A DNA stretch of 64,000 bases, from the NCBI GenBank assembly GCA_963921825.1, contig OY997590.1:46517039-46581038 (forward strand), written 5' to 3'. Source of the DNA: Erodium maritimum (taxonomy: Eukaryota; Streptophyta; Magnoliopsida; Geraniales; Geraniaceae). The position numbers and the translations under genes are program-made. Shown here in pieces: positions 1-64,000 of this stretch (within the stretch, counting starts at the first letter, position 1; each line of letters starts with the position of its first letter). Below the pieces are notes generated by a model. That model was not told where the DNA came from, ran no database searches, and saw only the letters and a program-made list of their open reading frames with translations.

Positions 1-2163
1 TGTCGCGCAACTTCTCCCGATCCCAGTCGGGAGGCTAACCCACAACCTCTCCGCTTCACCCGATCCCAGTCGGGTGGTTAGCCACACCCGCGCGTCCTTC
101 CTCCGATCCCAGTCGGGGAGCTAGCCCACAACCCCTCCGCTTCTCCCGATCCCAGTCGGGAGGCTAGCTACACCACACAACCTCCACCAGTAACCAGTAA
201 CCAATCACAATCACAAACAAGTTCAAACAGACAGTAACGACACCGGTGACAACTCCACAGGCACTTAAGGCCACCCAAACTCAACAACAATTAACACACA
301 ACAACCTCCGGGCATGGTCATATGCCTCCAGTAACACAGTTAACGCTAAGTTTTCTGCTCCTACGACACTACTAAGTGTCACATGCATTTCCAGTATTCG
401 CTACATTCCCGTATCATGCATTTCTAATAAACGCTAACCTAAATAACCCACGACACCCCGGTGTCACATGCAATTCTACAGTTAACTTTCCCTAGTCAGG
501 GCCGAGATCCGGCTACTTTTCCCTACCTCGTAAGCAACTCCAGAAAGCGCTCCACTAACCCGAGATGATCGCAGTCACTCACCGAGCCTCCCTTTGCCTC
601 GGTCCGCAGCACGATCTAAAAGAACACAGATTTAACTCACTTTAAACTAGTACGAACCGGTCGAAAATAAATAACTCAACGCCCAAGTTAATAACGGTTC
701 CGCCGTTAAGTTAACGGCTACGATTTGTCCATTTTAAACTTGACAGTTGTCGTTTACACTCGAGCGGGATAAAAGTCGGGTTACGACGGATCGGGTTCGA
801 GCACCCGCACACCGAACCCAGGTTTGATCTAAACCCAGTTTAAACCCCTTTTTAACTTAAAACCGTCGTTGAACTCCCTTGCTTTAATTAATTCCGTCTT
901 TGATTTTTAAAACAAAACGGTTTCCTTCCGTTCGTTTCCAAACTCGATATTTTGGTCCAGAACCCTTATAAAGTCGATTTGATTTCGTTTCCCCCCTTTT
1001 TGATTTAACTTAACTCGAGTCTAACTTTAATAAACGACTTTCGTTTTAAAACCCGTTAAACTTAACCCGACCTAGTTTTAACGATAACGATTTTCTTTAT
1101 GTCCGAACGATAAGGATCTAACACTTATTCTAAAGTCGATTTTCAATTTACAAACAGTTTTAATCCTTCCTTTTTCACCCTTAACAGATCAAAAAAAAAC
1201 GTAAATGACATAATAATAACTTAAAATTTGATGTTCTTCGTTACAAATCTTTACACTTCAGAATTACAATAACCCAACAATTCTTCAACAAACCGAGATC
1301 CCGTTTCTGGTTCTGTTCCTTTCCATTTCCAAAGTCCCATTCCGTCCCAACCAGATCCCGAACAGAGCGTTCTATCACCGATCGGATCTGAATGGACTCG
1401 GGAAAGGGAGAATAAGAGAAGAGGGACGAGCTCGGTTTTGGTCCGGCCGACCACCGGCGATGCCGTTATCGGCCGAAGTTCCACAGGCCGAGAACTCACC
1501 GTACCGACACGGTGGAGACGGTGGAGAGTGGCGGTGTACGGCTCGGGTCCGGACGACTCGTCTCGTTCCGGGTCCGACGAGCTCGCCGGTGACGGCGGGA
1601 GCTCGGTTCGCGTTCGGGTGAAGGGGAGGCGATGTTCGGTCGGAGTTTGGTGAGGAAGACGAAGGAAAGAGAGACAGGGAGGTCGGAGACAGGAAACGGG
1701 GCGGTGGCGCGTTAGGGTTTCGGGACGGAACCGATGGTGAACGGCCGGGTTTTTGGACGGAGACGGTGAGATGGGTCGGGAGATGAAGGGGAAGGATGGG
1801 ACGAGGGTTGAGAGGGGTGTGGCGGCCGGAAACGGTGGTGGCCGGTGCTGGTTCGGCGGAGAAGGCGAAGGAGGAGAGGGAGTGAGGTCGAGAGCATCGA
1901 AGGGTAGAGAGAGGGAGGCTGCGGCGTGTTCTGATGCTGAAACCCTAGGGTTTCAGCTTATATCAGACACGCTGGGCCGAGCCCTCTCGGGCCTCAGTTG
2001 AAGAACGGGCCTAAGGCCCAAACGGCTGGTTGGCCGAAACAGGCCTGGCCTGTCCAGTTTTTCCCTTTTTTTTTTTTTTTTGCTTCACCACTTGTTTCAA
2101 AAATCTACCCTACAGTTTTCGGGTTTTAAATTAATACCCTAATGAAACGAAGCGGGTTTTACA
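1..2163 (-). mobile_element. Ty3/gypsy LTR, inverted, cut by window start
   Basis: Read on the minus strand this matches the gypsy LTR at 27001-30334 in order and spacing. Shared blocks include the segment around 440-540 (reverse complement of about 28500-28590, with the GTGACACCGGGGTGTCGTGGG block) and the block at 300-420 (reverse complement of about 28670-28760). The LTR edge is placed at 2163, where the plus strand reads GGGTTTTACA, the same terminal form as the solo LTR ending at 56350. The GC-rich part (1300-2000) holds a palindromic telo-box (AAACCCTAGGGTTT, about 1942) followed by TTATAT, which could be the LTR promoter. No internal coding region is visible because the other end lies outside the window, so solo LTR and full element cannot be told apart. 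Reading frames in the GC-rich part look spurious. Confidence 0.8.
14..162 (-). repeat. 43-bp tandem array of hairpin units in LTR
   Basis: Four units start 43 bp apart (CGATCCCAGTCGG at 18, 61, 104 and 147). Each is centred on an inverted repeat: CTCCCGA/TCGGGAG at 14-33 and 143-162, and CACCCGA/TCGGGTG at 57-76, with loop TCCCAG. On the minus strand the stem of the first unit is followed by AAGTTGC, as in the hairpin units of the related LTR near 29.0-29.8 kb. Confidence 0.8.
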
Positions 2164-3162
2164 TGAATATTGCTGGGTCGGTTGAGTGCGACGCTCTACT
2201 TCTGCTGTAAAACCGAACCTGTGATCATCAGTGGTGAAGAACAGACCAGAGCCTGTGGGTTGATGGTGCGGTGGTGGTGGCCAGGGAGGAGGGCGTGGCG
2301 GTTGTAGCGACGGAGGCAGGGACTTCCGAGGCGGCGGTTGCATCAACTTCAGATATCCCGGTGGATGTAGGGGCGGTGGTGGATGCTAAGGAAGAGGCCG
2401 GGCCCGTGGCAGGGAGGAGCCGGACATAGGCAGGGGGCGACAGCGGCGTGCTAAGGCAAAGTAAACCCTAGCAGCTGCAGGGGGAGACAGGATGTTGGTG
2501 GCGGAGGGGAGCCAACACCGTGGTGTCGAACATAAGCCAGGAGCAAGGGGGACCGAATCAGATCGGGAGAAGCTTCGTTGGTGGCAGGATGAAACCAACG
2601 TCGTAGTAGCTAGAGGCGAATCGAGAGAAACTCTAGCAGAAAAAACCTTCACATGACCTAAAAGGAAGAGGCAATAGAACATATGCGTGGAAGAGGGGAG
2701 CAAAAGGCACGAGAGAGAGGGGGCAGTAGTTTTTAGATCATGACCGCTTAGAGAGTAACGACCATTGTAATGACTATATTTTTTATTTAATGAAATCTAC
2801 TTCTAATTCTCAAAAATAAATCTTTGCAAATAAAAGATGTGTAAAATTTTAAAACTCAAAACTAAATTTAAAAATATAATAAAAACATGAATTAAAGGAT
2901 CTCTTTTTCTTTTTTTGTATATGGTTTTCATCTTTTGATTTGATTTTTGAGTTTTTTGTCAAGAAATTTTTTGTTAATTCTGATAAATTAAATGGAAAAA
3001 AGATTGTGAACTAAAACAAAAACAAAGTTTATTAGGGAGAATGTATATTATTTTATGTATATAAATGGGAATTGCTTATAGCTTAAAGTACATGATTGTA
3101 AAATATAACTCCTATTGTGAGTGTTTTTTCCAGAGTCAATTTTTGGGTCGCTTAACTATTTT
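2164..3162. other. Unassigned stretch, GC-rich then AT-rich
   Basis: 2164-2720 is GC-rich and purine-rich. It holds a 105-codon minus-strand frame (2386-2703) with no domain I recognise and low-complexity composition. 2750-3162 is AT-rich with no frame, tandem array or terminal repeat visible. I assign no function. Confidence 0.4.
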
Positions 3163-3450
3163 TCTTTTTTTTGTCTGAACGAAAGGTGCATATATTATTA
3201 ATACTGGAAAAGAAAAGTCATTACAACAATCAAAGACCCAGAAGGCTTTGATCAAAAACCTCTACGAAGAAATGATTGTAAACCTTAAAATAGGAAACAA
3301 CTTTGAAAAAGCATGGTACTGTGGTGATAATGAAGTGTAGAAACTAAAGAAGACCTCTCAAAACAGTGCATAAACGCTGCTTGATCCCATGGAGATGACT
3401 CTTTTCATCATGAGGAGGGCGGCCTAACTTAAACTTGAACTCGATAATTT

Positions 3451-4376
3451 TAGCGGGAGGTGATGCTTTAGCTAGGGACCCTTCCTTAGATATGTCCTTT
3501 AAGCCATGGGCTTCTATCATTCCTCCTAGCGGGGATTTTTTCCATCCCTCGCCTGGTCTTAATAAGGATCTAACGTAGTATATCTCTTTTGGCCCAGACT
3601 CACAGGTGGGCCAAGCAGCGTCCCAGATGGATAGGCAGCCTCGCAGATTGGGAAAACCCTGGTAGGTATGTCCCTGAGGTATGGATGGCATCCCGAATGG
3701 TGGAATGACCATGGTGCGCTCCCTTACCCCTAGTTAGGGGTTAGGTAACGCGTACAAGGTTATTATATGGCCTTTGCCCCGAGAAGACAGACACTTAAGT
3801 ATCGTGTCCGAGGTCATTAGTGCGAACCCTAGGGGTGGTCTTGGTGTCACCGTCCCCTACTCCGTAGCATAAGGATTCTCTAACTTGTTCGGTTTAAACT
3901 CCTAAATAAAATGGGAGGTAGTTTTAACGGGAGGTGATGCTTTAGCTAGAGACCCCTCCCTAGATATGTCCTTTAAGCCATGGGCTTCTACATTCCTCCT
4001 AGCGGAGCTTTTTTCCATCCATCGCCTGGTCTTAATGAGGATTTCATGTAGTATATCTCTTTTCGCCCAGACTCACAGGTGGGCCAAGCAGCGTCCCAGA
4101 TGGATAGGCAGCCTCGTAGATGGGGAAAACCCTAGTAGGTATGTCCCTGAGGTATGGATGGCATCTTGGATGGTGGAATGACCATGATGCGCTCCCTTAC
4201 CCCTAGCTAGAGGTTAGGTAACACGTACGAGGTTATTATATGGCTTTTCCCGGGGAAGACAAGACCTTAAGTATCGTGTCCGAGGTCATTAGTGCGAACC
4301 CTGGGGGTGGTCTTGGTGTCACCGTCCCCTACTCCGTAGTATAAGGATTCTCCAAGTTCTTCGAGTTGAACTCCTA
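3451..4376. repeat. 474-bp tandem duplication
   Basis: Two head-to-tail copies begin at 3451 (TAGCGGGAGGTGATGC) and 3925 (TAACGGGAGGTGATGC) and stay alignable for about 450 bp, including the ATCGTGTCCGAGGTCATTAG block and the CGTCCCCTACTCCGTAG block. Scattered substitutions and small indels separate them, so the duplication is not recent. Confidence 0.85.
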
Positions 4377-4411
4377 AATCGAATCATCGAACCTCGGGGT
4401 CCTTGGCATCT

Positions 4412-5040
4412 CCCAATCAAAATCGCGAACCATGTGACATATTTAGCCACAGTTATAGTAGAAGGATGAGAGGCATTCATAATTTAGAGTGCCATGCATA
4501 GACTCTGAAAATTCCCTAAACCTCATGATTATAGTTCGGTGGAGGGGTCGATGGATCTCCATCTAGAACCGGACTTTGACTTTTCCACCCCATCACAAAC
4601 CCTATTGGTTACAAGGGAAGGCTACGTTATCCCTTAACATAGAACCGATGACCTCATTGGTGGCCTTTTTAAGGACGAAGGGCAGAATGCCCTGTGCATG
4701 CACCTATAGTTGGATTTGATCCAATCTAGGAAGGTCTCGAGCTGTCGAGTCCAAGATTTCCGCTAGTACCAACATGTACCAATAGAAACACCAAGTTTCA
4801 TTATTACGAACCTAGGACCTTTTTACTAAGACGTGAAGTAAAAGCCATAAATACCTAGTTTTAGGTCTTTGGCCACAAAACCCGATGCCGATCTCCCCAA
4901 TGCTCGTGTAATAATCGTGAGCATGAAGTGATTTCGGGGCTGGTTCGACAAGAGTAGACGGCCCAGCATACCGAACTGAAGTCGAGCGAGAACCAAAGGG
5001 TCCGTCGAAGTGTAGGGTACCAGAACCTCCATCTCTTCCT
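4412..5040 (-). pseudogene. LINE ORF1-like remnant: DUF4283 plus CCHC knuckle
   Basis: The frame at 4826-5032 (minus) has the DUF4283 pattern: a G-R-L-L motif, about 15 residues later a run resembling the usual R-A-W/L core, then V-A-K-D-L-K-L-G and F-Y-F. Further 3' (about 4412-4478, minus) the translation gives F-Y-Y-N-C-G-stop-I-C-H-M-V-R-D-F-D-W. This has the spacing of the CCHC_4 zinc knuckle that follows DUF4283 in plant LINE ORF1 proteins and LINE-derived host proteins, with two of the three Cys replaced or broken. Several stops and frame changes separate the parts. The family assignment rests on pattern recognition. A domesticated DUF4283 gene is a less likely alternative because of the LINE-like tail. 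Confidence 0.5.
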
Positions 5041-5060
5041 AATCGATGGGAGCATGCCGA

Positions 5061-6978
5061 GAAACCAGTCTAAAGAGAACCCATCAATGGAGGTGGGAGG
5101 GACGAGTCCATATAAATCACCAAGGCATACTAGTTTGGATCCCTAGCCGTCAACATAACCATAGAAACAAGACCATCTGTGGTTAGGGCGGTTGACCAGA
5201 TTGAGGTGATGGCGCATTGACGAAGGACTTGGCAGGGCAACCCTGTTTCGGTGTAATCGAAATGGAACCAGGAGTGACAAGCAAGATGTTAAGAAATATG
5301 TTATCCAGGATATCATCAGACATCATGTGCGTGACCAACAGCAAAGATAGAAAATATGTCAACCCAGATGTCAACACCCATCTTGTGCATATCTAATAAT
5401 GCATATTTGTTTCCTAGTTTGGATATTTGATACATAAACATGAAGATACTTATTCAATAAAGTTCTATCCCTTTTAGGAAGTAGGATTCATTTCCAAAAC
5501 GTCAAGATACTCATGCATGAGAGTTCTATTCGTTTTAGGAAGTAAGATTGATTTGTTCCCAAACTAGAAGATATTATGTGATAGTGATCTATTCATTATA
5601 AGAAAGATAGTAGAGCAAGGGAACAAAGAGATTTAGCAAGATCACGACTCCAATGTTTAAGGAAACCTAATGAGGCACACGTTCACAAGCTGTATGATCT
5701 ATATAACTCGTGAAGATATTCAGAGCTCCACTTAATTATAGTCTGATCAAAGAGGTTAGAACAAATGTCATCAAACACCTTGAGCACGCACGGGTTATAA
5801 TTTGAAGATAAGTATCGCGCGTTTCCTAATTTAAGTATCTTATGTTTCCTACTTTCAAGATACTTCTATTTCCTTATTGCCTGATCAAAGAGGTTAGATC
5901 AAATGTCATCAGACATCTTGAGCGTGCACGTGTCATAATTTGAAGATAAGTATCGCGCGTTTCCTAATTTAAGGATAAGTATCTTATGTTTCCTACTTCC
6001 AAGATACTTCTATTTGAAGCATCATATTCGTTTAAGGATTGTTTCCTAACTTGAATATACTTTTGTCTAAAGAGATATTTTTTCTTTAGAAATTGTTCCA
6101 GGTTATGGAAACTTGGAGATTGTGTTAGATCGTGACTCTAAGGTTTGACAAACCCTACGGACGCACGACTACAGTAGAGGGAGTAGCTATAAAAAGCCAA
6201 GAGAATCTTCGTTAGTTCCTGATCGAAAAATTGATACTATTCTATCGATCATTATTGCTTGTCGACATCATCAATGAAATTTGTCGAAACCATTGTTATA
6301 TGCGTTTGTTTATGATTGCAGGGCTCCTAGGTGTGTTGGACTAGCGTGTTGAGAAATGAATGATTAATAAAAAAAGAATGTTGTTGTGCTTAAACTCCAT
6401 TCATAACTGAATGAGTATTGAAGCTTTGTGGCCATGATTGAAGATTCACGACAACCCTTTGAAGGCAAAGACTAATCCGAGACTAACGGGCTCGAAGGAA
6501 GAATCAAGAGTGGTTCTTGGATTCAGGGGGAGACCAAGAGATAGGTTTGCACTTGTAATAATAGCATGTGTTTGATCTGGAGGATATAAAACTTGTATGT
6601 TGATTTATTACGTAATAGCAAAACCTTTCCACTAGCAAAGTTTTACCCCAAACGTAGATGAGATGCACCGAACTAGGTAACAAACCTGTGTGTTTTTATT
6701 TGCTTGTTCTTATCATTTATATGTCTATTATGCTCGAAAGCAAGATTTCAGTACACATGTCATAACATCTTGGACGACATCTTGCTACAACACTTAACCA
6801 GAATTTCATATTTGATTTTCCCAATAAATATGCCATCTTAACGGGACCATGTCATCTTTTCTATATGAATACCGATCACTGAAAGTTGTCCACTGTGTTG
6901 AAAGTTCCTAGTAACAGTCTTTATCCTCAGGGTCGGAGGATGACATGCACAACCTAGTTTGAGTAGTGGTCGTTCTCA
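5061..6978. other. Unassigned; LTR-like features without proven ends
   Basis: No coding region is supported. Around 6188 a good TATA box (CTATAAAAAGCC) sits in a promoter-like setting, 5287 reads TGTTAAG, and near 6517-6525 there is a CAGGGGGAG run resembling a polypurine tract. These would fit an old copia-type LTR, but I found no matching CA end, primer site or target duplication. Confidence 0.3.
5743..6018. repeat. 137-bp tandem duplication
   Basis: CTGATCAAAGAGGTTAGA starts at 5743 and again at 5880. The two copies run through the blocks GATAAGTATCGCGCGTTTCC and TATCTTATGTTTCCTAC. Copy 2 has a small insertion (AAGGATAAG). Confidence 0.85.
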
Positions 6979-6997
6979 CCCCCCCCCCCCCCCCCCC
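6979..6997. repeat. Poly-C tract, 19 bases
   Basis: An uninterrupted run of 19 C between TTCTCA and GTCATCG. It is one of six C or G runs of 14-19 bases in the window. Confidence 0.95.
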
Positions 6998-8966
6998 GTC
7001 ATCGTTCAATGCACAAGTGGTGATTCATCCTAATGATACCTACAATTTTGGGTCATACGGAGAGAGTAATAGCATAGTCAAACCCTCGGTATGATATCTT
7101 TACTCTACCATTATCTCATTCTTAATGACTCATCTCGTCGAGAAAGTTTATACCTTGGCATTGTGCAAGGCTAGTAAAAGACTCAATATATATACAATTT
7201 ATACGTTGTTGTCTTTTTTTTCAATAACTACTTGGGATGTGATATTGCGTCCGTATAGGATCACCAATTCTCTTTATCAAGTTCATTTGACAAGTCAGAT
7301 GAACCACCTTGGATAACATCCTATAGATCTTTACCATTGTTGGTAGTATCCCCTAGATAGCTGATGTAAAAGGAAGACTTATAAATCCTCGAACTCAGTT
7401 CGAATAGAGCCTACTCTCCGAATGTTTCGTTAGAACCCAATTACCAAATTTTAGGAGTCACAAAACATCCAAGATTACCTCAATCAAGCAAAAGTAAAAA
7501 AGTTTAAAACTTTAAGGTTGGTCCTGCCAAGTGTTATATATGCCTTCCCTAGATAGGGGATATGATCTCTAACCGAGTAAAATAAAATTTTGTTTCTAAA
7601 AAGTTTTTTGAGTGTTAAGTCTTCTATAGTTCACACCAGGTTGTAAAGGAAAATAGTTTCAACCCTGGCTTGAAGGAACTACAATTATTCTGGAGCAATG
7701 AATTACGAGATTTTCAGGCTATGCGTTAGTGGTCAGGATTATCATCGCTATTTTGTAACTCACCATCCGATAGTGACTACTTTAGGGAGCTAGTCTACCA
7801 TTCACAATTTCTTGATGGTGTGTCGGTTTCTTTATGAACAGAGCCACGACTATAGATTTGATTTATTATTGTTAATCGTGGGATTAACCACTTCTCGCTC
7901 CAAGAATCGCATTTTGACTCCACTAGTATTCCCTTTCGAAGTGATCCCCCCATCCACATGCTAATTGTCTAACCGGATAGGTACTTTCCATAAAACTTAA
8001 CCGCTCTCATTAAATGGGCTTCTAAAATACTTCGATTTTTATAACCGGAAAATGTAATTGAGCTATTAATCACACAACTATATGAACGACCTCCTAATCT
8101 TTCTTTGGTTCACCCTTCAGTTTTATGGCCCTTATAACACAAAGGTCATACATTAAAAATCTAGGCTAGAATTCTTTTCTAAAATAACCAAGAACCAATT
8201 GTCATCACGCATGAACATAACGGAACTCGATAAAAACATGTTATAGACTTAGCATATTATATCGATTTCGTTCTTTTCCTCCTTCCTCTCGGATGATAAA
8301 GTATACTACCCATGATGATAGACCTACCCATCTCTCATTTGTAAGACCATCAAGGTTCTCTCTCTCTCTCTCTAGACTTAGTTTTTCACAGTTTTGAAAA
8401 TCTTTAATTCGGATTGTGAGGTGCCTATTTATAGATTTCAAATTCTACCTCGTCCTACACCATGGGGTCTTATCTCATGGCTTGGAGTATATGACTCACA
8501 TGTCATGGGAAGCCTTCTATACGTGATGATGATGTCAACTAAGGCGTTTTATACTAGTATCCCAATCCTAGTTGAACGTCGTCGCTTGTTTAATCCACCA
8601 CGCATTATAGGTCTTCCTCCGCGCCATGGAGATGTAAGGTCTGTCTACTTCTAAGAGTTCGAAGTCTGCTTTCTTCTTTATGCTCTCACTCTTAATGTTC
8701 TTGCTCTGCTCCCAATGTGTCTGAAGCTCCTTCGTCCATGATTAAATCAATTTACCTAGCCAAATCATGAACAACTAAAGTGAGCTACTTGCCTTAATTG
8801 TGGGATGTCTAGATTAATTTCATGTTCAAAATGGCCCTTCTATTTACTACTTCTGCTCTCTTATCCCTTTCTACCTATGTGAGGTGAGCTCTCTATATTC
8901 TAGGAGTATAACCTATTAGTGGCACTACTTACCTTTCACAGCAAGAACGTCAACGTTAGGACTATT
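6998..8966. other. No supported feature
   Basis: AT-rich DNA with only short unsupported frames (63-86 codons). There is a short CT microsatellite at about 8358-8373. I recognise no protein domain, terminal repeat or RNA gene. Confidence 0.4.
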
Positions 8967-9235
8967 AAACTACACCAAAATATCATATCAGCGACTGAAT
9001 TAAAAACATTGGTCATTGTTAAGAATATGAACAGATACCAAAACTGTTTTGGCTGCTCTTGAAACATCAACGGTGACCAAAACAGTTTCGGTCATTACTG
9101 AAACTTTCAACAACGACCAAAATTTGATTTAGTCGCTATTTAAACTTTCAACAGAGATCAACCAATGATTTTGTCTTTATTAAAATTTTCAATAGCGACT
9201 AAATATGTGTTTGGTTATTATTAAAACCCTTTTCA
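8967..9235. mobile_element. CACTA-like (En/Spm) terminal fragment
   Basis: The sequence AACTACACCAAAA at about 8968-8980 is one base from the usual CACTACACCAAAA terminal inverted repeat. It is followed by about five degenerate subterminal repeats of the form (G/A)CGACCAAAA...AAACTTTCAA(C/T)A, some 45-60 bp apart, up to about 9225. Such repeats are the transposase binding region in CACTA elements. No opposite terminus or transposase is seen, so this is a fragment or a terminus-only remnant. Confidence 0.45.
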
Positions 9236-9422
9236 AAATTTTAATATCCCACCCAGGCTCTTCTCTTCTCTCACTTTGCTTCCTTCTCTCTCTCTTACTA
9301 TGGGCTTGCCTCCTTCGAAGGATCTCCTTGCGGTCTCCGAGTAATTTCGGTTGGTGAAGGCGTCGAGCCCGTGCTGCTCGTCTGCTCGCCGGTTTGTTAC
9401 TTTTCCTTTTCAGTCTCTCAAC
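9236..9422. other. No supported feature
   Basis: A pyrimidine-rich stretch between the CACTA-like repeats and the first TRIM-like LTR. A minus-strand frame (9189-9524) crosses it but spans three different elements and is not credible as a gene. Confidence 0.35.
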
Positions 9423-9614
9423 TGTAAAAAGTATAATCGAGATGTTTTGAATGATTTCATGGAAGAGTCTAAACTCTTTTATATAGGAGATTACAAGATT
9501 CATAGTAGAAAATAAATAATACATGATTGTCTAATTTAATTATCGAAATCAAATCAAATCAAATCAATTCAGAATAAATCAATTAGATTTATTCTGATAT
9601 GATTACCTTCAATA
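9423..9614 (-). repeat. TRIM-like LTR, left copy
   Basis: 192 bp from TGTAAAAAGTATAATC to CCTTCAATA, then the polypurine complement. 9423-9546 is an inverted match to 10749-10871. Confidence 0.65.
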
Positions 9615-9691
9615 CTCCCCCTCAAGTTAGAGCATGGAGATTCATAATGCCCAACTTGAAAAAGGAAACTTGTAATCGGCTTTGTTGGATG

Positions 9692-9939
9692 GTGCAAACG
9701 GCTACTCGTCTCGTGGCCGACGGTGCAAACGACATCTCGTCTCATGGCCGACGGTGCAAACGGCTACTTGTCTCGTGGCTGACGGTGCAAACGACTACTC
9801 GTCTCGTGGCCGACGGTGCAAACGACATTTCGTCTCGGGGCTGACGGTGCAAAGGTTATCTCGTCTCGGGGCCGACGGTGCAAAGGGCATCTCATCCCGT
9901 GGTTGACGGCACAAACAATATCTTCTCTCCTGATCAACA
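9692..9939. repeat. 31-bp minisatellite, array 1 (about 8 units)
   Basis: Units of the form GTGCAAACG(G/A)C(T/A)... ending GTGGCCGACG repeat every 31 bp, with decay in the last units. The frames over this array are repeat translations, not genes. Confidence 0.9.
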
Positions 9940-10144
9940 ATATAAACATCATCAAAGGTGGAAACGACTATGGTTGATTACCACGATGCGGAAGCAAAAT
10001 AAATCAATGAAAATAAAATAAAAATAGGAATAAATATATCCTTCAAACGCCCTGCCCACTTGTTAGAACCATAAGCTAACAAGTGGGCAAAGCTACAGAT
10101 TCATAAGACTTTATCAAGGATCGAAATCCGGAGCTCTGATAACA

Positions 10145-10313
10145 TGTAAAATATAAAAGATGAAATCCTTGGATTGATCTTAGAATGATGTTTGATATTC
10201 CTATATATATAGGAGATTACAAGATAAAGAAATAAATATTACATATTAACGTAATTAACCACAATAATCAAAGCACATCAATTGTATTGATTATGATTTT
10301 ACTACCTTCCACA
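10145..10313 (-). repeat. TRIM-like LTR, middle copy
   Basis: 169 bp, TGTAAAATATAAAAG to CTTCCACA on the plus strand. A primer-site complement lies on the left and a polypurine complement on the right, so it is flanked by internal sequence on both sides. Confidence 0.7.
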
Positions 10314-10399
10314 CTCCCCCTCAAGTTGGAGCATGGAGATTCGTAATGCCCAACTTGAAAATGCGATTGTAGAACAATCACGTCTTATGCCTTTGGATG

Positions 10400-10585
10400 G
10401 TGTAAATGACATCTCATCTCGTGGCCGACAGTGCAAATGGCATCTCGTCTGGGGGCCGACGGTGTAAACGGCTACTCATCTCGTGCCCGACGTTGCAAAT
10501 GGCATCTTGTCTCGTTGCCGACGGTGCAAACACATCTCATCTCATGGTTGACGGTGTTAACATCATCTCGTCTTGTGATCGACGT
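10400..10585. repeat. 31-bp minisatellite, array 2 (about 6 units)
   Basis: Same unit as the array at 9692-9939 but more diverged, in the second internal domain and in the same orientation. Confidence 0.85.
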
Positions 10586-10748
10586 TGTAAATGGCGCAAA
10601 AGGTAGAACACGGTTGTGGTTGATGACCACGATACGGAAGTGAAATAGCTAGAGTAACACAAATAAAATAAAAATTAGGATCAAATATGTCCTTCAGATG
10701 CCCTGTCCACTTGTTAGAACCACAAGCTATCAAGTGGGCAAAGTTATT

Positions 10749-10871
10749 CGATAATTAAATTAGACAATCATGTATTATTTATTTCCTTCTATGCATCTTG
10801 TAATCTCCTGTATAAAGGAGTTTAGACTCTTCAATAAAATCATTCAAAACATCTCGATTATACTTTTAACA
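10749..10871 (+). repeat. TRIM-like LTR, inverted copy
   Basis: Reverse complement of 9423-9546, ending CTTTTAACA. It is followed at 10872 by AGGTAGCAGAGC, a two-mismatch version of the tRNA-Met primer site. Confidence 0.7.
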
Positions 10872-11110
10872 AGGTAGCAGAGCTGGTTCGACACATGGCC
10901 TGTTTGTCGCCTCTACCGTGTGGTCTCCGGCCCATATGCAGATGTCCAGTCCTGTTGTGGCCCACGTGTAGATGTCCAGTCCTACACGTGAGGGGGAGTG
11001 TTGAAGTGTGAGTCCTACATCGAAAGTGTGTGGATAAATTGACTCATTGATATACATCTTGATGGCTCCACCCATCAGTTAGAGTTTTTGGGTTGGATTG
11101 GTCTTTAACA
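10872..11110 (+). mobile_element. TRIM internal domain and 3' LTR
   Basis: After the primer-like site there are only about 127 bp before a polypurine tract (GTGAGGGGGAG) and a 112-bp LTR, 10999-11110, starting TGTTGAAGTGTGAGTCC and ending CTTTAACA. This is the size range of TRIMs. The LTR upstream (10749-10871) belongs to a different sequence family, so the element is chimeric or the two are simply adjacent. Confidence 0.55.
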
Positions 11111-11403
11111 TCAACGGCCATCGCTCGCCCTCCGTTCGTCCGTCTCTCGCCTTCCAATAGGGAATACCAACCAAGTCCGCCGTCCAGCAACGAAGACCAG
11201 CCTAGTCAGACTCCGGAGTCCAGTAGAGCTTTCAGCATTAACTTCTCGATTCCAAGCTCACGAGGTAAAATATGGGTCCTCGCGTTCTTAAATCTCCCAA
11301 AAAGAAATCGACTACTAAAATCTACCTTCAGTGCCCCGAATCCAGATTCTCCATGCAGTGCTCATTTTTATTTGTTTTATCATTTGATTTTTTGTTTCGT
11401 GGT
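11111..11403. other. Unassigned; possible upstream part of the dead MAT1 locus
   Basis: A 115-codon plus frame (11093-11440) runs from the TRIM LTR into this stretch. Its codons for Ser, Pro and Asn resemble a 5' leader, but I recognise no domain. It may be the 5' region of the MAT1-like locus. Confidence 0.3.
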
Positions 11404-12868
11404 ATGGACCATCGATATTATGCAATCGAGATTGCTGTGAAGCGAATTTTCTTTTACCTGGCTGCTCGTTTGCATTTCTTTGATCGGATAGTCAGTTCTC
11501 TGGTAATATTTCAGCTAATTTTTTTATTTATTCTTTACTAATCGTGTAATCCTAACTATCACCTTGTTCTATTGCCAGAAAATAGAAATCACATGGAGGC
11601 TCGATTTGATTTATTCTTATATTCCTTATTTATTAGAAGATATCACGTTCATCTAGTTTAATTGTTTGCTTGACTAGATTTTTCAAGCTCGTAGATCTGC
11701 ATATTTTAATTTCTTTAAGAATGAATATAATGGTTACTTTGAGGAAGTTGAAGATATGGGTAAGTTGGGCGAATGTTTGCTATTTGAAATGTATATGGAA
11801 AATGTGGTTATGTTAGTTGACTACTTGACTGCTTCCTTTGACAGCGAACTAGTTAGTTGAAGGAGTAGACGTTGTTGTTGTTGAAGAAAAGATTGCAAGA
11901 TATGAGAAATAAAATGTTGAGCGGATGATGAATAGTTGACCGCGTAAGGTACATGAGAAGTATCTTAAGGATCCAGACACTGACTTGAAATTCGTGTCCA
12001 AAACCCCTCCCCTGTAACCCTAGCCGTCAGACCCGTTTCTTTCTTTTTCACCGGCTCCTGCCACGGCTCCGGTCATGGTCGGTGCCGATGGCGACCTTCT
12101 CCCCTTCCCTCCCTTTCCCGTCCTCCTTCTTTTCTCTTTGGGCTTTCTTCCTCCTCTTTTGGCTTCGACCCCGAGTTGCATATGTCCAAGAAAGCCGAAG
12201 ACTCTCCTCTTCTTCCAGGTGGATGGTATTTCAGTCGGGTTCGTTGGCTCATGCTTGAGTTAACCGTGAAGACTTGGCCAGCGCGAGCCCTTGCCGGAGT
12301 TCATGGCTCCAGCCTTCAGTTACTCCGACTTGTTCAGATATGATGCTGTTAGGCCTCCTTAGTGTCGCTCGCTCCGGTAGCCGGCCGTGGTTGGAGTGGT
12401 GGGTGCGGGTTCGTGGAGTCTTCAGGCCAGTGCTTTATCTCGCCTGATTTGCAGCAAGGCTGGCCGGATTTGCCTTCGTGGGCGTCTTCGTGCGGGTAGA
12501 AGGCGTGACCCGGTACTAGGCTAGGGCCCGACCTAGGCTTCGACCTGGCTTGTGCTTCGGCCTGGGCCAGTGTATTGGCCTGGGCTTGTCCTGGGCCAGC
12601 ATCTAGGGCCTGGTCTGGGCTTCGGCCTGGTCCAGTGCTTTGACCTGCTCCTTGGCCCATTCTGCTCATCCCTAGCAGGTTTGGTGTTTGAGTCTTGCCG
12701 ACGTTGGTTTGTGCTCGGACTTCCCTTGGAGGTTCTTCTCCCGTTCACAAGGTTCCGGTGGGTAAGATTTCTCTTCACCACCTTTTCTTCCTGCACTACT
12801 GTTGTAGGCACTGCTTGCCTCCTAGTCTTAGTTCCGCTTAAGTTTTCGTCGCTCCTCTCCACATTGTT

Positions 12869-12883
12869 GGGGGGGGGGGGGGG
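12869..12883. repeat. Poly-G tract, 15 bases
   Basis: A run of 15 G directly at the left edge of the MITE; its last three bases form part of the MITE target duplication. Confidence 0.95.
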
Positions 12884-12888
12884 CTCGT

Positions 12889-13527
12889 TAGGGATGACAA
12901 CGGGGCGGGGAACCTGCACCCCGTCCCCGCCCCGCCTCCCCGCGCCCCATCCCGCCCCGCCCCGCACCCCGCATTGACCCCGCGTTGACCCCGCCCCGCG
13001 GGGAAATGGGGAATCCCCGCGGGGAACGGGGAATCCCCGCCCCGTTTTCTCCCCGGAAAAAAAATACACACTTTTATATCACACAATTCTTAATCCATAA
13101 TTTTATACAACACGCATATAAAACAAACATCACACTACTTCCGTGTCTCATAATGTGCATATTCGAACTAAGTTTTTTATCTTTTAGATATAAAATATAA
13201 ATAAGCAAAAATTACCGTTTGACATTTTTGAACTATGTTTTATATTTTTTAGATATAAAATTTAAATAAGTAAATATCATATGTAAAAACAACATATTAT
13301 GTGTTATTAACTATTAATATATATATTTTAAATTAATACAGCGGGGATCCCCGCGGGGCACGGGGCGGGGCGGGGAGTGCTTGCCCCGCCCCCGCCCCGC
13401 ACCCCGCCAAAATCCCCGTTTACCACCCCGTAACCCGCCCTGTTTAAAAAATCCCTGCCCCGAACCCGCCCCGCACGGGGCGGGAACGTCGGGTCCCCGT
13501 CGGGGTTGGGGCATTTTGCCATCCCTA
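12889..13527. mobile_element. hAT-type MITE, 639 bp, GC-rich ends
   Basis: Terminal inverted repeats TAGGGATGACAAC (left) and, at the right edge, ...TTTTGCCATCCCTA (complement TAGGGATGGCAAAA) are flanked by an exact 8-bp direct repeat GGGCTCGT at 12881-12888 and 13528-13535. An 8-bp duplication is the hAT signature. Subterminal regions are packed with CCCCGCCCCG and CCCCGCGGGG motifs, and the centre (13060-13340) is AT-rich. There is no transposase, so it is a non-autonomous MITE. Confidence 0.85.
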
Positions 13528-13874
13528 GGGCTCGTCGGTCATATAGGTGTTGGCCTCCGACGAGGTGTTTAGGCTTCAGTGCCATCCTTCGAAGTCTTGT
13601 GGATTCTGTTTCTAAGGGGTTTAGTATCGGTGGCGATTTGCCTCTGACTCATCTCTATCGTGTGCGGTGCGGGCCGTTGGTGTGTCAATGCCTTTTCTAT
13701 TTGTTTGGATTGAGTTTTTGATGAGATGAGGTGTTTAATACTGCAAGTGTTGGTAAGAGGATTGGGGTGTTTTGATTGGTCTCGGAGGGCTGCTTTCGGG
13801 TTACATCGTCTGTTTGGTAGTTTGCGGTCTCGTCCAAGGAGCTTCTCGCGGATGCAGGATCGAGGTTGTAATTC

Positions 13875-14124
13875 GAGTGCCATGCTCGTGGTGGTGGTTT
13901 TCCGAGCGACATGCTCGTTGTTGTCTATTGAGCGCCATGCTCGTTGTAGTTTACTGAGCGCCATGCTTGTGTCTGTATTCCGAGCGCCATGCTCGTGGTT
14001 GTATTCCGAGCGCCATGCTTGTGGTCGTATTCCGAGCGCCATGCTCGTGGTTGTATTCCGAGCACCATGCTCGTGCCTAGTTTATGAGCGCCATGCTCGT
14101 GTCAGGTTTATGAGCGTCATTCTC
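13875..14124. repeat. 26-bp minisatellite, about 10 units
   Basis: Units of the form GAGCGCCATGCTCGTGGTTGTATTCC repeat every 26 bp, the first slightly longer. Each holds a GAGC/GCTC inverted repeat around GCCAT. Frames across it (13569-14042 minus, 13726-14154 plus) are repeat translations. Confidence 0.9.
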
Positions 14125-14442
14125 CTTGTTATGGTTTTTTGTTTAAGTCTGTAGACAGACTTTGTACTTCTTCAACCTCTGAAGAGGTTTTCTTTTAATA
14201 AAAAAAATTGATGATAAAAAAAAAGGTAAATCTGAAGTGAGTAAACTTTTTGCCGTTTTTTCATGTACTTGTGAGCTATTCACAAAATTGAACAATCGTT
14301 ATTTGATAGGTTGAGGAATTGGTTGCTTCTCTAGGTGCAACCAAGGGACAGCTTACACGAACTGATACTAATTCGGTAAGATGATTCTATGATAATTGGT
14401 TTTTGACCTGTAAAATTATTGGTTCAACTATACTTTGTTTAT

Positions 14443-14458
14443 CCTTTATTCTATATAT
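14443..14458. repeat. LINE-1 target site duplication, 3' side
   Basis: CCTTTATTCTATATAT, identical to 21317-21332. Confidence 0.9.
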
Positions 14459-15135
14459 TTTATTTTTTTGATCAGCAATTTTCAAATTTATAGACCTAGT
14501 TTTGGAAATGAAAAGCTAAGCCAAGGGACAAGCCCTCCAAGGTTACAACAATCAACCATTCCACCACCTAGGCCCCAAAACAAACCAGCTAGGTTTCAAT
14601 CTCTACTTTATCAGCTAGGTTTCAATCTCATACCCTTACAACAATGTCACAATAGAGCATAACCCAAAAACAAAACTAAACCCCGGTACTGCATAATGCA
14701 GCACCATATAAACACCACCCAAAAACCTGCAATTTAGACAATCAAAATGTAGAAGCCAACCCCAAGCAAAGCTCCCATCCGGATCAATACGCAATTACCC
14801 AAACCATCTTCAAATCTCAGCTTCAAACACCAGCAGCCAAGGTAAAGAGCCAAGGAAAGGAAACTGCCCTCAGACCAGTATCATCACCACCAGAAGAGCC
14901 CAATTGGGTAGTACAATAGGTGTACTTAAGTGTGATAAACAAAGTTCAAAGAGTACCCAACACAAAGCTCTCTAAGTAAAATAAACACTCCACTTATTAT
15001 ATGTGACTACCCACACACAATCAGCTAACTAAAATAGACTACCTCCACACAAAATCAACACCTATAGCTAATAAGAGAAAAACAGCAGTAGCAACCTTAC
15101 CAAACCTCACCACACTCCCCCAACCACCCCCTAAA

Positions 15136-15153
15136 CCCCCCCCCCCCCCCCCC
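15136..15153. repeat. Poly-C tract, 18 bases, in LINE-1 3' UTR
   Basis: An uninterrupted run of 18 C (G on the element's sense strand). Confidence 0.95.
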
Positions 15154-15365
15154 AATCCACAAGTGATATACAGAAAACAAGGTTCCTTGAGTCCCAAGTC
15201 ATCCAGCATCACAGTTCCTTGAGTCCCAAGTCAACCAGCATCCACAGACCAAATTAACTTCCCAACCCCAAAAGATGAGTCCCTCACCAAAACACAAAAA
15301 AAAAATGGCCCAATTAACCATCCTTCCCCAGCCAAAGTAGCAGACCACAACCAGTGGGATCAAAT

Positions 15366-18300
15366 CTATGTTGATTTTTTACCCAAGTGACAGGACCAAG
15401 GATTATTGATCCAATTACTAAAGGAGAAGGAATTATTGACTTTAAATTTAGCCCAAAGAAGCTGGTAGGAATCATTCTGAATTTGTTGAAAGATCTCCTC
15501 AGGTTGCAGAGAGATGGAGTTGAAGATCACATTATTCCTATACAGCCATATCCTCCAGATAATAATTGAGACAAGTAAACTCCAGTGAGTCTTCTGAGAG
15601 CCTAGCTGCTTCCAGGAAATAAACCAATCCAAGATTGACTCAGGAGGAGTTGATTTTATATCCCACCAGTTCAGACACAGAACCCACACAGACCAAGAGA
15701 AAGGGCAACTTAAAAATAAGTGATCTTGTTCTTTTGGATCTTCATTGCAAAAGGGGCACCAAATATGGAGAGTATACAAACCTCTTGCTAGAAGAAAACA
15801 CTTAGTTGGTACAGCTTTCATACAAAGGAGCCAAATGAAAGCAGTTATCTTGGGAGGGAGTAATGGTTCCCAAAGTAATGGTGGTCAATCCAGTTCCACG
15901 CCATCAGATTCATCTAAATAATGGTACATTCTTTGCATTGAGAAACCTCTTTGATCAATCACCCAAGACATTGTATCAGAATCAGTAGATAGAGGAGGCT
16001 GATTATTGATTAGATCACTTAGAAGCTCAAGTTGATCTTCGTCCCACCCCCTCAGTTCCCTCCTAAAAATCAATACCCAATCACCATGAACCCAAAACTG
16101 AGAGACCAAGTCTCTTTTTTGCAGACTGAGATGAAAGAGCCATTGGAACATGTTTTTTAATGGGATGTCAGTTAACCACAGGTCCTCCCAGAAGTATATG
16201 GAGTTGCCAGAGTGTACTGTCCATTTTAAGCCCTCCACCCCAAAGGCCTTTGTGAATTTGGGACAATTGAGTAAATCACCCAAGTGAGAGAGGAAGCCTT
16301 GACCATTATGAAGCAAGAATTTGGTAAGATCCCATTCTGAGCTATCCCAACCATACTTAGAACAAATCAACTGCTTCCAAAGAGAATCTGGTTCCAAAGT
16401 GAATCTCCACCACCACTTGGCCAAGAGAGCAATGTTCATGATAGATAACCTCTTGATCCCTAACCCACCAGCACTTTTGGGCCTACAGATCTTGCCCCAG
16501 CTAATTTTATGTAATGCCCTCTTATCAGTATTACCATTCCAAAGGAACCTTTTTTGCCATTTCTCCATCTCCTTTATCACTCCCTTAGGGGCTTTAAAGA
16601 GTGACATATAGTACAAGGGTAGAGAGGATAAGGAGGATTTAATCAGGGTTATTCTCCCCCCCCCCCCCCCCCAAACTTTTGTATCTGTCCTGCCAAAGGT
16701 TTAATTTAGTCTTGAACTTGGCTACAATAGGATCCCAGGTTTTGATCCTCCTGGGATTGGCCCCTAACTGGAACCCCAAGTATTCAAAAGGAAGTTGCAT
16801 TGCAGTGCAGCCAAGTATACCAGTAATATCATCAATTTGCACTGAGGAAGGATTCAACAGTAACACCTTTGACTTCTGAAAATTGATTTGTAGACCAGTG
16901 GATTTTTGTAACACATTGAGGGTGTGTTTCAAGTTTATAGCTTGTTGAATTCCAGCTTGAATAAATATGAGGGTATCATCTGCAAATTGTAAATGGGAGA
17001 TCTCTGGCCCCAACTCAGAACATTTAACACCTGAGAACATGTTCATAGAAGTACCTTTAACCATCATTTGATGAAGACTCTCAGCTACCAGTGCAAATAA
17101 TAAGGGTGATAAAGAACAACCTTGTCTGAGCCCTCTCTCCAAAGGAAAGTCCATAGATGGTGAACCATTAATCAACACAGAAGACCAAGCTCTCATACAT
17201 TCCTCAATCCAAGATCTCCATTTGGTGCCAAAACCCATTCTATCAAGCAACTGTAGTAATGCACCCCAGTGTATGTGATCATAAGCCTTCTCAAAATCAA
17301 TTTTGAATACAATTATCTCTTGACCAGAGTTTTTTATAGAGTGGATTAATTCAGAAGCAATCAAAACTCCATCTAATATCTGTCTTCCAGCTATGAAACC
17401 AGATTGGACATCATGAACTAGCAAATTCATAAAGGGTTTAAGCCCGGTTGCCAATACCTTTGAAATGATCTTATAAATGTTGTGGATCAAATTGATTGGT
17501 CTGAAGTCATTAAAGGTCTCTGGTGATGAACCTTTAGGAATTAAGGTTATAAAGGTAGAATTTAACCCTTTACCAAGATGTCCCCCATTGAAAAAATGTT
17601 GAAAGAGATCCAATATATCCTCCCTGATAATAGGCCAACAACATTGATAGAACTTTAAAGAGAACCCATCAGGTCCAGGAGATTTGTCTCCATTGCAAGC
17701 ACTGATGGCTTTTAATATCTCAACTTCAGTGAAAGGATCCTCCAGTCCCTGTGCTTGAGCAAAGGATATAGACTTGAAGGGCAGAGAGGATAGATTAATA
17801 CACACTGAATCAGCCCCAAGAAATCTGGCAGAGAAATGTTTATTTGCCTCAGCTCTGATCTCAACTGGAGAATGAATAAAAGAGTCTCCAACCTTGATAC
17901 TAGTGATCTTCTTTCTAGTGAAGTTGAAATTGGCAACCAGATGATAATATTTGGTGCATCTGTCTCCCTCTCTAGACCATCTATGTCTAGCCTTCTGACA
18001 CCAAAGTTTAGCTTGAAGTTTTAACTTCTGAATTAACCAAGCATTCAATAAAGCTCTCCTAGCAATCTCCTCAGGTAATAATCCTCTTGCCTCAAATAAA
18101 TTGTCAAGTGTGTGAATATCCTCCTTGAGATCTTCAATAGCTTTGTCTAATAACCCAAAAGTACTAATATTCCATTGTCTATAAAAACTCTTTAGGGACT
18201 TTAACTTGAACCAGAGTTTATAGGCAGATGAACCTTCAAGTTGTATACTATCCCAGTGGCCTCTAGTGTCTGCCAAAAAGGATTGATGCTTTGTCCATGC

Positions 18301-19032
18301 ATTGATGAATTTGAATGGTCTTGGACCCCAATCCACCACTGGATTACTGAGAAGTACAGGTTAGTGATCAGAGAGAATCCTTGGTAGACAGGTTTGAGAG
18401 ATGTTGTTGAAAAAAGATAATAAGGATGGACTGATCAAGAATCTATCTAATCTTGAGGCCAAGTTCCTGGTATTAAACCAAGTGTATTTCCCACCCTCCA
18501 TCTGTAGATCCAAAACTTCAGCATTACTCACAAAACTCCTGAACTCTCTAAGGCTCCTTGAAGAATAATTAGGGCCTGATTTCTCTGTAGGCTGGAGGAT
18601 GGCATTGAAATCTCCAGCTATGATGTACTCAAGATATAGATTAGACATCTTTGAGAGAATGTCCAGCCACAAAAGACCCCTAGCATTCACAGCACAAGGG
18701 GCATAGATATTGACTATGGAGCAGTTCAAATTCAAAGGGAGGTAACAACCAGACCAATATAAAGCATTAGGATCAATAGAATGATAGTGAACTTCAAAGA
18801 CCTCCTTGTTCCAGAAAGTAATGACTCCCCCAGAGGTTCCAACAGAGGGTATAAATAGGGCTTCCCAAGAAGAATTAAAGCCACAACTAGAGTTGAAATA
18901 GGAAGGCAGTGTAGTGAGTTTGCTTTCCTGGATCAATACCATAGCCACTTGTTGCTTGCAGCACACGCTACGCAAGGCCCTCCTCTTTTGCCTAGAGGAG
19001 GCACCTCTAATGTTCCAACTGAGAATCCTCAT
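15366..19032 (-). pseudogene. LINE-1 ORF2: endonuclease, reverse transcriptase, zf-RVT (broken)
   Basis: ORF2 nicks target DNA and copies the element RNA (target-primed reverse transcription). It starts at 19032 with M-R-I-L-S-W-N. The APE-type endonuclease covers 19032-18361 with S-W-N-I-R-G, Q-E-S-K, G-D-F-N-A, S-R-L-D-R and a final S-D-H directly before a stop (18361-18363). The same frame continues from 18360 into RT, with S-P-G-P-D-G-F near 17665 and the catalytic F-A-D-D near 16980. A 17-base C run (16656-16672) then shifts the frame. The thumb and C-terminal part follow at 16616-15885; a TGA at 15885-15887 interrupts, and the zf-RVT domain (C-P-F-C...H...C) follows at 15821-15366. So there are two nonsense codons and one frameshift. 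Confidence 0.92.
16656..16672. repeat. Poly-C tract, 17 bases, inside LINE-1 ORF2
   Basis: Read on the minus strand as 17 G at the codons for the conserved G-G-R-I-T-L-I segment after the RT core. The frame before it runs on into G-G-G-G-G-E-N-N-P-D and stops; the correct frame resumes on the other side. Confidence 0.9.
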
Positions 19033-21053
19033 GGGGATGATAATCTCTGTGTTGCCACAGACAAAATCAAACTGCCCCCAACTTCTCCAATATCCTCCAA
19101 ATCACAATAGTCGTCCTCAGAGTTTGTCTCAATTTCCACAGCTTGATTAGCTTCTAACTCCAAAGTATCAAACTGTTCTGGCACTAGATCACCCGAAATA
19201 TAGGCCTCCAAACCCAAAGCTTGACAGTAGTCCCACGTCCCAGAGCCACCTTGATCAAATACTTGAATTTTTTTATCCACACTCTTGGAAGAAGCTGTTT
19301 TAGGCCAAGGTAATGAGGTTTTAGCTTTGGAACGTGTATTATAAGCTACAGGACCACTATCCTTTTTCTTCTTAACCAAAACCCTGTTGGTAACTGGGGG
19401 AGTAATTAATAGATCATTAGTGTTTGAAAATGATTTTGAAATAATCCTTCCCTCCAATTCTGTACCAATAACCAAAGTTGTCTGTCTCATGGGCCCCAAA
19501 ACAGCTGCCAAGGGAGTAACACTCTCCATCACATTAAGACCCTCAGTTACCAATGAACCCTTTTGTCCTTGTAAGCCTCTAGATGTCCCATTTGGTGTTG
19601 GTGCAGTAGCCAGACAAAGATCAGTATTTTCTGAGCAACCTCTCGGAACAGTGTTGAGAGAACCGGAATTTTCATCTCCCAAACTATCAACAACAATCAA
19701 TGCATCTTTGAAACTCAAGGGTATTGGTGCAGTTGAGGCCTCTTCAATTCCAACAGTGGCCTTTTCCAAACAGATTTGAGTACCCAGGCAAGGATATTCC
19801 TCCATTGCCAATGATTGAGGAATCAAGTTTGGTGTACCAACCTCCAATCTCTGTACAGGTCCTTCCACTTCTTCAGTCCCTAATAACTCCCTTACCTGAA
19901 GTAGAGCCTTTTCCACCCCTGAACTAATCACAGTTCCTTCAGAATTTGTCCCCAAATTAGCATTGAAATCACTGGATTTAGAAGAACCTGTGCCATCCAA
20001 GCTTTCAGAGCAGTGAGCTATATCATCCATCCAAGAAATGTTTGGGACAATATTTATATCAGCAGAACAAATCATGTATTTGTAATCAATGTCTTCTAAT
20101 TCCTGGCTTGCTTCCTTGAAAACCTTGAGGTACTCTTGTGAGTGTATCAGTACAAAAGCTCCATCAAATGAAGAACCCTTGATGTTTTCTGAGTGAGACC
20201 AAATAACTTCTCCCAAATCCTCACAAGAAGCTTCAAATGTTTCAGAGCACCATCCCAATATTGGGATCCCATACAATGCAACCCAAGTGAACTTCCCTCC
20301 TTGTTTGCAAAACTGAGACTTGTCTTTCAAAACAGTCATCCAGGTTCTGAGCCAAGTAGCATCTTCCTTCAAAGCCTCTCTTTCAATGTCTTCATCAGGA
20401 AAGTGCAAGAGTACTACTCTGTTGCCCAAATTTTTTATACAAATCAGGCCATCTCTCTCTGCTCTAAAGTCCTCCATGATCATCTCTATTGAGCAGTCCT
20501 TATTCAGGATGGCTAGATGGCTCTTCTCCAGCCACAATCGATTGTCCTCAACAACCCTTCCTTTAGTGCTAGTTGTAACCCCTTCCAGTCCCAATGAAGT
20601 ATGCTCCTTCCTTCTCCAACCAGTCTTGTCTAGTGGAGGATCAGGTCTCAATTGCTTGTCCCAAGCCACTGCCACAGAGAGTTTGTAGCCTTTGAGGAAG
20701 TAGGCATTGAAAACCTCAATCCCTCGAAGTCTCTATTCTGATGTTTTGAAGGTGATGAAACCGAACCACCTCCCCCTTTGATTCGGATTCCTTGGCGTTT
20801 CAACCTTGGTAATATCTCCACATTCCAAGAATAAATTCCGAAGCCAATCACTAGACGTCTTGGGCGGTATATTATGAACGAAAAGTTTGTAACCCTCCAG
20901 CACCCTAGTTTCTGAAGTATTAAGAGCATCAAATCGATTCTGAGTTGGGATGACCACCGATTGTAACCTTCTCCGAGTTTCCACCCCAGTGTCACTCCCA
21001 ATTCTCCCAAGCTCGAAACCTGGAGGTGGACCAGATGTACTAGAAGAACCCAT
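19029..21053 (-). pseudogene. LINE-1 ORF1: RRM-containing RNA-binding protein (one stop)
   Basis: ORF1 proteins coat LINE RNA. The frame opens at 21053 (M-G-S-S-S-T-S-G-P-P-P-G-F-E). An RRM lies about 55-105 residues in, with RNP2-like K-L-F-V-H-N-I-P and RNP1-like G-R-W-F-G-F-I-T-F. A single TAG at 20733-20735 cuts the RRM near its end. The same frame reopens immediately and runs 548 codons from the ATG at 20675 to 19029, with W-V-A-L-Y-G-I-P-I-L-G-W-C as a second conserved block (shared with LINE-2). The stop TGA overlaps the ORF2 start (ATGA, 19032-19029). The rest is acidic and looks disordered. Confidence 0.85.
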
Positions 21054-21316
21054 TCTGAACTAATTGCCCCTACTGACTGTGAGTCAGGCTTGAAAGACGG
21101 TGGTCCGATGATCTGAGAAGTCACCCTGAACACTACACCTCAATCCAGGCACAAGATTCACAAGAAAACTCTTCCTAGCCCTCCATGAAGCTGCTTCAGA
21201 GTTGCTCTGTTCTTCAATTGAACAGTGTCTATGAAGATGTATTGTAGCAGCCTAGAGAGAATTTACTAGTATTTACTAGTATCCAGACAATACAAGTTAC
21301 TGCTTTGTAGTTTTTC

Positions 21317-21332
21317 CCTTTATTCTATATAT
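21317..21332. repeat. LINE-1 target site duplication, 5' side
   Basis: CCTTTATTCTATATAT, identical to 14443-14458. Confidence 0.9.
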
Positions 21333-21948
21333 GAATATCACATTGTTAGTTCCATTCTATCATTTCTTACTTGTTTGATGTTTCTTTTAGATGTCCCGTA
21401 GTCATTGTTTTTTGGCTCAAATAATTTAGAGTTAATTGTCAAAAACTAAATTATGTATTGTCCACTAGCGAAAAACTAAAAATTTAGCGTGCAAGTGGAC
21501 GATGATACATAAGTTATTTTTTAGCAAGTAACCTAATGTACCAAATTTTAACGGCATATTCCAAATATTGGTTTTTGCCTTTGTTCTTTACTCCATCTTC
21601 AATAAAATTATTTGTGTCCGTCTAAATTACAACCCATTTTTTTGTTAGAGTTTTAAGGATTGTTGAGTGATTGAAACTTGATTATTTGTATTGACTTGAG
21701 ATTATGAATTAGAAACAGAGTACATGGATTGTTGCCTATTTATCACCTTGTACAATTAACTAACCCCAATTAAAAAGCAGATTTTAAGGCTCTCTAACTT
21801 TCAGAAATTTACAAACAACTGTTTGTTGTTTAAAAATGACGAAAATTCACTTAACCTCACTATAAAAAAACATGTCATTTTTTGTCTTTTTGATAGTTTT
21901 AAGGAATCTTTTTGCATCTGCTCAATCTTTTTCTACAGATGATCGATT
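21333..21948. other. Intron-like DNA between two LINEs
   Basis: AT-rich, with no exon or repeat recognised. Without LINE-1 it would join directly to 14458, so it may be the continuation of the MAT1-locus intron. Confidence 0.4.
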
Positions 21949-21961
21949 TTTTGTGGTAGTT
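21949..21961. repeat. LINE-2 target site duplication, 3' side
   Basis: TTTTGTGGTAGTT, identical to 47538-47550. The last T merges with the poly-T of the tail. Confidence 0.85.
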
Positions 21962-22689
21962 TTTTTTTATCAGCAAAGAAGTACTCGTAAATTAAAAACA
22001 CCTCTTCTGAGGTAGAAAAGGGGGAATACAAAAAATTCAACCAAGCTAGAGGTTGAGAAAGAACAGTCATAAGAGAAGAAGTAAAGTCTGAAAAGACCAA
22101 AGGTGGAAGACTAGTGCATCCAGGTCAAAAAAGCAGTAACCAAATAAGTCTGAGTTAGTTCTGACTAAAAGGTTGGAGACTGAAAGTGAGTCGATGTATG
22201 TGAGGATGCAGATGATTCATGATGCAGAGAGCTTGAGAGCGAAGCTTAACAACTTGTAGGTGCCAAAAAGACTGAACATGAGTCTGAGAGTGTGAAGATG
22301 CAAACGATTGAGGAATGCTAGAAAAGGAGTTTTGGGCAGAGGCAATGATGTAGAGCCAGATCAACCGAGCAGAACAAAGTAAGGCCATGAAGAGCCAAGC
22401 TTGAGTACAGGCTTGTGTGGACTGAGAATTGAAGTTGCTTGCAGAGGAAGTAGAAGTAAAACAACCTGCAAAAAGAACCTGCAACAGGCAAACAAGCCAG
22501 CAAACCAGAAAAAACACTCAAATTTAAAAGGGGAAGCTACCCACACACAGAGAAAAAGAAAAGAAAAGAAACACAAAGAACCCCCACACAGCAAGAGAAG
22601 GAAAACCCAAGAGGACCTCACCAAAGGCTCACCACCACTCCCCAACCCTCTAAAAACCAGCCCACCCAAAACCAGCCCCAAGCCCCAAT

Positions 22690-25600
22690 TCAAGATTTTA
22701 GCACCAGTAAGGGATTAGAGATCAAATCTCTCAAGGAGAAGTGATAAGAAGCATCAAAAGTGGCCCATTCCCAACTGAAAGTGACATTCAGAATTTTTGA
22801 GAAGATTGTTGCAGGGGAGTCATAGAGATTTTTAAATACCAGATTGTTTCTTGAGAGCCACAAATGCCAAAGCAAGGCTTGAAGGATCTTTAGCCAGCTT
22901 CTTCTAAATCTTGCTGGTACCAAGTTCCCCCAAGAGCAGAAGAGGGATTGAATATCTGGAGGGCATACCCAGATCAAACCCCACCAAGATATAATCAAGT
23001 TGAAGACTTCCCAAACCTTGGAGCAATGTAGTAAGATATGAACTCCATCTTCAAAGTCCCAGTTACAATGAGGACAAATCAGTTCTTCTAGGGAGAGATC
23101 CATCCCCCTCATTTCCAGAAAACATTTAGAGGGAATGGCTTGTAAACAAGCCAACCAATAGAAAGCAGAAATCTTGGAAGGAATGCCAGGAATCCATAGA
23201 TGCTTAGCCCAAACCTGAGAGGAGTTGCCTTGAGCTACAAGTAAAGTATACATCTTGTGTACTGTGAAGCCTTTCTCATCAGCAGACCATGCCAACTTGT
23301 CATGGTCCAAGGTTAGGACTGTGGAGTTCAGAATTGCAGAAAGACAACCCCATTCCAGGAGTTCCCAGCCCCTTGCATCTCTTCTCAAGTCAACATCCCA
23401 ACATAGTCCATCCCATAAATCAGCTACAACAGAGTTTTTAGAGTTAGCCAGTAGGTACATCCTTGGAAAAGGGGTTCTGAATGAGAGCTCCCCCCACCAA
23501 ATATCATCCCAAAAGAGCACTCTTGTTCCCCTTCCAAGACACCAGGACAGACCCTTTTTTTCCAAATACATCAGCAAAGTTCATATCATTAGAGAGTGAG
23601 ATTATATGAGAAAAGAAGCTTGGTCCTCCAAGTTCATTGAAGTTGCTTAAATCCCAATCTGAAGGCCTGCCACCATATCTAGCACATATAATTTGCTTCC
23701 ACAGTGAATTTTCTTCTAGTGCAAATCTCCACCACCATTTAGCAAGGAGGGAAATATTCATCCATTTCAATTTTTTGATTCCAAGACCCCCTTAAGATTT
23801 TGCTTTACAAATTTGATTCCATCCCACCTTGCAAAAGACCTTAGCAGGAGCAGCACCATGCCATAAGAACCTTCTTTGCCAAGATTCCATAACCTTAAGA
23901 ACTGATACTGGTGCTTTTAGAAGAGAAAGAATGAAGATGGGCAGGGCTCTTAAAGTGGACTTGATGAGAGTGATTCTTCCTCCAAAGGTTAGAGTTTTAG
24001 CTTGCCAAAGTCCTAAAGATTTTTTGAATTTCTCTAAGACTGTCTCCCAAGTGATTAACCTTTTAGGATTTGAGCCTAGCATGAATCCCAAATACTTGAA
24101 TGGTAGTGATTCAACTGAACAAGAGAGCAATGAAGCAAAGATATCCGTCTCTTCTAAAGAAAGATTTATAGGAATGATAGATGATTTTTGATAGTTTACT
24201 TTCAGACCTGCAGCTAACTTGAACATTTCTAAGGCATGTTTCAAATTTGTGATGCCTTCAGATGTAGCTCTTATGAAAAAAATAGAATCATCAGCAAACT
24301 GCATATGTGTGACAATAGGACCTGAGACTCCCACTTGTATACCTTGAAATAAAGCTTGTTGTAGTCCTGATTTCATTTAGGCATTCAGCAGCAATGGCAA
24401 ACAGTAATGGAGAGAGTGCACAGCCTTATCTAAGACCTCTGAACATTTGGAAATCAGGAGAGGGAGAGCCATTTATAAGGACTGACATATGTGCATTGAA
24501 ACAAGAAAGCATCCAGATTCTCCAAAGGTGCCCAAAACCAAGTCTTTTTAGCAATTTCATCATGAAACCCCAATTGACATTATCAAAAGCCTTTTCAAAA
24601 TCAGCTTTGAAAATTATTGCTTTCAACTTTATTTGTTTGATTTCCTGAACCACCTCATTAGCTGCCAATACACCATCAAGTGTCTGTCTCCCAGCCAAGA
24701 AGCCAGTTTGTTCAAAACCCACAAGTGCACTGATGACTTCTTTTAATCTTAGAGAAAGCAGTTTGGAGAGAATTTTGTAGGGGCCTCCTATTAAGCTGAT
24801 AGGTCTGAAATCTCCAAAAGTCAAGGAGGCCTCACATTTGGGGATAAGAGCAATAAAAGATGAGTTGAGACCCTTGCCAATATGTCCTGATTTGTGGAAG
24901 TGTGAGAAGAAATTCATAAGATCTGTTTTAAGAATTGGCCAACACACCTGGAAGAATTTTAGTGTGAATCCATCAGGGCCAGGAGATTTATCTCCAGCAC
25001 AAGCCATCAGAGCCTTCAGTACTTCTTGCTCAGAAAAGGGTCTTTCCATCCAAGCTGCCTGAGTAGCTGTGATTGTGTTAAAGGGAAAATGATCAATGTT
25101 GATAGGGACTGTATTTGGGTTTGAGAATCTTTGCTTGAAGTGAGTTGCTGCTGCCTCTTTGATCATGGAAGGATCATGTAATAATGTATCTTGGACCAGA
25201 ATTTGGGAGATTTTATTCCTAGAGCCTTTGAAGTTTGCTAGGAGATGAAAATACTTTGATGGTGTATCCCCTTCATAAAACCATTTCTTCCTGGCCTTTT
25301 GACTCCATAGCTTTGAAAGTAATCTAACCTTTTGAATCATTTCTGCTTTGCAGGCCCCTCTAGCATTACATTCAGAGTCAATGAGTGGCCTCTCCTCAAT
25401 CAAAGTGTCCCACTTATGTAACTTCTCTCTGAGTGATTGGATCTGAAGTTCAAGATGCCCAAAGACTTGAATATTCCACTCTTTCAACTTTTTTTTCAAT
25501 AACTTAAGTTTGAGCCATAGGATAGTGTGAGGTTTCCCTGTGACTTGGAATTGAGACCAAAAATCTTCAACAGCTTTGTAGAATCTGGAGTCTTCAATCC

Positions 25601-26342
25601 AGATATTTAGAAATTTAAAAGGTTTAGGCCCCCAATTCAATTGATCATCATACAGTAGACGTGGCATGTGGTCAGAGATTGTCCTTGGAAGGCATTGTTG
25701 AGTAAGCTTGGGGAATTTGCTAAGTAGGTCAATAGAGATGAAGCATCTATCTATCCTTGAGGCCAAGGATCCAGGACCAAACCAGGTATATTTACCACCT
25801 ACAAGTGGTAGATCTACAAGATCAAGTGCATTGAGTAGGGCTTGGAGATTAGTAATATCTCTGGAGGAGGCAACATTAGATGATCTTTCAGCTGCTGATA
25901 GTACTGCATTGAAGTCTCCAACTAGTAGGAGTAGAGGGTTAGGGCCAAGGAGTTGTAGTTCTGATATAAGAGATTCCCAAAGAGCTATCCTCCCTCTTCT
26001 TTTGCAAGGAGCATAAATGTTGGTGATGGTACATGTTTTATTCAACTCCACTGAGTGGCCAGACCAGATTAATGCACCAGGTATCTTGTTCATTGTAGTC
26101 AATTGAAATGCACTGCTTTTCCAGCAAGAAATGATGCCACCTGATAGTCCAGAAGCTGGGATGAAGTCTATTTCCCAACCCCAGCCAATTCCACAAGCTC
26201 TTAGAAAACCAAAAGGGATACTTTCCAGCTTTGATTCCTGCAATAAAATCATATGTGGCTATTGCTTGTGTATCAAGTCAGCCAAGGCCTTCTTCTTATG
26301 AGAAGAAGCCACCCCTCTTAGATTCCAAGAGAGGATTTTCAT
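22690..26342 (-). pseudogene. LINE-2 ORF2: endonuclease, RT, zf-RVT (broken)
   Basis: Starts M-K-I-L-S-W-N at 26342, 7 bases after the ORF1 stop. A TAG at 26259-26261 breaks the early endonuclease. Next come Q-E-S-K, G-D-F-N-A, S-R-I-D-R and S-D-H, then RT with S-P-G-P-D-G-F. A TAA at 24426-24428 follows F-R-G-L-R, where one C-to-T change would explain it. A frameshift near 24376-24390 precedes the catalytic F-A-D-D (about 24300), a TAA lies at 23792-23794, and a frameshift in an A7 run near 23553-23560 precedes the C-terminal part. The zf-RVT (C-P-H-C...H...C) ends at 22690. Three stops and two frameshifts make it inactive. Confidence 0.9.
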
Positions 26343-26349
26343 ACTCAGA

Positions 26350-27000
26350 TCAATGTACAGAGGGTGAGGTGAGCTCAGCTATCACCTCAGTATTTGAAAG
26401 AATTAAGTCCAAACCAGCAACACTCTTTTCTTCTGGGTCAGAATCATCCATGGTTGAGAGATATTGATGGATCTGGTCATCACTGCAGTCTGCTTGCAAA
26501 CCAATTTTCTTTCCAAAAGACCAGGCCTTTTTTGCCTTTAGAAGAGAGTTTGGGTGTTGAGTTGTTGAGGCATCTGTCAATCTTGATCTGGTCTCATAAT
26601 TATGAGTGGAAGATAGATGTCTCTGAGTTTTCCTTTTGTGTTTTAACAGTTTCAACTTTGTATTTGCCAAGGTAAGAGAAGCTGGGGAGCCTTTTGTGAG
26701 ACCAAGGAAGTCAGAGATCTCATTGACTTGTGTATCTTGTAGCAGTAGCTGAGGATGGGAAATGGGGGTAATCTGGTCACTAAAATTATCATCCAAGCCA
26801 TACTGATGGGAAGTATTTGTCCCATCCACTGATAAATTGTGTACTATATCATCTGTATTTAATAAACCCTTTTCCAATGTGTTTGGTTCAGTAGCCAATA
26901 TAGAAAGGTCTTGCATCTTCTCACTTTGCCATAAATGCTGATGTGCCAAGGTACTTGATCCCTTGGAATAAGGAAGAGTGGGTTGTTGAGTGACTAGATT
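26350..27000 (-). pseudogene. LINE-2 ORF1, C-terminal part (3' of gypsy insertion)
   Basis: An open frame of about 215 codons from the gypsy junction to TGA at 26350-26352. Its first codons continue the frame that enters the gypsy element at 45473: the last LINE codons before the junction and the first after it share the duplicated AGATT. It is acidic with a K-H-K-R-K basic patch and is probably the disordered tail of ORF1. Confidence 0.85.
26996..27000. repeat. Gypsy target site duplication, left (AGATT)
   Basis: Identical to AGATT at 45468-45472. Confidence 0.9.
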
Positions 27001-27458
27001 TGTAATAACCACTCCCGGTCAACGCTAGTCAAACCTGCGAAAAACAGGAAAATTTAAATTTTTTGAGCAGACACTGAATTGAACCGGAATTGGACCCCGA
27101 GGGTCATACCGGACTTAAGTTGGCCCCTTTATCGACCAAAATGAGTTCCGGGGGACTCAGGGCAACTTTCTGATCAATTTGGGAAATGTTGACTTTTTGT
27201 TGAAAAAGTCAACCGAGCAACGTTTTGGTCCATTCGAGGACCGTTTTGGATCCAAAAAGCTTAGCCGTCGTCGCAGCGGTCTTAGTTGAGCCGTTTCCTT
27301 GTGGCTCGCTAAGTTTCGTAATTTTTGGGAAAAAGTGCCCGTTCGGGGCCCAAAACGTCCGTTTTTCGCAAAACTGATTGGAAAATATCAACTAGATATT
27401 TTCCGAAAGGTGTGGGACCCACCTTGACACTTGTCAATTATATGGTGGTGTTAGTTTT

Positions 27459-27477
27459 GGGGGGGGGGGGGGGGGGG
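27459..27477. repeat. Poly-G tract, 19 bases, in gypsy 5' LTR
   Basis: The same place in the 3' LTR (43037-43042) has only 6 G. Confidence 0.95.
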
Positions 27478-29019
27478 AAGGTGTGTTGGCCGAAATTAAG
27501 GGTTAAAGGAAGAAAAAAAAATAGAATTTGAGTTAGTTTATTTAAAATAGAAAGGAAGAGAGGGTTTAGAGAGAGAAGGAGAAGAAGAAGAAGAAGAAGG
27601 AAGAGAGGGAAAGCTAGGGTTTGAAGAGTATCCAACCCTTGGATCGTCTCAAGACGAAGAGCAATTGTCTTCCCCTCGTTCTCCTCTTGGGTAAGCACCG
27701 AACCGATCGTCATTTTGATAGTTTTCAAATGTTAAGGTTTGTGTAAAACTATTAGTTTAAGGTGGTTTTGGTGTTGGGGTAATTGTTGGAGACGTTTTAG
27801 AGGTGTTGGAGGTTTAATTGCACGTTTTCCGGTGACCGGAGGCTCGGGAGGAGCTCCGGCCACCGTGGGTGGTTCCCGGCCGGCCATGGGGTGGCTGGCC
27901 GGAGGTGGTACCAGCCACCACCATGGTGGCCGAACCCCCCTTGAGCCCTAGGAGCTCTCGGCCAAGTGGGATGGTGGGGCCCATGTTCTCGGGTTATCGG
28001 GTTTTGTGTTTCGGGTGGTTTAAAACGTTCCCCGGACCATTTATCCTAAACCGAATCGAAAATTGGAATTAAATTGGAGAAGTTGTAATTGACGGGTTTT
28101 AGAAACTTTAAACGTTAATTAATTGACTCGGAAGTCGGAATTCGATTCCGTCAAGGGCGTTGGGTTCCTTGAAATATTCTAAGACCGTAGAAACGAAAAC
28201 GGGGGCTTTAAGAGCCCTGGAAGGCAATTATTGAAAACCGGGCAGATTCGCCATGTCGGGCGAATCGGGCCTTTAAGGGTCCTTTATCGACAATGTCGAG
28301 TAATTGGGAAGTTTGGGAGTGATCGACATTGTCAGGGTTAAGTTTGGACATCGAGTTTAATGGTTTTCAGTTTATTCCTGCGAGTGGTTAAGTGCCTTTA
28401 ATTTGTGTTCTTTTAGATCGTGCCACGGACCGAGCAAGGGAAAGTTGGGTGAGTGACTGAGATCATCACCGGAGCTCGTGGTTGGCTTTTGGGAGAACAC
28501 GCACGAGGTAGGGAAAAGTAGCCGGATCTCGGCCCTGATTGGGGAATGTTAACAGTAGAATTGCATGTGACACCGGGGTGTCGTGGGTTGAGTAGGTTTA
28601 TTTAAATATTAGAAAGGCATGATACGGGATCGTAGTAGTTATTAGAAATGCATGATACGGGATCGTAGCGATTACGAGAAAAGCATGCGACACTTAGTAG
28701 TATCGTAGGAGCAGAGAACTTAGCGTTAATTGATTTACTGGAGGCATATGACCATGCTCGGAGGTTGTTTGTGAACTTATCGATATTAGGAGTACTGGAG
28801 GCATATGACCATGCCCGGAGGTTGATTGAGAAACTGTTGATATTAGGACTGTTGGAGGCTTGGGTTAAGCCGGAGGTTGATTGTTTATTTTGGCGTCTTC
28901 GGTGGCCTTGAGAGCCCGTGTATTATTATTGTTGAGTCTTGGGTGGCCATGAGAGCCCGTGTTGTTATTCGTGTTTGGGTGGCCATGAGAGCACGTACTT
29001 TACTGTGGGTGTTTTAGCT

Positions 29020-29790
29020 GGCTTATGAGTTAGAGTCTCGGTAAGTTGCAAGCGTGTTTTATCGTTGAGTTTTGGGTGGCCATGAGTGCCCGTGGGGTTG
29101 TTGAACCCGTGTCTTTACCTTTGGTGTTTTGGGTTGCCTTGAGAGCCTGTGTACTAAGGTTGGTGTCTTTGGCTGGCCTACCGAGTTAGAGTCTCCGGGG
29201 GGTTGCAAGCTTTCTTTAGCTGGCTTACGAGTTAGAGTCTCGGTAAGTTGCAAGCATGTTTTATGGTTGGTGTCTTGGGAGGCCGTGAGTGCCTGTGGGG
29301 CTGTTGAGTCCGTGTCTTACTGTCGGTGTGTCTTGGGAGGCCGTGAGTGCTTGTGGGGCTGTTGAGTCCGAGTTTTACGGTTAGTGTCTTGGTGGCCATG
29401 AGTGCCTGTGAGTGTTGAACCTGTGTTGTTACTGGTTGTTAATTTTGCTTGTGATTGTGTTTGTGATTGTGATTGTGATTGTGCTTACCGGAGGTTGGGG
29501 GCCCGCTTCCTGAAACGGGGGTCCATGAGCACACGCGTCTGCATGTTCAGACGGGGTAGGGGGCCCGCCCGCCAATAAAGGGGTCCTGGCCGCGCGTGTG
29601 TGGTTTGGGTTTGTGAGCATACCTTGGCTGGCTTATGGGTTAGAGTCCTAGTAACTTGCAGCATTTTCCGGCTGGCTTATGGGTTAGAGTCCCAGTAAGT
29701 TGCAGCATTTTCCGGCTGGCTTATGGGTTAGAGTCCCGGTAAGTTGCAGCATTCTTGGGTTGGCCTGACCGGGTTAGAGTCCCGGGATGG
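29020..29790 (+). repeat. Tandem hairpin units in gypsy 5' LTR
   Basis: Repeated units carry arm, loop TTAGAGT, complementary arm, then (T)AAGTTGCA. The hairpins lie at 29022-29045, 29177-29205, 29224-29247, 29632-29655, 29676-29699, 29720-29743 and about 29763-29790. The last three complete ones (29632, 29676, 29720) repeat exactly every 44 bp. Between them (29250-29480) lie other short repeats of the form GGCC(A/G)TGAG(A/T)GCC(C/T)GTG and a (TGTGAT)n microsatellite near 29448-29482. Confidence 0.85.
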
Positions 29791-30337
29791 CGTTCTTGGC
29801 AGCTGGTTTGCGATCCTTTGTGATCTTGTTTGGTGTGCGATCCTTCATGATCTTGTTGGTGTGTGATCCATTGTGATGTTGTTTGGTGTTGCGTAACTTT
29901 CTTTGAGTCCTTGAAAGAGGTCGTCAATGGTTGTGTTGGGTCTACTTTACGGGTCAGGGTGTCGAGTTGGTCAGGGAAGGCAACAATGGGTGTATGTTCA
30001 GTTAGAGTACTTGGGTTGGGGATGGTGTTCCCCGGTGTTGAGTTGTTGTTGGTGTTACTCACCCCTAGCTGCTTTTCCTACAGGTACTGTTCGTGGGACG
30101 GACTAGGTGAGCTTCTGAAGCTTGAAGAGCTTGAAGCGGGTTTTTGGGTGTTTTGAGTCTAGTGACGTGTACCTCGTTTTTGTCCACTTGTTGGGACGTG
30201 TTTTAAGTTGTAATTATTATTTTGTGAACTAAATTGGTATTTTAAAGTGATTTAATGAAAACAGGTTTCAAGCGTTTTTATGTTTTTAAAACGTTCGCGT
30301 CCCGAGTTCGGTTTACTGAAATTGGGGCGTGACAGCT

Positions 30338-30349
30338 TGGTATCAGAGC
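30338..30349 (+). other. Gypsy primer binding site (tRNA-Met)
   Basis: TGGTATCAGAGC, three bases after the LTR end, matches the complement of the 3' end of plant initiator tRNA-Met. Confidence 0.93.
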
Positions 30350-31989
30350 TCGAGGTTTCACACCTCGGACTGTACGTCAATTAGGTGGGGAGAGTCGAGT
30401 CGGGAGAGTCCCGTCGTACGTTGGGTACGCAGGTCGGGAACCGTGTGTAGACCCGTGGTGTTGTGAGTCCTGCTTGTGTTTGTGTGTACGTGCAGTGTTT
30501 TCTTGCTGTCTTGCTGATTGTTGTTGCTGCGTGAAATGTTTTTAAGCTGTCGCGGGTCGACTCAGGAGCGCTCCTGTAGTCGAACGTGACGGTGCTGATA
30601 TGAAGTCGGTACAACGTAGTTCGGGGACGCCTGGACCGGGTTGTAACTGCGTGATGTCAAGTATGAGGTTTTTAAAAATGAAGTGGAGAAAGCTTTACAA
30701 AAATTTGATTGTTTTGATGTTGTTTGACGCCGTGGGTGTTTGTGTTTGACTTAGATTGGCCCGGTGGGCGTGGTTCGGTGTTGGTGGGCCCGGTGGGCGT
30801 GTCTTGATTTTGTGTGATGCCGTGGGCGTTTGTGTTTTACTTCGTTTGGCCCTGTGGGCGTACTGTGTTGGTTGTTGGTTGGCCCGATGGGCGTGTTGTG
30901 GAGTTTTGTTTGGCCCGGTGGGCAAGGTTCGACTTCGGTTGTTGGCCCGGTGGGCGGGTGTCGTTGTCCTTGTTGTTGCAGTTATGACTGTTTGGCCGGG
31001 TTGGCTTGTGGTTGAGGTTGAGTGACTCGTGTTTGGTCTTTGTTTTGGTACTTGGTTTTTTTGATTCGTGGTCGAGTGTTTGCGACACACGAGCGTGTGG
31101 GTCGCTAGGAGAAGGGTAGGATGCGAGTGTCCTAGGATCGACGTGACGGGCAGTTAGGGGCGAAACGGTCGCGGCTACGGGACGGACCACGGGCCGACCT
31201 GGTACGAGACCAGGAAGGGCTCGCTGGTCCGGTCCGGCAGCCAGCATGGACCGGCTGGCACGCCGGCCCGGCAACCAGCCCGGCACGGACGGCGTGCCGG
31301 CCCGGAAGCCCACATGGACCGGCCCACCTGCCGGACCGGTCTTGCCGGGTTTCAAAAAAAAAAGGAGAGAAAAAGGAAAAATGTTTGGTTTCGTTGTGCG
31401 TTTAGGTTTGTGGTTGTGTGACTCGGTTTTTGTTTGTGTGGTTGAGCGTTGGTTTTACGGGTTTGTGTTCGCGGTTGTGAGTTGTAGGGGCCGTGGTCCT
31501 GGTGAACGGTTGGGTTGTTGTTGATTTTTTTCGCTTCGCATTATTATAAATTAGGCACTAATAGGGTGAGCAATGGTGTGTGCTCAACTGAGAGCGTGAG
31601 TTTTCCCGTCCTGAGGTTTCCCTACGTGATCGGGTATTTGGGTGATTGAGGTTGTGAACCATAGTGATTGCTGAATTGAGGAAGTGTTTCCCGTGTCGAG
31701 GTTTATCTTACTTGAGCGAGTACTTGAGGTGTTGTTAGCGTGAGCAGTGTGACGTTTGGCATCAGGTTCTGAGGTAGTGGTTTGCCCTGGTTCGATCGAT
31801 AAGTCTGTAGTGCTTTACTAGTATGCCATAATCGAACGGGTGTCCGTGGAGGTGAGCATAACGCTCATCCCCTTTACTACTTTTCCCGCAAGGGACGAGT
31901 AGCGAACACTGGTTTGGTTGCGGAAAGTTACAAGTAATGCCTAGAGGACCGTGTGAGGGTTACACTAGACCTTACCAGGGTGACTAATG
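30350..31989 (+). other. Gypsy leader without recognisable gag
   Basis: No frame matches a gag capsid or CCHC knuckle. It holds repeated GGCCCGGTGGGCGTG motifs (30755-30960), a very GC-rich palindromic block (31200-31350, with GGCACGCCG at about 31257 and CGGCGTGCC at about 31289), then low-complexity DNA. Gag has been lost or replaced. Confidence 0.5.
30755..30960. repeat. Dispersed GCCC-N3-GGGC motif array
   Basis: About seven copies of (T)GGCCC(G/T)(G/A)TGGGC(G/A) spaced 25-50 bp apart. The stem GCCC/GGGC is kept while the three loop bases vary (GGT, TGT, GAT). Confidence 0.75.
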
Positions 31990-33990
31990 GAGTGGGTGTT
32001 CGGTTTCCGTTTTGGGTGTCAGTTTCATTGGATGTCGGGTAATCACACTCGTTTGTTCGTCGAGTTGTGTTGAGAGGTTGGGGCCGAGTTTAGAGCCGTT
32101 GAGTCCACCCCTGCGTCGTGACACGCCGGTTGGTGGTGGGGTGGTGTTGACTAGGGTCTGTCGTGCCTGCGGAGTTAGAGAAGCGAACCGGTACAGGAGG
32201 TTCGAGAGAGGGCTCAAGAACCACGATGTTGGATCGAGCCCTCACCCCGAGGATCGACTATGTTCGGAGTTGGTAGGCATGACGACGGTAGTGGAGCGAG
32301 GTCTTGGAGAGACCGCGAGGGTCCGTGAGTTTTAGCAGCGACTGAGCTGGTGCGTGTATCCGTGGGAAGGATACCCACGAAATGACCGCCTTGGCGTGAT
32401 CCTGGGAATGGATTGGCGAGCGAAGTACCAAATCATTATCGACTGTTACAGGCGACGAGTGACGGTGTCAACAGGCAACACGAAAGGTTCATGTATTCTG
32501 GGCAGTTGGAGCAGAGTTTCTCTTGTCGGCTTGTCTACAGTAAAGGAAGTATTGGCCGTGCAGAGTCGAGAATTACCGGGAGTGGCGTGCGAGTTCCCCG
32601 AGGTCTTCCCTAAGGAATTGAGCGGGTTGCCACCAGTTCGTGAGGTGGAGTTCGGGATTGACCTGGTGCCGGGAACGACAACGATATCGATGGCGCCTTA
32701 CAGGTTCGCGCCAGCCGAGTTGACCGAGCTGAAGAGTCAGCTCGAGGAACTTCGGGAGAAGGGGTTTATTCGTCCGAGCACATCGTCGTGGGGAGCGCCA
32801 GCACTCTTCGTGAAGAAGAAGAGTGGAGAGCTTCGGATGTGCATGGACTACCGGAAAATGAACCGGGTTACGGTGAATGACCGATACCCGATGCCGAAAA
32901 TTAATGACCTGTTCTACCAGTTGAGAGGGTCGACGTATTTCTCGAAGATTGACCTGCGATCCGAATACTACCAGTTGCGAGTCCGAGAGGGGGACGTCGC
33001 AAGGACTGCATTCCGGACATGCTATGAACATTACGAGTTCTGGGTGATGACTCTGAACTACCGGACGCACCTGCAGCGTTCTTGGACCTGATGAACAGTA
33101 TATTCCGACTGTTCTTAAATCAGTTTGTGGAGGTGTTTTGTGGACGACCAGGATCCGGGAGATAGTTGCCGGCGGTACGGACGCCGAGGGCTGGGATCGT
33201 TGTACTAAATGGGGAGTTACGGTATCGTGGAGGTTTGTACATACCGCGTGACGACGGAGGCGACGAGCTACGAGAGTCGCAGCATTCACGTCTAACAGTG
33301 CACGTGAATAGCACTAAGAGGAGCCCGACATCAGGTGGCATGTCTAGTGGAGCGGGATGCGGAGAGCGGTCGCGGAATTAGTATCGCGATGCCTCGCCCG
33401 TCGGCAGGTGAGAGCCGAACAACAGCGTCCCGCTGGATTATTGCAGCCACCGCCGGTTGCACGGTGGAAGTGGGGGCTCGTCACGATGGGTTTCGTGAGT
33501 GATTGGCCGAGTTCGCCTACAGCAACAGCTTTTAGGCCAGTATCATGATGGCACCGTTCGAAGCGTTGTGTGATAGGCCGTGTCGGTCGCCCGTGTGCTG
33601 GGCAGAAGTGAGAAATAAGAGGTTACTGGGTCTAGAACTGGATCGAGAGACAGCTGAGTTGGTCGTGCCAAAGCGTGAGCGGTTGAAAACCGCGCAGAGT
33701 CAGCAGTAGATATGCTGACTGACGGCGCCGACCTCTCGAGTCAGAAATCAGTGGTCATGTATCCGGGAGGTGAGCCCGAAAGATGGACTAATGCGTTTCA
33801 ACCGCGGCAGAGGCGGGTTAGCCGCGCGGTGTATCGGGCCTTTCGAGGTCTTGAGTACGTCATTGAATGGGCAGATGTCGAGGTAACGGGTGATTTCCCG
33901 TGTAAGGAAAAACCGATGCGGGAAAGGGATCCACGAGAGCAGGTCCTGCGCGGAAAGGTTATCCGCTTAGAGCTGGTGTTGTGGCGACAC
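31990..33990 (+). pseudogene. Gypsy pol remnant: protease, RT, integrase pieces
   Basis: About 32040-32410 is an aspartic-protease remnant: C-V-E-R-L-G, D-T-P-V-G-G, V-C-R-A-C, then V-I-L-G-M-D-W at its end. RT runs about 32560-33160 with [27 protein letters not shown] and F-S-K-I-D-L-R-S. A frameshift near 33055 is followed by D-A-P-A-A-F and a V-D-D in another frame. RNase H is absent. At about 33230-33500 the integrase zinc region is recognisable (V-S-R-C-L, A-G-L-L-Q-P), then the core is deleted up to a piece with M-A-P-F-E-A-L and R-P-C-R-S-P-V-C-W (about 33545-33605). The frame 33712-33990 gives R-E-Q-V-L-R-G-K-V-I and V-L-W-R-H, the chromodomain start, cut by copia-A. Confidence 0.85.
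33986..33990. repeat. Copia-A target site duplication, left (GACAC)
   Basis: Identical to 42452-42456. Confidence 0.92.
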
Positions 33991-35678
33991 TGTTAGTCTT
34001 AGTGCCCGTAGTTCAATCCTAAATGTCCAAATGTATATATCATCGTTAGCAATAAAATTAAAGCGGCTTTATATTACTTATGTGTTGGAGTAATATATCG
34101 ATGTGTGCTCTGATCTATGCCCACCATGCGAATAGAACCATAGATCGAGATAGATCACACTCGATGGGTCCCTAGTCAACAAAGCTTCACTAGAAGCGAC
34201 TAGTATGAAAGATGGCTCTTTATGGCTTACGTTCTGTTAGTCATTGGAATGGGATTCCGGAGTCTGATCATAGATATCATGTGGGACATGATATTGGACG
34301 ACCCGCCCTGAATATGTGCCATAGATTAAGTCATGAACATATTCAGTGTTGTAGCTTGTCATGTATCCTTAGACCAAGGAGTCTTTGTGATCGCTATGTA
34401 GTCAACAACTGAGTTTGACCTGAGCCTAACGTTGTCCGTAACAGGGCTTCCATAACGGCCAGGATTGGCTTGGGGATGGGCTACATGAGTGACACGAAAG
34501 ACGGCTAAGGGATTTGTCCCTCATACTAAGGTATGGGAAAGATATCGGTTCTCAGCCGCTTGATCGAGAGTGACTGGAAGAATAGCATGGCCATGCACAT
34601 GATACTGGGTATCATATCTTCAGTCATCTCACATATCAAGGAACGGTGATTGAGAATAATAAGGATGACGGCTCTATGCCTTATCTCAATCAGGATATCG
34701 GAGATAAAAGGATAATGACAGGGACGACGGAAAGGTTAGAATCGACAGGGTCGATTCGTTATGTAGTGTCAGGCAATACTAAAGTCTCGTTAGTTGCCAC
34801 TTAAATAGGATCAAGTAAAATGGGATTTTACGTTGATCTATTGACATGCATAAACCTAAGGGTCACACCGGAGGATGAAACTCATTGACACATTTATGGA
34901 GAATGGCCAAAAGGGAGTTGTCTCGGGACATGACCAAAACTGGGTTTTGGGTCATGTGCCCGTAAGTGAATAGGACTTTACGGATCGAGACAAGGCTTGG
35001 AGTCTTGGGATTGATCGCGTCGGATAATGTTGGACATTTCCGGTATGGAAGGCATGGAGGCGATGAGCGAATCACGGGACCTCGTTGGAAATGGTCACGG
35101 GCCATGTTCCAAGAGGCCCATGAAAGGCCCATGCAACCAAGGCCCATGGAACTAATTAATCAAGTCTTGATTAATTAGTACTAAGTAAGCAAGACAAGGA
35201 TTAAGGTGTTGGTGATTCACCACCTAACCCAATCTTGTCTTGCCATACTTTGTCCTATTCACACCTTACTTGACACCATACTTGTCCCATGCCTTTAGTT
35301 GGACAAGTATGGGTTTTGTTATGTTTAAGTCATCTTTTTTCAACATAACAAACACAAGACAAGAATAGGAAACACATTTTCTCTCCCTCTTCCATGGCCA
35401 TTTCGGGTTTGGCTAGTTTCCACCTCCATGTTTGTGTTCTTGAGTCCTCAAAGAGAAGAACTACGTGGCTTTGATTCCCATGTGGATACGTAGGCGTCTT
35501 GGAGACTCAAGCCAATCATTCGTTAACCGGTGTTCTTGTTTTGGTAAGAACTAGTGCTGAATTTTTCTCTTGTTAATCCATTCTTTGTTAGTTGTTTCAT
35601 GGTTCTAATTGTCTCTTGGTTTTCATTGATTTTCCGCTGCGAGTTGGTTCATCTCCAACCCTACCTCGAGACCCAACA
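33991..35678 (+). repeat. Copia-A 5' LTR
   Basis: 1688 bp, TGTTAGTCTTAGTGCC to GAGACCCAACA. Short frames within it occur at identical positions in the other LTR and are not genes. Confidence 0.95.
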
Positions 35679-35679
35679 G

Positions 35680-35691
35680 TGGTATCAGAGC
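35680..35691 (+). other. Copia-A primer binding site (tRNA-Met)
   Basis: TGGTATCAGAGC, one base after the LTR. Confidence 0.95.
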
Positions 35692-37234
35692 CGTGCTACC
35701 TTCGGGATTCACAAGACGGTGTTCAAAGTTTCGGTTTTGCTTGAAAGTTTCGTTTTTGGCATGTTGTTTTGCTAAATTGTTTGATAACATGTTTTAAATT
35801 ATTGTTTATGGATTTAATGCATGTAAAATGAATTTTTGAAAATTATTTCAAATCTGGAAATTTTGAAAAATATTTGATTTTTCGGGTCTCGGGAGCGGGA
35901 CTCTCGGGGAGCCGAAACCGGGACCGAACGGGGCTCCGTTGGACGGAGCTAGGCCAAGCATGACCATTGGATGGTTGATATGCCAAGGCTAAACCGTTTT
36001 GTTAGTTATGACGAGTTTGGAACCGTCATGATGAACTCGAAGATCAAATGTTCAAAAGTTTCATTTTTGAACGGTTTCGATAAACCGAGCATCAAAAAAT
36101 TTCGAAACTTGGCTATTAATTAAAACCGGAAAATCACATGATGTTTGATAACATGCTTGTTTGATAACACGATGTGTGATGTGATGTTGGCATGGTGTAC
36201 ATAATAGCCCCGAGCTCAATTTAATTATTTATCGCTTTTCACGGCCTGCGAGCCGTTAGAGTTAGCGTGTAATTATTCTTTCAAGGTGTGGTCGTCGAAC
36301 CACTTGTTTGTAATATTTATTTATTCCCGACCTGCGAGTCGTGTATTAATTTGTAATATTTTACTCAAGACGAAGAAAGGGCGAAAAGGTCATTTGGTGG
36401 CTTTTCGGGTGTTGGCATCGGCTTGGAGTCGGTGGAGCTCAAGAAGCTAGTGGGAGTTAGTTTAGGGGGCTATTATGTGCACATTTATCGCTTTATGCTT
36501 GGTTTAGTTTATGCATGATTAATTCTATGTGTTTTAGAATTGCATGCTTAACTTTATTTACCGAGCATATCACCTCACATGCAAAGATAAAATTGGAATT
36601 TTAATCCTTGTGTGTGAACCCTTAGAATCGTCATTACATTGGATGTAGTTGATGGGTTCGAAGGAAGAATTACATTGGATGTAATTTGAGGCATCATTGC
36701 ATTTGGAATGTAGTTGATGTGCTCATCGCATCTAGGATGTGTCAAAGTTTTAAACACAACCGGACAAGTAAAAACGGGTCATGTCCGATACCTCCCAATT
36801 ATCAACACCTTACTACCTCCCCGTCCTATGGGTGTCGTGCGCATTAGCGGAGCATCCATGGGAAAGCGGGGTAGTAGGTTTGGACGACATATGTGGGTGT
36901 CGTGCGCATTAGCGGAGCACCTACATAGTGACGAGCCATAGTTGAAAATTGGTGGACCCGACTACGATTCTCGGCCTGAGGTTGAGCTAGGGTAACAGAT
37001 AGGGTAAGTCGTGTACATAAGTACATACCCTAGCCAAGAGTCACATTGGATGTGATTGGATGGAGTCCTACCTACATAGCTCGATTAAGTGGTGAGCATT
37101 AGTTCAGCTTAATCGAGTGAATCAAGGATCTTGGTTTCAAATTCTAAAGGTTTAGAATTGATTGTTGGTGTTTAAGCTTGATCTTCATAAAATTTATTCA
37201 GTTTACTGATTGAATTTTATCTGTTGTAGATCAA
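35692..37234 (+). other. Copia-A leader, non-coding
   Basis: About 1.5 kb between primer site and gag start, with no supported frame. It contains several GGTGTCGTGCGCATTAGCGG repeats (36830-36920) and repeated ATTACATTGGATGTA motifs (36630-36720). The equivalent region of copia-B keeps both. Confidence 0.7.
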
Positions 37235-40200
37235 ATGGCAAATTCAGCGAACATTAATAGTTTGTCATTAAAAACCATTCTTGACAGGGTCAAGCTAAAT
37301 GGGACAAACTATTTGGACTGGTACAGAATTTTGAGGATAGTCCTCAAGTCTGAACGCAAAGAATATGTCCTTGACAAGGCTGTCTCTAAGACCATATCAG
37401 AGTTACATGAAGTGTCATTAACTGCTGAGAAGAATATCTCAGGGATCTGGGATCCAAGGATATTCTGATGGTCAACAAGGGAATTGGAAGTGGCATGGGC
37501 TGGGCCCATGCGCACTTGGCAGGAAAGATGAGACACCTGAGAATGTCTGCTTCTACTGCCAACAGCCTGGTCATTGGAACCGGGATTACAGGAAGTTCAC
37601 GGCTGATCTGAAGAAGGGCAGTGGCACTGCGCCTTCATCAAATAGCCTGGATGATCTGAAGAAGGGCAGTAAGACTGCGCCTTCATCAGGAAACCTGGAT
37701 GATCTAAGGAAGGGCGGTGGGACCGTGCCTTCAATCGGTATTAACTCTATAGAGCTACATCTCTCTACTTCCAAAGATTCATGGGTATTAGATACCATGA
37801 CTGAATCTCACACATGCACTAATATATGGTGGCTGAAAGTAGGAGAGATTTGGAAAGCACGAAATGGACCTCAGAGTTGTGGCAACTGTTGTAGGATCCA
37901 TGAGTCTTGCTTTGCCAAGAGGCCTTGTCTTAGTATTGTATAATGTATATTGCATACCTACTTTTAGTAGGAATATTATATCTGTATCCGTGTTTGACAA
38001 GGAAGGATATAATGTTAATATTGGAAATAGAGTTTTCAATGTTCTATGCAATGATATGTTTTATACCAGTACTGACATGGTTGGAGGATTGTACATATTA
38101 GATATGGGTAACAATGCCTCAAGTTCTATATATTCCGTTAATACCAAGAGGTCTAAATCCAACGATTTAAACCTAACTCTGTTATGGCACTGTCATTTGG
38201 GTCGCATAAACAAGAAGCGCCTATCAGCACTTCAGAAGTGCGGGCTTTCAGGTTCATTCGAATTCCATTCGATCGATAGGTGCAAGGTTTGTTTGATGGG
38301 AAAAATGACTAAAGTGCCCTTTATCGATCGCGATGAAAGGGCGGGTGAATTATTGGGGCTTATACAGTCGAATGTGTTTAGACCAATAAGTTCACTTGCC
38401 AGGAGGGGTTTTAGCTACTTTATCACATTTATTGATGATTACAGTAAATATGGTTATGTCTATTCGGTGAGACATAAGTCTGAAGCTTTTGATAAATTCA
38501 AAGAGTTTAAGACTAAAGTAGAAAACCAGCTCGACAAAGGTATTAAGGCACTTCGATTGGATCGAGGTGGAAAATACTTGACCACAGAGTTATTAGATCA
38601 TCTAAAAGAGAATGGGATCCTTTTAGAATGGACACCTCCTGGGACACTGTAGTTGAAAGGTGTAGCCAAACGGAGAAATCGGACATTGTTAGACAATGGT
38701 CCGTTCCATGATTAGTTAGACTGATCTCCCAATCTCTTTCAGGGTTTATGCTCTAGAGACGACCGCATTCATAGTGAATCGGGCTTCGACAAGGGTGTGG
38801 AAGGGACACCATTTTAAAAAATGGTACGGGATGATGCCTGCTTTGTCCTTCCTAAAGATTTGTGGTTGCGAGGCTTATGTGAAACATTTGGTTTCGACTA
38901 AGCTCGAACCAAGATCTGAGATATGCACCTTCGTGTGGTATCCCAAAGCAACAAGGGGATACTATTTCTACAATCCCAGTGAGAACATGGTGTTCGTCGC
39001 TTGGGGTGGGGTCTTTATGGAAAAGAAGTTTTGTTTCCAAAGACGTCATTGGGAGGACTGTGCATCTCGAAGAAATTCAGGATGGTACAGATCTGTTTAA
39101 ACCAATTGGCAACCCAGTAGAAAGGAGCCAGAGACTGTCGTAGAGTAAGAACCAATTCCTGTTACAATTCCGGAAGGTCCAAGGCGATTTGAAAGGATCA
39201 ATCTTCCACCTCCAAGATATGGTATCCAGAGGTGACAATGAAGTCATGGTGGATCACGATGATCCAGCCACCTTTCAGGAAGTCGTGGATGGGCCCAACT
39301 CCGAGTTATGGCTGGGAGCCATGAGGGAGGAAATGTAATCCATGTCGGACAACCGAGTCTGGGAACCGGTTGATCCCATCAATGGTGTGAGGACCATAGG
39401 ATGCAAATGGATCTTCAAGGTGAAGATGGACATGGACGGCAACCCTCTGACCTACAAAGCTCAACTGGTGGCGAAAGGTTATAGGCAGATCCAATGGATT
39501 GACTATGAGGAAACCTTCTCCTTAGTGGCTATGGTCAAAATCGATCCAAATTCTTCTTGACATAACTGCGTATCATAATTACGAGATATGGCAAGTGGAT
39601 GTCAAAACCGCTTTCCTAAATGGAAATTTGACTGAGTACGTTTGTATGTCTCGGCCCAAAGGTTTTGACGATCCGAAGAATAAAGGAAAGATTTATAAGT
39701 TGTTGAAATCCATTTATGGATTGAAACGAACTTCTCGGAGTTGGATCCTTCGTTTTGATGAAGCTGTAATTGGATTTGGCTTAATCAAGAACGAGGATGA
39801 ATCTTGCGTTTATAAGAAGGCTAGTGGGAGCAATATTACCTTTCTGGTTCTCATTGAAAACGACATCCCAACCTTGCACGAGACTAAAGCTTGGTTGAGG
39901 AAGTGTTTTTCAATAAAGGACTTAGGCGATGCTTCTCATATCTTAAGGATTAAGATATGTAGAGATCGCACCAAGAGGGTCTTGGATTTAAGTCAGGGAA
40001 CCTATGTGAACAAGGCATTGAGTAGGTTCTTAATGCTCGATTCAAAGAAAGGACTCTTACCCACTAGTCATGGCATTCATCTCAGCAAGACTCAGTGTCC
40101 TAAGACACCTGATGAGCTGAAAAGGATGATGAGAATCCTATGCGCCTGGGGGCAGGATCGATCATATATGCCATGACATGTATGAGACCAGACGTCTCGT

Positions 40201-40740
40201 AAGCCTTATGTTGTACCAGTAGACATCATTCTAACCCGGGGGAAAGATGATGCTGAACTAGTCGTCGAAGGATGAGTAGACGCTAGTTTTCCAAGACAAA
40301 TCCAGATGACTTTAGAAGTCAATCAGGATATGTGTTTACGCTGAATGGCAGAGCTTTAGCTGGGACAGCGTAAAGCAAGATATCATTGCCGAATCTACGA
40401 CAGAGGCCAAGTACATGGATGCTGCAGAGGCAGCTAAGGAGGCTATGTGGATTTGGAAATTCATGGCAGGGCTGGGTGTAATTAAAAACCCATCCAGCCC
40501 GGTGAATCCATCTTGCGACAACACAAGGGCCATTGCGCAAGCTAAAAGCCTAGATCGTATAACAAATCCAAACATGTACTGTGGCGTATCCACCTCATCA
40601 GATAAATACTGAACTGAGGTGAAGTGAAGATAACCGATATTGCAACAGATGATAACATAGCCAACCCTTTGACTAAGGCAGTGTCACTGCCTGAACATGT
40701 TAGACATGTAAAGTCGATGGGGACATATTGGTGTTTAGAT
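37235..40740 (+). pseudogene. Copia-A gag-pol remnant
   Basis: Gag opens at 37235 (M-A-N-S-A-N-I-N-S-L-S-L-K-T) but is cut short near 37465. The CCHC knuckle at 37548-37588 reads C-F-Y-C-Q-Q-P-G-H-W-N-R-D-Y, with its last Cys replaced by Tyr. The protease site reads L-D-T-M-T (37788-37800) instead of D-T-G. The frame 37864-38652 has the pre-integrase zinc region (one His replaced: H-L-G-R-I-N) and integrase core with F-I-D-D-Y-S, L-D-R-G-G and K-E-N-G; it ends at a TAG (38650-38652). The integrase end is at 38774-39100. RT is at 39342-40176 with a one-base frameshift near 39538 and no YVDD (F-L-V-L-I-E-N-D-I at 39844-39870). The RNase H remnant runs about 40370-40740 with C-D-N-T-R-A. Confidence 0.93.
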
Positions 40741-40752
40741 TGGAACTAGGGC

Positions 40753-40763
40753 AAGTGGGAGAT
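40753..40763 (+). other. Copia-A polypurine tract
   Basis: AAGTGGGAGAT directly before the 3' LTR; plus-strand DNA synthesis starts here. Confidence 0.9.
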
Positions 40764-42451
40764 TGTTAGTCTTAGTGCCCGTAGTTCAATCCTAAATGTC
40801 CAAATGTATATATCATCGTTAGCAATAAAATTAAAGCGGCTTTATATTACTTATGTGTTGGAGTAATATATCGATGTGTGCTCTGATCTATGCCCACCAT
40901 GCGAATAGAACCATAGATCGAGATAGATCACACTCGATGGGTCCCTAGTCAACAAAGCTTCACTAGAAGCGACTAGTATGAAAGATGGCTCTTTATGGCT
41001 TACGTTCTGTTAGTCATTGGAATGGGATTCCGGAGTCTGATCATAGATATCATGTGGGACATGATATTGGACGACCCGCCCTGAATATGTGCCATAGATT
41101 AAGTCATGAACATATTCAGTGTTGTAGCTTGTCATGTATCCTTAGACCAAGGAGTCTTTGTGATCGCTATGTAGTCAACAACTGAGTTTGACCTGAGCCT
41201 AACGTTGTCCGTAACAGGGCTTCCATAACGGCCAGGATTGGCTTGGGGATGGGCTACATGAGTGACACGAAAGACGGCTAAGGGATTTGTCCCTCATACT
41301 AAGGTATGGGAAAGATATCGGTTCTCGGCCGCTTGATCGAGAGTGACTGGAAGAATAGCATGGCCATGCACATGATACTGGGTATCATATCTTCAGTCAT
41401 CTCACATATCAAGGAACGGTGATTGAGAATAATAAGGATGACGGCTCTATGCCTTATCTCAATCAGGATATCGGAGATAAAAGGATAATGACAGGGACGA
41501 CGGAAAGGTTAGAATCGACAGGGTCGATTCGTTATGTAGTGTCAGGCAATACTAAAGTCTCGTTAGTTGCCACTTAAATAGGATCAAGTAAAATGGGATT
41601 TTACGTTGATCTATTGACATGCATAAACCTAAGGGTCACACCGGAGGATGAAACTCATTGACACATTTATGGAGAATGGCCAAAAGGGAGTTGTCTCGGG
41701 ACATGACCAAAACTGGGTTTTGGGTCATGTGCCCGTAAGTGAATAGGACTTTACGGATCGAGACAAGGCTTGGAGTCTTGGGATTGATCGCGTCGGATAA
41801 TGTTGGACATTTCCGGTATGGAAGGCATGGAGGCGATGAGCGAATCACGGGACCTCGTTGGAAATGGTCACGGGCCATGTTCCAAGAGGCCCATGAAAGG
41901 CCCATGCAACCAAGGCCCATGGAACTAATTAATCAAGTCTTGATTAATTAGTACTAAGTAAGCAAGACAAGGATTAAGGTGTTGGTGATTCACCACCTAA
42001 CCCAATCTTGTCTTGCCATACTTTGTCCTATTCACACCTTACTTGACACCATACTTGTCCCATGCCTTTAGTTGGACAAGTATGGGTTTTGTTATGTTTA
42101 AGTCATCTTTTTTCAACATAACAAACACAAGACAAGAATAGGAAACACATTTTCTCTCCCTCTTCCATGGCCATTTCGGGTTTGGCTAGTTTCCACCTCC
42201 ATGTTTGTGTTCTTGAGTCCTCAAAGAGAAGAACTACGTGGCTTTGATTCCCATGTGGATACGTAGGCGTCTTGGAGACTCAAGCCAATCATTCGTTAAC
42301 CGGTGTTCTTGTTTTGGTAAGAACTAGTGCTGAATTTTTCTCTTGTTAATCCATTCTTTGTTAGTTGTTTCATGGTTCTAATTGTCTCTTGGTTTTCATT
42401 GATTTTCCGCTGCGAGTTGGTTCATCTCCAACCCTACCTCGAGACCCAACA
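40764..42451 (+). repeat. Copia-A 3' LTR
   Basis: 1688 bp. Same length and, by eye, one base different from the 5' LTR. Confidence 0.95.
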
Positions 42452-42528
42452 GACACCACGAGGACGAGTCGACTTGGGAACGCGAGGACGAAGTTCGCAC
42501 GAACTACCCCGACCGGTTCGACTCCTGA
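42452..42528 (+). pseudogene. Gypsy chromodomain C-terminus after copia-A
   Basis: Starts with the duplicated GACAC and continues the frame that enters copia-A at 33990: E-D-E-S-T-W-E-R-E-D-E-V, then N-Y-P-D-R-F-D-S and a TGA at 42526-42528. The T-W-E...Y-P pattern is the tail of a gypsy chromodomain-like integrase C-terminus. Confidence 0.85.
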
Positions 42529-42563
42529 CGTGCGTTGTTCTAAATTTCGCAGACGAAATTCCT

Positions 42564-42577
42564 TTAAGGGGGGTAGA
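42564..42577 (+). other. Gypsy polypurine tract
   Basis: TTAAGGGGGGTAGA directly before the 3' LTR at 42579. Confidence 0.88.
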
Positions 42578-42578
42578 T

Positions 42579-45467
42579 TGTAATAACCACTCCCGGTCAA
42601 CGCTAGTCAAACCTGCGAAAAACAGGAAAATTTAAATTTTTTGAGCAGACACTGAATTGAACCGGAATTGGACCCCGAGGGTCATACCGGACTTAAGTAG
42701 GCCCCGTTATCGATCAAAATGAGTTCCGGGGGACTCAGGGCAACTTTCTGATCAATTTGGGAAATGTTGACTTTTTGTTGAAAAAGTCAACCGAGCAACG
42801 TTTTGGTCCATTCGAGGACCGTTTTGGATCCAAAAAGCTTAGCCGTCGTCGCAGCGGTCTTAGTTGAGCCGTTTCCTTGTGGCCCGCCAAGTTTCGTAAT
42901 TTTTGGGAAAAAGTGCCCGTTCGGGGCCCGAAACGTCCGTTTTTCGCAAAACTGGTTGGAAAATATCAACTAGATATTTTTCGAAAGGTGTGGGACCCAC
43001 CTTGACACTTGTCAATTATATGGTGGTGTTAGTTTTGGGGGGAAAAGGTGTGGAGGAGGTGTGTTGGCCGAAATTAAGGGTTAAAGGAAGAAAAAAAAAT
43101 AGAATTTGAGTTAGTTTATTTAAAATAGAAAGGAAGAGAGGGTTTAGAGAGAGAAGGAGAAGAAGAAGGAAGAGAGGGAAAGCTAGGGTTTGAAGAGTAT
43201 CCAACCCTTGGATCGTCTCAAGACGAAGAGCAGTTGTCTTCCCCTCGTTCTCCTCTTGGGTAAGCACCGAACCGATCGTCATTTTGATAGTTTTCAAATG
43301 TTAAGGTTTGTGTAAAACTATTAGTTTAAGGTGGTTTTGGTGTTGGGGTAATTGTTAGAGACGTTTTAGAGGTGTTGGAGGTTTAATTGCACGTTTTCCG
43401 GTGACCGGAGGCTCGGGAAGAGCTCCGGCCACCGTGGGTGGTGGCTGGCCGGAGGTGGTACCAGCCACCACCATGGTGGCCGAACCCCCCTTGAGCACTA
43501 GGAGCTCTCGGCAGAGTGGTTTGGTGGGGCCCACGTGCTCCGGTTATCGGGTTTTGTGTTTCAGGTGGTTTAAAACGTTCCCCGGACCATTTATCCTAAA
43601 CCGAATCGAAAATTGGAATTAAATTGGAGAAGTTGTAATTAACGGGTTTTAGAAACTTTAAACGTTAATTAATTGACTCGGAAGTCGGAATTCGATTCCG
43701 TCAAGGGCGTTGGGTTCCTTGAAATATTCTAAGACCGTAGAAACGAAAACTGGGGCTTTTAGAGCCCCGGAATGCAATTATTGAAAACCGGGTAGAGAAC
43801 TGCATGATACGGGACCGTAGCGATTACGAGAAAAGCATGTGACACTTAGTAGTGTCGTAGGAGCAGAGAACTTAGCGTTAATTGATTTACTGGAGGCATA
43901 TGACCATGCCAGGAGGTTGTTTGTGAACTTATCGATATTAGGAGTACTGGAGGCATATGACCATGCCCAGAGGTTGATTGAGAAACTGTTGATATTAGGA
44001 CTGTTGGAGGCTTGGGTTAAGCCGGAGGTTGATTGTTTATTTTGGCGTCTTCGGTGGCCTTGAGAGCCCGTGTATTATTATTGTTGAGTCTTGGGTGGCC
44101 ATGAGAGCCCGTGTTGTTATTCGTGTTTGGGTGGCCATGAGAGCCCGTACTTTACTGTGGGTGTTTTAGCTGGCTTACGAGTTAGAGTCTCGGTAAGTTG
44201 CAAGCGTGTTTTATCGTTGAGTTTTGGGTGGCCATGAGTGCCCGTGGGGTTGTTGAACCCGTGTCTTTACCTTTGGTGTTTTGGGTGGCCTTGAGAGCCC
44301 GTGTACTAAGGTTGGTGTCTTTGGCTGGCCTACCGAGTTAGAGTCTCCGGGGGGTTGCAAGCTTTCTTTAGCTGGCTTACGAGTTAGAGTCTCGGTAAGT
44401 TGCAAGCGTGTTTTATGGTTGGTGTCTTGGGAGGCCGTGAGTGCCTGTGGGGCTGTTGAGTCCGTGTCTTACTGTCGGTGTGTCTTGGGAGGCCGTGAGT
44501 GCCTGTGGGGCTGTTGAGTCCGAGTTTTATGGTTAGTGTCTTGTGTTTGTGATTGTGGTTACCGGAGGTTGGGGGCCGCTTCCTGAAACGGGGGTCCACG
44601 AGCACACGCGTCTGCATGTTCAGACGGGGTAGGGGGCCCGCCTGCCAATAAAGGGGTCCTGGCCGCGCGTGTGTGGTTTGGGTTTGTGAGCAGACCTTGG
44701 CTGGCTTATGGGTTAGAGTCCTAGTAAGTTGCAGCATTTTCTGGCTGGCTTATGGGTTAGAGTCCCAGTAAGTTGCAGCATTTTCCGACTGGCTTATGGG
44801 TTAGAGTCCCGGTAAGTTGCAGCATTCTTGGGTTGGCCTGACCGGGTTAGAGTCCTGGGAGGGCGTTCTTGGCAGCTGGTTTGCGATCCTTTGTGATCTT
44901 GTTTGGTGTGCGATCCTTCGTGATCTTGTTGGTGTCTGATCCATTGTGATGCTGTTTGGTGTTGCGTAACTTTCTTTTTAGTCCTTGGAAGAGGTCGTCA
45001 ATGGTTGTGTTGGGTCTACTTTACGGGTCAGGGTGTCGAGTTGGTCAGGGAAGGCAACAGTGGGTGTATGTTCAGTTAGAGTACTTGGGTTGGGGATGGT
45101 GTTCCCCGGTGTTGAGTTGTTGTTGGTGTTACTTGCTTTGTCTGCTAATTATGCCGTAGTCAGTCTGTTATCCGTGGTGGTGAGCGAACGCTCACCCCTA
45201 GCTGCTTTTCCTACAGGTACTGTTCGTGGGACGGACTAGGTGAGCTTCTGAAGCTTGAAGAGCTTGAAGCGGGTTTCTGGGTGTTTTGAGTCTAGTGACG
45301 TGTACCTCGTTTTTGTCCACTTGTTGGGACGTGTTTTAAGTTGTAATTATTATTTTGTGAACTAAATTGGTATTTTAAAGTGATTTAATGAAAACAGGTT
45401 TCAAGCGTTTTTATGTTTTTAAAACGTTCGCGTCCCGAGTTCGATTTACTGAAATTGGGGCGTGACA
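42579..45467 (+). repeat. Gypsy 3' LTR (2889 bp)
   Basis: Same ends as the 5' LTR. It lacks about 404 bp around 43794, has a shorter G run and GAA tract, and keeps about 58 bp near 45133-45190 that the 5' LTR lost. Many point differences from the 5' LTR show that this insertion is much older than copia-A. Confidence 0.93.
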
Positions 45468-45472
45468 AGATT
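45468..45472. repeat. Gypsy target site duplication, right (AGATT)
   Basis: Identical to 26996-27000. Confidence 0.9.
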
Positions 45473-47241
45473 GGTTGGGGAGATCTGGTTCAAGTCTGAG
45501 GGAATTGCTACTGTTGCTGGCAAGTTTGGTGCAGTGAATGCTTGTACAATGGAGTGATTTTGCATGTTGTCTGAGTATTGAAGATCAAAATCATTGTGGA
45601 TCTGTAGTTGTATTGTACCATTGTCTGTCAGTGGTTGATCCTCAAGAGAATCAAAGGTGTCCTTGACCCAAACAACATTCTTCCTCTGAGTTGCAGTAAT
45701 GGCTAAAGAGGAAACATTCTTCTGAGCACCAACCAACTCCACAAATGTTTCAGATAGATCTCGAGCAATAACTTCCTTATTAATGGTTTGTGCTGGTAAT
45801 AATCCTCCCAATAATGCCTCTTCAGTATTTTGAGTAACTTGATCTGGCTGCAAGTTTAATTCTCCCACTGGTTCAATTAGTTGTTGATCCTCAGAGACCC
45901 TAGCTTCCACAGGTTCTGCTTGAACTTCTGCTCTTGATAGAGAGGGATCATCCCCATTCTCAGAGGAAGAAAGGGAAAATTGAGAGCTTTCAGAAGTAGT
46001 TAAGCTTGTGAATGATATTTCAGGCACCTCATTTATATTAATCTCCTGAATGAGAACTGAGAAACTTTTCTAACCCAAGATGAGTTCTTCTTCAAATGAG
46101 ATGTTAGAGAATTGTGTAGTATGGATAAGAATGACAGCCCTCTCTAGTTGAACTCCCATTGAAGAGGATTCATCACACCATCCTTGGAAAGGTATCCCAA
46201 CTATGGAAACCCATTTGAATACACCACCAAGGTGACACAGATGTTCTTGATCAGCAACTATTGTAAGCCATTTACTAATCCAATGATGATCATCTTTAAG
46301 AAGTTCTTTATCAAACAGAGGATCAGGACAATAGATGAGTAAAGTCTTATTGCCTAGAGACTTGAGTTGAATATCAAAGACCCCCTCATTGGCAAAACTT
46401 GCCATTATTGACTGAGCTGTGAAATTTTGATGAGAAACAGCAAGATGACTCTTTTTTAGCAGTTGAAGATTCTCAACCACTATAGAACCCTGTAACCTTA
46501 AAGGAACCTCTAGATGATCTTTAGATGGAGAGGCCCAATTAGTGCTGGTACTTGGGTAAGAGTTGGTGGTGACCCTTGCTTGAGTGACGAAAAGTTTGCA
46601 GCCATTGATATTTAGACCATTGAAGAGTTTAATTGCCTCCTGCATTTGTATTAGAGTTGTGAAGTAACAAAAACCGAACCATTTACATTGTTTACTGACT
46701 TTGGAGGCTATATGAGCTCGTTTAAGACCACCCACTTCAGAGAATAGATTGAAAAGCCATGTTTCTGTAGCTCTGTTGGGCAGGTTATCAATATAGATCG
46801 CAATATCTCCAGATGAATGCAGCCTTCTAGGTTGCATTTGAGGTTTGGTCAAGTGGTTTATTTGAGGACGAGCTTTCGTTTTGATTTGCCACTGTTGGTT
46901 ATGTGATGGTTCAGGAGCCACTTCGATCTTTTGGTGCATGAATCTGGAGGAAGTTGGTGTTGAATCTGAACCAGAGGAGACTGGTCTGAAGTGGCCGTGA
47001 TAGAACATTTTTTCCCATCTAATAACTTGGTGCGTCCTCCAGGCGAGTACTCTTGGGTTTTGTCTGAGTTAGGAGAGTGGACTCGCTGATTTGTTGAAGT
47101 ATTGTTGATGATCAGAGGCTGTAATGGTCGCTCAAAACCTGGTGGTGGCCCAATAGAAGTAGAGGATGTAAGCTGAGCAGGGTCTGAAGGTTTTCCAAGC
47201 GAAGGCGCCACATCTCCACTCAATTCCTCGGGAGTTAGCAT
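45473..47241 (-). pseudogene. LINE-2 ORF1, N-terminal and middle part with RRM
   Basis: Opens at 47241 (M-L-T-P-E-E-L-S-G), with a G-P-P-P-G-F motif as in LINE-1 ORF1. A frameshift in a six-A run near 47008-47013 moves to the frame at 47008-46070. This has an RRM (I-Y-I-D-N-L-P as RNP2, K-W-F-G-F-C-Y-F as RNP1) and the second block W-V-S-I-V-G-I-P-F-Q-G-W-C shared with LINE-1. A TAG at 46070-46072 is followed in frame by the segment that reaches the gypsy junction at 45472 and continues at 27000. Confidence 0.87.
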
Positions 47242-47537
47242 GATTCAGAATAGCTCAGATATTGAAGCACACCAAAGAAACAGAGACAGAAACAGAGACG
47301 GGGCAAGGGAGAGGAGCTCGGTGGTCCGATGGTCTTGTGAGACCACCCAGGACACTACACCAAGCAGATAAAGATGAGAGGTAGGAAAGGGAGCAAAGGA
47401 GATAGTATCAGTGAGCTAATAGCAAAGAAGCACTGAGGAGAGTGAGAGGTTGAAGAAGGAACTACAGTGAGTTACTGTAGCACATAGAGAGGTTTTTGCT
47501 CAATTTTCATAACATTCAAAATAGTTAAAAGCAAAAC

Positions 47538-47550
47538 TTTTGTGGTAGTT
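47538..47550. repeat. LINE-2 target site duplication, 5' side
   Basis: TTTTGTGGTAGTT, identical to 21949-21961. Confidence 0.85.
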
Positions 47551-47859
47551 GTGAAGTCCTTTATGAGACTAGGGTCGGGCATTTTTGTTACAAAGGAGCT
47601 ATGTGTAAATTTTTGGAAGTTAAGGTGGTTTAAAATCCGTTTTCTTTTCGTTGGGGTTATTCAGTTGACGATCTGTAATCATCCTTTTTTCCTTGTCAGT
47701 CATCAAACTAATCACATCACACCATAACACTAATTTCATCCTTAAGTTCTGAACTTTACATGTAACCCAATGAATTGAAGAAGTTGGATGATGTGATTGA
47801 GATCTTGAAGCACATTATAGACATTAGATAAGAAAAGTAGAGGCATAGGAAGAAGATGT
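47551..47859. other. Unassigned host DNA between LINE-2 and copia-B
   Basis: AT-rich. A short stretch near 47775-47820 could encode L-K-K-L-D-D-V-I-E-I-L-K-H-I, but no splice context or homologue is recognised. Confidence 0.35.
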
Positions 47860-49474
47860 TGTTAGTCTTAGTGCCCGTAGTTCAATGCTAAATGTCCAAA
47901 TGTATATATCATCGTTAGCAATAAAATTAAAGCGACTTCATATTACTTATGTGTTGGAGTAATATATCGATATGTGTTCTGATCTATGCCCACAATGCGA
48001 ATGGAATCATAGATCGAGATAGATCATACTCGATGGGTCCCTAGTCAACAAAGCTTCACGAGAAGCGACTAGTATGAAAGATGGCTCTTTATGGCTTACG
48101 TTCTATTAGTCATTGGATGGGATTCCGGAGTCTGATCATAGATATCATGTGGGACATGATATTGGACGACCCGCTCTGAATATGTGCCATAGATTAAGTC
48201 ATGAACATATTCAGTGTCGTAGCTTGTCATGTATCCTTAGACCAAGGAGTCTTTGTGATCGCTATGTAGTCAATAACTGAGTTTGATCTGAGCCTAACGT
48301 TGTCAGTAACAAGGCTTCCATAACGGACAGGATTGGCTTGGGGACGGGCTACATGAGTGACACGAAAGACGGTTAAGGGATTTATCCCTCATACTGAGGT
48401 ATGGGAAAGATATCGGTTCTCGGCGGCTTGATCGAAAGTGACTGAAATAATAGCATGGCCATGCACATGATACTAGGTATCATATATGCAGTAAACTCAC
48501 ATATCAAGGAACAGTGATTGAGAATAATAAGGATGACGGCTCTATGCCTTATCTCAATCAGGATACCAGACATAAAAGGATAGTGGCGATGACGGAAAGG
48601 TTAGAATCGACAAGGTCGATTCGTTATGTAGTGTCAGGCAATACTAAAGTCTCGTTACTTGCCACTTAAATAGGATCAAGTAAAATGGGATTTTAGGTTA
48701 TTTATGGAGAATGGTCAAAAGGGAGTTGTCTCGGGACATGACCAAAACTGGGTTTTGGGTCATGTTCCCGTAGGGAATAGGACTTTACGGATCAAGACAA
48801 GGCTTGGAGTCTTGGGATTGATCGCGTCGGATAATGTTGGACATTTTCGGTATGGAAGGCATGGAGGCGATGAGCACGTCACGGGACCTCATTTGGAATG
48901 ACCACGGGCAATGTTCCAAGAGGCCCATGCAACCAAGGCCTATGAAACTAATTAATCAAGTCTTAATTAATTAGTAATAAGTATGCAAGAAAATGATTAA
49001 GGTGTTGGTGATTCACCACCTAAAACCATCTTGTCTAGCCATACTTTCTCCTATTTACACTTTATTTGTCACCATACTTGTCACATGCATTTAGTTAGAC
49101 AAGTACAGGGTTTGTTATGTTTAAGTCATCTTTTTTCAACATAACAAACACAAGACAAGAATAGGAAACACAACTTTTCTCCCCTCTCCCTTGCAATTTC
49201 GGCCAAGGCAAGCTCCCACCTCCATTTTTGTGTACTTGAGTCCTCAAAGAGAAGAACTACATGGCTTTGATTCCCATATGGATACGTAGGCGTCTTGAAG
49301 ACTCAAGCCAATCATTCGTTACCCGGTGTTCTTGTTTTGGTAAGAAATAGTGCTGAATTTTTCTATTGTGAATCCATTGTTTGTTAGTTGTTTCATGATT
49401 TTAATCGTCTATTGGTTTTCATTGATTTTCCGCTTCAATTCGGTTCATCTCCAACCCTACCCAGAGACTTAATA
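47860..49474 (+). repeat. Copia-B 5' LTR
   Basis: 1615 bp from TGTTAGTCTTAGTGCC; the end reads TTAATA where copia-A has CCAACA. Confidence 0.9.
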
Positions 49475-52400
49475 GTGGTATCAGAGTCGTGCTACCTTCG
49501 GGATTCACAAGACGGTGTTGAAAGTTTCGGTTTTGACATGTTAATTTGCCAAATTGTTTGATAACATGTTTTAAATTCTTGTTTATGAATTTAATGCATG
49601 TAAAATGAATTTTTGAAAATTAGTTCAAATCTTGAAATTTTGAAAAAGTTTGATTTTTCAGGTCTCGGGAGCGGTACTCTCGGGGAGCCGAAACCGAGAC
49701 CGAACGGGGCTCTGTTGGGCGGAGCTAGGCCAAGCATGACCATTGGATGGTTGATATGACAAGGCTAAACCGTTTTTTTAGTTATGACGATTTTGGAATA
49801 GTCATGACGAACTCGAAAATCAAATCTTCAAAAGTTTCGTTTTTGAACGGTTTCGATAAACCGAGCATGAAAAAATTTCTAAACGTGGATATTAATTAAA
49901 ACCGGAAAATCACATGATGTTTGATAACATTCTTGTTTGATAACACGATGTGTGATGTGATGTTGGCATGGTGCACATTATAGCCCCAAGTTTGATTTAA
50001 TTATTTATCGCTTTTCACGGCCTGCGAACAGTTAGAGTTAGCATGTAATTAATCTTTCAAGGTGTGGTCGTCGAACCACTTATTTGTAATATTTATTTAT
50101 TCCCGACCTGTGAGTCGTGTACTCAATTGTAATATTTTGTTCAAGACGAAGAAATGGCGAAAAGGTCATTTGGTGGCTTCTCGGGTGTTGGCATCGGCTT
50201 GGAGTTGATGGAGCTCAAGAAGCTAGTGGGAGTTAGTTTAGGGGCTATTATGTGCACATTTATTGCTTTATGCTTGGTTTAGTTTATGCATGATTAATTC
50301 TATGTGTTTTATAATTGCATGCTTAACTTTATTTACCGAGCATATCACCTCACATTCAAAGATAAAATTGGAATTTTAATCCCTGTGTGTGAGCCCTTAG
50401 AATCGTCATTACATTGGATGTAGTTGATGGGTTAAAAGGAAGAATTACATTGGATGTAATTTAAGGCATCAATGCATTTGGAATATAGTTGATGTGCTCA
50501 TCGCATCTAGGATGTGCCAAAAGTTTTAAACACAACCGGACAAGTAAAAACGGGTCATGTCCGATACGTGCCAATTATCAACACCTTACTACCTCCCCGT
50601 CCTATGGGTGTCGTGCGCATTAGCGGAGCACCCATGGGAAAGCGGGGTAGTAGGTTTGGACGACATATGTGGGTGTCGTGTGCATTAGCACATCACCTAC
50701 ATAGTGACGAGCCATAATTGAAAATTGGTGGACCCGACTACGATTCTCAGCCTTAGGTTGAGCTAGGGTAATAGATAGGGTAAGCCGTGTACATAAGTAC
50801 ATACCCTAGCCAAGAGTCACATTGGATGTGATTGGATGGAGTCCCACCTACTTAGCTCGATTAAGTGGTGAGCATTAGTTCAGCTTAATCGAGTGAATCA
50901 AGGATCTTGGTTTCAGATTCTAAAGGTTTTGAATCGATTGTTGGTGTTTAAGCTTGATTTTCATAAAATTTATTCAGTTTACTGACTGAATTTTATCTAT
51001 TTTAGATCAAATGGAAAATTCTGCGAACATTAATAGTTTGTCATTAAAAACCATTCTTAACAGGGTCAAGCTGAATGGGACAAACTATTTGGGCTGGTAC
51101 AGAACTTTGAGGATAGTCCTCATGTCTGAACGCAAAGAATATGTCCTTGACAAGGCTATCCCTCGTGTCCAGAAAATGAAGGGGCATCTCGAACGTCTTA
51201 ATGGACTGGGTCTTAAGATAGAGTCAGAGATGGCAGTAGATAGGTTTATGCGCTCCCTTCCTCGTGCGTAGGTTGAGTTCATCATGAAATATCACATGCA
51301 CGATATGGATATGACCGTATCAGAGTTACATGGCGGGTTTGTAACTGCTGGGAAGAATATAAGGGATCTGGGATCCAAGGATATTCTTATGGTCAGAAAG
51401 GGATCCAGTTTCAATAACGAAACTGATAGTGGCAAGGGCAAGGCCCCTGCGCACTTGGCCTGAAAGATGAGACACTTGATCGCTCCTAACCTTCCTAGGA
51501 CCAGGGTCCTTAAGGAAGGCTAAGGAGTATGAGAATGTCTGCTTCTATTGCCAGTAGCCTAGTCAACGAAAAGGGATTGTGGGAAAAACCAGGATGATCT
51601 GAAGAAGGGCAGTGAGACTACGTCTTCATCAGGTATTAACTTTATAGAGCTACATCTCTCTACTTCCAAGATTCATGGTATTGGACACTGGGGCTGAATC
51701 ACACATAAGAACTGACGAACAATGACTGGAAAGTAGGAGAAGCTTGGAAAGCATAAAATGGACCTCAGAGTTGTGGCGACTGTTGTAGGATCCATAAGTC
51801 TTGCTTTGCCAAGAGGCCTAGTTTTTGCTACATAATGTATATTGCATACCTACTTTTAGTAGGAATATTATGATCGTTTCCATGTTAGACAAGGAAGGAT
51901 ATAATTTTTATTTTCAATATTCTAAGCAATGATATGTTTTATGTTAGTGCTAACATGGTTGGAGGATTGTACATATTAGATATGTGGAACAATGCCTCAA
52001 GCTCTATTTATAACGTTAATGCCAAGAGGTCTAAATCCGACGATTTAAACCGAAGATATTATAAGGCACTGTCATTAGGGTCGTATAAACAAAAACGCAT
52101 ATCAGCACTTCGGAAGTGCGGATTTTTAAGTCCGTTCGAATTTCATTCGATTGATACGTGCGAGGCTTGTTTGATGGACAAAATGACTAAAGTGCCCTTC
52201 ATCGGTTGCGGTGAAAGGACGGGTGAATTATTGGGGGTAATACACTCGGGTGTGTGTAGACCAATAAGTTCTCTTGCCAAGAGGGGTTTTAGCTACTTCA
52301 TCACATTTACTATTGATTACAATAAATATGGTTATGTCTATTCGATGAGACATAAGTCTGAAACTTTTGATAAATTCAAAGAATTCAAGAATGAAGTAAA

Positions 52401-53306
52401 ACACCGTCTCGGGAAAAGTATTAAGACACTTCGATTTGATCGAGGTGGAAAATACTTTAACACAGAGGTTTTAGTTCATCTGGTGGTGAGCGGGATTTTT
52501 TTCCAGAATTGACTCCTCCCGGAATATCGCAGTTGAATGCTGTGTCCGAGTGGAGAAATCGAACTTTATTGGATATGGTCTGATCCATGATCAGTTGGAC
52601 TGATCTCCCAATCTCTTTCTGGGTATGCTCTAGAGATGACTGCATTCATAGTGAATCGGGCTTCGACGAAGGCTGTGGAAGGGACACCATTTTAGAAATG
52701 GCATGGGAAGATTCCCGCTTTGTCCTTCCTAAAGATTTGTGGTTCCGAGGCTTATGTAAAACATTTGGTTTCGACTAAGCTCGAACCAATATCTAAGATA
52801 TGCACCTTCGTGTGGTATCCCAAAGCAACAAGGGGATACTACTTCTTATAAACCCAGTGAGAACATGGTGTTCGTCGCTTGGGGTAGGGTCTTTATGGAA
52901 AAATGATTTTTTTTTCCAAAGACGTCATTGGGAGGACTATGCATCTCGAAGAAATTCAGGATGGTACAGATCTGTCTAAAGCAATTGACAACCCAGTAGA
53001 AAGGGAGCCAGTGATGGTCGTAGAGTAAGAACCAATTCCTGTTACAATTCCGGAAGATCCAAGGCGATCTGAAAGGATTAGTCGTCCACCTCCAAGATAT
53101 GGTATTTGGAGGTGAGAATGAAGTCATGGTGGATCACATGATCCAACCACCTTTCAGGAAATCGTGGATGGGCCCGACTCCCAGTTATGGTTGGGAGTCA
53201 TGAGGGAGGAAATGCAATCCATGTCGGACAACCGAGTCTGGGAACTGGTAATCTCATCAATGGTGTGAGGACCATCGGATGCAAATGGATCTTCAAGGTG
53301 AAGATG

Positions 53307-53311
53307 GACAT
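53307..53311. repeat. Solo LTR target site duplication, left (GACAT)
   Basis: Matches 56351-56355. The uninterrupted site is seen in copia-A at 39429-39433. Confidence 0.92.
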
Positions 53312-54063
53312 TGTCACGCCCCAAATCCGGTATTTACCGGACTCGAGACGTGACCGGAATTAATAGTGGAAAAGCAATAATTAAATACTAAAACTTTTAT
53401 AATATTAAGGTAAGCTCTCTGAAATCAACAACTATGAATAGTTCTAAAACTTAAAATGAGTCAAATAAGTAATGTTTAAAATACATGAGACCAACATAAC
53501 TCTAGTAGAACCCAAAGAAGTCTAAAAGTTCCCGAGCCTAGACCTTCCTAGACATCCGGTACGCCTGTAAAACAGATAGAAACCAAAGGGGATGAGCTTA
53601 CGCTCAGTAGGAAAAACCTTAATAACTCAACCCTTAAGTCAAAGATAAACTGCTTACGAATGTAATTCGTACAATAATGCAATAAGATAAATAAGAAGTA
53701 ATAAGGAACAGAAACGGTTACAACTACGCAATAGTATCAAGGTAACCATAACATAAAGAAATTCATAATAAATGATTTAAAGCCTCAATAAGAGTAAACT
53801 GGGAAATAACAGTATCTTGCCGACCACTTGCTTTCTCAAGCCTCCGATCCATGGATAGATTCTGGGATCACCTCGGTTCCCATAATCCGATCCACCAGAA
53901 TATCCACATCATATCAGATTTTCCCTCGGTCCAGAGGAGGTACATGCATCGGGGCACCGAAACCAATTCGGAAATGCCACCTAAGGACCATATGTCATAG
54001 GGAACCAAGTAGTGCTCCACTGTGACGCAGTTCCTTGGGATGAAACCTTAAGTAACCAGAATC

Positions 54064-54345
54064 AATATCCCGCAGGATCTGCCGAGCCATAGGCTCCTCT
54101 CGTCACTCAATATCCCGTAGGATCTGCCGAGCCGTAGCTCCTCACATCACTCAATATCCCGTAGGATCTGCCGAGCCGTAGCTCCTCACATCACTCAATA
54201 TCCCGTACGATCTGCCGAGCCGTAGCTCCTCACATCACTCAATATCCCGTAGGATCTGCCGAGCCGTAGCTCCTCACATCACTCAATATCCCGTAGGATC
54301 TGCCGAGCCGTAGCTCCTCACATCACTCAATATCCCGTAGGATTT
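54064..54345 (-). repeat. 44-bp tandem array in solo LTR, about 6-7 units
   Basis: Units starting AATATCCCGTAGGATCTGCC repeat every 44 bp with very few differences. Each has an internal GAGC/GCTC inverted repeat around CGTA (GAGCC-ATA-GGCTC in the first unit). Confidence 0.92.
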
Positions 54346-54379
54346 GCCCAACTCCAACCACCACAACGGCACCGGATTA

Positions 54380-54393
54380 CCCCCCCCCCCCCC
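54380..54393. repeat. Poly-C tract, 14 bases
   Basis: Run of 14 C just past the 44-bp array. Confidence 0.95.
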
Positions 54394-56350
54394 GGTGTAG
54401 TACCGAACCAAGCAAGCAAACAGACAGACAAACAAACGAACAAGCATACATTTCAAGAATAAGAACAGAGGAAACAAGCATTATCATTCATCCATCAATC
54501 AACACACATCGGAACACACTTTCATCACCACGAAGACATCCAACACCAATCCATGTTTACCGTAGACTTACTTGTCACGAACCATCGGTACATCGATCAC
54601 CTGATTGTACCCCGTGGCACAACCAGTCATACTCGATCATCCGTTCAAACCACAATTTATCAACACAACCACTCAATCAACCAAGTAAACATTCCACCAG
54701 TCAACAATCATGTGAACGATCAATTAAACATTCAATTTTAAAAGCTACTAGTTTCATTAGACCCTTACTTGTCCTAATAACGAGCAACCAAGCATGTGAA
54801 CCTAGCACACAACTAATCCGAGAGCTCTTCACAGCCTCTCTACCAGTAAATCAAGTCCCAAGTATTGAAAGCGAGTTATACTAGTGATCTTCATCCTAAG
54901 CATGCATTCTAGACATTCCGGTTATTAATAGTTAAAAGACAATTGTTCTAGTTATTCGCATCCTATAGGCAATTCTAGGACCTTTCCGATTTTATTATCT
55001 TAATCATGCATACTAAACGTTAATTAAGAAATTATGACTTTCCCTACCTTGTGGTCTTCCTCTAATAATACTCTGATGAACACTCGAGTGGCCTCTCCTC
55101 CGTTCTTCACACGGGTCCCGGATTGACCTTCGTTCTTCTAGCTCGGATCCAGGCCCTTGTGCTCGGGCGAAGTCCCGTCTAGAATTGACAAAGAAGGAAT
55201 CCAGTCAAAACCGGTAAATGTCCAAAGTTCACTGAATTATCCCAAATTTGTCCCATTTAAATTCTCACCTTGAATTAAATTAAATCCGTTAATTAAATCT
55301 GATTTTTAGAACATTTTACTTTGAAATTGGGTTGATCCGGATCCGAGCCCAAACCCGGTCTAGACCCGGTCCAGAACCGGTCCAGAACCCAGACCCGGTT
55401 CTAGACCTGGGCCTGGCCCAAGGTCTGTGACAGGGCCAGAGACCTCTCGGCCCAAAGACCAACCTTGGTCCAAAGGTTCTTCGTGGTCCAGCCGGACTGG
55501 CTCGAGTCCGGTGAGGGTTCCGGCGGAGTCGAGGCGGCGTGCGGCGGCGGGAGTGGCTCAGAGTGGTTCTCGTTGCTGGTGAAGGCGTCAGCAGGCCAAA
55601 AAGAGGGAGGAAAGGTCGTCGGAGCTCGGGACTATTCTTTCCGTCCAGATCTGACGACCGGAGGAGTTTGCCGGCGCGAGTACTCCAGATCTGGAGCTTT
55701 AGGGTTCCGGCGAACCCTCACAACCCAAACTCGACCGTCACAAGCGCGACTACGATCGATTTTCAGGGAAGGGTTGGACTGGGGAAGCAAAACGGTTCAG
55801 AGGTGGAGTTCACCGTTGGTGGTTCGCTCGTCTCCGGTACGGCGGGGTTCAGAAGAGGAGAAGCGGCGATTTGGGCGTCGGTTCTACGAGGACGAAGAAG
55901 AGGGTTGAGGGTTTCTGGGTTTGGGGTTGTGGTCACGGGTGAAGCAGGAGATGGAGAAGACGGGGTGGAGTGATGAGGAAGTCGGAGCTGCGGTGAGGGC
56001 TCGGGAGGGAGAAGACGAGCTGCGCGCTGCAGATCTGAGAAGAGAGAGCGACGCGAAAGAGGGAGAATACCTCGATCTTCGTGCGCGAAAAGTGAGGCTG
56101 AAGGGGCAGCATTGCGGTATTAGGGTTAGGGTGCGTTGGGCCTCGCGTCTGACTGGGTCGGGCTCGCTCGTGGGCCTGCGCAGTTCAACAATTGGGCCCG
56201 AACTTGCCCAATTCCCATCCGGTCCAAGTCTGCCTTTAACCCCCTTTTTAAAAAAAAAAAAAAACTTCTCCAATTTGAGTTGTCGCAAAAACTCACCCCA
56301 ACGTTTCATATTTCAGAATAAAACCTTTTTTGAAAGAGCGGGGTTTTACA

Positions 56351-56355
56351 GACAT
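56351..56355. repeat. Solo LTR target site duplication, right (GACAT)
   Basis: Identical to 53307-53311. Confidence 0.92.
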
Positions 56356-57672
56356 GGACGGCAACCCTCTGACCTACAAGGCTCGACTGGTGGCGAAGGG
56401 TTATAGGCAGATCCAATGGATTAACTATGAGGAAACCTTCTCCCTATTGACTATGGTCAAAATCGATCCAAATTCTTCTTGATATAATCGCGTATCATAA
56501 TTACGAGATATGGCAAGTGGATGTCAAAACCGCTTTCCTAAATGGAAATTTGACTGAGTACGTTTGTATGTCTTGGCCCAAAGTTTTTGACGATCCGAAG
56601 AATAAGGGAAAGATTTATAAGTTGTTGATATCCATTTATGGATTGAAACGAACTTCTCGGAGTTGGATCCTTCGTTTTGATGAAGCTATAATTGGATTTG
56701 GCTTAATCAAGAACGAGGATGAATCTTGCGTTTATAAGAAGGCTAGTGGTAGTAAGATTACCTTTCTAGTTCTCATTGAAAACAACATCCCAGCCTTGCA
56801 CGAGACAAAAGCTTGGTTGAGGAAGGGTTATTCAATAAAGGACTTAGGCGATGCTTCTTATATCTTAGGGATTAAGATATGTAGAGATCGCACCAAGAGG
56901 GTCTTGGATTTAAGTCAGGGAACCTATGTGAACAAGGCATTGAGTAGGTTCTCAATGCCCGATTCAAAGAAAGGACTCGTACCCACTAGTCATGCTATTC
57001 GTCTCAGCAAGACTCAGTGTCCTAAGACACCTGATTAGCTTAAAAGGATGATGCAAATCTCATGCGCATGGGGGCAGGATCGATCATATATGCCAGGACA
57101 TGTACGAGACCGGACGTCTCTTAAGCCTTATGTTGTACCAGTAGACATCAGTCTAAGCCGAGGGAAAGATGATGTTGAACTAGTCGTCGAAGGATGAGTA
57201 TACGCTAGTTTTCTAAGACAAATCCAGATGACTTTAGAAGTCAGTCAGGATATATGTTTACGCTGAATGGCAGAGCTTTAGATGGGAGAACGTAATGCAA
57301 GATACCATTGCTGAATCTACGACAGAGGCCAAGTACATGGATCTTGCAGAGGCAGCTAAGGAGGCTATGTGGATTTGGAAATTCACGGCAGGGTTGGGTG
57401 TAATTAAAAACCCATCCAGCCCGGTGAATCCATTTTGCGACAACACAAGGGCCATTGTGCAAGCTAAAAGCCCAGATCACATAACAAATCCTAACATGTA
57501 CTGCGGCGTATCCACCTCATCACAGAAATACTGAACTGAGGTGAAGTGAAGATAACATATATTGCAACAAACCATAACATAGCGAACCCTTTAACTAAGG
57601 CAGTGTCGTTGCCTAAAAATGTTAGATTGGAACATATTGGATTTTAGATTGGAACTAAGGCAAGTGGGAGAT

Positions 57673-59268
57673 TGTTAGTCTTAGTGCCTGTAGTTCAATC
57701 TGAAATGTCCAAATGTATATATCACCGTTAGCAATAAAATTAAAGCGACTTTATATTACTTATGTGTTGGAGTAATATATCGATGTGTGCTTTGATCTAT
57801 GCCCACCATGCGAATAGAACCATAGATCGAGATAGATCACACTCGATAGGTCCCTAGTCAACAATGCTACACTAGAAGCGACTAGTATGAAAGACGGCTC
57901 TGTATGACTTACGTTCTATTAGTCATTGGAATGGGATTCCGGAATCTGATCATAGATATCATGTGGGACATGATATTGGACGACCCGACATGAATATGTT
58001 CCATAGATTAAGTCATGAACATATTCATTTTCGTAGCTTGTCATGTATCCTTAGACCAAGGAGTTTTTGTGATCGTTATGCAGAAAACAACTGAGTTTGA
58101 CCTGAGCCTAACGTTGTCTGTAACAGGGCTTTCATAACGCCCAGGATTGGCTTGGGGATGGACTGCATGAGTGACACAAAAGACGGCTAAGGGATTTATC
58201 CCTCGTACTATGGTACGGGAAAGATATCGGTTCTTGGCCGCTTGATCGAGAGTGACTGAAAGAATAGCATGGCCATGCACATGATACTAGGTATCATATA
58301 TTCAGTCATCTCACATATCAAGGAACAATGATTGAGAATAATAAGGATGATGGCTCTATGCTTTATCTCAATCAGGATATCAGAGAAAGGATATAATCAA
58401 TAGGGTCGATTCGTTATGCAGTGTCAGGAAATACTAAAGTCTCATTAGTTCCAACTTAAATAGGATCAAGTAAAATGGGATTTTACATGGAAAATGGCCA
58501 AAAGAGAGTTGTCTCGGGAAATGACCAAAACTGGGTTTTGGGTCATGTGCCCGTAAGTGAATAGGACTTTACGGAACGAAACAAGGCTAGAAGTCTTGGG
58601 ATTTATCGTGTCGAATAATGTTGGACATTTCCGGTATGGAAGGCTTGGAGGCGATGAGCGAATCACGGGACCTCGTTGGAAATGGCCACGGGCCATGTTC
58701 CAAGAGGCCCATGAAAGGCCCATGCAACCAAGGCCCATGGAACTTATTAATCAAGCCTTGATTAATTAGTACTAATTAAGCATGACAAGGATTAAGGTGT
58801 TGGTGATTCACCACCTTACCCGATCTTGCCTAGCCATACTTTATCTTATTTACACCTTACTTGTTACCATTTTTGTCCCATGCTTTTAGTTGGACAAGTA
58901 TGGGGTTTGTTATGTTTAAGTCCTCTTTTTTCAACATAAAAAACACAAGACAAGAATAGGAAACACATTTTATCTCCCTCTTCTTTGCAATTTCGGCCAA
59001 GGGTGTGTTCCGCCTCCATTTTTGTGTTCTTGACTCCACAAAGAGAACAACTACGTGGCTTTGATTCCCATGTGGATACGTAGGCGCCTTGGAGACTCAA
59101 GTCAATCATTAGTTACCCGGTGTTCTTGTTTTGGTAAGAAATAGTGCTGAATTTTTCTCTTGTGAATCCATTCTTTGTTAGTTGTTTCATGGTTTTAATC
59201 GTCTCTTGGTTTTCATTGATTTTCCGCTGCGAGTTGGTTCATTTCCAACCTTACCTCGAGACCGAACA
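57673..59268 (+). repeat. Copia-B 3' LTR
   Basis: 1596 bp, TGTTAGTCTTAGTGCC to GAGACCGAACA. Many differences from the 5' LTR. Confidence 0.9.
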
Positions 59269-60131
59269 GTATGACACTTAGGTTTATGCATATCAATAGA
59301 TCAACATGAAATCCTATTGTACTTTATCCTATATAAGTGGCAACTAACGAGATTTTAGTATAGCCTGACACTACATAACGAATCGATCTTGTCGATCCTA
59401 ACCTTTATGTCGTCTATGTCACTATCCTTTTATTTCCGATATCTTGCTTGAGATAAGACATAGAGCCGTCATCCTTATTATTCTCAATCATTGTTCCTTG
59501 TATGTGAGGTGACTGAATATATGATACCTAGTATCATGTGCATGGCCATGCTATTCTTTCAGTCACTCTAAATCAAGCGGCCGAGAACCGATATCTTTTT
59601 CATACCTCAGTATGAGGGATAAATCCCTCAGCCGTCTTTCGTGTCACTCGTGCAGCCACTCCCCAAGGAAATCTTGGTCGTTATGGAAGCCATGTTACGG
59701 ACAACGTTAGGCTCATGTAAAACTTAGTTGTTGACTGCATAGGGGTCACAAAGACTCCTTGGTCGATGGATACATGAAAAGCTACGACATTGAATGTGTT
59801 CATGACTCAATCTATGGCACATATAAGGGCGAGTCATCCAATATCATGTCCCACATGATATCTACTATTAGACTTCGGAATGACTAACAGAACGTAAGCC
59901 ATAAAGAGCCATCTGCATACTAGTCGCTTCTAGTGAAGCTATGTTGACGAGGGACTCATCAAGTGTGAACTATCTCGATCTATGGTTCTATTCGCATGGT
60001 GGGCATAGATCAATACACATATTGATATGTTACTCTAACACATAAGTAATATAAAGCAGCTTTAATTTATTTCTAACGATGATATATACATTTGGACATT
60101 TAGGATTGAACTACGAGCACCAAGACTAACA
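59269..60131 (-). mobile_element. Inverted copia LTR fragment 1
   Basis: Reverse complement of about the first 865 bp of the copia LTR, ending GACTAACA (complement of TGTTAGTC) at 60131. It begins near the LTR segment that is missing from both copia-B LTRs. Confidence 0.88.
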
Positions 60132-61611
60132 CTATGGAGCTCAAAGGGGTATTCGGCCAAAGGGGAGAGAAGAGAAGAAAATGTGCTACAAATTTCTCTC
60201 TTTTAACACTCTTATGCATGTGTTGTGTGAAAAACTATATTACATGTTGAGATAAGTGGTGACCATCACCTCATTAATCTCCCATCATAAACCAAGTGTT
60301 CTAGTCAATTAGGATAGTGGATTAATAAATAATTAGTTAATTATTTATTTAGTGGAATCAAGGTCCCACATTGTTACTAATTAACTAACTTAACTAACTT
60401 AGTTGGAGTTATCTAGTCATGAATCAACTAGATAATCCTTTGGGCCTTAGGATACTTAAGCCACTCATGGGAATCATGGGTAGGGCCCGCAACCCAAGTC
60501 CATCGAGGACCCATGACGCTCTAATCGTCACCAACGCCTTCCACTTCGAATATGTCCAAAATTATCCTGCGAGATCGTTCCCAAAACTCCAAGGCTTGTC
60601 TTGATCTCTAAAAACCTAATCACTCACGGCTTATGACCCAAAACCCAGTTTTGGTCATGTCCCGTGTTAACTTCCCATTTGGCCACTTCTCCATCAATGT
60701 ATTCATGAGTTTCATCCTCCGGTGTGACCCTTAGGTTTATGCATGTCTATAGATCAACATAAAATCTTATTTTACTTGATATGATATAAGTGGCTACTAA
60801 CGAGATTTAGTATTGTCTGATATTACATATCTAATCGACCCTTTGTCGATTCTAACATTTTCGTCGTCCCTGTTATGATCTTTTTATCAATGATACCCGG
60901 ATTGACAAAAGGCATAGAGCCGTCATCCTTATTATTCTCAATCATTGTTCCTTGATATGTGAGATGACTGAATATGTGATACCCAGTATCATGTGCATGG
61001 CCATCCTATTCTTTAAATCACTCTCGATCAAGCGGCCGACAACCGATATCTTTTCCATAGTGTAGTATGAGGGATAAATCCCTTAGCCGTCTTTTGTGTC
61101 ACTCATGTAGTCCATCCCCAAGCCAATCCTTTTCGTTATGGAAGCTCTGTTACAGGCAACATCGGGCTCAGGTCAAACTCAGTTGTTCACTGTATAGCGA
61201 TCACAAATACTCCTTCGTCTAAGGATACTTGACAATCTACGATACAGAATGTGTTCATTACTGAATGTGTTCATGACTGAATATATGGAATATATTTAGG
61301 TTGGCACGTCCAAAATCATGTCCCAAATGATATCTATAATAAGACTCCAGATTCCCATTGCAATGACTAATTGAACTAAGCCACAAAGAGTCATCTTTCA
61401 TACTAGTCGCTTATAGTGAAGGTTTGTTGACTAGGGATACATCGAGTGTGATCCATGCCTATGGTTCTATTTCTTTTGTGGATGCAAGTTAGAACACACA
61501 TCGATATATTACTCCAACACATAAGTAATATAAAGTCGCTCTAATTTTAGTTCTAACAATGATATATAGATTTGGACATTTACGATTGAACTACGGGCAC
61601 TAAGACTAATA
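60132..61611 (-). mobile_element. Inverted copia LTR fragment 2, diverged
   Basis: A second reverse-complement LTR in the same orientation as fragment 1, ending GACTAATA at 61611. From about 60480 onward it aligns with the family LTR; its left part (60132-60470) is strongly diverged, with only short similarity (CGGCCA, AGAGAAAATGTG), so it may be another subfamily or a truncated copy. Confidence 0.75.
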
Positions 61612-63372
61612 ATTCACATATAGTATGGGTTACATAACTTTGGTACTACACAAGCGTAATCAAACTATAATAATTATGAATCTCATCTCGTCACAAAATA
61701 ACTCATGTATCACTATAATCATCAGTCTACATAGAGAGCGCTACAATGTAGGAAAAACTCCTAAATTGTCGGGTAAGTTGGAAACACCAAAGAGAATTTG
61801 AAAAACACAAACGTAACATATTTCTATTTTATTAATACAAAATTTGGATATTTTTATGTACGATTTCTAATATTAGGTTTACTAAATGGCTAAAGATGGT
61901 GGTTTGACCAACGCTAACCTAGAACTTTATTTACACCAACAAGATAAAATACCTATCACTTAAAATTGGATTCAACAACATAATAATTCGAACACAAAGA
62001 AGGAGAGTCATGCATAAACGTCATGTAGTTCGGTATGAATTAAACCCATACAAGAAGTTAAATGCTAGCTCAAAGAATTAAAAGTGATGCATCAAACCTC
62101 AACATCATCAATTTAACCATAAAACCGTTCCTTCACTAAAATAAAATCAATGTATACATAATACCCATGACCAAGAACAAAAGTGAAAATTGGATCAGCC
62201 TCAAAAACCCAATCGAAATTCTGTCTAGCTCGTACACCTACGGTTTACAACTCTCCAAAGCTGTAACACATGAAAATTGAGAAGAATGAGTGGTCAAAGG
62301 ATGCCCTTCCTGATGCAGTTTGATGTATTCTTCACTTAGATCATTACTAAAAGTTGCAACTTATCTAAAAAGAATGATGTATGCACTTGTATACACTTTT
62401 ATTCACAAACAAGCAATAAAACACACTTATCTCAATAACAAGATGCTTGTATTACAATTTTTTGTCTCTCGGTTCAAATCCTCATATGATTTTTCTCTGA
62501 TTTATTTTATTAAAGTTATTAGTATTAGAATTTCGTTAGTATTTATATAATAGTTATTATCATTAATAAATATTGATTACTCTTACATTCAAACCATTCT
62601 AGCTACTATTCCAGATCTCCATCTAGTTCGCCTCTTTCCTCAAAACTCCTTGTCCTCTATCGCCGACGATTCTCTTTCTGCCTACCTTTCATTCATTGGG
62701 ATATCTTGCTGCTCCACTACATCTGGTGGCTCGCGTGCGCCAGATATGATCCTAATCACTCTACCTGCTCTACTAACCCTCTTCTTATGAAAAATTTATG
62801 TCACTTCACTGGTCCTATCGTTGGACCTCCCTGGCTTTCCACTATACAAACTCAATTTTACCTTCTTGCGGAACGTGAAAGGATGGTACCAATGCTAGCG
62901 AAACCCTGACAGCTAGCATGTCTTAACGATGAAGTCGATGAGCGTGTTTTATTTCCTCCATGTGAATCGGTGGTCTTCAACAATTTGGCCTACTATTTCT
63001 TCTCTTGGCGTTAGGTTTTACCTCTCCCCAAGAGCTCCGGTTGGCCGTGCTTTTATCGACGTATTTCTTTTTTTCGTGATTTCAAGAATCATGCTACTCA
63101 TGCATTATTTTCTTTTTGAAAAAAAAAATCATCAATAAATTTTTTAATGGTTACGATTTTTTTTAAGTGAAAGGTGCAGAAATTTTACTGCAAATCAGAG
63201 GTAACGATACATTGGAGTGCATCAAGCACTAGGCTTGACCTCGGAAGAACAAGCATAGAACGTGCCTCCCTGCTAGCTAGTGAGAAGCCTTGTTCGCTGT
63301 TCTTTTAACAAGTTGAACGGTAGTCCCTTGTTGGTGTTAAAGAAGTTCCCGGATGTCTCGAATGATTGTTCC
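61612..63372. other. Unassigned AT-rich DNA
   Basis: No recognised gene. 62585-63110 is less AT-rich and has short plus frames (62706-62909, 62929-63138) without a known domain. An A-rich run ends it (63118-63128). A T-run followed by GTGAAAGGTGCAGAAATTTTACTG at about 63157-63190 resembles the LINE-like minus-strand tail at 3162-3190, so a small LINE 3' fragment may lie at 63150-63370. Confidence 0.35.
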
Positions 63373-64000
63373 TGTAAGGACCACTCCTGGTCAACGTCGG
63401 TCAAACGGCGGAAAAACGGAAAAATTTAAATTTTTTGTACATACACCAAAATGAACCTAAAATTGACCCCGACGGTCATATCGGACTTAAGTTGACCCCG
63501 ATATCGACCAAAGTGAGTTCTGGGTGACTCAGGGCAACTTTTTGACCAATTCGGGAGAAGTTGACTATTTGTAGTAAAAGTCAACCGAGCGACGTTTTGG
63601 TCCGTTCGAGGCCCGTTTTGGATCCAAAAAGCTTAGCCATTGTTACAGTGTTCTTATTTGGGCCGTTTCCTTGTAGCACATGAAATTTCGTAATTTCTTG
63701 GAAAATGGGCCCGTTCGGGGCCCGAGACGGCCGAATTTCGCGAATCTGATTGAAAAATATATATGAAGATATTTTTCTAAGCAGTGGGACCCACTTGACA
63801 CTTGTCACATATTTGGTGGTTGGTTTTTAAAATAAAGAAAAAGAAAGGAGAATGGTAGTTTTGTAAATAAGGGGTGGTTGGTGATAGTTTTGAACAAAAC
63901 AAAAGGGAATGACAAAGAGTGGTTCGGCCAAGAGAAAAAAAAAGGGGGAAAAGGAGAGAGAAAGAAGAGAGAAGGAGGAAAGGAAAAAGGAAAAGGAAAG
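63373..64000 (+). mobile_element. Gypsy LTR start, cut by window end
   Basis: Begins TGTAAGGACCACTCCTGGTCAACG and follows the order of the LTR at 27001 (AAAATTTAAATTTTTTG, GGATCCAAAAAGCTTAGCC, GTGGGACCCAC.TTGACACTTGTCA). It is more diverged than the two LTRs of the nested element are from each other, so it belongs to another subfamily member. Confidence 0.85.

Follow-up and report, generated by a model that had tools for sequence, protein, structure and literature searches.

Tandem hairpins whose pairing persists while their sequence changes raise the question of whether a folded RNA is being maintained, or whether the turnover of tandem repeats has left the same trace. The array considered here occupies positions 29020-29790 of the window, a 64,000-nucleotide stretch of the Erodium maritimum genome. 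Little is known of how plant Ty3/gypsy elements mark out their genomic RNA, and an array of covarying hairpins in a leader that resembles an intron would supply a concrete, testable candidate for such marking; the array is also a natural experiment on selection on RNA structure versus conversion and strand transfer in tandem repeats. We find that the observation is real and that a kept RNA structure is modestly supported. Tentatively, and at somewhat short of an even chance, we take its units for stem-loops formed by the leader RNA of a chromovirus-like Ty3/gypsy element with long LTRs.

The array lies inside the 5′ LTR of a Ty3/gypsy element and is repeated in its 3′ LTR (Table 1). Both LTRs have TG..CA termini, with the duplication AGATT flanking the element, and the adjoining primer binding site (PBS) is presumably of the initiator tRNA-Met type. 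Protease immediately precedes reverse transcriptase (RT) in the internal frame, and in the relative L036 gag, RT/RNase H and integrase follow in that order, the rve match scoring below its curated cut-off. The integrase frame of L036 ends in a SH3_Tf2-1 match, and the next frame, of 89 aa, has no Pfam match and hence no Pfam chromodomain. The element probably belongs to the Tekay/Del clade of chromovirus-like Ty3/gypsy elements. Tekay elements of sunflower are the subject of PMC11728184, in the portion available. A genome search gave 4708 first-look candidates; those that were scored, 40 in number, match nearly the entire query at 96-100% identity, which makes this a family of many copies. The two LTRs of the element differ by big deletions: 28247-28643 is absent from the 3′ LTR, and the 5′ LTR lacks the counterpart of 45134-45190, a 57-nt segment carrying the conserved hairpin. 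Both carry a TATA-like sequence, at 27439 in the 5′ LTR, which six other LTR starts that were compared lack at the corresponding place. Close to the LTR start, 27412-27422 is the palindrome GTGGGACCCAC, possibly a transcription-factor site, and the other LTR starts compared retain GGGACCCAC. Within the internal region, 31566-32004 is 77% like part of the L032-family LTR. A plasmid collection gave no match, two IMG/VR matches were set aside as chance since no LTR was found in them (all of L001 and 3000 of the 8134 bases of L002 were read), and a bacterial promoter/terminator scan was dropped as irrelevant to a plant.

Table 1. Features of the element, of its hairpin units and of arrays at other loci (window positions unless a locus is named; ^ marks the boundary of the frame).
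Feature	Position	Strand	Sequence or remark
5′ LTR	27001-30334	+	TGTAATAACC...GGGGCGTGACA; TSD AGATT 26996-27000; PBS next
Intron-like frame round the array	28508-30083	+	CACGAG^GTAGGGAAA ... CTTTTCCTACAG^GTACTG; pattern only
Other hairpin unit	28852-28884	+	GGCTT-GGGTT-AAGCC; in L047 GGCAT-TGGTT-ATGTC, a double change T-A to A-T plus G.U
Unit A1	29022-29045	+	CTTATGAG-TTAGAGT-CTCGGTAAG; 28/29 copies read CTTACGAG here
Unit A2	29177-29202	+	CCTACCGAG-TTAGAGT-CTCCGGGGGG; register variant
Unit A3	29224-29247	+	CTTACGAG-TTAGAGT-CTCGGTAAG
Unit B1	29632-29655	+	CTTATGGG-TTAGAGT-CCTAGTAAC; commonest elsewhere CCCAGTAAG
Unit B2	29676-29699	+	CTTATGGG-TTAGAGT-CCCAGTAAG
Unit B3	29720-29743	+	CTTATGGG-TTAGAGT-CCCGGTAAG
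Unit B4	29764-29790	+	CCTGACCGGG-TTAGAGT-CCCGGGATGG; register variant
LTR 3′-end stem-loop adjoining PBS	30300-30334	+	kept across families; TCCGG/CCGGA and TTCGG/CYGAA forms
Primer binding site	30338-30358	+	TGGTATCAGAGCTCGAGGTTT; initiator tRNA-Met type
Open frame	32336-33091	+	protease and reverse transcriptase (RVP_2 and RVT_1 matches)
3′ LTR, same element	42579-45467	+	TSD AGATT 45468-45472; second array copy at about 44165-44870
CTGGGA-loop array	L031:2547-2706, L037:9140-9299, L039:1697-1876	minus (L031)	approximately where the window family has B units
Six tandem hairpins, near-constant CGAGAA loop	L034:6300-6545	minus	after PBS of another family

Seven units share the TTAGAGT loop. 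The arms, loops and coordinates given in an earlier note on this DNA for A1, A3, B1, B2 and B3 are all in the sequence; two further units with the same loop, A2 and B4, had been missed. A single fixed bulged G, as claimed there, describes the stems of five of the seven units, whereas the register variants A2 and B4 have no fixed bulge and carry an internal A.G mismatch. Usual states were taken from 29 distinct aligned family copies (2 in the window, 27 fetched) and are CTTACGAG/CTCGGTAAG for A1 and A3, CCTACCGAG/CTCGGGGGG for A2, CTTATGGG/CCCAGTAAG for B1 and B2, CTTATGGG/CCCGGTAAG for B3 and CCTGACCGGG/CCCGGGAGGG for B4. The variation originally quoted is present in this copy but, set against that alignment, is partly rare or private mutation: CTTATGAG at the place of A1 occurs in 1/29 copies, and at B1 the CCTAG..AAC form occurs in 1/29 and CCTAG in 4/29. 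The outer mismatch at B1, held to be the only exception to pairing, is accompanied by a G.T pair in the inner stem.

Taken singly, the hairpins are ordinary. Folding z-scores of the seven units range from +0.77 to -2.32, with two below -2, and 28540-29900 is not enriched in perfect stems: those with a minimum of 5, 6 and 7 pairs number 7, 1 and 0, against shuffle means of 6.2, 1.3 and 0.3. Neither measure singles out the array; stability was therefore dropped as evidence, and the case rests on covariation. An Rfam search of 26900-30500 gave nothing above the gathering score and one sub-threshold match, elsewhere in the LTR. When arms were swapped among the TTAGAGT units, counted as independent in this test, the mean energy rose from -10.93 kcal/mol for each unit's own arms to -6.88 kcal/mol, and 2 of 20000 permutations were as low.

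Covariation was measured in alignment A1, which comprises 18 units (16 distinct): six from the relative L047 and 12 from the window, whose 14 units are all included except A3 and B2 of the 3′ LTR. Paired cells make up 88.5% of this alignment, and its covariation is 0.436 against 0.251 ± 0.028 in shuffles (reached in 0/500), none of the six slid structures exceeding 0.132. Double changes affect 21 cells, where shuffles give 8.1 (0/500); the number of pairs with double changes, 5 against 3.9 (81/500), is not unusual, and further pair types are not above shuffles (all 500 at least as high). Because shuffles ignore relatedness, we also used a tree null, in which the parsimony number and kind of changes on each branch of a FastTree tree are placed at random in the arms; here the covariation was reached in 0/2000 and 2/2000 runs. 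Three of the five double-change pairs depend on register variants, and the test was therefore repeated on indel-free units: 148 instances (35 distinct) of five units from the 29 family copies and L047, omitting A2, B4 and one A3 instance with a length change. Covariation was then matched in 1/2000 or 4/2000 runs, depending on the root, and in 18/2000 and 26/2000 for the nine states seen at least twice, among which 100% of pairs are canonical. The count of double-change pairs was matched by 613, 216, 61 and 81 of 2000 tree-null runs. These tests support the claim that pairing persists as the sequence changes, and the check for covariation beyond phylogeny that had been proposed with R-scape, run here in reduced form with our own tree null, did not refute it.

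The compensating examples first put forward stay paired, but they reduce to two paired changes. Among indel-free units double changes occur only at pair 7-21 (C-G 62, T-A 56, T.G 29 and other 1 of 148) and pair 9-19 (G-C 84, A-T 61 and other 3). The first of these can be accounted for by CpG decay, in which two CpG transitions lead from C-G through T.G to T-A, since CTTACGGG/CCCGGTAAG occurs in 2/148 instances. As a full account CpG decay was rejected, as it leaves the A-T/G-C change at pair 9-19 unexplained.

The LTR of L047, which came from one of fourteen 10-kb pieces fetched at round coordinates, offers a comparison at greater distance: it is 86.5% identical to the window 5′ LTR where the two align, and its units follow in the same order from A2 onwards. 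In L047 B1-B4 read GAG/CTC (B2 with the loop TTAGTGT), the window family mostly GGG/CCC. When the 104 pairs of the L047 stems are carried over to the window 5′ LTR, 22 fall on gaps, and the 82 ungapped pairs comprise 65 the same, 6 double Watson-Crick, 5 G.U, 6 broken and 0 double broken, with 0-3 double changes in slid controls. Carried over to the 3′ LTR (32/104 on gaps), they give 59 the same, 6 double Watson-Crick, 4 G.U and 3 broken. Of the 109 pairs carried the other way, from the window 5′ LTR to L047, 13 fall on gaps, 4 are double Watson-Crick, 1 is double broken, 6 are G.U and 12 broken; this direction is weaker because slid controls there reach 5 double changes, and it adds GGCTT..AAGCC versus GGCAT..ATGTC. 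The double changes between L047 and the window may represent two or three events only, should B1-B3 have changed jointly or B4 have been altered by conversion.

These small numbers bear on the main rival explanation, in which abnormal strand transfer during reverse transcription, or recombination, makes the units, template switching inside near-palindromes and conversion between units spread changes across arms and units, and no structural selection acts. Independent double changes are few, B1-B3 are near-identical neighbours between which conversion may have shared sequence, array types differ between families, and the arms are as variable among copies as the remainder (0.0125 versus 0.0129; 38/3045 cells in arms and 246/19020 elsewhere), all as this account would have it. 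Among copies the loops changed less, in 5/1015 cells, a raw difference on the side of a kept structure. Template-switch repair should, however, perfect the palindrome, yet outer G.U pairs persist (in 142 and 143 of 148 instances), as does the T.G of B3, and the bulged G is kept; moreover, the change in B4 is at the pair that also changed in B1-B3, with its own flanks retained. We regard an origin by turnover as quite possible, though well below even. The hypervariable tandem repeats in the 3′ UTR of Tat/Ogre elements are similar in being family-specific, fast-turnover, non-coding arrays of plant Ty3/gypsy elements (PMC7004042, citing Macas 2009, as excerpted). Those repeats follow the coding region and precede the 3′ LTR, whereas the array here is inside both LTRs (arrays follow the PBS in some relatives) and consists of hairpin-forming units that show paired changes; the text of PMC7004042 nowhere uses the term 'secondary structure'.

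Whether the folded form would be RNA or a cruciform, an alternative that the earlier note had left standing, can be approached through the wobble pairs. Cells of G.U type outnumber those of A.C type by 31 to 0 in alignment A1 and by 36 to 2 in alignment A3, in both of which structures were drawn with G.U allowed, and stand at 4 to 4 in alignment A2; variants give 7 G.U and 1 A.C, too few to settle the strand. The excess in alignment A1 and the variants leans towards sense-strand RNA over a cruciform, whereas the even count in alignment A2 does not share that lean. Under a reading at the level of DNA, the dyads would bind dimeric proteins or form cruciforms, and would serve as promoter or enhancer repeats in the manner of Sirevirus motifs. 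Clusters of many short dyad-symmetric units do occur in the LTRs of these plant Ty1/copia elements, and in other elements, too, LTR repeats are of a regulatory or palindromic kind (PMC2829016; PMC10760457, both in extract); our array could lie in U3, and the palindrome GTGGGACCCAC does occur near the LTR start. The Sirevirus units, one element excepted, have a CGG-CCG core whatever bases come between, and are placed upstream of the promoter region, according to the same extracts. Here the order of domains departs from Ty1/copia (in the window protease is followed at once by RT, and in L036 RT precedes integrase), and no CGG-CCG core is found, the arms being CTTACGAG/CTCGGTAAG and variants round TTAGAGT. 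A fixed loop with varying arms, in a Ty3/gypsy element, is the opposite of what half-sites round a variable spacer would give, and the G.U excess in alignments A1 and A3 and the variants, though not A2, also speaks against DNA dyads, which we judge to be improbable.

A frame that could give leader stem-loops a role surrounds the array. Its signals look like splice sites and lie upstream of the PBS. The hairpin TGAGCG(n)CTCA occurs in sense orientation in 16 LTRs among the window and L031-L050, followed within 60 bases by AG^G in 14/16, as ACAG^G in nine. Exact GGTAGGGAAA stands 0.8-2.3 kb upstream in 10/16, L047 reads GAG^GTAGGGAATAG, and RAG^GTAGGG is kept in 11/16. Among the five LTRs that lack it, L032 has GTTAGGG, the LTR of L046/L050 has GCAGGG, the window 3′ LTR has lost the stretch, and the first LTR of L036 and L049 offer little upstream sequence to compare. 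Both signals bound the frame in the window 5′ LTR, where the TGAGCG..CTCA hairpin is deleted; the 3′ LTR has it. No spliced-junction copies of the frame were found in 349163 bases (49 loci). Plant LTR elements are generally without introns, with Ogre and EVADE as exceptions, and RNA export in plants has yet to be studied directly, as stated in the part seen of a review (PMC12786077).

The preferred reading, stem-loops in leader RNA, would work as follows. The sense RNA of the leader would fold, and the stems would be kept for that reason. If splicing does use the frame signals, only unspliced genomic RNA would contain the array, which leads to its reading as a genomic-RNA mark; Gag or a host RNA-binding protein could then recognise the repeated units, with retention, export or packaging as the outcome. 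This predicted role as a repeated mark is the likeliest of the specific roles, yet taken by itself we consider it unlikely. The fuller version, a leader intron inside the LTRs whose fast-evolving train of stem-loops forms a multi-copy, packaging-type mark with a family-private loop code and arms that drift in compensation, strikes us as improbable as it stands. Retroviral packaging signals are often downstream of the splice donor, and the leader here resembles those stem-loops as structured RNA downstream of a splice-donor-like site; it differs in having tandem multi-copy units, whose part in packaging, dimerisation or protein binding is putative. In long R regions, residual conservation has been linked to stem-loops (PMC3601003, on LTR structure, in extract). 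The hairpins might instead matter to the host, by feeding small-RNA silencing, and be kept by the element on some other account or by chance. Hairpin regions of maize LTR elements map more small RNAs, and Ty3 elements there show no obvious peak of such structures, on the available text of PMC10760457; the stems here, at about 8-10 pairs with one bulge, are too short for the 21-nt criterion of that text, and we hold a silencing origin to be very doubtful.

Downstream of the frame, the stem-loop at the LTR 3′ end forms an 11-pair stem across 14 LTRs (13 distinct; alignment A3, 14 of 15 LTR ends, L050 being left out) with 94.4% of cells paired. Its covariation was reached in 4/500 shuffles and 15/2000 tree-null runs; by tree, the percentage paired (554/2000) and the inner five pairs alone (265/2000) do not stand out. 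The conserved hairpin or the LTR end was found in 8/14 of the 10-kb pieces.

A fixed loop with changing arms is one habit among several in the arrays of this genome, and two further families, with CTGGGA and CGAGAA loops, share it. The CTGGGA-loop units have T-A, A-T and C-G at one pair, with covariation that is not significant under the tree null (121/2000 and 204/2000) and an arm swap matched in 56/20000 permutations; comparing L031, L037 and L039 with one another gives 0-2 double Watson-Crick and 0-6 double broken pairs, so that compensation is little or none. Alignment A2 omits the related units of L050. The CGAGAA array of L034 reads GGGG/CCCC in four units and GGAG/CTCC in two (arm swap, 1302/20000). 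Several other arrays have constant arms with variable loops (GACAC..GTGTC, GGCAT..ATGCC) or no compensation. In the literature searched for LTR tandem repeats, stem-loops and compensatory changes, judged by titles and the starts of abstracts and with few subscription journals covered, we recognised no description of such an array.

Further arrays were seen in passing. An LTR in L034 carries the near-palindrome array TCACGG-AT-CCGTGA (8505-8623, minus strand). In a minus-strand LTR of the window, 54062-54370 holds 6.5 copies of a 44-nt unit with two hairpins and one loop (GAGC-TACG-GCTC and ATCC-TACG-GGAT), related arrays being present in L036. Two related 31-nt tandem arrays (GGTGCAAACGGCTACTCGTCTCGTGGCCGAC) occupy 9691-9923 and 10399-10595. 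At 13860-14101 about nine 26-nt units with the hairpin CGAGC-GCCAT-GCTCG, in which no compensated arms were seen, stand shortly before a poly-A stretch, by eye a LINE-like 3′ end.
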